Part shown: positions 1 through 37,789 of the stretch, piece after piece
Position numbering within the stretch: position 1 is the stretch's first letter
How the letters are laid out: the number at the start of each line of letters is the position of its first letter
From: Pontimonas sp.
GTDB taxonomy: Bacteria; Actinomycetota; Actinomycetes; Actinomycetales; Microbacteriaceae
Assembly (NCBI GenBank): GCA_030728325.1
Contig: JANQZT010000040.1
Location: forward strand, 1 to 37,789
Direction of reading: 5' to 3'
DNA length: 37,789 nt
Made by a program: the position numbers and the translations under genes
Notes under the pieces: model-generated
Database searches by the model: none
What the model was told of the DNA's origin: nothing
The model's input: the letters and a program-made list of their open reading frames with translations, nothing else

Positions 1-78
1 ATTGAGGGTGGATACACGATCGGCGAGCGCCTGATCCGACCCGCCAAGGTCGCCGTAAAGGTTCCGGCAGACGAGTAA
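1..78 (+). CDS. grpE: GrpE nucleotide-exchange factor, C-terminal end only (cut by window edge)
   Basis: The window opens inside a plus-strand reading frame whose last 25 residues include GYTIGERLIRPAKVAV, the typical closing beta-strand motif of GrpE, before a TAA stop. GrpE releases ADP from DnaK in the cytoplasmic Hsp70 cycle. The dnaJ start follows 13 bases later behind a strong GGGAGGTGG ribosome binding site, the order expected of an actinobacterial dnaK-grpE-dnaJ-hspR operon; dnaK should lie just upstream, outside the window. Only the tail is visible, so the identity rests on this motif and on context. Confidence 0.85.
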   Translation: MEGGYTIGERLIRPAKVAVKVPADE

Positions 79-91
79 GGGAGGTGGGACA

Positions 92-1045
92 ATGGCGAGC
101 CAGGATTGGTTAGAAAAGGATTTCTATCAGGTACTCGGGGTGTCGAAAGATGCCAGCGTGTCAGACATCAAGAAGACCTATCGTTCGCTGGCTCGACAAT
201 TCCACCCCGATTCCAACCCGGGCGATGCGGCCGCGGAGGCCCGCTTCAAAGAAATCTCTGAGGCGTACTCGGTGCTCTCTGATGAAAAGCAGCGCGCTGA
301 GTACGACCAGATTCGTGCCATGCAGGCGGGCCGTCCACGGTTCACCGCGGGTGGTGGGCCAGGCGGCTTCGATGACGTTTTCGGCGGAATGTTCGGCGGC
401 GCACCCCGTGGTGCTCAGAGCGCCGATTTTGGTGACCTGTTCTCCGGTTTGTTCGGCGGCGGACAAGGGGGATTCTCGGGGTATCGCGAGCCCACCAAGG
501 GTCGCGATGTGATCTCCCGGGTGACCCTGGAGTTGCCCACCGCTCTCAAGGGGACAGAAATCTCGCTCGAGGGACCAGGCGGGAAGAAAATCACCGCTCG
601 AGTTCCGGCAGGGGTGAAAGACGGCCAAAAAATCCGCATCCGAGGAAAAGGTCACCCCAGCCCTGATGGTGGAAAACCTGGTGATGTGATCATCACCGTC
701 GGTGTTCCCAAACACCAGATTTTTGGCCGTGATGGTGACAATCTTCGTCTTGAGGTGCCTATTACCTTTGGTGAGGCCACGCTCGGCGCGACCATCGAAG
801 TGCCCACCATCGAGGGTGAGGTCGTGAAGGTGAAGGTGCCGGCGGGAACCCCCAGCGGCAAAGTCCTCAGAGTCAAGGGCCACGGCGTTCGAGCGGGAGC
901 AGCTCTCGGTGATTTGCTAGTGGAGTTGCAGGTGGCGGTCCCCGCACACCTGTCGAAGGTTGCGCAGGGACACCTCGAGAAGCTGATGGCGGCGCTGCCC
1001 AAGGAGAACCCTCGAGAGGATCTTCTCAAGAGAGCGGGGGTGTAG
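92..1045 (+). CDS. dnaJ: J-domain co-chaperone DnaJ lacking the zinc finger (CbpA-like architecture)
   Basis: A cytosolic Hsp40 that delivers clients to DnaK and stimulates its ATPase. The J domain spans about residues 10-75 with the HPD motif at 38-40, followed by a Gly/Phe-rich linker (about 80-130) and two C-terminal beta-sandwich client-binding domains (from about 138). No CxxCxGxG repeat is present and the protein has no cysteine, so this is a class B J-protein of 317 residues rather than a class A DnaJ of about 370-390. The ATG is fixed by GGGAGGTGG just upstream. It sits between grpE and hspR and is likely part of the HspR-controlled operon whose promoter is outside the window. Confidence 0.93.
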   Translation: MASQDWLEKDFYQVLGVSKDASVSDIKKTYRSLARQFHPDSNPGDAAAEARFKEISEAYSVLSDEKQRAEYDQIRAMQAGRPRFTAGGGPGGFDDVFGGMFGGAPRGAQSADFGDLFSGLFGGGQGGFSGYREPTKGRDVISRVTLELPTALKGTEISLEGPGGKKITARVPAGVKDGQKIRIRGKGHPSPDGGKPGDVIITVGVPKHQIFGRDGDNLRLEVPITFGEATLGATIEVPTIEGEVVKVKVPAGTPSGKVLRVKGHGVRAGAALGDLLVELQVAVPAHLSKVAQGHLEKLMAALPKENPREDLLKRAGV

Positions 1046-1048
1046 ACC

Positions 1049-1498
1049 ATGGAGATGGACGAGAGAACACCGCTGTTTGCCATTACCGCCGCTGCGGAGC
1101 TCGCGGGAATGCACCCGCAAACACTGCGCCAGTATGACCGTTTGGGGTTGGTCAGTCCCACTCGCACTGCTGGACGCACCCGGCGCTACTCGATGAAGGA
1201 TGTCGTGCAACTGCGCGAGATTTCCCGACTCAGCGCTGAAGGTCTCAACCTCGAAGGAATCAAGCGAATCCTGGAACTCGAGTCCCAGGTCGATGCTTTG
1301 CAACGCAGAGTGCGGGACTTAGAGGCAACTCTTGCGGACGAGCTCCTGCAGAAATCAGGTCGCCGAGTATTTGCCGCCGGAGCAGAAGGAGATGTCATTC
1401 CTTTGCGCCAAGGTGAGCGTGCCAAGAAACAGAACCAGATGGTGGTGTGGAATCCCTTTGGCTGGAGCCCACCGCCGGCTAAGAAGCTAGAGAAGTAG
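1049..1498 (+). CDS. hspR: MerR-family heat-shock repressor HspR
   Basis: A DNA-binding repressor that, in other actinobacteria, binds HAIR inverted repeats (CTTGAGT-N7-ACTCAAG) before dnaK and clpB with DnaK as co-repressor. A MerR winged helix-turn-helix covers about residues 8-75 (motifs TLRQYDRLGLVSP and RRYSMKDV), then a coiled-coil segment around 72-100 and a basic tail. The start lies 3 bases after the dnaJ stop; a second ATG two codons later is also possible. At 149 residues it matches the family. Its position between dnaJ and clpB suggests autoregulation of the whole operon. I found no canonical HAIR in the window. Confidence 0.92.
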   Translation: MEMDERTPLFAITAAAELAGMHPQTLRQYDRLGLVSPTRTAGRTRRYSMKDVVQLREISRLSAEGLNLEGIKRILELESQVDALQRRVRDLEATLADELLQKSGRRVFAAGAEGDVIPLRQGERAKKQNQMVVWNPFGWSPPPAKKLEK

Positions 1499-1510
1499 AG
1501 GAGGGACACC

Positions 1511-3655
1511 ATGGCAGAGCAGAAACAAGCACAGGGTCAGGAAAGCGCCCTCGAGCAATATGGAGTGAACCTCACCGAGATAGCTCGGGAAGGAAAACTT
1601 GACCCTGTAATTGGTCGTGACGCCGAAATTCGTCGAGTGTCCCAGGTTCTGACCAGGCGGACCAAGAACAACCCGGTCCTGATCGGTGAACCCGGTGTGG
1701 GAAAGACCGCTGTGGTCGAGGGTCTGGCCCAGCGCATTGTCGCGGGCGATGTTGCGGACTCTCTTAAGGGTAAGCAATTGATTTCGCTAGACCTCTCGGC
1801 CATCGTTGCAGGCGCTAAGTATCGGGGAGAGTTTGAGGAGCGGCTGAAGGCGGTCCTCAAGGAGATCAACGATGCAGAGGGTGAGATCATCACGTTTGTT
1901 GATGAGCTCCACACTCTGATGGGCGCAGGCGGTGGCGAGGGCTCGGTCGCGGCAGCGAACATGTTGAAGCCGATGCTCGCTCGCGGCGAGCTCCGACTCA
2001 TCGGTGCCACCACGTTGAACGAGTACCGCGAATACATTGAGAAGGACGCCGCACTGGAGCGCCGATTCCAGCAGGTGTTCGTTGGCGAACCCAGTGTCGA
2101 AGACACGGTCGCCATTCTTCGAGGACTGAAAGAGCGCTATGAAGCTCACCACAAAGTGGTCATCGCCGACAGTGCTCTCGTCGCGGCAGCAACGCTTTCC
2201 AACCGATACATCACTGCTCGCCAGCTGCCAGACAAAGCGATTGACCTCATCGACGAGGCAGCGAGTCGTTTGAAGATGGAAATCGAGTCCTCTCCCGTCG
2301 AAATCGATGAGCTTCGTCGCACCGTTGATCGGATGCGCATTGAGGAGCTCGCTCTCAAGAAAGAAAAGGACGATGCGTCCAAAGAGCGTCTGAAGAAGCT
2401 TCGCGAAGATTTGGAAGCAAAGGGCGCTGAGCTCGATGCTCTGCAGCAGCGCTGGGCTGCTGAAAAAGCGTCCCTTCAGGATGTGGGTGAGTTGAAGACT
2501 CAACTCAACGATGCGCGCATCGAGTTGGACCGAGCGATGCGCGAAGGTGATTATCAAGCCGCTTCCAAACTCAACTACGAGGTCATCCCGGGCATTGAGG
2601 AATCTATTGCGACAGCAGAGAGCGCGGAGCGCAGTGATGACCGCATGGTGAACGACCAAGTCACTGATGAGGACATCGCCTCGGTTGTCGCGGCCTGGAC
2701 CGGTATTCCGGTTGACAAGCTCACACAGGGTGAAACCGAGCGACTTCTTCACCTCGAAAGTGAATTGGCACGACGCCTAGTCGGCCAAAAAGATGCTGTT
2801 CGCGCCGTGAGCGAAGCAGTGCGGCGCACCCGCGCAGGTCTGAGCGACCCTGGTCGCCCCACGGGGTCCTTTATGTTCCTCGGGCCCACCGGTGTGGGAA
2901 AGACGGAGCTCGCTAAGGCGCTTGCTGATTATCTGTTCGACGACGAGAAAGCTCTCGTTCGGATCGATATGAGCGAGTACGGAGAGAAGTTCTCCGTCTC
3001 GCGCCTCATTGGTGCTCCCCCGGGATATGTCGGATATGAGCAGGGCGGACAGCTCACGGAGGCTGTTCGTCGGCGCCCCTATTCGGTGATTTTGCTCGAT
3101 GAAGTGGAGAAGGCCCACCCGGAGGTGTTCGATCTCCTCCTGCAGGTTCTGGATGATGGTCGACTGACCGATGGCCAGGGTCGAACCGTGGACTTCCGCA
3201 ACACGATTCTGATTTTGACCTCGAACCTTGGGTCCGCCTCCCTTATCGAGGAGGGTGTGCCGTGGGAGGCGAAGGTGGAAGCTGTTCATCAAGAGGTTCG
3301 TCGAGCTTTCAAACCAGAGTTTGTGAACCGCCTCGATGACATCGTCGTGTTCTCGACCTTGACAGCGGAGGATCTGGGACAGATTGTCGAAATTACCGTG
3401 GACCGTCTGCAGAGCCGTCTCGCAGATCGGCGACTTGACCTCGCGGTCACTCCGGCAGCACGGTTGTGGCTCGCAGATAACGGGTATGACCCGGTCTATG
3501 GCGCGAGGCCACTGCGTCGCTTGATGCAGAAAGAAATCGATGACCGCCTGGCCAGAGCATTGCTCTCGGGAGAAATTCACGATGGAGACACCGTGAAAGT
3601 GGATCTTGCCGAAGGCGCATCGGGTCTTCAGGTTCAGCGCTTCTCGGTGGAATAG
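1511..3655 (+). CDS. clpB: ClpB-type disaggregase without the N-terminal domain
   Basis: A hexameric AAA+ protein that, with DnaK, extracts polypeptides from aggregates. NBD1 carries Walker A GEPGVGKT (59-66) and Walker B with VDE (130-132). A long charged coiled-coil middle domain lies at about 265-380, which separates ClpB from ClpA and ClpC. NBD2 carries Walker A GPTGVGKT (458-465) and a [12 protein letters not shown] Walker B. At 714 residues it is about 145 shorter than the usual ClpB because the Clp-N domain is missing: NBD1 begins within 30 residues of the ATG, and only 12 bases separate the gene from hspR, so no N-domain is encoded upstream. GGAGGG precedes the start. It is the last gene of the heat-shock operon. 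Confidence 0.93.
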
Positions 3656-3705
3656 ATTTCCCCATCGAGTTGTCTAGTCCAGAGTGACCCTGTGAAAGGA
3701 ACAGA

Positions 3706-4290
3706 ATGAGCCACGAGCACGAACCTCACCAGTTCAGCGTGATGGACGTCCTGGAACAGCGCTGGAGTCCTCGGGCTTTCGATCGTGACGAAGTTCTGGA
3801 TGAGAACCGTTTAGGTCCTGCTTTTGAAGCAGCCAGGTGGTCACCCTCGTCGGGTAACTCTCAACCGTGGACATTCATGGTTGGTTTCCGTGGGGATGAT
3901 GTCTTCCAGACGATCGTCGGGACAATGGCGTCGGGAAACCAGGTCTGGGCAGAGCATGCTGGTGCAGTCGTCGCCAACATCGCTTCCGTGGTTGATGCCG
4001 AGGGCAACCCACAGTCTCATGCCGTCTATGACCTGGGGCAAGCAGTCGCGCACTTCAGCGTTCAGGCCACTGCCGAAGGGCTCATGGTTCACCAGATGGG
4101 TGGCTTTGATGCCCAAACACTAGGACGTGAGCTGGAACTTGATTCCTCGCAACGTGTGGTGACGCTCATGGCCATCGGATCGATGGGTGACCCCGCAGAA
4201 CTTCCGGAAAAGCTCCAGCTGAGAGAAGCGCAACCTCGCTCGCGCAAGTCGCTGTCTGAGATTGTGCGTGGAAGCGCTCACTACGCCTGA
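3706..4290 (+). CDS. Nitroreductase-family FMN oxidoreductase
   Basis: A probable NAD(P)H-dependent flavoenzyme of the nitroreductase fold, acting in the cytoplasm; its substrate cannot be told from sequence. Family marks are RWSPRAFD near residues 19-26 and WSPSSGNSQPW at 45-55, both contributing to the FMN pocket, and a C-terminal region ending in basic residues. At 194 residues it is of normal size. The ATG follows AAAGGAA at good spacing, and the gene is 50 bases after clpB, so it may be read from the same transcript or its own promoter. Its last 10 bases overlap the end of the convergent threonine aldolase gene. Confidence 0.88.
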   Translation: MSHEHEPHQFSVMDVLEQRWSPRAFDRDEVLDENRLGPAFEAARWSPSSGNSQPWTFMVGFRGDDVFQTIVGTMASGNQVWAEHAGAVVANIASVVDAEGNPQSHAVYDLGQAVAHFSVQATAEGLMVHQMGGFDAQTLGRELELDSSQRVVTLMAIGSMGDPAELPEKLQLREAQPRSRKSLSEIVRGSAHYA

Positions 4291-5345
4291 AGCTCGGCTG
4301 TAATCGTGTCGACGAAAGCCACAATGTCCGAGCTGGTGGTGTCAAAGGAACACATCCAGCGGACTTCACCCGCCTGGCGATCCCAATCGTAGAAACGAAA
4401 TTTCGTCCGAATCCGATCAGAGATCTCTGGGTCCAACACCGCGAGAACCGCGTTGGCGTGGGTTGGGGCGCTAAAGCTGAGGCCCGAGATTGCTCCGGAG
4501 CTAATCCTCTCCTCCAGCGCTTCTCTCAACTTTCGTGCCATCGAGTTGGAGTGGGTCGCCGAGCGGATGCCGAGGTCGCCCTCAAAAAGCGCCAGTAGCT
4601 GGGCACTCACAAAACGCATCTTGCTGGAGAGTTGCATGCTCATTTTCCGCAGGTAGAGCAGGCCCTCAACAGCCCCGGGATTGATAACCACAATCGCCTC
4701 AACACCCATGAGACCATTTTTGGTGCCGCCCAGGCTCACCACATCAACCCCGACGTCAGTGGTGAAAGCGGAGAAGGGGAGGCCGAGGCTTGCTGCTGCG
4801 TTCCAGAGACGTGCCCCATCCATGTGGAGGAGCATGCCCTTGTCATGCGCAAAGTCCGCTATGGCTTTGATTTCTGCTGGCGTGTAGACGGTGCCCAGTT
4901 CGGAGCTTTGGGTGATGGAGACAACGGCGGGTTGTGCACGGTGCTCATCGCCAAATCCGAACGCTTCCGTGGCGATGTCCTCCGGTGTGATCTTCCCCTG
5001 ATGGTGGGCAACGGTGTAGAGCTTGAGGCCGGACACTCTTTCCGGAGCTCCACCCTCGTCAGTATGAATGTGGGCCAGCGAGCTACAAATCACCGCACCC
5101 CAGCGCGGCATCATGGCGGTGAGAGAGAGTACGTTTGCACCGGTTCCGTTGAAGACCGGAAACACCTCAGCCTGTGGACCAAAGTGCTCACGAATGACCT
5201 CGGCGAGCCTGGTGGTGTAGTCGTCCTCACCGTAGGACACCTGGTGACCTTCGTTGGCCTCTGCTAGTGCCTGAAGAACCTCAGGGTGCACCCCGGAATA
5301 GTTGTCGCTGGCGAAACCTCGCCAGTGCGGGTCATGAAGTCTCAC
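4281..5345 (-). CDS. Threonine aldolase / beta-eliminating lyase family PLP enzyme
   Basis: A fold-type I PLP enzyme likely splitting L-threonine or L-allo-threonine to glycine and acetaldehyde. Visible features are FNGTGANV (65-72) for cofactor phosphate binding, HMDGARLWNA (174-183) with the PLP-binding Asp, and SLGGTKNG with the Schiff-base lysine at about 209. The length of 354 residues is normal. The GTG start is set by family alignment and an AGGA about 9 bases upstream. It follows the DUF6421 gene by 21 bases on the same strand and may be co-transcribed. Stereospecificity (low-specificity L versus other) is not resolved. Confidence 0.88.
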   Translation of the reverse strand: MRLHDPHWRGFASDNYSGVHPEVLQALAEANEGHQVSYGEDDYTTRLAEVIREHFGPQAEVFPVFNGTGANVLSLTAMMPRWGAVICSSLAHIHTDEGGAPERVSGLKLYTVAHHQGKITPEDIATEAFGFGDEHRAQPAVVSITQSSELGTVYTPAEIKAIADFAHDKGMLLHMDGARLWNAAASLGLPFSAFTTDVGVDVVSLGGTKNGLMGVEAIVVINPGAVEGLLYLRKMSMQLSSKMRFVSAQLLALFEGDLGIRSATHSNSMARKLREALEERISSGAISGLSFSAPTHANAVLAVLDPEISDRIRTKFRFYDWDRQAGEVRWMCSFDTTSSDIVAFVDTITAELQA

Positions 5346-5366
5346 GGGACCATCCTGACAGTTCTC

Positions 5367-6776
5367 TTAGGCCTGTGCGACAGGACCCGTGATACCGGCG
5401 GTGGCTGCAATTGTGGGACCCAGTTTCTTGCCCAAGGCCTCATAGAACATCGACAACGGGAACTCGTCATCGTGAACGTGGTCGGTGATTTCTGCGGGCG
5501 TCCCCTCGAGAGGGATAGTGCCAGAGAGAAAGTGCGACGCCGGGTGAGGCGGCAAGACCTCAGAGATCAGCTCGTGAGCTGCCAGCCAGTGCACAATCTT
5601 GGGCCGGTCGATGCTGCGCCAATACAGCTCATTGATGCGGTCTGACAGCGCCACAACGACATCGGGCATGGCATCCCAGTCGATCGTCAGCTGGGTATCT
5701 GTCCAATGCAGTACTCGATGCTGGTGAAGCCACGCGAACAAGAGTTGACCCGCCACACTGTCGTAGTTGCGTACCCGGGTTCCGGTTAGGGGAAAGCGGA
5801 AGATGCGATCAAAGACCACTGCATACAGAACGAGGTGGGCGTGCTGGCGAGTTACGGGATCGGTTTTTTTCGCACGAAGAAGCGACACCGCTTCGCGGAA
5901 TGCTGTCAGGTCACAGCGCAGCTCCTCCAGTCCGTAGAGGTAGAAGGGCATTCTTTGCTTGATCATGAAGGGGTCGAAGGGAAGATCTCCTCGCATGTGA
6001 GTGCGATCGTGAATGAGATCCCACATCACGAAAGTCTTTTCGCTGAGCGTGTGGTCGTCCAGGAGTGCCTGAGCGTCGGAAGGGAGATCCAACTTAGTGA
6101 TCTCCACGGCGTGACGGACCACGGAGCGGAACCGCGCGGCCTCACGGTCGGCAAAGATTCCGCCCCAGGTAAAGGCAGGCAAAGCGGCCGGTGTTCCCTC
6201 GGGTGACCCCGCGGGGACGCGAGGTGTGACCGCCACAGACTCAGGAAAGAGCACCGCAGAATTGGTGTCATACCCGGGGGTGTAGTCGAGAAATCGAAGC
6301 GGGACGAACAGGGCGTTGCTGTAGGAACCGGACTCTAAGCCGGCGACAAAGTCGGGCCAGATCGTCTCGCACAGAACAGCTTCAAAAAAACGATTCGTGG
6401 AACCGTTCTGTGTGTACATGGGAAACACCACCAGGTGTGGTGTTCCATCCACCCGAGTGCGCTCGGGGTGAAAGAGCGATAACGACTCGTAGAAGTCGGG
6501 AATACCGAAGCCAGCTGCTTCCCACGCCCGGCAATCAGCTACCACTGCCTGGAGGTAGTCCTCATCGTGGGGGAAGTGAGGAATGAGGTCTGCGATGCCC
6601 TCGATCAGTGCGGTGAGAGCATTCCGAGCGCGTGAGTGGTTCTTGGCGGCGGCGATGCTTCCATCTGATGCCTGAAACCCCTGCAGGGCGACACAGGCCT
6701 CCTTGATCTGCAGCCAGGAGGAGTGCTGGATCAGGTCCCGCCCACCTGTTGTCGTGCGCTCTATCACCATCGACAT
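5367..6776 (-). CDS. DUF6421 family protein with a metalloprotease-like HDxxH...EExRxD signature
   Basis: I recognise this as the actinobacterial DUF6421 family; no function is established to my knowledge. The frame is open upstream to 6872, but AGGAGGT (complement of 6781-6787) points to the ATG at 6776 (469 residues); the ATG at 6770 is nearly as good. Seen directly: HDRTH at about residues 256-260 followed by GDLPFDPF, then EELRCDLTAF at about 284-293. This order resembles zinc gluzincins of the M49 type (HExxxH, then EExRxD), with Asp replacing the usual Glu; that link is inference. There is no signal peptide or membrane segment. Threonine aldolase follows by 21 bases, and an AEC transporter is divergent. 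Confidence 0.75.
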   Translation of the reverse strand: MSMVIERTTTGGRDLIQHSSWLQIKEACVALQGFQASDGSIAAAKNHSRARNALTALIEGIADLIPHFPHDEDYLQAVVADCRAWEAAGFGIPDFYESLSLFHPERTRVDGTPHLVVFPMYTQNGSTNRFFEAVLCETIWPDFVAGLESGSYSNALFVPLRFLDYTPGYDTNSAVLFPESVAVTPRVPAGSPEGTPAALPAFTWGGIFADREAARFRSVVRHAVEITKLDLPSDAQALLDDHTLSEKTFVMWDLIHDRTHMRGDLPFDPFMIKQRMPFYLYGLEELRCDLTAFREAVSLLRAKKTDPVTRQHAHLVLYAVVFDRIFRFPLTGTRVRNYDSVAGQLLFAWLHQHRVLHWTDTQLTIDWDAMPDVVVALSDRINELYWRSIDRPKIVHWLAAHELISEVLPPHPASHFLSGTIPLEGTPAEITDHVHDDEFPLSMFYEALGKKLGPTIAATAGITGPVAQA

Positions 6777-6926
6777 AACGACCTCCTGGACTGTTGAGGT
6801 CAGTGTAAAGCGGGGGTTTGGTGCGCATGGGTGATTTGTGCGCCATCCTGGTGCGTGTTTTTCGGAGTCCACGCAACTTTATTGCGTGGACTCTCCGGTG
6901 TGAGAAATAGAGCAGACTATTCCCTC
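6777..6926. promoter_or_regulatory. Divergent control region between DUF6421 and AEC transporter genes
   Basis: This 150-base region separates two divergent starts. It contains the AGGAGGT ribosome site for the DUF6421 gene, three copies of a GTGCG(C/T) motif (starting at 6821, 6838 and 6851), and a perfect 12-bp inverted repeat (listed separately). On the plus side GACTAT (6915-6920) sits 6 bases before the GTG of the transporter, a weak fit to the leaderless pattern seen elsewhere. The clustering of symmetric and repeated elements suggests a regulated promoter. Confidence 0.5.
6865..6893. repeat. Perfect 12-bp inverted repeat, candidate operator
   Basis: GAGTCCACGCAA (6865-6876) and TTGCGTGGACTC (6882-6893) are exact reverse complements with a 5-base CTTTA loop. 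The repeat lies 34 bases before the AEC transporter GTG and about 90 bases from the DUF6421 start. No T-run follows, so it does not look like an intrinsic terminator. Most likely it is a dimeric regulator's operator; a hairpin in the DUF6421-side leader is the alternative. I cannot name the regulator. Confidence 0.7.
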
Positions 6927-7853
6927 GTGAGTGATGTTGTCGTGGGATTCGCGATTGTGACACTGGTGGTTGCCACCGGATATCTGACCGGTCGCAGCAA
7001 GATTCTGGGTCCCACAGCTCTGGATGTGCTCTCCAAGGCGGCGTTTTTCGTGTTCTCCCCCGCGCTACTTTTTATTGTGTTGGGTGATGCGGATATTGGG
7101 GTGCTGTTCTCCGCTCTTTTGCCGGTATCAGCGCTGGCAGCCACTCTGGCTCTAGTCCTGTATGTCCTCATCGCACGGCTGTCGAAGGTGCGAGGTTCAG
7201 CAAGGCTCACCGTCGGCGGTCTTGCCGCCTCCTACGTGAACTCCAACAACATCGGTTTGCCCTTAGCCGCCTATATTTTGGGCGACCCAGCGCTTGCCGC
7301 GCCTGTCCTGTTGTTTCAATTGATTGTCATGTCGCCTATTGCGCTGACCATTCTGGATGTCAGCCACCAAGGGTCTCTCTCCGTTCGTCGGATCCTCTCG
7401 GGGCCTATCCGTAACCCGTTGATCATTGGTTCCATGCTCGGCGTCCTCGTCTCGTGGTCCCAGATCACGCTTCCCGACATTGTTCACGAGCCTTTGGAGC
7501 TACTCGGACAGGCAGCGGTACCGACCTTGCTCTTCGCATTGGGTCTTTCGTTGGCCTCCCAACGTCTCTGGGAAGCACAGGAATATCGGGTGGAAATCAC
7601 GGTGGCAGCCATTATCAAGCTGACGGTCATGCCCTTGATTGCCTGGCTGTTGGGGGTTTTCGTCTTTGCCCTGGAGCCACACGCGTTGTTTACGGTGGTG
7701 ATTCTTGCGGCACTACCGAGTGCGCAAAACGTGTTCAACTATTCCCAACGCTATGGTGTGGCCACACCGTTGGCCCGTGATTCCGTGGTTCTCACAACGC
7801 TGGTCTCACTGCCCATTCTGATGGGCTTGGCTTTCCTGTTGGCTCCGGTCTAG
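6927..7853 (+). CDS. AEC (auxin efflux carrier) family transporter
   Basis: An integral membrane permease with about ten hydrophobic helices in the AEC family two-repeat arrangement. Family marks are the helix-breaking SNNIGLPLA segment in the first half and ALPSAQNVFNYSQRYG in the second. The frame opens at 6831, but the first membrane helix begins right after the GTG at 6927, which gives a 308-residue protein of usual size. Bacterial AEC proteins often move organic acids such as malate or malonate; the substrate here is unknown. It diverges from the DUF6421 gene across a region rich in symmetric elements, and its stop shares CTAG with convergent xth. Confidence 0.85.
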   Translation: MSDVVVGFAIVTLVVATGYLTGRSKILGPTALDVLSKAAFFVFSPALLFIVLGDADIGVLFSALLPVSALAATLALVLYVLIARLSKVRGSARLTVGGLAASYVNSNNIGLPLAAYILGDPALAAPVLLFQLIVMSPIALTILDVSHQGSLSVRRILSGPIRNPLIIGSMLGVLVSWSQITLPDIVHEPLELLGQAAVPTLLFALGLSLASQRLWEAQEYRVEITVAAIIKLTVMPLIAWLLGVFVFALEPHALFTVVILAALPSAQNVFNYSQRYGVATPLARDSVVLTTLVSLPILMGLAFLLAPV

Positions 7854-8683
7854 AAAACCATCGGGCGATCAAAGTCGTCCTCTGCGCCCACCTCGACCAC
7901 CACGGGAACATGATCACTCGGGCCATCACCCTGTCGTTGGTCACGCTCAATGGATGCGTGGGTGACCTGCGAGGCAAAGCTTTCTGAGCCAAAGATGAAG
8001 TCAATCCGCATGCCGTGATCTTTCGGGAACTTCCCCTGCTTGTAATCCCAGTAGGTATAGCCGGTGGGAACAAGTGGACGTACCGTGTCCTGTAGCCCAG
8101 CCCGGTGCAAGAAATCCTGGAGAGTGGTGCGCTCCAGATCCGAAGTGTGGGTAGTTCCTTGCACCAAGAAGGCTGGATCCCCGACGTCGGAGTCCAGGGG
8201 AGCGACATTGAAGTCTCCGCCGATGGCGACCGGGAGTGCGCCGGGTTGGTCTTGATAGGAGCGGTAGTGCTCCCCCAATGCCTCGAGCCACCGGAGCTTG
8301 TAATCCAAGTGTGGATCGTCGAGTGCGCGACCGTTAGGAACATAGACCGAACACAGTCGTAATCCGTCCACCGTGGCGGAAATGGCACGGGCCTCAGTCG
8401 CAGGTTCCTCCTCAGGGTTCTTGGTGAATCCTGGCATCCCGGGGAACCCCTGCTCGATGTCCTCGAGGGGAAGCCGGGACGCTATCCCGACGCCATTCCA
8501 CTGGTTCAGCCCAAAGTGGGCGACCTCATAACCCGCACTCTCAAAATCCTCGAGAGGAAACTGATCGTCTCGGCATTTTGTCTCTTGCATCAGGACGACA
8601 TCAATGTCGGCGTTGTGCAGAAAATCAATGACGAATGCTTTCCTGGTTCGAATGGAGTTGACGTTCCAGGTCGCGATTCTCAT
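7850..8683 (-). CDS. xth: Exodeoxyribonuclease III (AP endonuclease, Xth family)
   Basis: A Mg-dependent base-excision repair enzyme cutting at abasic sites and removing 3' blocks. The EEP-fold motifs are complete: RIATWNVNSIRTR at the start, LMQETKCRDDQFP with the metal-binding Glu, GGDFNVAP, and the C-terminal SDHVPVVVEV with the catalytic His. At 277 residues it is full length. No Shine-Dalgarno is present; TAGGCT (complement of 8690-8695) ends 6 bases before the ATG, suggesting a leaderless mRNA. It diverges from pyrE with only 35 bases between starts, and shares the stop tetramer CTAG (7850-7853) with the transporter. Confidence 0.92.
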   Translation of the reverse strand: MRIATWNVNSIRTRKAFVIDFLHNADIDVVLMQETKCRDDQFPLEDFESAGYEVAHFGLNQWNGVGIASRLPLEDIEQGFPGMPGFTKNPEEEPATEARAISATVDGLRLCSVYVPNGRALDDPHLDYKLRWLEALGEHYRSYQDQPGALPVAIGGDFNVAPLDSDVGDPAFLVQGTTHTSDLERTTLQDFLHRAGLQDTVRPLVPTGYTYWDYKQGKFPKDHGMRIDFIFGSESFASQVTHASIERDQRQGDGPSDHVPVVVEVGAEDDFDRPMVF

Positions 8684-8718
8684 GAGGCAAGCCTAAAGCG
8701 CAGAGCTAGACTGGTGCT
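8684..8718. promoter_or_regulatory. Back-to-back leaderless promoters for xth and pyrE
   Basis: In 35 bases there are two outward-facing -10-like hexamers: TAGGCT on the minus strand (8690-8695) and TAGACT on the plus strand (8707-8712). Each ends exactly 6 bases before its start codon. Any -35 contacts would fall between the two hexamers or inside the opposite gene, so the promoters must overlap. I see no convincing -35 hexamer. Confidence 0.6.
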
Positions 8719-9264
8719 GTGGCCAGCGCGAGAGAACAGCTCATCAAGTTCATCTCCGAGGAGGCTGTTCACCACGGGGATTTCACTCTCACCAGCGGAC
8801 AAAAGGCGTCGTTTTACATCGACCTCCGTCAGGTAAGCCTCGATCATCGAGTCGCTCCACTGATTGGCGAGGTGATGCTCGAATTACTGAACGAGTTTGA
8901 ACCAATCGATGCCATTGGGGGGCTCACGATGGGTGCTGACCCCATCGCCTCCGCGATTATGCATCGAGGGGTCCTCGTCGGAAAGACGTATGACGCGCTC
9001 GTGGTGCGAAAAGAGCCTAAAGACCATGGTCGAGGTCGCCAGATTGAGGGACCGGATGTCCGAGGAAAGCGCATTGTCGTGGTGGAGGACACCTCCACTA
9101 CGGGTGGATCCCCTTTGACGGCAGCGCGAGCCATCGAAAAAGCCGGAGGCGAAGTAGTCGCTGTGTGTGTGGTGGTCGACCGCGACACCGGTGCGGACCG
9201 CGTGATCGAAGATGCAGGGTATCCCTACCGAGCAGCTCTAGGACTGGGCGACCTGGGTTTGTGA
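8719..9264 (+). CDS. pyrE: Orotate phosphoribosyltransferase
   Basis: Joins orotate to PRPP to make orotidine 5'-monophosphate in pyrimidine synthesis. The type I PRTase PRPP loop is RIVVVEDTSTTGGS, and FYIDLRQVSLDH and VRKEPKDHGRGRQIEG are typical OPRT segments (substrate binding and flexible loop). At 181 residues it is standard. The GTG start lies 6 bases after TAGACT with no Shine-Dalgarno, consistent with leaderless translation. The stop is directly followed (TGAATG) by the next gene, implying co-transcription with the septum-formation-like membrane protein. Confidence 0.92.
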   Translation: MASAREQLIKFISEEAVHHGDFTLTSGQKASFYIDLRQVSLDHRVAPLIGEVMLELLNEFEPIDAIGGLTMGADPIASAIMHRGVLVGKTYDALVVRKEPKDHGRGRQIEGPDVRGKRIVVVEDTSTTGGSPLTAARAIEKAGGEVVAVCVVVDRDTGADRVIEDAGYPYRAALGLGDLGL

Positions 9265-9873
9265 ATGAGTGACCAGATCCAGCCCGAGAGCACACCCCCA
9301 AAACCCCGCCTCACAGACACTCCCCGCGGCCAGACTATTTTCGTCAGCCTGTGGGTGATCGGAACATTCGTCACTCTGGGACTGTGGGTTGTGGCCTTTC
9401 TCTGGGGTCAGAGTGTGGGGGCACCCGAGGAAGACGTAGTTGCTGAGGTCGTGGACACGGCACCACCCGAGGTGGAATTCCCAGATTTGGGCCCACCCAG
9501 CCTCGCTCCAGGGTCATGGGAGTGGCGTGAACTTCGTGGCGGGGAGTGTCTCTCCCAGTTCACCGATGCATTCGCTGAGGAGTTCCAGGTGGTGGGATGC
9601 AGTTCCCCCCACACCGCCCAAGTTGTGCACGCAGAGCTTCTTTCCTCTGACCCCGAGGAGCCCTACCCCGGTGATGCAGCTGTGCTCGCCGCAGCGCGCG
9701 AAGCGTGTGATGTTCGTGAGCTGATTGACATCGAGGTCGCCAAGAATTACTCGGATTTACGCACCGCCTATGCCTACCCCGCGAGTAGTGCTCAGTGGGA
9801 TGTCGGCGAGCGAGGGGTCTACTGCTTTGTCTATTCCGAGAGCGGGGAGACCTTCACGACGTCGTTGCGCTAG
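9265..9873 (+). CDS. Membrane-anchored septum-formation-family-like protein
   Basis: A 202-residue protein with a proline-rich cytoplasmic start, one hydrophobic segment (about 25-50) and an extracytoplasmic domain. That domain carries GGECLSQF and VVGCSSPHTAQVVHAE, a pattern shared with the actinobacterial Septum_form family (cysteine, then CxxPHxxxV); a later cysteine near the end may form a disulphide. The role is unknown and the family name should not be read as proof of division function. The ATG abuts the pyrE stop, so it is probably translated from the pyrE mRNA. Its TAG shares CTAG (9870-9873) with the convergent methyltransferase. Confidence 0.65.
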   Translation: MSDQIQPESTPPKPRLTDTPRGQTIFVSLWVIGTFVTLGLWVVAFLWGQSVGAPEEDVVAEVVDTAPPEVEFPDLGPPSLAPGSWEWRELRGGECLSQFTDAFAEEFQVVGCSSPHTAQVVHAELLSSDPEEPYPGDAAVLAAAREACDVRELIDIEVAKNYSDLRTAYAYPASSAQWDVGERGVYCFVYSESGETFTTSLR

Positions 9874-10715
9874 GACAGGTAAGGGGCAAGTCTTTGTCCC
9901 ATGATGTCGAGAGCTTCGGGATTCGAATCCATCACCACAAACTTCCTGCCCAGTTCTCCCGCTGCGTGGCCGGTGGTGCCACTACCCGCGAACGGGTCAA
10001 GAACCCAGTCTCCTGGCCTGGACGAGGCTCGGATGATGCGCGTGAGGATTCCTAAGGGCTTTTGTGTGGCATAGCCGGTCTTCTCTTTTCCGGTAGGGGA
10101 CACAATTGTGTGCCACCAGACATCGGTGGGAAGTTTCCCCCTGGCCGCTTTCTCTGCACTCACGAGACCCGGGGCCATGTAGGGCTCACGGTCGATCTCG
10201 TCACTATTGAAAATGTAGGCCGTGGGATCTTTGACGTACACCAGGATGGTGTCGTGTTTTGTGGGCCAGCGAGTTTTTGACTTAGCGCCATAGTCGTAGG
10301 CCCAGATGATCTCGTTCAGAAAATGGTCACGACCGAAAATCTGGTCTAGCGCAACCTTCGCGTAGTGCACCTCTCGCCAATCAAGGTGGACATAGAGCGT
10401 GCCCTCGGGTGAAAGCAGGCGCCAGGCTTCGACCAACCTCGGCCCCAGAAATGCCCAGTAATCGGCGAAGGAATCGTCGTAACTGGTGATGGATTCCAGG
10501 GTGAAATCGTAGGTGCGCCCGCCAAACCCTTGACGTGAAGAGTCGGATGACGCCACGACTGAGGATGTGGTGCGTTGCTGGGTTCGACCGGTGTTGAAGG
10601 GCGGATCCATGTAAATGAGGGTGAAGGAACCATCGGGCAGAGACTGCATCAACTCCAGATTGTCGCCTGCGAGAAGGCGCGAGGGACCCTCGGGGCGAAA
10701 GTCGGAATCAGGCAC
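9870..10715 (-). CDS. Orphan DNA methyltransferase, beta-class amino-methylase (DPPF)
   Basis: A probable site-specific N6-adenine (less likely N4-cytosine) DNA methyltransferase. The catalytic motif DPPF (37-40, in YMDPPFNTGRTQ) comes before the AdoMet-binding motif DPFAGSGTTG (about 240-249), the beta-class order used by CcrM-type enzymes, with the target-recognition stretch between them. At 281 residues it is complete. No restriction endonuclease or specificity subunit is adjacent, so it appears solitary. The GTG start sits 7 bases after TAACCT (minus strand), another leaderless-type arrangement, and diverges from the trmH-like gene. Confidence 0.85.
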   Translation of the reverse strand: MPDSDFRPEGPSRLLAGDNLELMQSLPDGSFTLIYMDPPFNTGRTQQRTTSSVVASSDSSRQGFGGRTYDFTLESITSYDDSFADYWAFLGPRLVEAWRLLSPEGTLYVHLDWREVHYAKVALDQIFGRDHFLNEIIWAYDYGAKSKTRWPTKHDTILVYVKDPTAYIFNSDEIDREPYMAPGLVSAEKAARGKLPTDVWWHTIVSPTGKEKTGYATQKPLGILTRIIRASSRPGDWVLDPFAGSGTTGHAAGELGRKFVVMDSNPEALDIMGQRLAPYLS

Positions 10716-10753
10716 AGGGGACAGGTTATCGAAAGGGTGCCTAGGCTAGGTGA
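10716..10753. promoter_or_regulatory. Back-to-back leaderless promoters, methyltransferase and trmH-like gene
   Basis: In 38 bases there are minus-strand TAACCT (complement of 10723-10728, 7 bases before the GTG) and plus-strand TAGGCT (10742-10747, 6 bases before the GTG). Neither gene has a Shine-Dalgarno in this space. Confidence 0.55.
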
Positions 10754-11392
10754 GTGCTGGAAGACAACCCCCATCCTGAAGCCACCACCTGGGGCGTGGG
10801 GCCGTGGCAAGGAGAGCGGCCGACAGGGGATCACTATGACCCGGAGTTGTTGGACAAGGGTGACTCACGAAACGTTGTGGACAAATATCGATACTGGTCG
10901 ATGGACGCGATCATCGAGGATTTGAACACCAAACGGCACCCTTTTCATGTGGCGATCGAAAACTGGCAGCACGATCTGAACATCGGTTCTATCGTGCGCA
11001 GCGCCAATGCTTTTCTGGCTGACACCGTGCATATCGTGGGCCGGAAGCGCTGGAATCGGCGAGGAGCGATGGTGACCGACCGATATCAGCGGGTTCTGCA
11101 TCACCCCACGATTGAGGATCTGGTGGCGTATGCCAAAAACAACGAACTCCCGATTGTTGCGGTTGACAATGTAGAGGGCTCGAAGCCCATCGAAACGACA
11201 ACCCTGCCGAGGGAATGCATCATCCTTTTTGGACAGGAAGGACCTGGCCTCTCTCCCGAAGCCTTAGAAGCAGCGGATATGGCCGTGGAAATCACCCAGT
11301 ATGGGTCCACGCGTTCACTCAATGCCAGCGCGGCAGCTGCCATCATCATGCACCGCTGGGTGATGACTCACGCCGATTTACCGGAGAGCTGA
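10754..11392 (+). CDS. TrmH/SpoU-family RNA 2'-O-methyltransferase
   Basis: An AdoMet-dependent SPOUT-fold enzyme predicted to methylate a ribose in tRNA or rRNA. The three SpoU motifs are present: NIGSIVRSANAF, ILFGQEGPGLS and YGSTRSLNASAAAAI, the last building the trefoil knot. At 212 residues it is short, like TrmH or TrmL, without the L30e-like domain of the RlmB type. The target nucleotide is not determinable here. The GTG start lies 6 bases downstream of TAGGCT with no Shine-Dalgarno. A 343-base stretch with a gene relic follows. Confidence 0.87.
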   Translation: MLEDNPHPEATTWGVGPWQGERPTGDHYDPELLDKGDSRNVVDKYRYWSMDAIIEDLNTKRHPFHVAIENWQHDLNIGSIVRSANAFLADTVHIVGRKRWNRRGAMVTDRYQRVLHHPTIEDLVAYAKNNELPIVAVDNVEGSKPIETTTLPRECIILFGQEGPGLSPEALEAADMAVEITQYGSTRSLNASAAAAIIMHRWVMTHADLPES

Positions 11393-13022
<1,630 letters not shown>

Positions 13023-13054
13023 CACCGGGCTTGTTGGCTCGGTAGGGTCGCTCT

Positions 13055-13348
13055 ATGGATTCGATTCCCCCTGAGCTTCATCAGCTGCGTAAAAGCATCG
13101 ACAACATTGATGCGGCACTCGTCCATTTGCTTGCGGAGCGTTTTCGCACGACCCAGCAGGTGGGAAAGCTGAAGGCGGATCTCTCCATGCCTCCCTCGGA
13201 TCCTTCTCGTGAAGCTGCGCAAATAGAGCGTCTCAGGAATCTCGCGAAGGACGCTGACTTGGATCCCGAATTCGCCGAAAAGTTTCTAGGGTTCATCCTT
13301 GCTGAGGTGATTCAGCACCATCAGGAGCTAGCTGCTGGCGAGGGGTAA
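13055..13348 (+). CDS. Chorismate mutase, AroQ type
   Basis: A small all-helical enzyme of 97 residues converting chorismate to prephenate for Phe/Tyr synthesis. The pattern LHQLRKSIDNIDAALVHLLAER (Arg and Lys of the active site in helix 1), QVGKLKAD and the C-terminal helix ending QHHQEL fits monofunctional AroQ proteins. It has no fused prephenate dehydratase or DAHP synthase and no signal peptide. TAGGGT (13043-13048) ends 6 bases before the ATG with no Shine-Dalgarno. Its last 21 bases overlap the end of the convergent YqaJ-type gene. Confidence 0.87.
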   Translation: MDSIPPELHQLRKSIDNIDAALVHLLAERFRTTQQVGKLKADLSMPPSDPSREAAQIERLRNLAKDADLDPEFAEKFLGFILAEVIQHHQELAAGEG

Positions 13349-13921
13349 CTCGCGATAGAGGTTGCCAGCAACCTCAATTAGTCGCTCAATGAGCGCGTCA
13401 TCTCTCTCCACGACCACGAACTTGGGTCCAGGCCAACCGGGCACCATTTCGCCATTCTTCTTCTCACGCAACATCCAGCCAAAAACGCAGGCGCTGGCTC
13501 CCGTCACATAAAGCTGCCACTGAACTTGACGGTGGTAGTTGCCCGGAACGTGCCGCCATTCACCCCAATCGCGCCCGGTGGTCTTGACCTCTGCAATCAA
13601 GTCGTGACCGGGCGAGAGCCCATCTGGGGTGGCCATTTGCCAGCGCAACTCGTCAGCGTCCTTAGCGATAAGCCAATCGTTGGGCTCGAGCTCGAACTGT
13701 GTGGCGAGCTTCTCGATCAGGGACGCTTCCTGCTCTCGACCAAAACGCATGTAGTCGTTGTCGGGAATCGGGGTGGGGTTCCGTATCTGCGCAAGCACTT
13801 CCCGGAATCCGTCGGGTGTGACCGCTTTCGATACCGCTGTTGCAGTGACTCCGCCGGCCCGAACGGCGAGCCAAGCTTCGTAATCAGAGGAGGACACGAG
13901 GAAGCGTGAGGAGTCAATCAT
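13328..13921 (-). CDS. YqaJ/lambda-exonuclease-type nuclease domain protein
   Basis: A 197-residue PD-(D/E)XK protein related to phage YqaJ recombinases. Seen: GREQEASLIEKLA (helix with catalytic Glu), MATPDGL (the Asp), IAEVKTT (the ExK) and QVQWQLYVTG (the conserved Gln helix). In phages these enzymes resect DNA for annealing-type recombination; here there is no recombinase partner, no SSB and no other phage gene nearby. It lies 51 bases after purL on the same strand, so it may be an operon tail. The ATG start has a weak GGTGG upstream. Cellular role unknown. Confidence 0.78.
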   Translation of the reverse strand: MIDSSRFLVSSSDYEAWLAVRAGGVTATAVSKAVTPDGFREVLAQIRNPTPIPDNDYMRFGREQEASLIEKLATQFELEPNDWLIAKDADELRWQMATPDGLSPGHDLIAEVKTTGRDWGEWRHVPGNYHRQVQWQLYVTGASACVFGWMLREKKNGEMVPGWPGPKFVVVERDDALIERLIEVAGNLYRELPLASS

Positions 13922-13972
13922 GAGTTATTCCACCGTACCGGGGTCCTGGGACACTCCAGCGCGAGACTGCGG

Positions 13973-16270
13973 TCAGCGCTGATATCCGACCACGGGACCG
14001 AGGACGCTCGGGAGGGTTCCTCTGTGAAGGGCATCAAGTTCTTCCAGGTCGAAGCTGAAGTGGTCGGCAACGTCAAGGCCCCGTAGTGACACATCGGTCA
14101 CACCCACTCTGGCTACTGGTACCCCTCGACCCTCACACAACCCGCGGAACTTGACGTCGTCTTCTCGGGCAACGCTCACGACCATTCGTGCCACGGACTC
14201 CGAGAACAACGCCTCGGTGATGTCCAAGTCGCCATCTTCCATTACTTCTGACAGCCACACCCGGGCGCCCACTCCTCGACGCAACACGCCCTCCACCAAC
14301 GTTTGAATGAGTCCCCCGGTGGAAACATCGTGAGCGCTGGTGACAAGCCCATCTTTTGCAGCTACCACCATGAGACCCGCCAAAGCCTTTTCGGCCGCAA
14401 GATTAGGTGCTGGGGGCATGCCTCCCAGGTGATCATGAATCACGCCAGCCCAGGCTGATCCATCAAGCTCTGGTCGGGTGGTGCCCAGCAGATAAAGATT
14501 CTCGCCATCGTCCTGCCAGCCGCTAGGCAGTCGGCGCTCCACAGTGTCGATGACTCCCATGACGGCCACCACTGGAGTGGGATGAATGGGAGTGGTCCCT
14601 GTTTGGTTGTAGAGGCTCACGTTTCCGCCTGTGACCGGGACTCCAAGTTCCATGCAGGCATCCGCCAAGCCGCGAACGGCTTCGGCGAACTGCCACATCA
14701 CCTCAGGGTCCTCAGGGCTTCCAAAGTTCAAGCAATCACTGACAGCACGGGGGTTAGCCCCCGTGGCTGCGACATTGCGATAAGCCTCCGACAGTGCCAA
14801 CTGCGCTCCGGTGTAGGGGTCCAGGTAGCTGTATCGGCCATTGGCATCTGTTGCGAGTGCGACCCCGAGGCCTGACTCTTCGTCGACTCGAATCATCCCC
14901 GCATCATCGGGGAATGCCAACGCAGTATTGCCCATGACGTAGCGGTCATATTGGTTGGTGATCCACTCGGGGTTTGCCAGGTTGGGTGATGAGAGAACCT
15001 GAGTGACCTGATCCCGCAACTCTTCGGGAGTCTGTGCTCGCGCCTGTCCCGACACCGTGTCTGCCTGGACTCCATCCAGCCATGCGGGCCGGTGGTAGGG
15101 GCGCTCATAGACCGGTGAATCAATGGCCACAGTCTTGGGGTCGACATCGACGATGGTCTCACCCTGCCAGTGGATGATCAGTCGACCGGTGTCCGTGACT
15201 TCGCCCAACACACTGGTCTCCACCTCCCACTTCGCGGTGATGGCGAGGAAGTCATCAAGTTTCTCCGGGCGAACAATCGCCATCATGCGCTCTTGACTCT
15301 CCGACATCAAAATCTCTTCTGCGGTGAGGGTGTCATCGCGCAAGAGGACATGGTCGAGAGTGACCTCCATCCCGCTGTCGCCGTTCGCCGCGAGTTCTGA
15401 TGTGGCGCAACTAATTCCTGCGGCTCCGAGGTCTTGAATACCTTCGACAACACCTTCGTGGAAGAGCTCTAAGCAGCACTCAATGAGCACTTTTTCTGCA
15501 AACGGGTCCCCCACCTGAACAGCGGGGCGCTTGGTGGGCCCACCCTCATCGAAAGTTTCACTGGCGAGGATGGAAGCTCCACCAATTCCGTCTCCTCCGG
15601 TTCGAGCCCCGAAGAGGACCACTTTGTTGCCGGCACCTTTGGCGTTGGCGAGGTGGAGGTCTTCGTGTCGGAGAACTCCCACCGCCAAGGCATTCACCAG
15701 AGGGTTGTTTTGGTAAATCGGGTCAAACCAGGTTTCGCCACCGATGTTGGGCAGTCCTAGACAGTTGCCGTAAAAGCTGATGCCACTGACCACACCCGGC
15801 GCAACCCGCTGGGTGTCGGGGTGATCTAGCGCCCCAAAGCGCAGGGCATCCATGACCGCGACGGGCCTGGCCCCCATAGAAATGATGTCGCGAACGATTC
15901 CGCCCACCCCGGTTGCGGCTCCCTGGAACGGTTCGATGAAGCTCGGGTGGTTGTGGCTCTCAATCTTGAAGGTGACTGCCCAGCCTTCCCCGATGTCAAC
16001 AACTCCAGCGTTTTCCCCCATGCCGACCATCAGGTGGGTGCGCATATCGTCGGTAACTTTTTGGCCAAACTGGCGAAGGTGAACTTTGGAGGACTTGTAG
16101 GAGCAGTGCTCGCTCCACATCACCGAATACATCGCCAGTTCACCTGATGTAGGCCTGCGGCCTAAGAGGCGACGGATTTCCTCGTACTCATCCTTTTTCA
16201 GACCGAGCGCCTCATAGGGCTGCTCTTTTTCTGGGCTGCTCTCTGCCTGGGATACAGAATCGACACTCAT
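13973..16270 (-). CDS. purL: Phosphoribosylformylglycinamidine synthase, PurL subunit
   Basis: The ATP-dependent synthetase subunit of FGAM synthase, working with PurS and PurQ, both encoded upstream. At 765 residues it is the short PurL of the three-subunit complex. Diagnostic stretches are [55 protein letters not shown] and GNVSLYNQT. The DUF3817 stop overlaps the start: GTGATG allows GTG at 16273 or ATG at 16270, and I prefer the ATG (TGATG coupling). It is the last biosynthetic gene of the purDC-SGNH-SQ-L run. Confidence 0.95.
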
Positions 16271-16743
16271 CACTCACCACCCCATTCGGTGGGAGAGCCG
16301 AGCGCCAGCAAAATACTGATGGCGAGCGCCATTCCCAGCACGATGATCACAAAAGACCAGACGGGGTGACGAAGGCCGAGACGAACAAAACGATCAACCC
16401 AGTGTTGATCGCGGGGGTCACCGGAATCCTCGAGGCGCCACTCTCCCTCGAGCTTGTTCCTTTTCTCCAACCACCGATCAAAGGGCCAGGTGACCCACGG
16501 TGGAATAGCCGAGAGGATGGCCAACACGATGGTCCCAAAACCCCAGCGCAGGTTGATGCCGATAATGACCGCGGTCACGCAATAGGCCAGGAAGATGATT
16601 CCGTGGCTGAGCCCCGCCACAAAAAACAGCGGGCCGTCGTAGGCGAAACCGTAACGAGCCACCATGGCAATGATCAGGAGAGTCCAGGTTGCCATTTCGG
16701 CCAGTGCCATCACCCGATAGAGGGATCCCGGTGTCCTGGTCAC
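16270..16743 (-). CDS. DUF3817 integral membrane protein
   Basis: A 157-residue protein with four or so hydrophobic helices (about 10-30, 37-60, 66-88 and 130-150). Its first part matches the DUF3817 pattern ([26 protein letters not shown]), known as a small bacterial membrane family without established function. The charged loop [14 protein letters not shown] follows the third helix. It is translationally tied on both sides: its GTG overlaps the purQ stop (GTGA) and its stop overlaps the purL start, so it is made with FGAM synthase subunits. That could mean a link to purines or simply operon packing. Confidence 0.8.
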
Positions 16744-17435
16744 GCGTTCACCACCTGAGTCAGAACGGACTGGAACATCGCGAGACCATCGGTCCCAGAC
16801 TTCATTGCCACATCAGTGTCGGGGCCAAAGCCAGCCTCCACCGCGTGCTCTGGGTGAGGCATGAGCCCCACAATGCGTCCCGTCTCGTTGCGCAGACCAG
16901 CGATGTCGTGGGCGGAACCATTCGGGTTCACCTCCAGGTAGCGAAAAGCCACCAGGCTCTCTCCTTCAATTCGCTTGAGGGATTCATCGTCCGCGATGAA
17001 CCCACCCTCACCGTTCTTGAGGGGGATCACGATTTCTTGGTGGAGTTCATACCCGCTTGTCCACGCAGTTTCAGTGTTCTCCACCCGCAGTTTCTGGTCC
17101 CGACAAATGAAATCGCCGTGGTCGTTGCGCACCAGCCCACCGGGGAGGAGCCCGGCTTCCACCAGAATCTGGAATCCGTTACAGATACCCAGAATCGGGA
17201 GCCCCTTCTTGGCCTCGCTCACGACCTCCGACATGATCGGCGAGTGTGCGGCAATCGCCCCACAGCGGAGGTAGTCCCCGTAGCTAAAGCCTCCAGGAAG
17301 GATGAGGGCATCAACGCCCTCGAGGTCATGCGTGCCATGCCACAGGGGGACAGGCGTGCCGCCGGCTAAGCGGACCGCGCGGAGCGCGTCACGATCATCG
17401 AGTGATCCAGGAAAAGTGACGACCCCGACTCTCAT
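16740..17435 (-). CDS. purQ: Phosphoribosylformylglycinamidine synthase, glutaminase subunit PurQ
   Basis: The class I glutamine amidotransferase that supplies ammonia to PurL. The nucleophile Cys sits in LGICNGFQIL and the His-Glu of the triad in MPHPEHAVE near the C-terminus; the start VGVVTFPGSLDDRDA and LILPGGFSYGDYLR are typical of PurQ. At 231 residues it is standard size. The ATG overlaps the purS stop by 4 bases (ATGA), and GGAGGA lies upstream inside purS. The stop overlaps the DUF3817 start. Confidence 0.95.
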   Translation of the reverse strand: MRVGVVTFPGSLDDRDALRAVRLAGGTPVPLWHGTHDLEGVDALILPGGFSYGDYLRCGAIAAHSPIMSEVVSEAKKGLPILGICNGFQILVEAGLLPGGLVRNDHGDFICRDQKLRVENTETAWTSGYELHQEIVIPLKNGEGGFIADDESLKRIEGESLVAFRYLEVNPNGSAHDIAGLRNETGRIVGLMPHPEHAVEAGFGPDTDVAMKSGTDGLAMFQSVLTQVVNA

Positions 17436-17689
17436 GCCGGGGAGTCCTCCACCCGAACATCCAGGACGTCTTCAATCACACCATTCGAGAGCAGGTCATC
17501 CGCCATTTTTCGGGCGTCAGCCAGGTGCGACTCGGTCGCAGGGCCATCCACGTGAAGCTCGAAGCGCTTGCCGATGCGCACTTCGTGGAAGCCCTCAATC
17601 CCGCTGCGGTGGAAAGCTCCGAGAACGGCTTTCCCTGCTGGATCGAGGAGTTCGCGCTTGGGCATGACTTCTACGACGATGATGGCCAC
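17432..17689 (-). CDS. purS: Phosphoribosylformylglycinamidine synthase, PurS subunit
   Basis: A small dimeric ferredoxin-like-fold protein that bridges PurL and PurQ and is needed for ammonia transfer. At 85 residues it is the usual size; VEVMPKRELLDPAGKAV and the KRFELHVDG strand are characteristic. The start is GTG with GGAG 8 bases before it. It is 47 bases downstream of the SGNH hydrolase gene, the largest gap inside the operon, and overlaps purQ by 4 bases. Confidence 0.93.
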   Translation of the reverse strand: MAIIVVEVMPKRELLDPAGKAVLGAFHRSGIEGFHEVRIGKRFELHVDGPATESHLADARKMADDLLSNGVIEDVLDVRVEDSPA

Positions 17690-17736
17690 TAATCACGCTC
17701 CGAGAACTTGGCTCCGCAGTACACAGCGCCCTCAGT

Positions 17737-18522
17737 CTATCGAGCGCTCAACGCCTCCAGTGCGCCACGCTCGAGAGCGTCCTCGAGTGCAAAGCGAGCC
17801 CAGTCTCGATACCCGTCTTCGCTGGGATGGAATCCATCCACCGCAAAAAAAGTGTCGTGGTATCCGGTCGGAGGAGGGGACATCATGGCGAACGGGAATG
17901 ACTCGATTAGTGGACGGATGGACCGCTCAATGGCTTGAGCGTGGGCATAGATAATTCCGCGCAGCGGTTGGGGCAACGTGGGGAACAAATAAAACGCTGG
18001 AAGTGACGAGAAGATCAGCACAGCCTCGGGGTGTCCGTCGTGCAGAACCGTCAGTAAACGCTCAAAACGAGACACTGTAGCGCCCAGGGGCTTGAGGTCC
18101 TTAGCGTCGTTCGCGCCGAGTGAGACAATCACCACATCGGCCGGAGACGACAATGCCGGGGTGAGGAACCGACCCAGGATGTCTTTTGAGGTCGCACCGC
18201 TTTCTCCTACGGATCGCCAGGACACACCTCGCTGGGTTTTCTCGTGAAGGGCGAGAGAAAACTGCGGTACGAGACCGTGGAGCGGGTCCTTCACTCCTAC
18301 CCCAGCAATTGTGGAGTCACCGACACCGAGAACCGAGAGCGGAGACGGACCGGGCCTCTCGCCTTCCCAGGGACTGGGAGCGTGCGGAAGCCTCGGCACC
18401 TGCCTGCGCACCCACTTTCCCTGCGCGTACAGCAGGGGGCTCAACCCCAGCGCAACAGGCCACGCTGCCCGGTGTGCCAGCGTTGGCGCAGCCAAGGCCT
18501 GAGGTGGGGGATTGAGTGCCAT
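17737..18522 (-). CDS. SGNH/GDSL hydrolase embedded in the purine operon
   Basis: A predicted serine hydrolase of the SGNH fold. Block I is GVGDSTIAG (catalytic Ser), block III SLGANDAKD (Asn) and block V DGFHPSEDGY (Asp and His), so the active site is complete. About 70 N-terminal residues precede block I and include a weakly hydrophobic stretch that could be a signal or anchor. Substrate unknown; family members act on lipids, sugar esters or peptidoglycan O-acetyl groups. Its ATG overlaps the purC stop (TGATG); a GTG one codon earlier (18525) is an alternative. Having an esterase between purC and purS is not metabolically obvious. Confidence 0.85.
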   Translation of the reverse strand: MALNPPPQALAAPTLAHRAAWPVALGLSPLLYAQGKWVRRQVPRLPHAPSPWEGERPGPSPLSVLGVGDSTIAGVGVKDPLHGLVPQFSLALHEKTQRGVSWRSVGESGATSKDILGRFLTPALSSPADVVIVSLGANDAKDLKPLGATVSRFERLLTVLHDGHPEAVLIFSSLPAFYLFPTLPQPLRGIIYAHAQAIERSIRPLIESFPFAMMSPPPTGYHDTFFAVDGFHPSEDGYRDWARFALEDALERGALEALSAR

Positions 18523-19406
18523 CACACTAAATTGTCGACTGCTTTACCGGTAAGGCGCTGAAAGAGTTCGCGATAGCGATCCATCGTGTGGTCCACGAGA
18601 TGCGCGGGCAGAGCGGGCGGGGACCCTTTCTGGTTCCAGTTCTCCTGCAACCAGTTGCGAATGAGTTGCTTGTCAAAGCTATCCAGACGATTCATTCCGC
18701 CTTCGGAATATAACTCTCCATCCCAATAGCGACTGCTGTCGGAGGTGAGGACCTCGTCGCCGAGTGTGATGGCACCGGTGGTTCGGTGGCGGCCAAATTC
18801 GAACTTCGTGTCAGCCAGGATGACCCCCCGCGTGAGAGCAATATCTCGAGCGCGAGAATATAAAGAGAGACTGAGGTCCCGAAGTGATGCGGCGTCCTCC
18901 GAGCCAACAAGCTTTGCCATCTGATCAAACGAAATGTTTTCGTCGTGATCCCCCACGGCTGCCTTGGTAGCAGGGGTAAAGAGCGGCTCGGGGAGTTCAT
19001 CGCCCTCGGAGAGACCCGGGGGGAGTTCGACGCCACACACCCGCGATGTTGCCTGGTACTCCTTCCAACCACTTCCCGCTAGATATCCACGGACAACGCA
19101 TTCCACGGGGAACATCTCCAGAGGCTCTACCACCATTGCGCGATCGGCGACCTCCTCGGGTGGGTCCTCGCCGGTCAGATGGTTCGGAACATCTGAGAGC
19201 TGCGTGAACCACCAGCGCGTGAGGGAGGTGAGTATCGCGCCCTTGCCAGGTATTTCTGGGGTGAGAATGTGGTCAAAGGCACTGACCCTGTTTGTCGCGA
19301 CAATCAGGAGCTTGTCCGCATCGCGGACGGTAGATGCCGTTTGGGGAATATACAGCTCTCGAACTTTGCCTGAGTAGACCGGAGTCCAGCCCGTCAGTTC
19401 GGTCAT
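18522..19406 (-). CDS. purC: SAICAR synthetase
   Basis: Phosphoribosylaminoimidazole-succinocarboxamide synthase: condenses CAIR and aspartate with ATP. Diagnostic segments are YSGKVRELY at the nucleotide-binding strand, RVSAFDHIL, VVRGYLAGSGWKEYQ, LADTKFEFG and DEVLTSDSSRYW. The 294-residue length fits the actinobacterial form. The ATG overlaps the purD stop by 4 bases (ATGA), and the stop is coupled to the SGNH hydrolase start. Confidence 0.95.
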   Translation of the reverse strand: MTELTGWTPVYSGKVRELYIPQTASTVRDADKLLIVATNRVSAFDHILTPEIPGKGAILTSLTRWWFTQLSDVPNHLTGEDPPEEVADRAMVVEPLEMFPVECVVRGYLAGSGWKEYQATSRVCGVELPPGLSEGDELPEPLFTPATKAAVGDHDENISFDQMAKLVGSEDAASLRDLSLSLYSRARDIALTRGVILADTKFEFGRHRTTGAITLGDEVLTSDSSRYWDGELYSEGGMNRLDSFDKQLIRNWLQENWNQKGSPPALPAHLVDHTMDRYRELFQRLTGKAVDNLV

Positions 19407-20653
19407 GAGACAACGCGCAGGGCAATGTCACGACGATAGTGCGAGCCCTCCAAGCTAATGCTCTCCAACGTGTCATATGCCGACTGCCGCGCATCGGCAA
19501 AGGTAGCTCCCGTGGCAATGACGCTCATCACACGACCCCCGGTCGCTAGGAGGTCAGACCCATCCCATGCTGTTGCGGCATGAGCGATGCTGACATGTGG
19601 GTCAGCGGGAAGGGTGTCCAACCCCACGATCTCTCTACCGGTCACGGGGTTCTCGGGATATCCCTCGCTTGCCAACACCACGGTCAGCGCACACTGGTCG
19701 CTAAAGCGGGGAGGCTCGACACTGTCCAACATTTCTGTGGCTGCCGCGTAGAGCAAGGGGGCCAATGGTGATTCCAGGCGGGCGAGCACTACCTGAGTCT
19801 CAGGGTCACCAAAGCGGGCATTGAACTCGATGACCTTGACGCCATCCTCGGTCACAATAAGGCCGCAGTAGAGGAGACCAATGAACGGTGTTCCACGTTG
19901 GGCAAGCTCGTCCACTACAGGCTGGGCAATCGTGGTGGTCACACTCTCCACAAAGCCATCCTCAAGCCACGGGAGGGGAGAGTAGGCGCCCATTCCACCC
20001 GTGTTGGGGCCTTCATCGCCATCGAAGGCTCGTTTGTAATCCTGCGCTGGGCTGAGGGGAACAATCCGCTGACCATCGCTGACGAAGAACAACGACACCT
20101 CAGGGCCATCGAGAAACTCTTCGACCAGGACATCCCCGTGTTGGAGGTAGAAGGTCGCGTGCTCGATTGCAGCCTCCCTGTCCTCTGTCACCAACACTCC
20201 TTTACCCGCGGCAAGCCCGTCAGCTTTGACTACATAGGGGGAACCGGATGCATCAAGAGCCGCAGTGAGCTCTTCCTCCGTGGACACAGTCCATGCTTTG
20301 CCGTTGGGAACGCCGGCGGCCGCCATGATGTCCTTCGCAAAAGACTTTGATCCTTCGATGGCCGCGGCCTCTTTGTCGGGGCCAAAAACCGCAACCCCTG
20401 CTTTCCGCAGTGCGTTGGCGACTCCCGCCACGAGCGGAGCCTCTGGTCCGATGACGACCAAGTCAACATCAGATGTAACGGCAAACTCGGTGACGACTTT
20501 GGGGTTGGCAGGATTCAAGCCGACAATCTCGGCATCGGCAGAGATTCCCGCATTACCGGGAGCGGCCAAGATGTCGTGCTCCTCGGTGTCGCGACGAAGA
20601 GCTTTGATGATGGTGTGCTCTCTGGCGCCTGACCCAATGACCAAAATCTTCAC
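19403..20653 (-). CDS. purD: Phosphoribosylamine-glycine ligase (GAR synthetase)
   Basis: An ATP-grasp ligase making glycinamide ribonucleotide. The N-domain begins [15 protein letters not shown], followed by [25 protein letters not shown] (ATP loop), [11 protein letters not shown] and [13 protein letters not shown] (metal and ATP binding). At 416 residues it is complete. The GTG start lies 6 bases after TAGGGT (complement of 20660-20665) with no Shine-Dalgarno, so purD probably starts a leaderless operon mRNA running through purC, the hydrolase, purS, purQ, DUF3817 and purL. Confidence 0.95.
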
Positions 20654-20693
20654 GCGCTTACCCTACCCGCGGGAGATTGCTAGCGTGTGAGAC
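20654..20693. promoter_or_regulatory. Back-to-back leaderless promoters for purD operon and sterol-carrier-like gene
   Basis: In 40 bases, minus-strand TAGGGT (20660-20665) is 6 bases from the purD GTG and plus-strand TAGCGT (20681-20686) is 7 bases from the opposite GTG. I see no purine-repressor-like palindrome and no room for a riboswitch. Confidence 0.6.
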
Positions 20694-21056
20694 GTGGCAG
20701 CCCGACGGATCCCTGATGACGCTGGAACGGAAGCGTTGAGGCGATGGGGTGACGGTGTTCATACGCCCGATGACGAAGCACTCGCCGTTCGTTTCACCCT
20801 GCAGATACTTCGTCAGAAGGCACCGGGTTCGAGTGTGGAGGTTCGAGTTCCACCGTGGGGAGCAGTGCAGGCTATCGACGGGCCTACCCACACGAGAGGG
20901 ACTCCCCCCGCCGTTGTCGAGATGGCTCCCGCGGTGTGGCTAGAGATCGCCACAGGGTCTGCGACCTTTGAACACCAGCTCTCCGAAGGACTCATTAACG
21001 CCTCGGGAGAGCGCTCAAATCTCTCAGCCTGGTTACCGGTAGTCCCGTTACCCTGA
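20694..21056 (+). CDS. Sterol-carrier-protein-like protein
   Basis: A 120-residue cytoplasmic protein of the bacterial 'sterol carrier family' found in actinobacteria. The segments SSVEVRVPPWGAVQAIDG and APAVWLEIATG resemble the lipid-pocket fold of SCP2/MDMPI-type proteins; no catalytic residues are recognisable. The family is commonly seen next to purine genes in this phylum, which matches its place between purD and purF, but its role is not known. The start is GTG, 7 bases after TAGCGT, without a Shine-Dalgarno. The next gene starts 4 bases after its stop. Confidence 0.7.
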   Translation: MAARRIPDDAGTEALRRWGDGVHTPDDEALAVRFTLQILRQKAPGSSVEVRVPPWGAVQAIDGPTHTRGTPPAVVEMAPAVWLEIATGSATFEHQLSEGLINASGERSNLSAWLPVVPLP

Positions 21057-21060
21057 GACC

Positions 21061-21354
21061 ATGACCACCCCGGACCCTGCACCCGAGCAGAGAGTCACCA
21101 TACGACGTTCCCCTCGACTCTCGGCCTTTGTCGTGGTGTTTGGTTTTCTAGGGTTTGTGGGAACTCTGATTCTGACGGCACTCTATGAGGCCGACCCGTC
21201 GGTGGGCTTTGGCACGCTGTTCGCCTACTTCTCGCTCTATGGAATTACCGGATCCATTGCCGTCGGGATTGTTCTCTGGCTGATTCTGGACCTGCGCTCC
21301 AAGCGGAAAGTCACCGAAGCCGTCATGGCTCGGGAAGAGGGACGTGAGGACTAA
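21061..21354 (+). CDS. Small two-helix membrane protein, function unknown
   Basis: A 97-residue protein with a basic N-terminus, two hydrophobic helices (about 22-43 and 53-78) and a charged C-terminal tail (LDLRSKRKV...EEGRED). I do not recognise a family. It follows the sterol-carrier-like gene by 4 bases and is probably co-transcribed, although TACCCT (21049-21054) also lies 6 bases before its ATG and could drive a leaderless mRNA. Its stop overlaps that of convergent purF by 4 bases (CTAA). Confidence 0.7.
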   Translation: MTTPDPAPEQRVTIRRSPRLSAFVVVFGFLGFVGTLILTALYEADPSVGFGTLFAYFSLYGITGSIAVGIVLWLILDLRSKRKVTEAVMAREEGRED

Positions 21355-22808
21355 CTGGTCTGGTGAGTTTCCACCCACGCAAGATAGTCATCGCTCACCG
21401 TTCCGGTCACGTACTCACCGGTGAAGCAACTCATATCGAGTTCGGTGACATCGGAGCCTTCGATAATGGCGTCACGCATGTCCTCAACCTCTTGATAGAT
21501 CAGGTGGTCCGCCCCAATTTCGCGGGCAATCTCAGGAATTGTGCGCCCCGCGGCAACCAACTCACCCTTGTTCGGCATGTTGATGCCATAGACGTGAGGG
21601 AAACGAACAGGAGGCGCTGCCGACGTGAAGGTGACACTCTTGGCTCCTGCTTCACGAGCCATTTCCACGATCTCTCGTGACGTGGTTCCCCGGACAATGG
21701 AGTCGTCCACAATCAGAACGTTCTTGCCCGCAAACTCACTCGACATCGCGTTCAACTTCTGTCGAACACTCTTTGTTCGTTGGGCCTGGCCGGGCATGAT
21801 GAAGGTTCGCCCCACGTACTTGTTCTTGTAGAAGCCCTCGCGGTACTCGATCCCAAGTTTCCTGGCCACCTGCATGGCTGCGGGACGCGCGGAATCGGGA
21901 ATGGGCATCACGACATCGATGGTGTCGGTGGGGGCATAGCGCGCAATGGTGTCCGCAAGCTTGTCGCCCAGGCGAAGCCTGGCCTCATAGACGGAGATCC
22001 CATTCATGATGGAGTCGGGTCTGGCGAGGTAGACGTATTCAAAAGAGCAGGGCACTAATCGAGGGTTCTCTGCGCACTGCTGGGAGTAGAGCGTTCCCTC
22101 CCGGGAGATAAAGATTGCCTCACCAGGTTCGACGTCGCGCACAATGTCATACCCGGATGCTTCGAGAACAAGCGATTCGCTCGCGACAATCCATTCGTCG
22201 CCCACAAGGCCTGCCTGTCGGCGACCCAGAATCAGCGGCCGAATCCCGAAGGGGTCTCGGAATGCCAAAATTCCGTGACCAGCAATGACGGCAATAGCCG
22301 CGTAGGAGCCCTCGACTCGCTTATGCAGAGCGGTCACCGCGTCAAAAGCAGTCTCGGAAGTGAAGGACGTTCCCGACTCGGCTGACTGCAACTCGCTGGC
22401 CAAAACGTTGACCAGCATTTCCGTGTCGGACGTGGTGTTCAGGTGCCGGCGGTCCTTCTCTGCCAATTCCTTGGTGAGCTCACGGGTGTTGGTGAGGTTC
22501 CCGTTATGGACCAGCACAATTCCATAAGGAGCGTTCACATAGAACGGTTGAGCCTCTTGCTCTTTCTTGGCATTACCCCTGGTCGCGTAGCGCACGTGGC
22601 CCAGGCCAATGGTTCCCACGAGCGTGCGCATGTCACGGGTGCGGTAACCCTCGCGCACCTGACCCTTGGACTTGTGGATATGCAACGTGTGTTCATCGGA
22701 GGTCGCAATACCGGTGGAGTCTTGGCCTCGGTGCTGAAGAAGGGCAAGTGCGTCATACACCTGTTGGTTGACGGGTGACGACGATACGATTCCCACGATC
22801 CCGCACAT
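21351..22808 (-). CDS. purF: Amidophosphoribosyltransferase, E. coli-like type without Fe-S ligands
   Basis: First enzyme of purine synthesis: PRPP plus glutamine to phosphoribosylamine. The N-terminal nucleophile amidotransferase starts MCGIVGIV (catalytic Cys2); the PRTase domain has VLIVDDSIVRGTTS. The frame opens at a TTG at 22850, but I choose the ATG at 22808 so that Cys2 becomes N-terminal; GAGGAG is 12 bases upstream. B. subtilis- and mycobacterium-type PurF have a propeptide and four cluster cysteines. Here RFPHVYGIN and LDMSCFTGEYVTG lack the first cysteine of the CxxC pair and the one before YGI, and the whole protein resembles E. coli PurF (RFPNVYGID, FNGVYVT). Its -10 is probably TAGGCT (complement of 22850-22855). 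Confidence 0.93.
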   Translation of the reverse strand: MCGIVGIVSSSPVNQQVYDALALLQHRGQDSTGIATSDEHTLHIHKSKGQVREGYRTRDMRTLVGTIGLGHVRYATRGNAKKEQEAQPFYVNAPYGIVLVHNGNLTNTRELTKELAEKDRRHLNTTSDTEMLVNVLASELQSAESGTSFTSETAFDAVTALHKRVEGSYAAIAVIAGHGILAFRDPFGIRPLILGRRQAGLVGDEWIVASESLVLEASGYDIVRDVEPGEAIFISREGTLYSQQCAENPRLVPCSFEYVYLARPDSIMNGISVYEARLRLGDKLADTIARYAPTDTIDVVMPIPDSARPAAMQVARKLGIEYREGFYKNKYVGRTFIMPGQAQRTKSVRQKLNAMSSEFAGKNVLIVDDSIVRGTTSREIVEMAREAGAKSVTFTSAAPPVRFPHVYGINMPNKGELVAAGRTIPEIAREIGADHLIYQEVEDMRDAIIEGSDVTELDMSCFTGEYVTGTVSDDYLAWVETHQTS

Positions 22809-22871
22809 TGAAGGGGGCATCTCCTCGTCTTGCAGCCGATGTTGAGGCAAGCCTACCGGGCAATCGCGAGG
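22809..22871 (-). promoter_or_regulatory. purF promoter and leader
   Basis: Minus-strand TAGGCT (22850-22855) is a likely -10, placing the transcript start near 22840. The short leader contains GAGGAG (22821-22826) ahead of two ATGs (22820 and 22808). The spacing is zero to the first and 12 to the second, supporting the start that exposes the catalytic cysteine. The surface protein gene ends at 22872, so the -35 region lies inside that coding sequence. Confidence 0.5.
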
Positions 22872-24437
22872 TCAGTCGATACGCCCCGAACTCTCGAGGG
22901 CAGTGCTGCGAGTGCGAGCGAATCGGCGTCGCAGGGCGGCGAGAATTCCACCGCCCGCAAGGACACCGGTTCCCACTCCCAGCCACACCCCTGCACCCAA
23001 GGGCTCAGGAATCTGGGGCCCCACTTCGTCCACACTCCGGGGCACTCTTTCCGCGGAGAACGGCTCGGGGATTTCGGGGGTGCTTTCCATCACCGGAGGG
23101 AGAACGACAGGAATGTCAAAGCTTTGTTCCACGGGAGTTCTCACAGGAGCTTGCTCCGAGGGCGCGGGCGCAATGGTCACCTCTGCAGGAGGGCTATCAG
23201 AAGTGGGGGCTGCAGGGGTAGGTGACGAGGGCGGGTCAGAGCTCACCACAGGTTCCTCCACCACAGGGGGTGGCGGGGCTGCCATGACGCTGAGTGTTGC
23301 GCTGGAAGAGGACGCTCTGGAGAGCGTCACAATCCCGTCCGTCTCACTCCGGTCAAGAGCGGACCAGGCCAGTGGGTATGTCCCGGGCTCCACGGCAGTT
23401 GTGGCCGACAGAGTCACCTGCAGAAGGCCTCCTGCATCGGCAGCGCGCTCCCAACTCACACCCTCCGGGAGTCCGGTGAGCTCCACCTCTCTCGTCGTGG
23501 GTGCTGTGGGGGTTTGGTAGGGGTCCGCGAAAGCCATGGTGAGAGGTGCTGACGGTTCGCCATCGGCAGTGATGCTCCAGGTGGCGGGCATCGCGCAGGA
23601 GGTCATGCTCTCCCACACGGCACCGAATGCTCCCGCTTGCGAGGCGGCAAACGATGAGGCGGCGCTTGCCGAGCAAGGGTCAGCATCGACAATCCCCACC
23701 GTGATTTCCATCGTGAAGTCCGCCGCATCCCCCGGAAGGAGATACAGGGTGGGGCTTCGATCACCATCAGCAAGTGGTGTGTACATCGAGGCCCCGCCTT
23801 CGAAGGTGGGAGACCCTGCTGCACTCGTGACATGGATGATCACGCTGGGATGGGCGCCCGAGGAGTCTGTGATGAGCAGGGTCGAGGTTCCTGCTCCGCT
23901 GTAGACGGGGTTGTAGCCGCTACTCAACTGCGCCACCCAATAAAGCCTGCGGTCGATAGCGGACTCATCCGCGAGGGAGCGGTGACGCATGGAAAAGCGG
24001 ACCTGGTTGCCACTCAGGCTGACCGACTTCTCGGTGTAAATCTGGTTGTTGGGGTTCGCGCTCAAATAGCCAGGCGTGGTCCATGATGAGTCTCCACCGG
24101 GGGAGGGTGATGATGTACCGGGATCAGGAGAAATATCTCGGCGGGCCTCCGTCCCCGTCGCTGTCGTCCACTCCATCCCCATCATCCCGAGCGAGTTAAA
24201 CGCCGGACCCTGCCAGCCGTACTGCCCACTCGTGAAGTCTCTTTGGACTCCGCCCGAGAGCACACCAAAAAATTCATCAAAGCCTTGGTACTCGACGCTT
24301 GCCGTCTGAGGCCCGGGGGACGTTGCTTGGCTGGGCGGGAGAGCGACCTGGGTGAGCCCTGCTCCGAGGAGCAGCACCCCCACCCAGGAGGTGGTGGCAG
24401 AGAAGGTGGTCGTTCGAGTCGTGGTCTGCTGTGTCAT
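22872..24437 (-). CDS. Exported, membrane-anchored surface protein of unknown function
   Basis: A 521-residue protein with a threonine-rich N-terminus and signal-peptide helix (about 17-38), a Gly/Ser/Thr-rich extracellular region, and an Ig-like beta region ending in alternating strands (about 300-380). A long Pro/Ser/Glu/Val-rich stalk (about 385-475) leads to a C-terminal hydrophobic helix (GVWLGVGTGVLAGGGILAAL) with an RRRFARTR stop-transfer. No LPxTG motif is present, so the C-terminus is a membrane anchor rather than a sortase signal. Two cysteines (in DADPCSAS and SMTSCAMP) may pair. I do not recognise the domain. ATG is 6 bases after TAGCCT (complement of 24444-24449), no Shine-Dalgarno. 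Confidence 0.8.
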   Translation of the reverse strand: MTQQTTTRTTTFSATTSWVGVLLLGAGLTQVALPPSQATSPGPQTASVEYQGFDEFFGVLSGGVQRDFTSGQYGWQGPAFNSLGMMGMEWTTATGTEARRDISPDPGTSSPSPGGDSSWTTPGYLSANPNNQIYTEKSVSLSGNQVRFSMRHRSLADESAIDRRLYWVAQLSSGYNPVYSGAGTSTLLITDSSGAHPSVIIHVTSAAGSPTFEGGASMYTPLADGDRSPTLYLLPGDAADFTMEITVGIVDADPCSASAASSFAASQAGAFGAVWESMTSCAMPATWSITADGEPSAPLTMAFADPYQTPTAPTTREVELTGLPEGVSWERAADAGGLLQVTLSATTAVEPGTYPLAWSALDRSETDGIVTLSRASSSSATLSVMAAPPPPVVEEPVVSSDPPSSPTPAAPTSDSPPAEVTIAPAPSEQAPVRTPVEQSFDIPVVLPPVMESTPEIPEPFSAERVPRSVDEVGPQIPEPLGAGVWLGVGTGVLAGGGILAALRRRFARTRSTALESSGRID

Positions 24438-24518
24438 GGTCGAAGGCTAGAAGCCTTGTCGGCGCCCCCGTCAAAGTTATCCACAACGCACTCGCGACCA
24501 CTGCCTTAGGATTGGGAT
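24438..24518. promoter_or_regulatory. Divergent leaderless promoters for surface protein and purM
   Basis: Minus-strand TAGCCT (24444-24449) and plus-strand TAGGAT (24507-24512) each end 6 bases before their start codons. The remaining 57 bases between them are available for -35 or regulator contacts. I see no strong palindrome. Confidence 0.55.
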
Positions 24519-25640
24519 GTGAGTGAGCCCTCCCCCTATCAATCGAGTGGAGTGGACACCACGGCTGGTGATCGGGCCGTCGAGCTCATGAAGGCCGCAG
24601 TTCTAGGTAGTCATTCGTCTCGTGTCATGGGTGGCGTGGGCGGATTTGCGGGGCTCTATGACGCGTCATTCCTCACCTCCTATTCCCATCCAATCCTCGC
24701 CACGTCGACAGATGGCGTGGGGACTAAAGTCGCCATCGCCCAGGCAATGGATGTCCACGACACCATTGGCTGGGACCTCGTCGGCATGGTCGTCGATGAC
24801 ATCGTCGTCGTCGGAGCGACGCCCCTGTTCATGACTGACTACATTGCCTGCGGCCGTGTTGTCCCTGAGCGAATTGCCGCCATCGTGCGAGGAATTGCGG
24901 AGGCTGCCGCGAGTTGCGGTGTGTCCTTGGTCGGCGGAGAGACAGCCGAGCACCCCGGACTCTTGGACCCCAACGAATATGACGTCGCCGGAGCTGCCAC
25001 CGGTGTTGTCGAAGCTGGCGACATGCTTGACCCCGCTAAAGTTCGTGCCGGCGATGCGGTTATCGCGATGGCTTCCAGCGGCCTCCACAGCAACGGCTTT
25101 TCCTTGGTGCGAAAAATTGTTGCCGATCAGGGGTGGGACCTTCACGCCACGAGGCCTGAGTTTTCTCGCGCGTTGGGTCTCGAGCTACTCGAGCCCACCA
25201 TGCTCTACACCAGCTCGATTCTTGAGCTCATGGCTGCTCACCCCGGGGCCCTTCACATGTTGAGCCACGTGACCGGTGGTGGTTTAGCCCAAAACCTTTC
25301 GCGCGTCATCCCCCAAGGGCTGGCTATCGATGTTGACCGCTCAACCTGGTCGCCGCCCACCGTCATGCAGGTGCTGGCTGACGCCGGCGGCTTCACCCTG
25401 GGTCAGGTCGAGGACACCTGGAATATGGGGATTGGCATGGTGGCTGTGGTGGACGCAGCAGAAGCTTCAGCAGTGACGGCGACGTTGCGCGCTTCAGGCC
25501 ACCAGGCATGGCAGGTCGGCGTTGTGAGCGAGAGCGCGGGAGAAGTGTCACACGACACCATCACGAGCGCTAAGGGTGTTGAGGGCGGCGCAATCCGGTT
25601 GGTCGGAGCTTACGCAGACTCTTCTTCGGCGTCGTCGTAG
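24519..25640 (+). CDS. purM: Phosphoribosylformylglycinamidine cyclo-ligase (AIR synthetase)
   Basis: Closes the imidazole ring using ATP. Characteristic stretches are GFAGLYD, LATSTDGVGTKVAIA (the conserved DGVGTK), DLVGMVVDDIVVVGA, GGETAEHPGLL, ASSGLHSNGFSLVR and HVTGGGLAQNLSRV. The 373-residue length is normal. The GTG start lies exactly 6 bases after TAGGAT with no Shine-Dalgarno. It stands apart from the main pur operon. Its 3' end overlaps the convergent DUF3073 gene by 31 bases. Confidence 0.95.
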   Translation: MSEPSPYQSSGVDTTAGDRAVELMKAAVLGSHSSRVMGGVGGFAGLYDASFLTSYSHPILATSTDGVGTKVAIAQAMDVHDTIGWDLVGMVVDDIVVVGATPLFMTDYIACGRVVPERIAAIVRGIAEAAASCGVSLVGGETAEHPGLLDPNEYDVAGAATGVVEAGDMLDPAKVRAGDAVIAMASSGLHSNGFSLVRKIVADQGWDLHATRPEFSRALGLELLEPTMLYTSSILELMAAHPGALHMLSHVTGGGLAQNLSRVIPQGLAIDVDRSTWSPPTVMQVLADAGGFTLGQVEDTWNMGIGMVAVVDAAEASAVTATLRASGHQAWQVGVVSESAGEVSHDTITSAKGVEGGAIRLVGAYADSSSASS

Positions 25641-25783
25641 TCCGCCCACTTGTCTTCGTATTGATCATCGCCCTGTGAAGTGGCGAGTTCTTTCTCGAGC
25701 TGCGACAGGTCTGTGTCCGGCGAGTAATACTTCAATTCGCGCGCCACTTTAGTGTGCTTTGCTTTTTGCCGACCGCGACCCAT
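25610..25783 (-). CDS. DUF3073 small acidic-tailed protein
   Basis: A 57-residue protein starting MGRGRQKAKHTKVARELKYY, the hallmark of the actinobacterial DUF3073 family, with a basic first third and a strongly acidic end (DYDDAEEESA). The family is short, highly conserved and of unknown function; association with purM is common in the phylum, as here. The ATG is preceded by AAGGGGTG at good spacing. The gene is easily missed because of its size and because its 3' 31 bases lie antisense within purM. Confidence 0.88.
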   Translation of the reverse strand: MGRGRQKAKHTKVARELKYYSPDTDLSQLEKELATSQGDDQYEDKWADYDDAEEESA

Positions 25784-25891
25784 CGGTCACCCCTTTGCTT
25801 CTTTCGACGAGGGCTCCTAAGCCCAGAACCTGCCGTGTCAGGGATAGAGAATGGAGGGAGTTTATCACGCAGTGCTTGGGGCTTGGATGAC
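25784..25891 (-). promoter_or_regulatory. DUF3073 upstream region
   Basis: 108 bases between the fluoride-channel gene and DUF3073. Minus-strand TAAACT (complement of 25859-25864) is a possible -10, which would give a leader of about 65 bases, and AAGGGGTG just before the ATG is a clear ribosome site. No hairpin with a T-run is seen, so read-through from the fluC pair is also possible. Confidence 0.35.
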
Positions 25892-26245
25892 CTAGAGAAC
25901 CGCAGTCGTGCCGATAAATCCGGCAGCACACGCCACCACTCCAGCCACAACATGCAGCGCCAGAGGCGCCACAACGCGTCGTGCCACGTTCTCCCCACGT
26001 GAGGGGACCATCAGCACCGCGAGCGTGGAGAACGTGGTGAGGCCACCCGCGAGACCGATCATGAGCGGGTAGGACCAGAAGCCCTCGGGAAGCGCTGCCA
26101 CCACACCTATCGCTGCTGATCCCGTGATGTTCACTATTCCGAGAGACCACCAGGGCGCATGGGGCAGTGCCTGCATCACGAGCCAGCGGAGAACGGCTCC
26201 CACTGCGCCAAGTCCTACCGTTGCTGCCAAGACGAGTGGCGTCAT
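25892..26245 (-). CDS. crcB: Fluoride channel FluC/CrcB, second subunit of a pair
   Basis: A four-helix membrane protein of 117 residues that exports fluoride as part of a dual-topology dimer. Seen: GIVNITGSAAIG with the pore Asn and GLAGGLTTFSTLAV with the TTFST Phe-box. The frame is open to 26344, but the ATG at 26245 overlaps the stop of the first copy (ATGA) and begins just before helix 1, so it is the likely start. The two subunits together should form a heterodimer. Confidence 0.88.
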   Translation of the reverse strand: MTPLVLAATVGLGAVGAVLRWLVMQALPHAPWWSLGIVNITGSAAIGVVAALPEGFWSYPLMIGLAGGLTTFSTLAVLMVPSRGENVARRVVAPLALHVVAGVVACAAGFIGTTAVL

Positions 26246-26619
26246 CGGAGACCTCCCCGTCGAGCCGCAACACCGAGTGCGCGCCCCACCAGCACGGCGA
26301 GTATCCCGGCAACGAGTGTCACAGCGAGATATCCCAATCCCCACGCCATGGTCTCCGTGACCGTCAACAGTGCGATCGCGGAGAACGTTGTGTAGGAGCC
26401 CAAAAACCCCACGCTGATACCCGAGCGAAGCCAGTGGGGAAACTCGGGCAGACCTCTGGCGAGCACAAACGCTAAGCCCAGTGCGCCGAGAGTGTTCGCA
26501 GCCACAGTGGCCAGCATCTCGCCCTGGGGCAGGTGTTCGGTGGCTTCGAGCGCGCCAACTCGGGAGAGAGTGCCGAGCCCGCCCCCGAGAGCTACAGCCA
26601 CTATTTCGCGAAATCGCAC
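26242..26619 (-). CDS. crcB: Fluoride channel FluC/CrcB, first subunit of a pair
   Basis: Companion of the next gene: 125 residues, four helices, with GGGLGTLSRV at the start of helix 1, AANTLGALGLA (pore Asn) and FLGSYTTFSAIAL (TTFS Phe-box). The ligand-side residues are kept in both copies, so both look functional. The GTG start sits 6 bases after TAGCCT (complement of 26626-26631) without a Shine-Dalgarno. Only 39 bases separate it from the divergent gene, which leaves no room for a fluoride riboswitch. Confidence 0.88.
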   Translation of the reverse strand: MRFREIVAVALGGGLGTLSRVGALEATEHLPQGEMLATVAANTLGALGLAFVLARGLPEFPHWLRSGISVGFLGSYTTFSAIALLTVTETMAWGLGYLAVTLVAGILAVLVGRALGVAARRGGLR

Positions 26620-26658
26620 ACGCGAAGGCTACTCTCCTTGCGGAAATAGACTGAGCGA
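26620..26658. promoter_or_regulatory. Back-to-back leaderless promoters, fluC pair and exported protein
   Basis: In 39 bases: minus-strand TAGCCT (26626-26631) and plus-strand TAGACT (26647-26652), each ending 6 bases before the respective start codon. No Shine-Dalgarno on either side. Confidence 0.6.
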
Positions 26659-27306
26659 ATGACCTCCTCCACGAGACCGATGTTTCGGGCTTTCGTGTGG
26701 GCTGGGGGACTTATTGTGGTTGTCGCGGCGCTCATCACGGCCTGGATCGTGGTGCCGATTGTGACCAGTTCACCGGCGGGCTCATCGGGGCAACAACTCG
26801 AGCTGGAGGGCTATCCCGCGAGTGTCAGCGCCACGGGTGATGATGGTCGCACGCGAACTCTGGAGGCAGTTTTTGAGAGCGGGGAGGAGAGAGATTTCTC
26901 TGCCCTTGTCGCCGGTGACCGCCTTATCGTCTCGGGCTCAGGGTTTGACCCGAGTAAAGGAATCTATGTTGCTGTGTGCAAAGTTCCCGACTCTGTCGGG
27001 GGGAAGCCCGGCCCATGCCTGGGCGGAGTTCCCAGCACCGAAGAGGATGGCGATTCCACCGCGGGTGCTGTGGAATACGCGGCATCAAACTGGGTGAACG
27101 ATGACTGGGCGTGGCGCCTTTTTGGAGCTCGGAGTTTCGATGACCGCGGAGCTGGATCGTTCACGGCCTACATCGAAATTCCCGCTAGTGCGGATGAGAA
27201 TGTCGATTGCACGCAAGTGCGCTGTGGGCTTTTCACGCGGAACGACCACACGGCTCTCGAAGACCGGGTGCAGGACCTCTACTTGCCGGTGTCTTTCGCT
27301 AAGTAG
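26659..27306 (+). CDS. Membrane-anchored neocarzinostatin-like exported protein
   Basis: A 215-residue protein with one N-terminal helix (about 12-36, likely an uncleaved anchor or signal) and an extracellular Ig-like domain. VSGSGFDPSKGIYVAVC, a following Cys near PGPCLGG, and the paired DCTQVRCGLFTRNDHT with a closing LYLPVSF match the neocarzinostatin/macromomycin-like fold seen in many actinobacterial surface proteins, often beside heme-binding HtaA domains. Four cysteines could form two disulphides. Function here is unknown; the fold binds small hydrophobic ligands in antibiotic chromoproteins. The ATG is 6 bases after TAGACT. Its 3' end overlaps the convergent gene by 28 bases. Confidence 0.72.
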   Translation: MTSSTRPMFRAFVWAGGLIVVVAALITAWIVVPIVTSSPAGSSGQQLELEGYPASVSATGDDGRTRTLEAVFESGEERDFSALVAGDRLIVSGSGFDPSKGIYVAVCKVPDSVGGKPGPCLGGVPSTEEDGDSTAGAVEYAASNWVNDDWAWRLFGARSFDDRGAGSFTAYIEIPASADENVDCTQVRCGLFTRNDHTALEDRVQDLYLPVSFAK

Positions 27307-27896
27307 TCCGGGACCCGGAACACTCTGATTGCTCGTTGGGCGATAGGCCCGATAGCGAGAGCAAAAATTACGGTTCCGACACCGAAGCTGCCACCGAGGC
27401 TCCAGCCGATGAGCAAGACAGTGACCTCCACGACGGTACGCACCGCCCACATGGGGTATCCAAAACGAGCGTTGAAACCGACCATCAGTCCATCGCGGGG
27501 ACCGGGACCAAAACGAGCTCCAATATAGAGACCGCTCGCTATCCCCATCATCAGAAGTCCAGCGGCAAAGAGGATCACTCGCTGAACAAAGTTCTCCGGA
27601 GTTTCCACGAGTGCGAGACCGACCTCCATGAAAGGTCCCACGAGGAGCGCGTTGAGAACTGTTCCGATTCCCGGCCTTTGTCGAAGCGGAATCCAAATCA
27701 AGAGAACGACGAGACCGCTCACCACGATGACCCAACCGATGCCAAAACCCCAGGTGACATGGAAACCCTCTGCAAAGACCGTCCAAGGGTCCACACCAAG
27801 ACTTGCCCGCAGCATCATCGCGGCGGCAAAACCAAAAAGGAAAAGCCCGGAGAGGAGTTGACTCCACCGTCTGAGGTAGTGGAGTCCGCGATGCAC
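27279..27896 (-). CDS. YczE/YitT-type multi-pass membrane protein
   Basis: An integral membrane protein of about 205 residues with five to six helices. LRASLGVDPWTVFAEG, GIASGLYIGARFGPGPRDGLMVG and TVVEVTVLLIGWSLGGSFGVGTV are the family's repeated-looking segments. Its function is unknown; relatives are annotated only as YczE/YyaS/YitT family. The frame has an ATG at 27902, but TAGAGT (complement of 27903-27908) touches that ATG and lies exactly 6 bases before the GTG at 27896, so by the local rule the leaderless start is probably the GTG. Confidence 0.82.
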   Translation of the reverse strand: MHRGLHYLRRWSQLLSGLFLFGFAAAMMLRASLGVDPWTVFAEGFHVTWGFGIGWVIVVSGLVVLLIWIPLRQRPGIGTVLNALLVGPFMEVGLALVETPENFVQRVILFAAGLLMMGIASGLYIGARFGPGPRDGLMVGFNARFGYPMWAVRTVVEVTVLLIGWSLGGSFGVGTVIFALAIGPIAQRAIRVFRVPDYLAKDTGK

Positions 27897-27908
27897 TCGC
27901 ATACTCTA

Positions 27909-28139
27909 CGCCCGAGCAGACAAAACTTTTCCCCCATAAGCGCGCCTGTGGTGATACTCTGAACCACGGAACAAGAGAACGCCATCGGTGGCGAACCTCG
28001 TGGGCCATCGCCTCACAGTCGTGAGAGCGGCCGCATGTGTAGACGAAACAGCCCCGGTCTGGCTACTGGTGATCTGGGCCTGGTGTCATGTGTGACACCT
28101 CTTCTCCCCATCTGATCACAAAGAAAGCTGACCTTATCC
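27909..28139 (+). promoter_or_regulatory. Structured long leader of the DEAD-box helicase gene
   Basis: TACTCT (27955-27960) is a plausible -10, giving a leader of about 170 bases, exceptional in this window. It contains CTCAC-AGTC-GTGAG (28012-28025), GGCGA/TCGCC (27990-27994 with 28008-28012), a repeated GCCATCG (27981 and 28004) and a perfect 7-bp hairpin GGTGTCA-TGTG-TGACACC (28082-28099). None is followed by a T-run. Some hairpins are mutually exclusive (they share base 28012), so the leader could switch. Leaders of this kind are known for cold-shock mRNAs; assignment here is inference. Confidence 0.45.
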
Positions 28140-29693
28140 ATGCCATCTTCCAAGAAGGCTCCTTCATGGCGCCCACCGACCAAACGCACCTCTTTCCAGG
28201 ACCAAAAGAAGCGCAGGCCCCAGGCTCACGCTGAGGGTGAGTCCCCCCGCGGCGAGCGTCGTCGTGACGACTCTGCCGATCGCCGTCCCGCTGAGAAGCG
28301 TGAAGGCGCACCGTTCCGATCCTCGGAAAGCCGCCCCTACAAGAAAAACGACCGCAAACCTGTCTCGGGCGAGCGTCGTCCCTATTCCGGTGATGACCGC
28401 AGGCCACCTCGCGATGGCGGGAACCGCAGGCCAGAGCGGAATGAGCGCTCTTTTGACGCTCCCCGTAAGCAAGCTCCGATCGTCAACCACAAGCCGTTGG
28501 AAGCTGTCGCAGTTGCCCCGGATGCCGGCGAAGGCCTCGAGTTCCAGGACCTAGGCCTCGGTGACCGCATCGCGGAAGCGATTCGCGAGCAGGGAGCTAT
28601 TACCCCCTTCGCTTTGCAGGCCGTGACTATTCCCGTCGCACTGACTGGCCGCCACGTTCTCGGACGCGGACGCACCGGATCGGGAAAGACCATCGCGTTC
28701 AGCGCCCCCCTGGTGGAGCGCTTGCTGAGGCTCTCCAAGAACGGCGTCAAGCGCGCTGTGGGTCGCGCTCCCAGGGCTCTGATTCTTGCGCCCACTCGTG
28801 AACTCGCGTTGCAGATTGACCGCACTGTGCAGCCCATCGCCCGGAGCGTGGGACTCTTCACCACTCAGATTTATGGTGGTGTCCCACTGGGTCGCCAGAT
28901 CGGCGCTCTCGAGCGCGGTGTCGACATTGTGATCGGTACTCCCGGTCGCATTGAAGACCTGATGGCCAGAGGCAAGCTCGATGTGTCCCAGGTCGTCATC
29001 TCGGTTGTCGACGAGGCAGATCACATGTCGGAGCTCGGGTTCATTGAGCCCTTGGGCCGCATCCTCCGCGCCACGTCACCGTCGGGGCAGCGTTTGCTGT
29101 TCTCCGCCACGCTCGACGCCGGTGTCGCAGGAATCGTCGCAGAGTTCCTCCCCAACCCCGCAGTGTTTGAGGTTGCCGGAGAAAACCAAGAGTCCTCCAG
29201 CATCGACCACCGTGTGTGGGTCGTAGACCAGCGCCAGAAGCGCGACGTGGTCTTGGAGCTTGCTCAAGGTCCCGGCAAGGTGTTGATGTTCACCAGGACT
29301 CGCGCCTTCGCTGAGGAGCTTGCGGACCACTTGGACGACCACGGTGTTCCCGCGGTCAGTCTTCACGGTGATCTGAACCAGGCGCGGCGTACTCGCAACC
29401 TGGAGAAGCTCACGTCTGGTCGCGTGAACGTTCTTGTTGCGACCGATGTTGCAGCGCGAGGAATCCACGTCGACGACATCGACACTGTCGTCCAGGTGGA
29501 CCAGCCCGATGACTTCAAGTCATATGTGCACCGCTCAGGTCGCACCGGACGTGCAGGCAAGGAGGGTCGTGTGATTACGTTGACGACTCGCTCACGGTCA
29601 CGCCGCCTAGTCGATCTGCTCAAGCAGGCCGGTATCTCGTGTGAGCTGGAGGAGAAGAGCGTCAAGCCTTCTCGTCCACTCGAGCGCGTCTAG
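28140..29693 (+). CDS. DEAD-box RNA helicase with a long basic disordered N-terminus
   Basis: An ATP-dependent RNA helicase likely working in ribosome assembly or mRNA decay, especially in the cold. Core motifs are in order: Q-motif region (ITPFALQAVTIP), GRTGSGKT, PTRELALQI, GTPGR, DEAD (in VVDEADHMSELGF), SAT, then ATDVAARGIHV and HRSGRTGRAGKEG. The first 115 or so residues are a low-complexity Arg/Lys/Asp/Pro-rich tail (RGERRRDD, RRPPRDGGNRRPERNERS), probably disordered and RNA-binding; such tails are usually C-terminal in DEAD proteins. The ATG lacks a strong ribosome site. The stop shares CTAG (29690-29693) with the convergent transporter. Confidence 0.92.
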   Translation: MPSSKKAPSWRPPTKRTSFQDQKKRRPQAHAEGESPRGERRRDDSADRRPAEKREGAPFRSSESRPYKKNDRKPVSGERRPYSGDDRRPPRDGGNRRPERNERSFDAPRKQAPIVNHKPLEAVAVAPDAGEGLEFQDLGLGDRIAEAIREQGAITPFALQAVTIPVALTGRHVLGRGRTGSGKTIAFSAPLVERLLRLSKNGVKRAVGRAPRALILAPTRELALQIDRTVQPIARSVGLFTTQIYGGVPLGRQIGALERGVDIVIGTPGRIEDLMARGKLDVSQVVISVVDEADHMSELGFIEPLGRILRATSPSGQRLLFSATLDAGVAGIVAEFLPNPAVFEVAGENQESSSIDHRVWVVDQRQKRDVVLELAQGPGKVLMFTRTRAFAEELADHLDDHGVPAVSLHGDLNQARRTRNLEKLTSGRVNVLVATDVAARGIHVDDIDTVVQVDQPDDFKSYVHRSGRTGRAGKEGRVITLTTRSRSRRLVDLLKQAGISCELEEKSVKPSRPLERV

Positions 29694-30559
29694 CGGGCGA
29701 GGTGTGCGGGGGCCACGAGGGCCAGCGCAAGTCCCGCCCACTGAATGAGCGCAATGCGCTCTTTCAAGACGACGCCGGCGAGCAGAATTGTTCCGGCGGG
29801 ATAGAGCGCAATCAACACGGAGACCACCGAGAGATCTCCCGAGCGCAATCCGTAGATGACGGCGACATTGGCGAGCACATCCATGACTCCCGCGATGATG
29901 ATCATGGTTCCCACGCTGCGAATCTGAGTGAGCCCCGGCAGTCGAGGAGTGCGGGAGAGCGTCACTCGTGTGAGAACGAGCACGCCGGTGGCAATGATGA
30001 GGGCGCTGGAGGACACCATTCGATTAGCAAGGAGTGGAATCAGTCCAGAGTCAGCAGGGGACAGGTCGATGAGGATGACCGTAAACCCGATGAAGGTTCC
30101 GGAGCCCGCCGCCATGAGGAGCCCGATGGGCCTGGGGCGCACGGCACCCTTCTCGGGCACAAACCCCACGAGTACGACAGCGAGCAGGGCGAGAGCGAGG
30201 GCGACGTAGAAGGACACTCCGCCGCCTTCACCTTGGGATAGCCCCACACTCACGGGAACGATGGCGGAGATGAATGCTGTGGCGGGAGAAAGGATGCTCA
30301 TCGGCCCAATGGCCAAACTGCCATAGAGCAGGCCGATGCCAATCGCACCGGCCAGGCCGGACGCTGCGCCATAGAACCAAGCGTCATAGCTGGAGACTGC
30401 CGCCACGAAGGGCGATACCAGCGCTAGTCCCACCAGGCCCACGAGCGCAACACCCAGAGTGGTGAGGATGGTCGAGGAGCGCCGTGCTGCGAGTCCACCA
30501 TAAAAATCAGCACCGCCATACGCCAGTGCGCCGATAAGGCCGAGTGCGACAGTCAGCAC
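29690..30559 (-). CDS. EamA-domain (DMT superfamily) transporter
   Basis: A 289-residue membrane protein with ten predicted helices arranged as two EamA repeats. The second repeat has the typical ending SVLIALYPAGTILLAGVVLKERIALIQWAGLALAL, where the ExI motif is common to the family. The substrate is unknown; relatives export amino acids and metabolites, and divergence from cysK-cysE would be compatible with a thiol or amino-acid exporter, but that is only a guess. The GTG start is not supported by a strong ribosome site; TACTGT (complement of 30581-30586) may be the -10. Confidence 0.83.
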   Translation of the reverse strand: MLTVALGLIGALAYGGADFYGGLAARRSSTILTTLGVALVGLVGLALVSPFVAAVSSYDAWFYGAASGLAGAIGIGLLYGSLAIGPMSILSPATAFISAIVPVSVGLSQGEGGGVSFYVALALALLAVVLVGFVPEKGAVRPRPIGLLMAAGSGTFIGFTVILIDLSPADSGLIPLLANRMVSSSALIIATGVLVLTRVTLSRTPRLPGLTQIRSVGTMIIIAGVMDVLANVAVIYGLRSGDLSVVSVLIALYPAGTILLAGVVLKERIALIQWAGLALALVAPAHLAR

Positions 30560-30665
30560 GGAGTAGCTTTCATCGACGTAACAGTATTACTTCCGGGGAT
30601 GGTGTTGTGACCAATCCGGAATACTCTGGGTCCATTCGCTGTTGCGCTCTCTAGGAGGAACCCCC
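30560..30665. promoter_or_regulatory. Divergent region EamA transporter / cysK
   Basis: 106 bases. Plus side: TACTCT (30622-30627) as a likely -10 for cysK and AGGAGGA before its GTG. Minus side: TACTGT (30581-30586) as a possible -10 for the transporter. TTCCGG (30592-30597) and CCGGAA (30616-30621) form a spaced inverted repeat flanked by AGTATT (30583-30588) and AATACT (30620-30625), a weak operator candidate. Confidence 0.4.
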
Positions 30666-31601
30666 GTGTCACTTGTGTATGGAAACATCACCGAAGCTTT
30701 CGGCAACACCCCTCTGGTGCGCTTGAACCGGGTAACTCAGGGCGCGGGCGCCACCGTACTTGCCAAGCTTGAGTTCTATAACCCTTCCTCCTCCGTCAAG
30801 GATCGTTTGGCCATCGCCGTTGTGGACGCTGCAGAAGCGTCCGGCGAGCTGAAGCCGGGAGGAACCATCGTCGAGGCCACCAGTGGTAACACGGGGATTG
30901 CGCTCGCGATGGTTGCCGCAGCGCGCGGATACAAAGCCGTTCTTGCGATGCCCGACACCATGAGCAGTGAGCGCCGAATGCTCCTTCGCGCCTATGGGGC
31001 AACCCTGGTGCTCACCCCTGGTGCAGAAGGCATGACCGGAGCGGTTAACAAGGCGGTTGAGATTGCCGCAGAGATTCCTGGCGCCGTTCTGGCGCGTCAA
31101 TTTGAGAACCCCGCAAACCCTGAAATCCACCGCAAGACCACCGCGGAAGAGATTTGGCGTGACACCGATGGCGCAGTCGATGTCTTTGTCGCGGGCGTGG
31201 GAACCGGAGGAACCCTGACCGGAACTGGACAGGTGTTGAAAGAAAAGAAGCCTGGCCTGCGCGTTGTGGGGGTGGAGCCACTGGAGTCACCGTTGCTCAA
31301 TGGAGGAGAAGCCGGCCCCCACAAAATCCAGGGAATTGGTGCCAACTTTGTGCCCGCGATCTTGGACCGTGAGGTCTATGACGAGGTCCTCGACGTGACC
31401 AGCCAGCAAGCCGTGGACATGGCCCGCCGCCTGGGTGCCGAGGAAGGAATCCTCGGAGGTATCTCGTCGGGGGCGACCGCGCATGCCGCCGTGGAGCTGT
31501 CGAAGCGTCCCGAGCTTGCTGGTTCGACTATCGTCGTAATTCTGGCAAGCTTTGGTGAGCGTTATCTCTCCACCGTTCTGTATGAGGGCCTCGATACCTA
31601 A
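30666..31601 (+). CDS. cysK: O-acetylserine sulfhydrylase (cysteine synthase)
   Basis: A PLP enzyme making cysteine from O-acetylserine and sulfide. Residues: SSSVKDR with the Schiff-base lysine at 45, TSGNTG (72-77) substrate loop, [10 protein letters not shown] phosphate-binding loop, and GISSGA near the C-terminus. The frame opens at 30642, but AGGAGGA lies just before the GTG at 30666, giving 311 residues of standard length. The gene is followed one base after its stop by cysE, so the two enzymes of the cysteine synthase complex are co-expressed. Confidence 0.94.
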
Positions 31602-31602
31602 C

Positions 31603-32148
31603 ATGACTCACTCCACTCGCATGGGCGAAGACATCGCCGCGGTGCGAGGCCGCGACCCTGCTGCGCGAAACAACCTCGAGGTTTTTCTCACCTCCCCCGG
31701 CGTGCATGCTCTGTGGTGGCACCGGGTGGCCAGCTGGTTCTGGCGGTGGGAGTGGTTTTTGATCGCCAGAATCATCTCGAACGTTGCGCGCACGCTCACC
31801 GGCATTGAGATTCATCCAGGCGCCACACTGGGACGCCGGTTGGTTATCGACCACGGGATGGGTGTTGTGATTGGCGAGACCGCCACGGTCGGTGACGACT
31901 GTTTGATTTACCACGGTGTGACGCTGGGCGGGAAAATCGCTCAGGCCCGCGAAGACTGCCAAGGTCGCAGGCACCCCGCGGTCGGCAATGGGGTCACTAT
32001 CGGGTCGGGTGCGACTCTCTTGGGCGCCATCACGGTGGGCGATGGAGCGACCATTGGGGCGAAAGCTGTGGTCTTGGACGATGTTCCCGCAGGGTCCTTG
32101 GCGGTGGGGATTCCTGCAAAAATTAAGAAACCGAGCAAGCGCCCTTAG
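31603..32148 (+). CDS. cysE: Serine O-acetyltransferase
   Basis: Transfers acetyl from acetyl-CoA to serine, feeding CysK. The left-handed beta-helix hexapeptide region holds [20 protein letters not shown] and YHGVTLGG with the catalytic Asp-His pair. I choose the ATG at 31603 (181 residues), one base after the cysK stop; the ATG at 31621 is an alternative. It is a short SAT of the Gram-positive kind. The tail ends SKRP and lacks the C-terminal Ile that usually docks into CysK, so the complex may not form in the classical way. The TAG stop is part of the TAGGCT hexamer before plsC. Confidence 0.92.
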
Positions 32149-32157
32149 GCTTTTTTT
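32146..32157 (+). promoter_or_regulatory. plsC leaderless promoter overlapping the cysE stop
   Basis: TAGGCT (32146-32151) contains the cysE TAG stop (32146-32148) and is separated from the plsC ATG by six T residues. There is no ribosome binding site. The same bases therefore seem to serve as stop codon and -10 element. Confidence 0.55.
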
Positions 32158-32868
32158 ATGCTGAAGCAGGTGAGCCGTCTCACCCTGGGCCCTCTGGCCA
32201 GGGGTCTGTTTCGCGCCAAGATTGTGGGGCGGAAGAACGTGCCCCGATCTGGGGCGGTGATATTGGCCAGCAATCATCTGTCCTTCATTGACAGCGTGGT
32301 CATTACCTTGTTCGCTCCCAGGCCAGTGTCGTTTTTGGCCAAGGACAGCTACTTCACGGGGACAGGCGTGAAGGGATTCTTATCCCGGACGTTCTTTCGA
32401 GGTATCGGTGCGATTCCGGTGACCCGCGGTGTCGGGCAAGCTGCTCAGGATGCATTGGATGCTGGGATTGGTCTCCTTCAGGAGGGTGAAGCGTTTGCCA
32501 TTTACCCAGAAGGTACGAGATCGAGGGATGGTCGCCTCTATCGAGGTAAGACGGGAGTTGCCTGGCTAGCCCTGAACGCCGGCGTTCCCGTCGTTCCGGT
32601 GGCGCTGAAGGGGACCGATAAAGTCCAACCGATTGGAACGAAGGGCATCCGCCTCGCCAAAGTCACGATCCAGTTTGGTGAGCCTCTGGATCTTTCGCAC
32701 CACGGAAAAGCTGACTCGGGTCGCGCACGGCGACAGGCGACAGATGAGGTCATGGAGGCTATTGCCGCCCTGTCAGGACAGGAACGTGCGGAGGGCTACA
32801 ACGAACCTCCTGCCACGACGTTCGTGGAGAAGGTTCGACGCACCTTCCGCTCGCGCGCTGAGCTCTAG
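32158..32868 (+). CDS. plsC: 1-acyl-sn-glycerol-3-phosphate acyltransferase (PlsC family)
   Basis: Makes phosphatidic acid at the inner membrane face. The HX4D catalytic motif is NHLSFID (39-45), the substrate-binding EGTR lies at 118-121 (YPEGTRSRDG), and VPVVPVAL forms the last conserved block. At 236 residues it is typical. The ATG follows TAGGCT by 6 bases with no Shine-Dalgarno. Its stop shares CTAG (32865-32868) with the convergent thioredoxin gene. Acyl specificity is unknown. Confidence 0.9.
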   Translation: MLKQVSRLTLGPLARGLFRAKIVGRKNVPRSGAVILASNHLSFIDSVVITLFAPRPVSFLAKDSYFTGTGVKGFLSRTFFRGIGAIPVTRGVGQAAQDALDAGIGLLQEGEAFAIYPEGTRSRDGRLYRGKTGVAWLALNAGVPVVPVALKGTDKVQPIGTKGIRLAKVTIQFGEPLDLSHHGKADSGRARRQATDEVMEAIAALSGQERAEGYNEPPATTFVEKVRRTFRSRAEL

Positions 32869-33248
32869 GCCTGTTTGGCTTCTTCGCTCGCCTGGGCTTC
32901 TTCAACCTGCTTGCGAACATCATCCATATCGAGGCCTTTGACCGCGGTAATGACCTCTTCAAGGGCTGGGGCGGGTAGTGCACCGGGCTGCGAAAAGACC
33001 AGGATTCCGTCCCGGAACGCCATCAAAGTGGGGATAGAACGGATGTTGGCGGCCTGCGAGAGGGCTGGCTGCGCCTCGGTGTCGACCTTGCCGAAAGTGA
33101 CATCGCTGTGCTCATTACTCGCAGCTTCATAAACAGGAGCAAACGCCACGCACGGGCCGCACCAGGCTGCCCAAAAATCAACGAGGGTGATGCCATCCGA
33201 GGTGACGGTCTTTTCAAAGTCTTCGTAGGTCAGGTCAATAGTGGGCAT
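32865..33248 (-). CDS. trxA: Thioredoxin
   Basis: A 127-residue thioredoxin with the WCGPC redox site at 29-33, FWAAWCGPC context, and SIPTLM with the cis-Pro. The C-terminal tail beyond the fold (DMDDVRKQVEEAQASEEAKQA) is a charged helix of about 20 residues that ordinary thioredoxins lack. The frame is open to 33392, but the ATG at 33248 has AAAGGA at ideal spacing. A perfect 16-bp palindrome overlaps its promoter, suggesting repressor control by a thiol- or metal-sensing regulator. Confidence 0.92.
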   Translation of the reverse strand: MPTIDLTYEDFEKTVTSDGITLVDFWAAWCGPCVAFAPVYEAASNEHSDVTFGKVDTEAQPALSQAANIRSIPTLMAFRDGILVFSQPGALPAPALEEVITAVKGLDMDDVRKQVEEAQASEEAKQA

Positions 33249-33272
33249 GTGGTGTCCTTTCGTGTCCGCACC

Positions 33273-33291
33273 ACAATACCCCATGGGGTAT
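33273..33291 (-). promoter_or_regulatory. Perfect palindrome at the trxA promoter, CsoR/CstR-like operator
   Basis: ATACCCCATGGGGTAT (33276-33291) is an exact 16-bp palindrome. On the trxA strand its right end runs into TATTGT (33273-33278), a plausible -10, so bound protein would block the promoter. The ATACCCC...GGGGTAT form matches known operators of the CsoR/CstR (DUF156) repressor family, which sense copper or reactive sulfur. No csoR-like gene is in the window. Confidence 0.6.
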
Positions 33292-33469
33292 CTGGGAGAA
33301 AGTCCTGTTCGCCCTGCGCTGACAGGGAGGAGCGTGGCGTAGTAGGTCTGAAACAAAAAGGTTTGGCGCAGAATCGACCTCCATGGTGCCAAGCACCTAT
33401 GTCAGTAGAGCAGGCACGGCTAGAAGCGTATTCTGTGGTCAGATTTGCACAATCGATGAGGAGAGCGTC
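33292..33469. other. Spacer between trxA operator and acyl-CoA oxidase gene
   Basis: 178 bases between the trxA operator and the acyl-CoA oxidase gene. The right end holds AGGAGA (ribosome site). I find no convincing -10/-35 pair and no gene; the frame reading in from 33383 has no family match before the ATG at 33470. Confidence 0.4.
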
Positions 33470-35485
33470 ATGACGGTCACCACAGAGTCACCACGGGCAA
33501 CAGAGAAGTTTCCGGCGAGCGAAGAGTTGCAGCTCGACACGGCAGCGCTCGGTGAATACTTGCTGGGTCGTTGGGCTGAGGTTCGCACTCGCGCCAGAGC
33601 TCTCTGCGAGCGCCCCGAGATGTGGAAAATCGAAGGTCAACCGATTCCGGAGCACCGTGCTCGAGTTCTCGAGCAACTTGGACACCTCGTCGATGCCGGA
33701 GGCGTGTTGTTGTCCTTCCCGAAGAGCGTGGGAGGCAAAGCAGATCCCGGCGGTAACATCGCTAACTTTGAGCAGTTGGTTCTCGCGGACCCGTCACTAC
33801 AGATTAAGTCTGGCGTTCAGTGGGGTCTCTTTGGTGCCGCGGTGATGCACTTGGGAACCGAAAAGCACCATCTCGCTTTTTTGCCGGGCATCATGTCGCT
33901 CGAGACGCCGGGTTGCTTTGCAATGACCGAGACGGGGCACGGATCCGACGTGGCCTCCATCGCGACGACAGCGACCTATGACGAAACCACGGGAGACTTC
34001 ATTCTCCACACCCCTCACCGAGGGGCCTGGAAGGACTACATCGGCAACGCGGCTCTGCACGGAAAAGCAGCGGTCGTTTTCGCACAGCTGATTGTTCGCG
34101 GCGAGAACCACGGGGTTCACGCACTCTATGTTCCCCTGCGTGATGAGAAAGGTTTCCTCCCAGGAATTGGCGGAGAGGACGACGGGCCCAAGGGCGGGCT
34201 CAACGGAATCGACAACGGTCGCCTTCATTTCACCAACGTCCGAGTTCCGCGAGAGAACCTGTTGGATCGATACGGATCGGTGGACGATCAGGGTGTCTAC
34301 TCCTCACCCATTGAAAGTCGCGGCCGTCGCTTCTTCACCATCCTCGGCACTCTCGTTCAGGGCCGAGTCTCCCTGGTGGGCGCTGCTGCCGTGGCATCGC
34401 AGCTGGCGATGACCATTGCGGTCAAGTACGGGGTCGTGCGTCGCCAGTTCCCGGTGCCCGGCGCTGACACCGAGCAGGTGTTGCTCGACTACCAGCAGCA
34501 CCAGCGTCGATTGCTGCCTCGCCTGGCCAATGCCTATGCCATGACGTTTGCGCAGGATGAGCTACTGAGCATCTTCCACGAGGTGTTTAGCGGAGAGAAA
34601 GACACCGAAGAGGAGCGTCAAGACCTGGAGACTCTCGCCGCTGCCTTGAAGCCGTATGCCACCTGGTCGGCACTGGACATCATTCAAGGTGCGCGTGAGT
34701 CTTGCGGTGGTCAGGGTTACCTCGCCGAAAATCGACTCTCGACGCTGCACGGTGACATGGATGTCTACGTGACCTTCGAGGGTGACAACACCGTGTTGTT
34801 GCAGCTGGTCGCTAAGCGCCTGCTCGGCGACTACGCCAAACAGTTCAAGGGTGCCGATTTTGGGACGATGGCCGGGTATCTCGCCGACCAAGTTGGTGAG
34901 GCGGCATTCAACCGTTCTGGTCTGCGTAGGCTCGCACAGAACGTCGCAGACTTCGGATCGACCGCGAGATCCATCGGATACGTGCGCAGCACCGCTTCGC
35001 AGCGCCAGTTGTTGACCGACCGTGTTCACACCATGGTTGCGGACATTGCTGATCACCTCAAGCCGGCCAGTAAGTTGCCGCCCGAAGAGGCGGCCGCGTT
35101 GATGAACAAGCATCAAGCTGCGCTCATTGATGCAGCGTGGTCTCACGCCGAGCTCGTAGTCTGGGAAGCCTTCACCCATGCAGTTGATCGGATGGAGGAG
35201 GGCGACAACAAGCAGGTCCTGCGATGGTTGCGAGACCTTCACGGTTTCACACTGATTGAGAAGCACCGCGATTGGTATCTCATGAAGGGTCGACTCAGCG
35301 CTCATCGCGCCGAGGCCATCACGGACTACATCAACCACCGGTTGTTGCCGCGCTTGCGCCCTCACGCACTTGAACTCGTCGACAGCTTTGGTTTAGCCGA
35401 GGGACACATTCGGGCACCCATTGCCACGGGCGAAGAACACGAGCGTCAAGAGGAGGCTCGAGCCTACGAGAAAGGCCTAGCCTAA
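33470..35485 (+). CDS. Acyl-CoA oxidase / acyl-CoA dehydrogenase-family flavoenzyme
   Basis: A 671-residue FAD enzyme of acyl-CoA beta-oxidation. The length, the MTETGHGSDVASIATTATYD block, the ESCGGQGYL segment and TFEGDNTVLLQ with the likely catalytic Glu at about 437 match the long acyl-CoA oxidase branch (ACOX-like) rather than 380-residue dehydrogenases. The frame opens at 33383, but AGGAGA 6 bases before the ATG at 33470 sets the start. Whether oxygen or ETF accepts the electrons is not determined. An ICMT-like gene overlaps its promoter hexamer with the 3' end. Confidence 0.87.
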   Translation: MTVTTESPRATEKFPASEELQLDTAALGEYLLGRWAEVRTRARALCERPEMWKIEGQPIPEHRARVLEQLGHLVDAGGVLLSFPKSVGGKADPGGNIANFEQLVLADPSLQIKSGVQWGLFGAAVMHLGTEKHHLAFLPGIMSLETPGCFAMTETGHGSDVASIATTATYDETTGDFILHTPHRGAWKDYIGNAALHGKAAVVFAQLIVRGENHGVHALYVPLRDEKGFLPGIGGEDDGPKGGLNGIDNGRLHFTNVRVPRENLLDRYGSVDDQGVYSSPIESRGRRFFTILGTLVQGRVSLVGAAAVASQLAMTIAVKYGVVRRQFPVPGADTEQVLLDYQQHQRRLLPRLANAYAMTFAQDELLSIFHEVFSGEKDTEEERQDLETLAAALKPYATWSALDIIQGARESCGGQGYLAENRLSTLHGDMDVYVTFEGDNTVLLQLVAKRLLGDYAKQFKGADFGTMAGYLADQVGEAAFNRSGLRRLAQNVADFGSTARSIGYVRSTASQRQLLTDRVHTMVADIADHLKPASKLPPEEAAALMNKHQAALIDAAWSHAELVVWEAFTHAVDRMEEGDNKQVLRWLRDLHGFTLIEKHRDWYLMKGRLSAHRAEAITDYINHRLLPRLRPHALELVDSFGLAEGHIRAPIATGEEHERQEEARAYEKGLA

Positions 35486-35489
35486 GAGG

Positions 35490-35951
35490 ATGACTCCCTC
35501 CACCGGATGGGCGCTTGTGGGTGCTCAGTTCGGACTGCTTGTAGCTTTGGTTATTCTGCCCGCAGGTGATCTCTGGCCACGGGGTGCCATCACCAGTGTC
35601 CTGGGCGGAGTGCTCGTTGCCACAGGGGCAGCCGTCGCGGTCTTGGCGGGCCTGCGGTTGGGCCCCAACCTCACTCCGACTCCTCTTCCCAAAGAGGATG
35701 GCGAGCTCGTTACCGCTGGTTTTTATCAGTATGTGCGGCACCCCATCTATACGGGAGTCCTCCTGGCCGCCGCAGGGGTTCTCGTCTTTCAAGCCTCGAT
35801 TGCGCACATCGTGGGGTTTGTACTGGTGTGGGGGGTCCTTACACTCAAGGCATTAGGCGAAGAGAAAATGTTGGCGGAGAAGTATGAGGGCTATGCCTCT
35901 TATGCTTCACGAACAGGACGATTCCTTCCTCGTGTAACGAGCGCGCAATAA
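35490..35951 (+). CDS. ICMT/PEMT-like membrane methyltransferase family protein
   Basis: A 153-residue membrane protein with four or so helices and the conserved YVRHPIYTG followed by a C-terminal GEEKMLAEKYEGYASY, the AdoMet-binding pattern of isoprenylcysteine carboxyl methyltransferase and phospholipid N-methyltransferase-like proteins. Bacterial substrates are mostly unknown. The ATG is 4 bases after the upstream stop; TAGCCT (35478-35483), inside the last codons of that gene, lies 6 bases before the ATG, so it may have its own leaderless mRNA. Confidence 0.82.
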   Translation: MTPSTGWALVGAQFGLLVALVILPAGDLWPRGAITSVLGGVLVATGAAVAVLAGLRLGPNLTPTPLPKEDGELVTAGFYQYVRHPIYTGVLLAAAGVLVFQASIAHIVGFVLVWGVLTLKALGEEKMLAEKYEGYASYASRTGRFLPRVTSAQ

Positions 35952-35959
35952 GACAGGTT

Positions 35960-36008
35960 TAGGATTCAGGGTGTCCACCTAGAGGGACACACTTCAAGTG
36001 AGGAAGTC
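35960..36008 (+). promoter_or_regulatory. TetR-type regulator promoter with overlapping palindrome
   Basis: TAGGAT (35960-35965) is a probable -10, placing the transcript start near 35972. From 35971 to 35990 lies an imperfect 20-bp palindrome, GTGTCC...GGACAC with CTAG at its centre (16 of 20 positions symmetric). A dimeric TetR-like protein bound there would block initiation, suggesting autorepression. GAGGAA precedes the ATG at 36009. Confidence 0.55.
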
Positions 36009-36764
36009 ATGGCAAGACGTAAGTTGAGCGATGTCTCCCACCCGGATCCGCTTCTGACCGATGAGTTCTGGCTCGAGTATGGGGATGATCCGCAACCCCC
36101 GATGCGACTCAAGATTTTGTATGTCACCTTCGGCGAAGTCGCTAGCGCGGGGCCATCATCGTTCAATGTCGCCAGCGTGTGCGACAGGTTAGGAATCACC
36201 TACCCGATGGTTAATCACTACTTCGGGAATCGGGATGGACTCCTCGCTGAAGGTGCCTACATGGTTTACCAGCGATACGTCGAAAAGTTGTGGGCGGCGG
36301 CTGTGTCCGCTCCTCGAAAGCCCGAGGCTCGCCTCAAAGCCTGGATGATGGCTCAGATTGCGGAGACTCTCACCATGGGTGGGTGGGGCCCGATTTTGAA
36401 CTACCCTCTCGCAGCCCGTGAGGTGACGGCAGAGATTGACGCTAAGTTCCAAAAACCGTTGAACCGTGTTTTTGAATTGAATCTTGCGCGCCTAGCCATT
36501 TTGGTGCGGGACGTTCGCAGAGACACCGTGACTGACGTCGACTACACGGTCGAGAAGTACCCGCGGACTCAGCTGCTGAGTGATCCTTATCTCCTGAGCG
36601 TGATGCCGACTGTGTCCTGGTCGATTTTTGGCATGTCGGTCTGGGTGGCGGGAGAGCACGCGCCCGCTCGAAACATTAGTGAAGTCAGCGCACTCGTCAA
36701 GGTCCTGATGGAGAACCATTTTCGGACGATTGTTTCGGTGATTAAAGGCCACCCGGAAAACTAA
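36009..36764 (+). CDS. TetR-family transcriptional regulator
   Basis: A 251-residue protein with an N-terminal helix-turn-helix (about 33-80; SVCDRLGITYPMVNHYFGNRDGLLAEG is the TetR recognition pattern) and a helical ligand domain. The N-terminal 30 residues before the domain are longer than usual. The ATG is preceded by GAGGAAG. Neighbours (acyl-CoA oxidase, ICMT-like enzyme) hint at control of lipid-related genes, but the only site I see is the palindrome in its own promoter. Ligand unknown. Confidence 0.85.
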   Translation: MARRKLSDVSHPDPLLTDEFWLEYGDDPQPPMRLKILYVTFGEVASAGPSSFNVASVCDRLGITYPMVNHYFGNRDGLLAEGAYMVYQRYVEKLWAAAVSAPRKPEARLKAWMMAQIAETLTMGGWGPILNYPLAAREVTAEIDAKFQKPLNRVFELNLARLAILVRDVRRDTVTDVDYTVEKYPRTQLLSDPYLLSVMPTVSWSIFGMSVWVAGEHAPARNISEVSALVKVLMENHFRTIVSVIKGHPEN

Positions 36765-36797
36765 ACCAACTTTTATTTAGTTTGTTAGCCTTGTGGG

Positions 36798-37004
36798 GTG
36801 GACACCGCCCCTGGCACTTCCGAGATTGATTCGTCCCTTCTCATCAGCGTGAGTATTGGACTCGGTTCACTTGCTGTTCTGTTGGCCGGTATCGCCGTGT
36901 ATTTGCTCCTGCAGAATCAAAACGCGTTCACGAAGGCGAAATATCGGAGCAACCACACCACTTCGGCGCCGGAAGAAGAACAGCTGGAGCACAGCTCGAA
37001 CTGA
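36798..37004 (+). CDS. Small single-helix membrane protein, function unknown
   Basis: A 68-residue protein with a short acidic N-terminus, one hydrophobic helix (about 17-40; ending AVYLLLQNQ) and a polar C-terminal tail with an acidic end (EEEQLEHSSN). I do not recognise a family. The GTG start lies 6 bases after TAGCCT (36786-36791), the same leaderless layout as other genes here. The preceding spacer (36765-36785) is AT-rich for the window. pntA follows 81 bases later. Confidence 0.6.
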   Translation: MDTAPGTSEIDSSLLISVSIGLGSLAVLLAGIAVYLLLQNQNAFTKAKYRSNHTTSAPEEEQLEHSSN

Positions 37005-37085
37005 CATTTTGACCTGCTACGGTTGTTCTCGCTCACCCTTGAGGAGGCCTCTCAAGGGAGTCACTAACCACAAGGGTGAAATCTT
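37005..37085 (+). promoter_or_regulatory. pntA leader with hairpin
   Basis: TACGGT (37018-37023) may be a -10. CCCTTGAG (37036-37043) and CTCAAGGG (37051-37058) form a perfect 8-bp stem with a 7-base loop (GAGGCCT). No T-run follows. AAGGGTG lies before the ATG at 37086. The AAGGG of that ribosome site is also the 3' arm's sequence, so alternative pairing with the 5' arm could mask the ribosome site. Confidence 0.45.
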
Positions 37086-37789
37086 ATGATTGTTGGAGTT
37101 CCGAAAGAGCCCATTTCTGGCGAAAACAGGGTTGCCGCAACCCCTGAATCCGTGAAGCAGCTCATCAATGCTGGGCTGAAAGTCACGGTCCACAAGGGCG
37201 CGGGTGTCGCCGCGGGTTATGCCGATGACGCCTACAAAGAGGCAGGTGCGACTCTTGCTCCGACGCTCAATGTCGGCTCAGTCGATGTCCTCGCGCACGT
37301 GCGACCTCTTGCGCCTGCCACCATCAAGAAGCTGAAGAAGGGCGCGATCACGATTGGTCTTGCCTCTCCGGCCTCAGAGACCGCGGCTGTCACAGCATTG
37401 CGTGACCAGAAGGTCACCTCTTTCGCTCTCGAACTTGTTCCTCGTATTTCTCGAGCGCAGTCCATGGACGCACTCACCTCGCAGGCTTTGGTCGCCGGTT
37501 ACCGGTGTGTTCTCGAGGCAGCTATGCGACTGCCGCGTTTCTTCCCGCTCTACATGACCGCCGCCGGAACAGTCCCCCCAGCAACAGTGTTGGTTTTGGG
37601 CGCTGGAGTTGCAGGCCTCCAAGCCATCGCCACCGCGAAGCGCTTGGGAGCAAAGGTCAACGCCTACGACGTCCGATCCGCCTCCGCCGATGAGGTTCGC
37701 TCCATGGGTGGAACTTTCATCGAACTCGACCTCGATGTCGCAGCGGATGGTGCTGGTGGTTACGCCAAGGAGCTCGCTGCAGACCGCGT
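37086..37789 (+). CDS. pntA: NAD(P) transhydrogenase subunit alpha, N-terminal part (cut by window edge)
   Basis: The first 234 or so residues of the NAD(H)-binding subunit of proton-translocating transhydrogenase, which uses the proton gradient to reduce NADP+ with NADH. It opens MIVGVPKEPISGENRVAATP, the alanine dehydrogenase/PNT N-terminal signature, then SRAQSMDALTSQALVAGYR (the conserved RDQ-loop region appears as SRAQSMD) and the Rossmann glycines VLVLGAGVAGLQAI. The frame runs off the end. AAGGGTG precedes the ATG. pntB or a second alpha subunit should follow outside the window. Confidence 0.92.
   Translation, partial: MIVGVPKEPISGENRVAATPESVKQLINAGLKVTVHKGAGVAAGYADDAYKEAGATLAPTLNVGSVDVLAHVRPLAPATIKKLKKGAITIGLASPASETAAVTALRDQKVTSFALELVPRISRAQSMDALTSQALVAGYRCVLEAAMRLPRFFPLYMTAAGTVPPATVLVLGAGVAGLQAIATAKRLGAKVNAYDVRSASADEVRSMGGTFIELDLDVAADGAGGYAKELAADR

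Follow-up and report, generated by a model that had tools for sequence, protein, structure and literature searches.

Two kinds of amidophosphoribosyltransferase (PurF) are the closest described counterparts of the enzyme considered here. The Escherichia coli enzyme (PDB 1ecb, 1ecf, 6czf and 8w7d) is oxygen-insensitive and begins with Met-Cys1, with no propeptide, whereas the Fe-S enzyme of Bacillus subtilis (PDB 1gph and 1ao0) and of Actinomycetota other than the one studied here has both a propeptide and four cysteines that hold the cluster. The two kinds belong to the same family (TIGR01134) and share a reaction. We analysed a 37,789-nucleotide stretch of DNA from Pontimonas sp. (Microbacteriaceae), referred to below as the window, in which a purine gene cluster contains a purF gene of the first kind.

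An E. coli-type PurF in an actinobacterial genome

The purF open reading frame lies on the minus strand of the window, where it opens with ATG-TGC and continues for 485 codons to the stop (Table 1). An E. coli-type PurF had been proposed at this position, with the strand left unspecified, on the basis of E. coli-like phrases in the protein, and every one of these phrases is found in the 485-residue translation. The protein scores 483.8 bits in a profile search with TIGR01134 (cut-off 350) and can be aligned from end to end with E. coli PurF at 54% identity, reaching 564-566 bits over about 482 residues against the PDB sequences, compared with 297 bits for the B. subtilis Fe-S enzyme; as sequence matches, these scores are far beyond chance. 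Identity is 62-64% to the PurFs of Burkholderia and Caballeronia, which come from large plasmid records, are the closest sampled outside Actinomycetota, and are themselves 59% identical to E. coli PurF, but only 40-42% to three actinobacterial Fe-S PurFs. The nearest PurFs of all, at 94-97% identity, are carried by three Pontimonas metagenome-assembled genomes (MAGs). The source genome (1.24 Mb, 76 contigs, 91.8% complete) contains one PurF; a second TIGR01134 match, covering positions 1-206 with 90.6 bits, falls below the cut-off.

Table 1. Features of the window around purF
Feature	Coordinates	Strand	Remarks
purF	21351..22808	-	Amidophosphoribosyltransferase of the E. coli type (485 residues), propeptide not apparent; TIGR01134, PDB alignments, cluster-Cys columns, AU test
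Catalytic Cys1 codon (TGC)	22803..22805	-	Directly after start ATG 22806-22808; role from family knowledge and PMC3261824
purM	24519..25640	+	Divergent from purF; Microbacteriaceae by tree
521-aa ORF	22872..24437	-	Between purF and purM; no Pfam match; 26-38% identity in three loci of the same genus (L206, L207, L208)
SCP_3 (PF17844) gene	20694..21056	+	Marks the flank of the ancestral purF position
purD	19403..20653	-	
purC	18522..19406	-	
purQ	16740..17435	-	
purL	13973..16273	-	

The Met-Cys start is preceded at 12 nt by GAGGAG. An alternative in-frame ATG four codons farther upstream abuts this GAGGAG and would add only the residues MPPS, an extension that relatives do not support: the frame is open for fewer than five codons before Met-Cys in 16 of the 125 E. 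coli-type loci. By the same count, in which loci overlap between collections, all 38 Fe-S loci have at least 25 open codons at this place. Thus, with the start assigned from sequence only, Cys1 directly follows the initiator methionine and the propeptide of Fe-S PurFs is not apparent, in keeping with the original prediction that none is needed. The glutaminase residues R73, Y74, N101, G102 and D127, in what we take to be the E. coli numbering, are all retained.

The cluster-binding positions give a more divided picture. Four alignment columns, which we take from the roles assigned in the B. subtilis enzyme to be the cluster-cysteine sites, are occupied by cysteine in 32, 31, 31 and 31 of the 32 Fe-S-type rows, as against 44, 0, 0 and 37 of the 44 E. 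coli-type rows. In the window protein these positions are C253, H404, D457 and C460 (mature numbering), so that the claim that the cluster cysteines are not conserved is correct for the second and third positions but not for the first and fourth. The two remaining cysteines sit at the original positions, and none was found at shifted ones. E. coli PurF likewise has residues other than cysteine at the second and third positions, although it has valine where the window protein has C460. The Burkholderia row contains the same two cysteines as the window protein, and the pair common to both looks like a relic. Among other PurF sequences, that of a Saprospira grandis plasmid (L178) has cysteine at all four positions, and its annotated coding sequence starts with MCGIVGF, with no apparent propeptide.

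As the sole PurF found in its genome, the window protein would be expected to perform the first committed step of purine synthesis. After removal of the methionine, Cys1 of the Ntn-type glutaminase domain would hydrolyse glutamine, and the resulting ammonia would pass to the phosphoribosyltransferase domain, where PRPP would be converted to phosphoribosylamine for PurD. Neither cleavage of a propeptide nor a 4Fe-4S cluster should be required. By analogy with the E. coli enzyme, the window PurF is presumably oxygen-insensitive.

Phylogeny and probable donor

Phylogenetic analysis places the window PurF with proteobacterial PurFs rather than with those of the Fe-S type (support 100/99 and 100/100), outside the actinobacterial Fe-S clade, and all actinobacterial E. 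coli-type rows form one clade (100/100). Forcing both Microbacteriaceae types into a single clade costs 592 log-likelihood units and is rejected by the AU test (p = 7e-56). Because this test excludes a grouping with the Fe-S PurFs of Microbacteriaceae, the window purF is a xenolog. This had been anticipated in the original prediction as a xenologous replacement, a view supported by the tree test, the single copy in the genome and the location of the gene at the ancestral spot (see below). The same test bears on the possibility of vertical divergence, in which an Fe-S PurF of the family would have shed cluster and propeptide and grown similar to E. coli PurF. Two of the four cluster positions are still cysteine, as such a history might leave them, but the same two cysteines are present in Burkholderia PurF, and the window protein is just 40% identical to an Fe-S PurF of the family. 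Given also the cost of the one-clade constraint, which had already led to its rejection, we regard vertical divergence as extremely improbable.

Among the sampled PurFs, the nearest outsiders are those of Burkholderiales. In the first careful tree (68 of 77 rows) the actinobacterial clade is nested among betaproteobacterial sequences with supports of 96/93, 95/80 and 84/33, and the quick tree made from the full 77-row alignment also nests it there (93, 90 and 62). The five betaproteobacterial rows are disfavoured as one group (p = 0.01), with Neisseria joining the gammaproteobacteria. Neither a clade of beta- plus gammaproteobacterial rows in a smaller careful tree (p = 0.30) nor one of Burkholderiales plus the actinobacterial E. 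coli-type rows (p = 0.30) is rejected. For a sample of 10 proteobacterial PurFs, all from plasmid records, with other phyla hardly represented, this pattern suggests that the donor was probably proteobacterial and perhaps a betaproteobacterium similar to Burkholderiales.

Base composition was dropped as evidence of transfer: at a GC content of 0.574 and a GC3 of 0.683, purF is no outlier and lies within the range of 11 other genes checked. A search of viral contigs for a phage or plasmid vehicle returned no relatives for the PurF query (P0001) and one fragment for a Burkholderia PurF query. Bacterial-looking purF genes occur in OR845580.1, OR846843.1 and CAKLQH020000004.1 (by name, phages of Escherichia, Listeria and Acinetobacter), and these records look like phage entries that contain DNA of the host or of other bacteria. 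One annotated region from Burkholderiales was compared, on a plasmid of Comamonadaceae OS-4 (L171); there purF follows folC-dedD-cvpA, precedes metZ and is not beside purM. This block has IS91 and Tn3 transposases on both sides, and the segment looks mobile. Two MAGs labelled as Acidobacteria (L119) and Cellulomonadaceae (L150) encode Microbacteriaceae-like PurFs that are 80% and 78% identical to that of the window; these MAGs are probably mislabelled or misbinned.

Position of purF within the purine locus

The window differs from E. coli in its actinobacterial host and in the order of its pur genes: purA, a 197-residue nuclease-like ORF, purL, a DUF3817 gene, purQ, a 262-residue ORF without an NCBIfam match, purC and purD are followed by the SCP_3 gene, purF, a 521-residue ORF and purM. 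The 521-residue product has, by eye, a signal-like start and a stretch rich in proline, serine and threonine. The neighbouring pur genes had been judged to be actinobacterial, and purM, the gene for which a tree was made, indeed falls within the Microbacteriaceae (100/99).

Fe-S purF genes lie upstream of purM on the same strand, with gaps of up to 1.2 kb, in all 25 regions compared, which were drawn from two sets (22 and 3) inside and outside Microbacteriaceae. None of the 33 E. coli-type regions with purM in reach has this ancestral arrangement; in 30 of them purF is divergent on the upstream side of purM, and in three it lies downstream on the same strand. Six further E. coli-type regions, four from the family designated f12 and two from the genus designated g51, have no purM in reach. 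Across another 80 E. coli-type loci, some from the same genomes as the 33 regions, purF is opposite to purM in 65 and downstream in 10, and purM is out of reach in five. The E. coli-type purF occupies the ancestral purD-SCP-purF-purM spot, but in a rearranged form. An ancestral spot combined with a non-ancestral arrangement is what would be expected if a foreign gene had been added beside the native purF and the native gene had then been lost. Among 134 loci searched for leftovers of a displaced purF, none gave a match at E < 0.01.

Distribution of the two PurF types

The E. coli-type PurF is carried by most sampled genomes of the family. In a draw of 199 Microbacteriaceae genomes, for which at most eight candidates per genome were scored, 196 had a match, comprising 165 of E. 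coli type and 31 of Fe-S type by score class. A larger, overlapping draw of 398 genomes (at most four candidates per genome, counted by hand from E-values with fragments included) yielded 393 with a match, 331 of E. coli type and 62 of Fe-S type. The replacement had been attributed to the lineage of the window, which proves too narrow, and a transfer specific to that lineage is rejected by these surveys. Twelve of the 398 genomes had two matches, which represent pieces of one gene in two cases and duplicates of the same type in two; in the other eight the second match lies outside the matches listed. Among the matches listed for these 398 genomes, none showed both PurF types in one Microbacteriaceae genome.

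In an order-level draw of 198 genomes, the type was found in four of the 184 outside Microbacteriaceae, and matches at E <= 1e-120 occurred in 11 genomes of a class-level draw of 246 and in two of a phylum-level draw of 246, all of them Microbacteriaceae (the class and phylum draws overlap the others). Within the draws made, its occurrence outside Microbacteriaceae is confined to two families of the order, f12 and f14. Six of 24 f14 genomes carry it, without a second PurF. Among 47 f12 genomes, 41 have the Fe-S gene only, two have no match, and four (G270, G857, G863 and G874; loci L225, L351, L353 and L354) have the E. coli-type gene, always in addition to the Fe-S gene. In G857 both types reside on one 4.28-Mb contig and therefore do not reflect contamination. 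The E. coli-type purF of L351 has rsmA- and rsmI-type methyltransferase genes nearby, whereas purM is out of reach.

The window PurF itself is an ordinary enzyme of a known kind, and the replacement extends to most of its family. In our judgement it is very probable that the window purF represents a family-wide, xenologous and cluster-free replacement of Fe-S PurF that catalyses the usual opening reaction of purine synthesis. No earlier report of a PurF-type replacement in Microbacteriaceae was found in the literature searched, which included few subscription journals. Independence from oxygen and iron supply is a natural guess for the selective reason. In this family a single locus provides a natural comparison of an essential enzyme that has an oxygen-labile Fe-S cluster with one that has none, which would allow tests of the cost of the cluster and of the reason for such swaps. 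A practical consequence is that the type of a Microbacteriaceae PurF needs to be checked before the mycobacterial enzyme is taken as its model.

History of the replacement within Microbacteriaceae

In a tree of rpoB and rpoC from 58 genomes, the Fe-S type appears in three separate places: a deep clade (G010, G081, G013 and G095) that is sister to the rest (94/78), an early clade (G062, G065, G070 and G133), and a late clade in which Fe-S and E. coli-type genomes are mixed (98/97). The best tree implies five changes of PurF type, bootstrap trees imply four to six, and well-supported branches force two. Because of these three places, a single early replacement requires either retained double copies or later returns. 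The Fe-S PurFs of the family group together (86/86 in the careful tree, 96 in the quick tree, and 74/95 with three rows), which indicates that those of the late clade probably stem from retention, or from exchange between family members, rather than from import out of other sampled lineages.

These results are consistent with a sequence of events in which, early in Microbacteriaceae, a purF of probably proteobacterial and perhaps betaproteobacterial, Burkholderiales-like origin would have entered beside purM in the opposite orientation. The native Fe-S purF would afterwards have been lost in most lineages, while a minority kept or regained it at the original place, and the E. coli-type gene would later have reached at least one more family (f12).

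Two versions of this replacement fit the data, and we give them equal weight. In the first, the family ancestor, perhaps together with f14, would have held both genes for a long time, the E. coli-type gene back to back with the Fe-S purF and followed by purM, and independent losses would have produced the present distribution. This accounts for the common opposite orientation of the E. coli-type genes and explains why the 25 Fe-S regions keep the ancestral order; it agrees with the single grouping of the family's Fe-S rows, with the placement of f14 as a lineage outside the Microbacteriaceae clade, which is not rejected (p = 0.18), and with the existence of dual carriers in f12. No such tandem is seen in Microbacteriaceae, however, among the matches listed for the 398 genomes, and we put the likelihood of long coexistence somewhat below even.

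In the second version, which we consider a serious contender, though short of an even bet, homology in the flanks (SCP_3 and purD on one side, purM on the other) would let relatives swap the purF segment either way, much like alleles. In genus g75, seven genomes are of Fe-S type, and the single E. coli-type genome has purF in the standard inverted arrangement. In f14 the E. coli-type gene is likewise inverted at this position, next to a purM that its tree places with f14 (83/86), and the f12 copies belong within the Microbacteriaceae clade, a position outside it being disfavoured (p = 0.015). Repeated switching is less easily reconciled with the four f12 copies that have no purM in reach, and the tree support for the f14 PurM is moderate.

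A PurF with threonine in place of Cys1

Both genomes of genus g51 (G051 and G121; loci L202, L203 and L360:9271-10734) encode an E. coli-type PurF that begins with Met-Thr. Neither genome yielded any other PurF, and the 20-kb regions showed no purM. At 128 positions that are invariant in 43 other E. coli-type rows, the g51 protein differs at five (C1T, K46R, Y74G, F88Y and N103H), all in the glutaminase domain, compared with zero to two differences for nine other E. coli-type rows subjected to the same test. Between the two genomes, the codons of this domain show 48 synonymous differences and one non-synonymous difference, so the domain is under purifying selection.

A tentative reading, which we consider possible, would extend repeated exchange to Micrococcales as a whole: the purF spot by purM would be a switching locus, at which Fe-S and iron-free forms of one essential enzyme, not orthologous to each other, are swapped repeatedly, within one genus and across families, under selection by oxygen or iron, with dual carriers as intermediates, and in one genus the iron-free form would then have lost the Cys1 nucleophile. 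Judging from its sequence, the g51 PurF is possibly ammonia-dependent or equipped with a threonine nucleophile, and it may be stranger than the window enzyme. PMC3261824 describes crenarchaeal PurF' proteins that lack the cysteine and that each occur alongside a normal PurF; the use of ammonia is one possibility suggested there for them.
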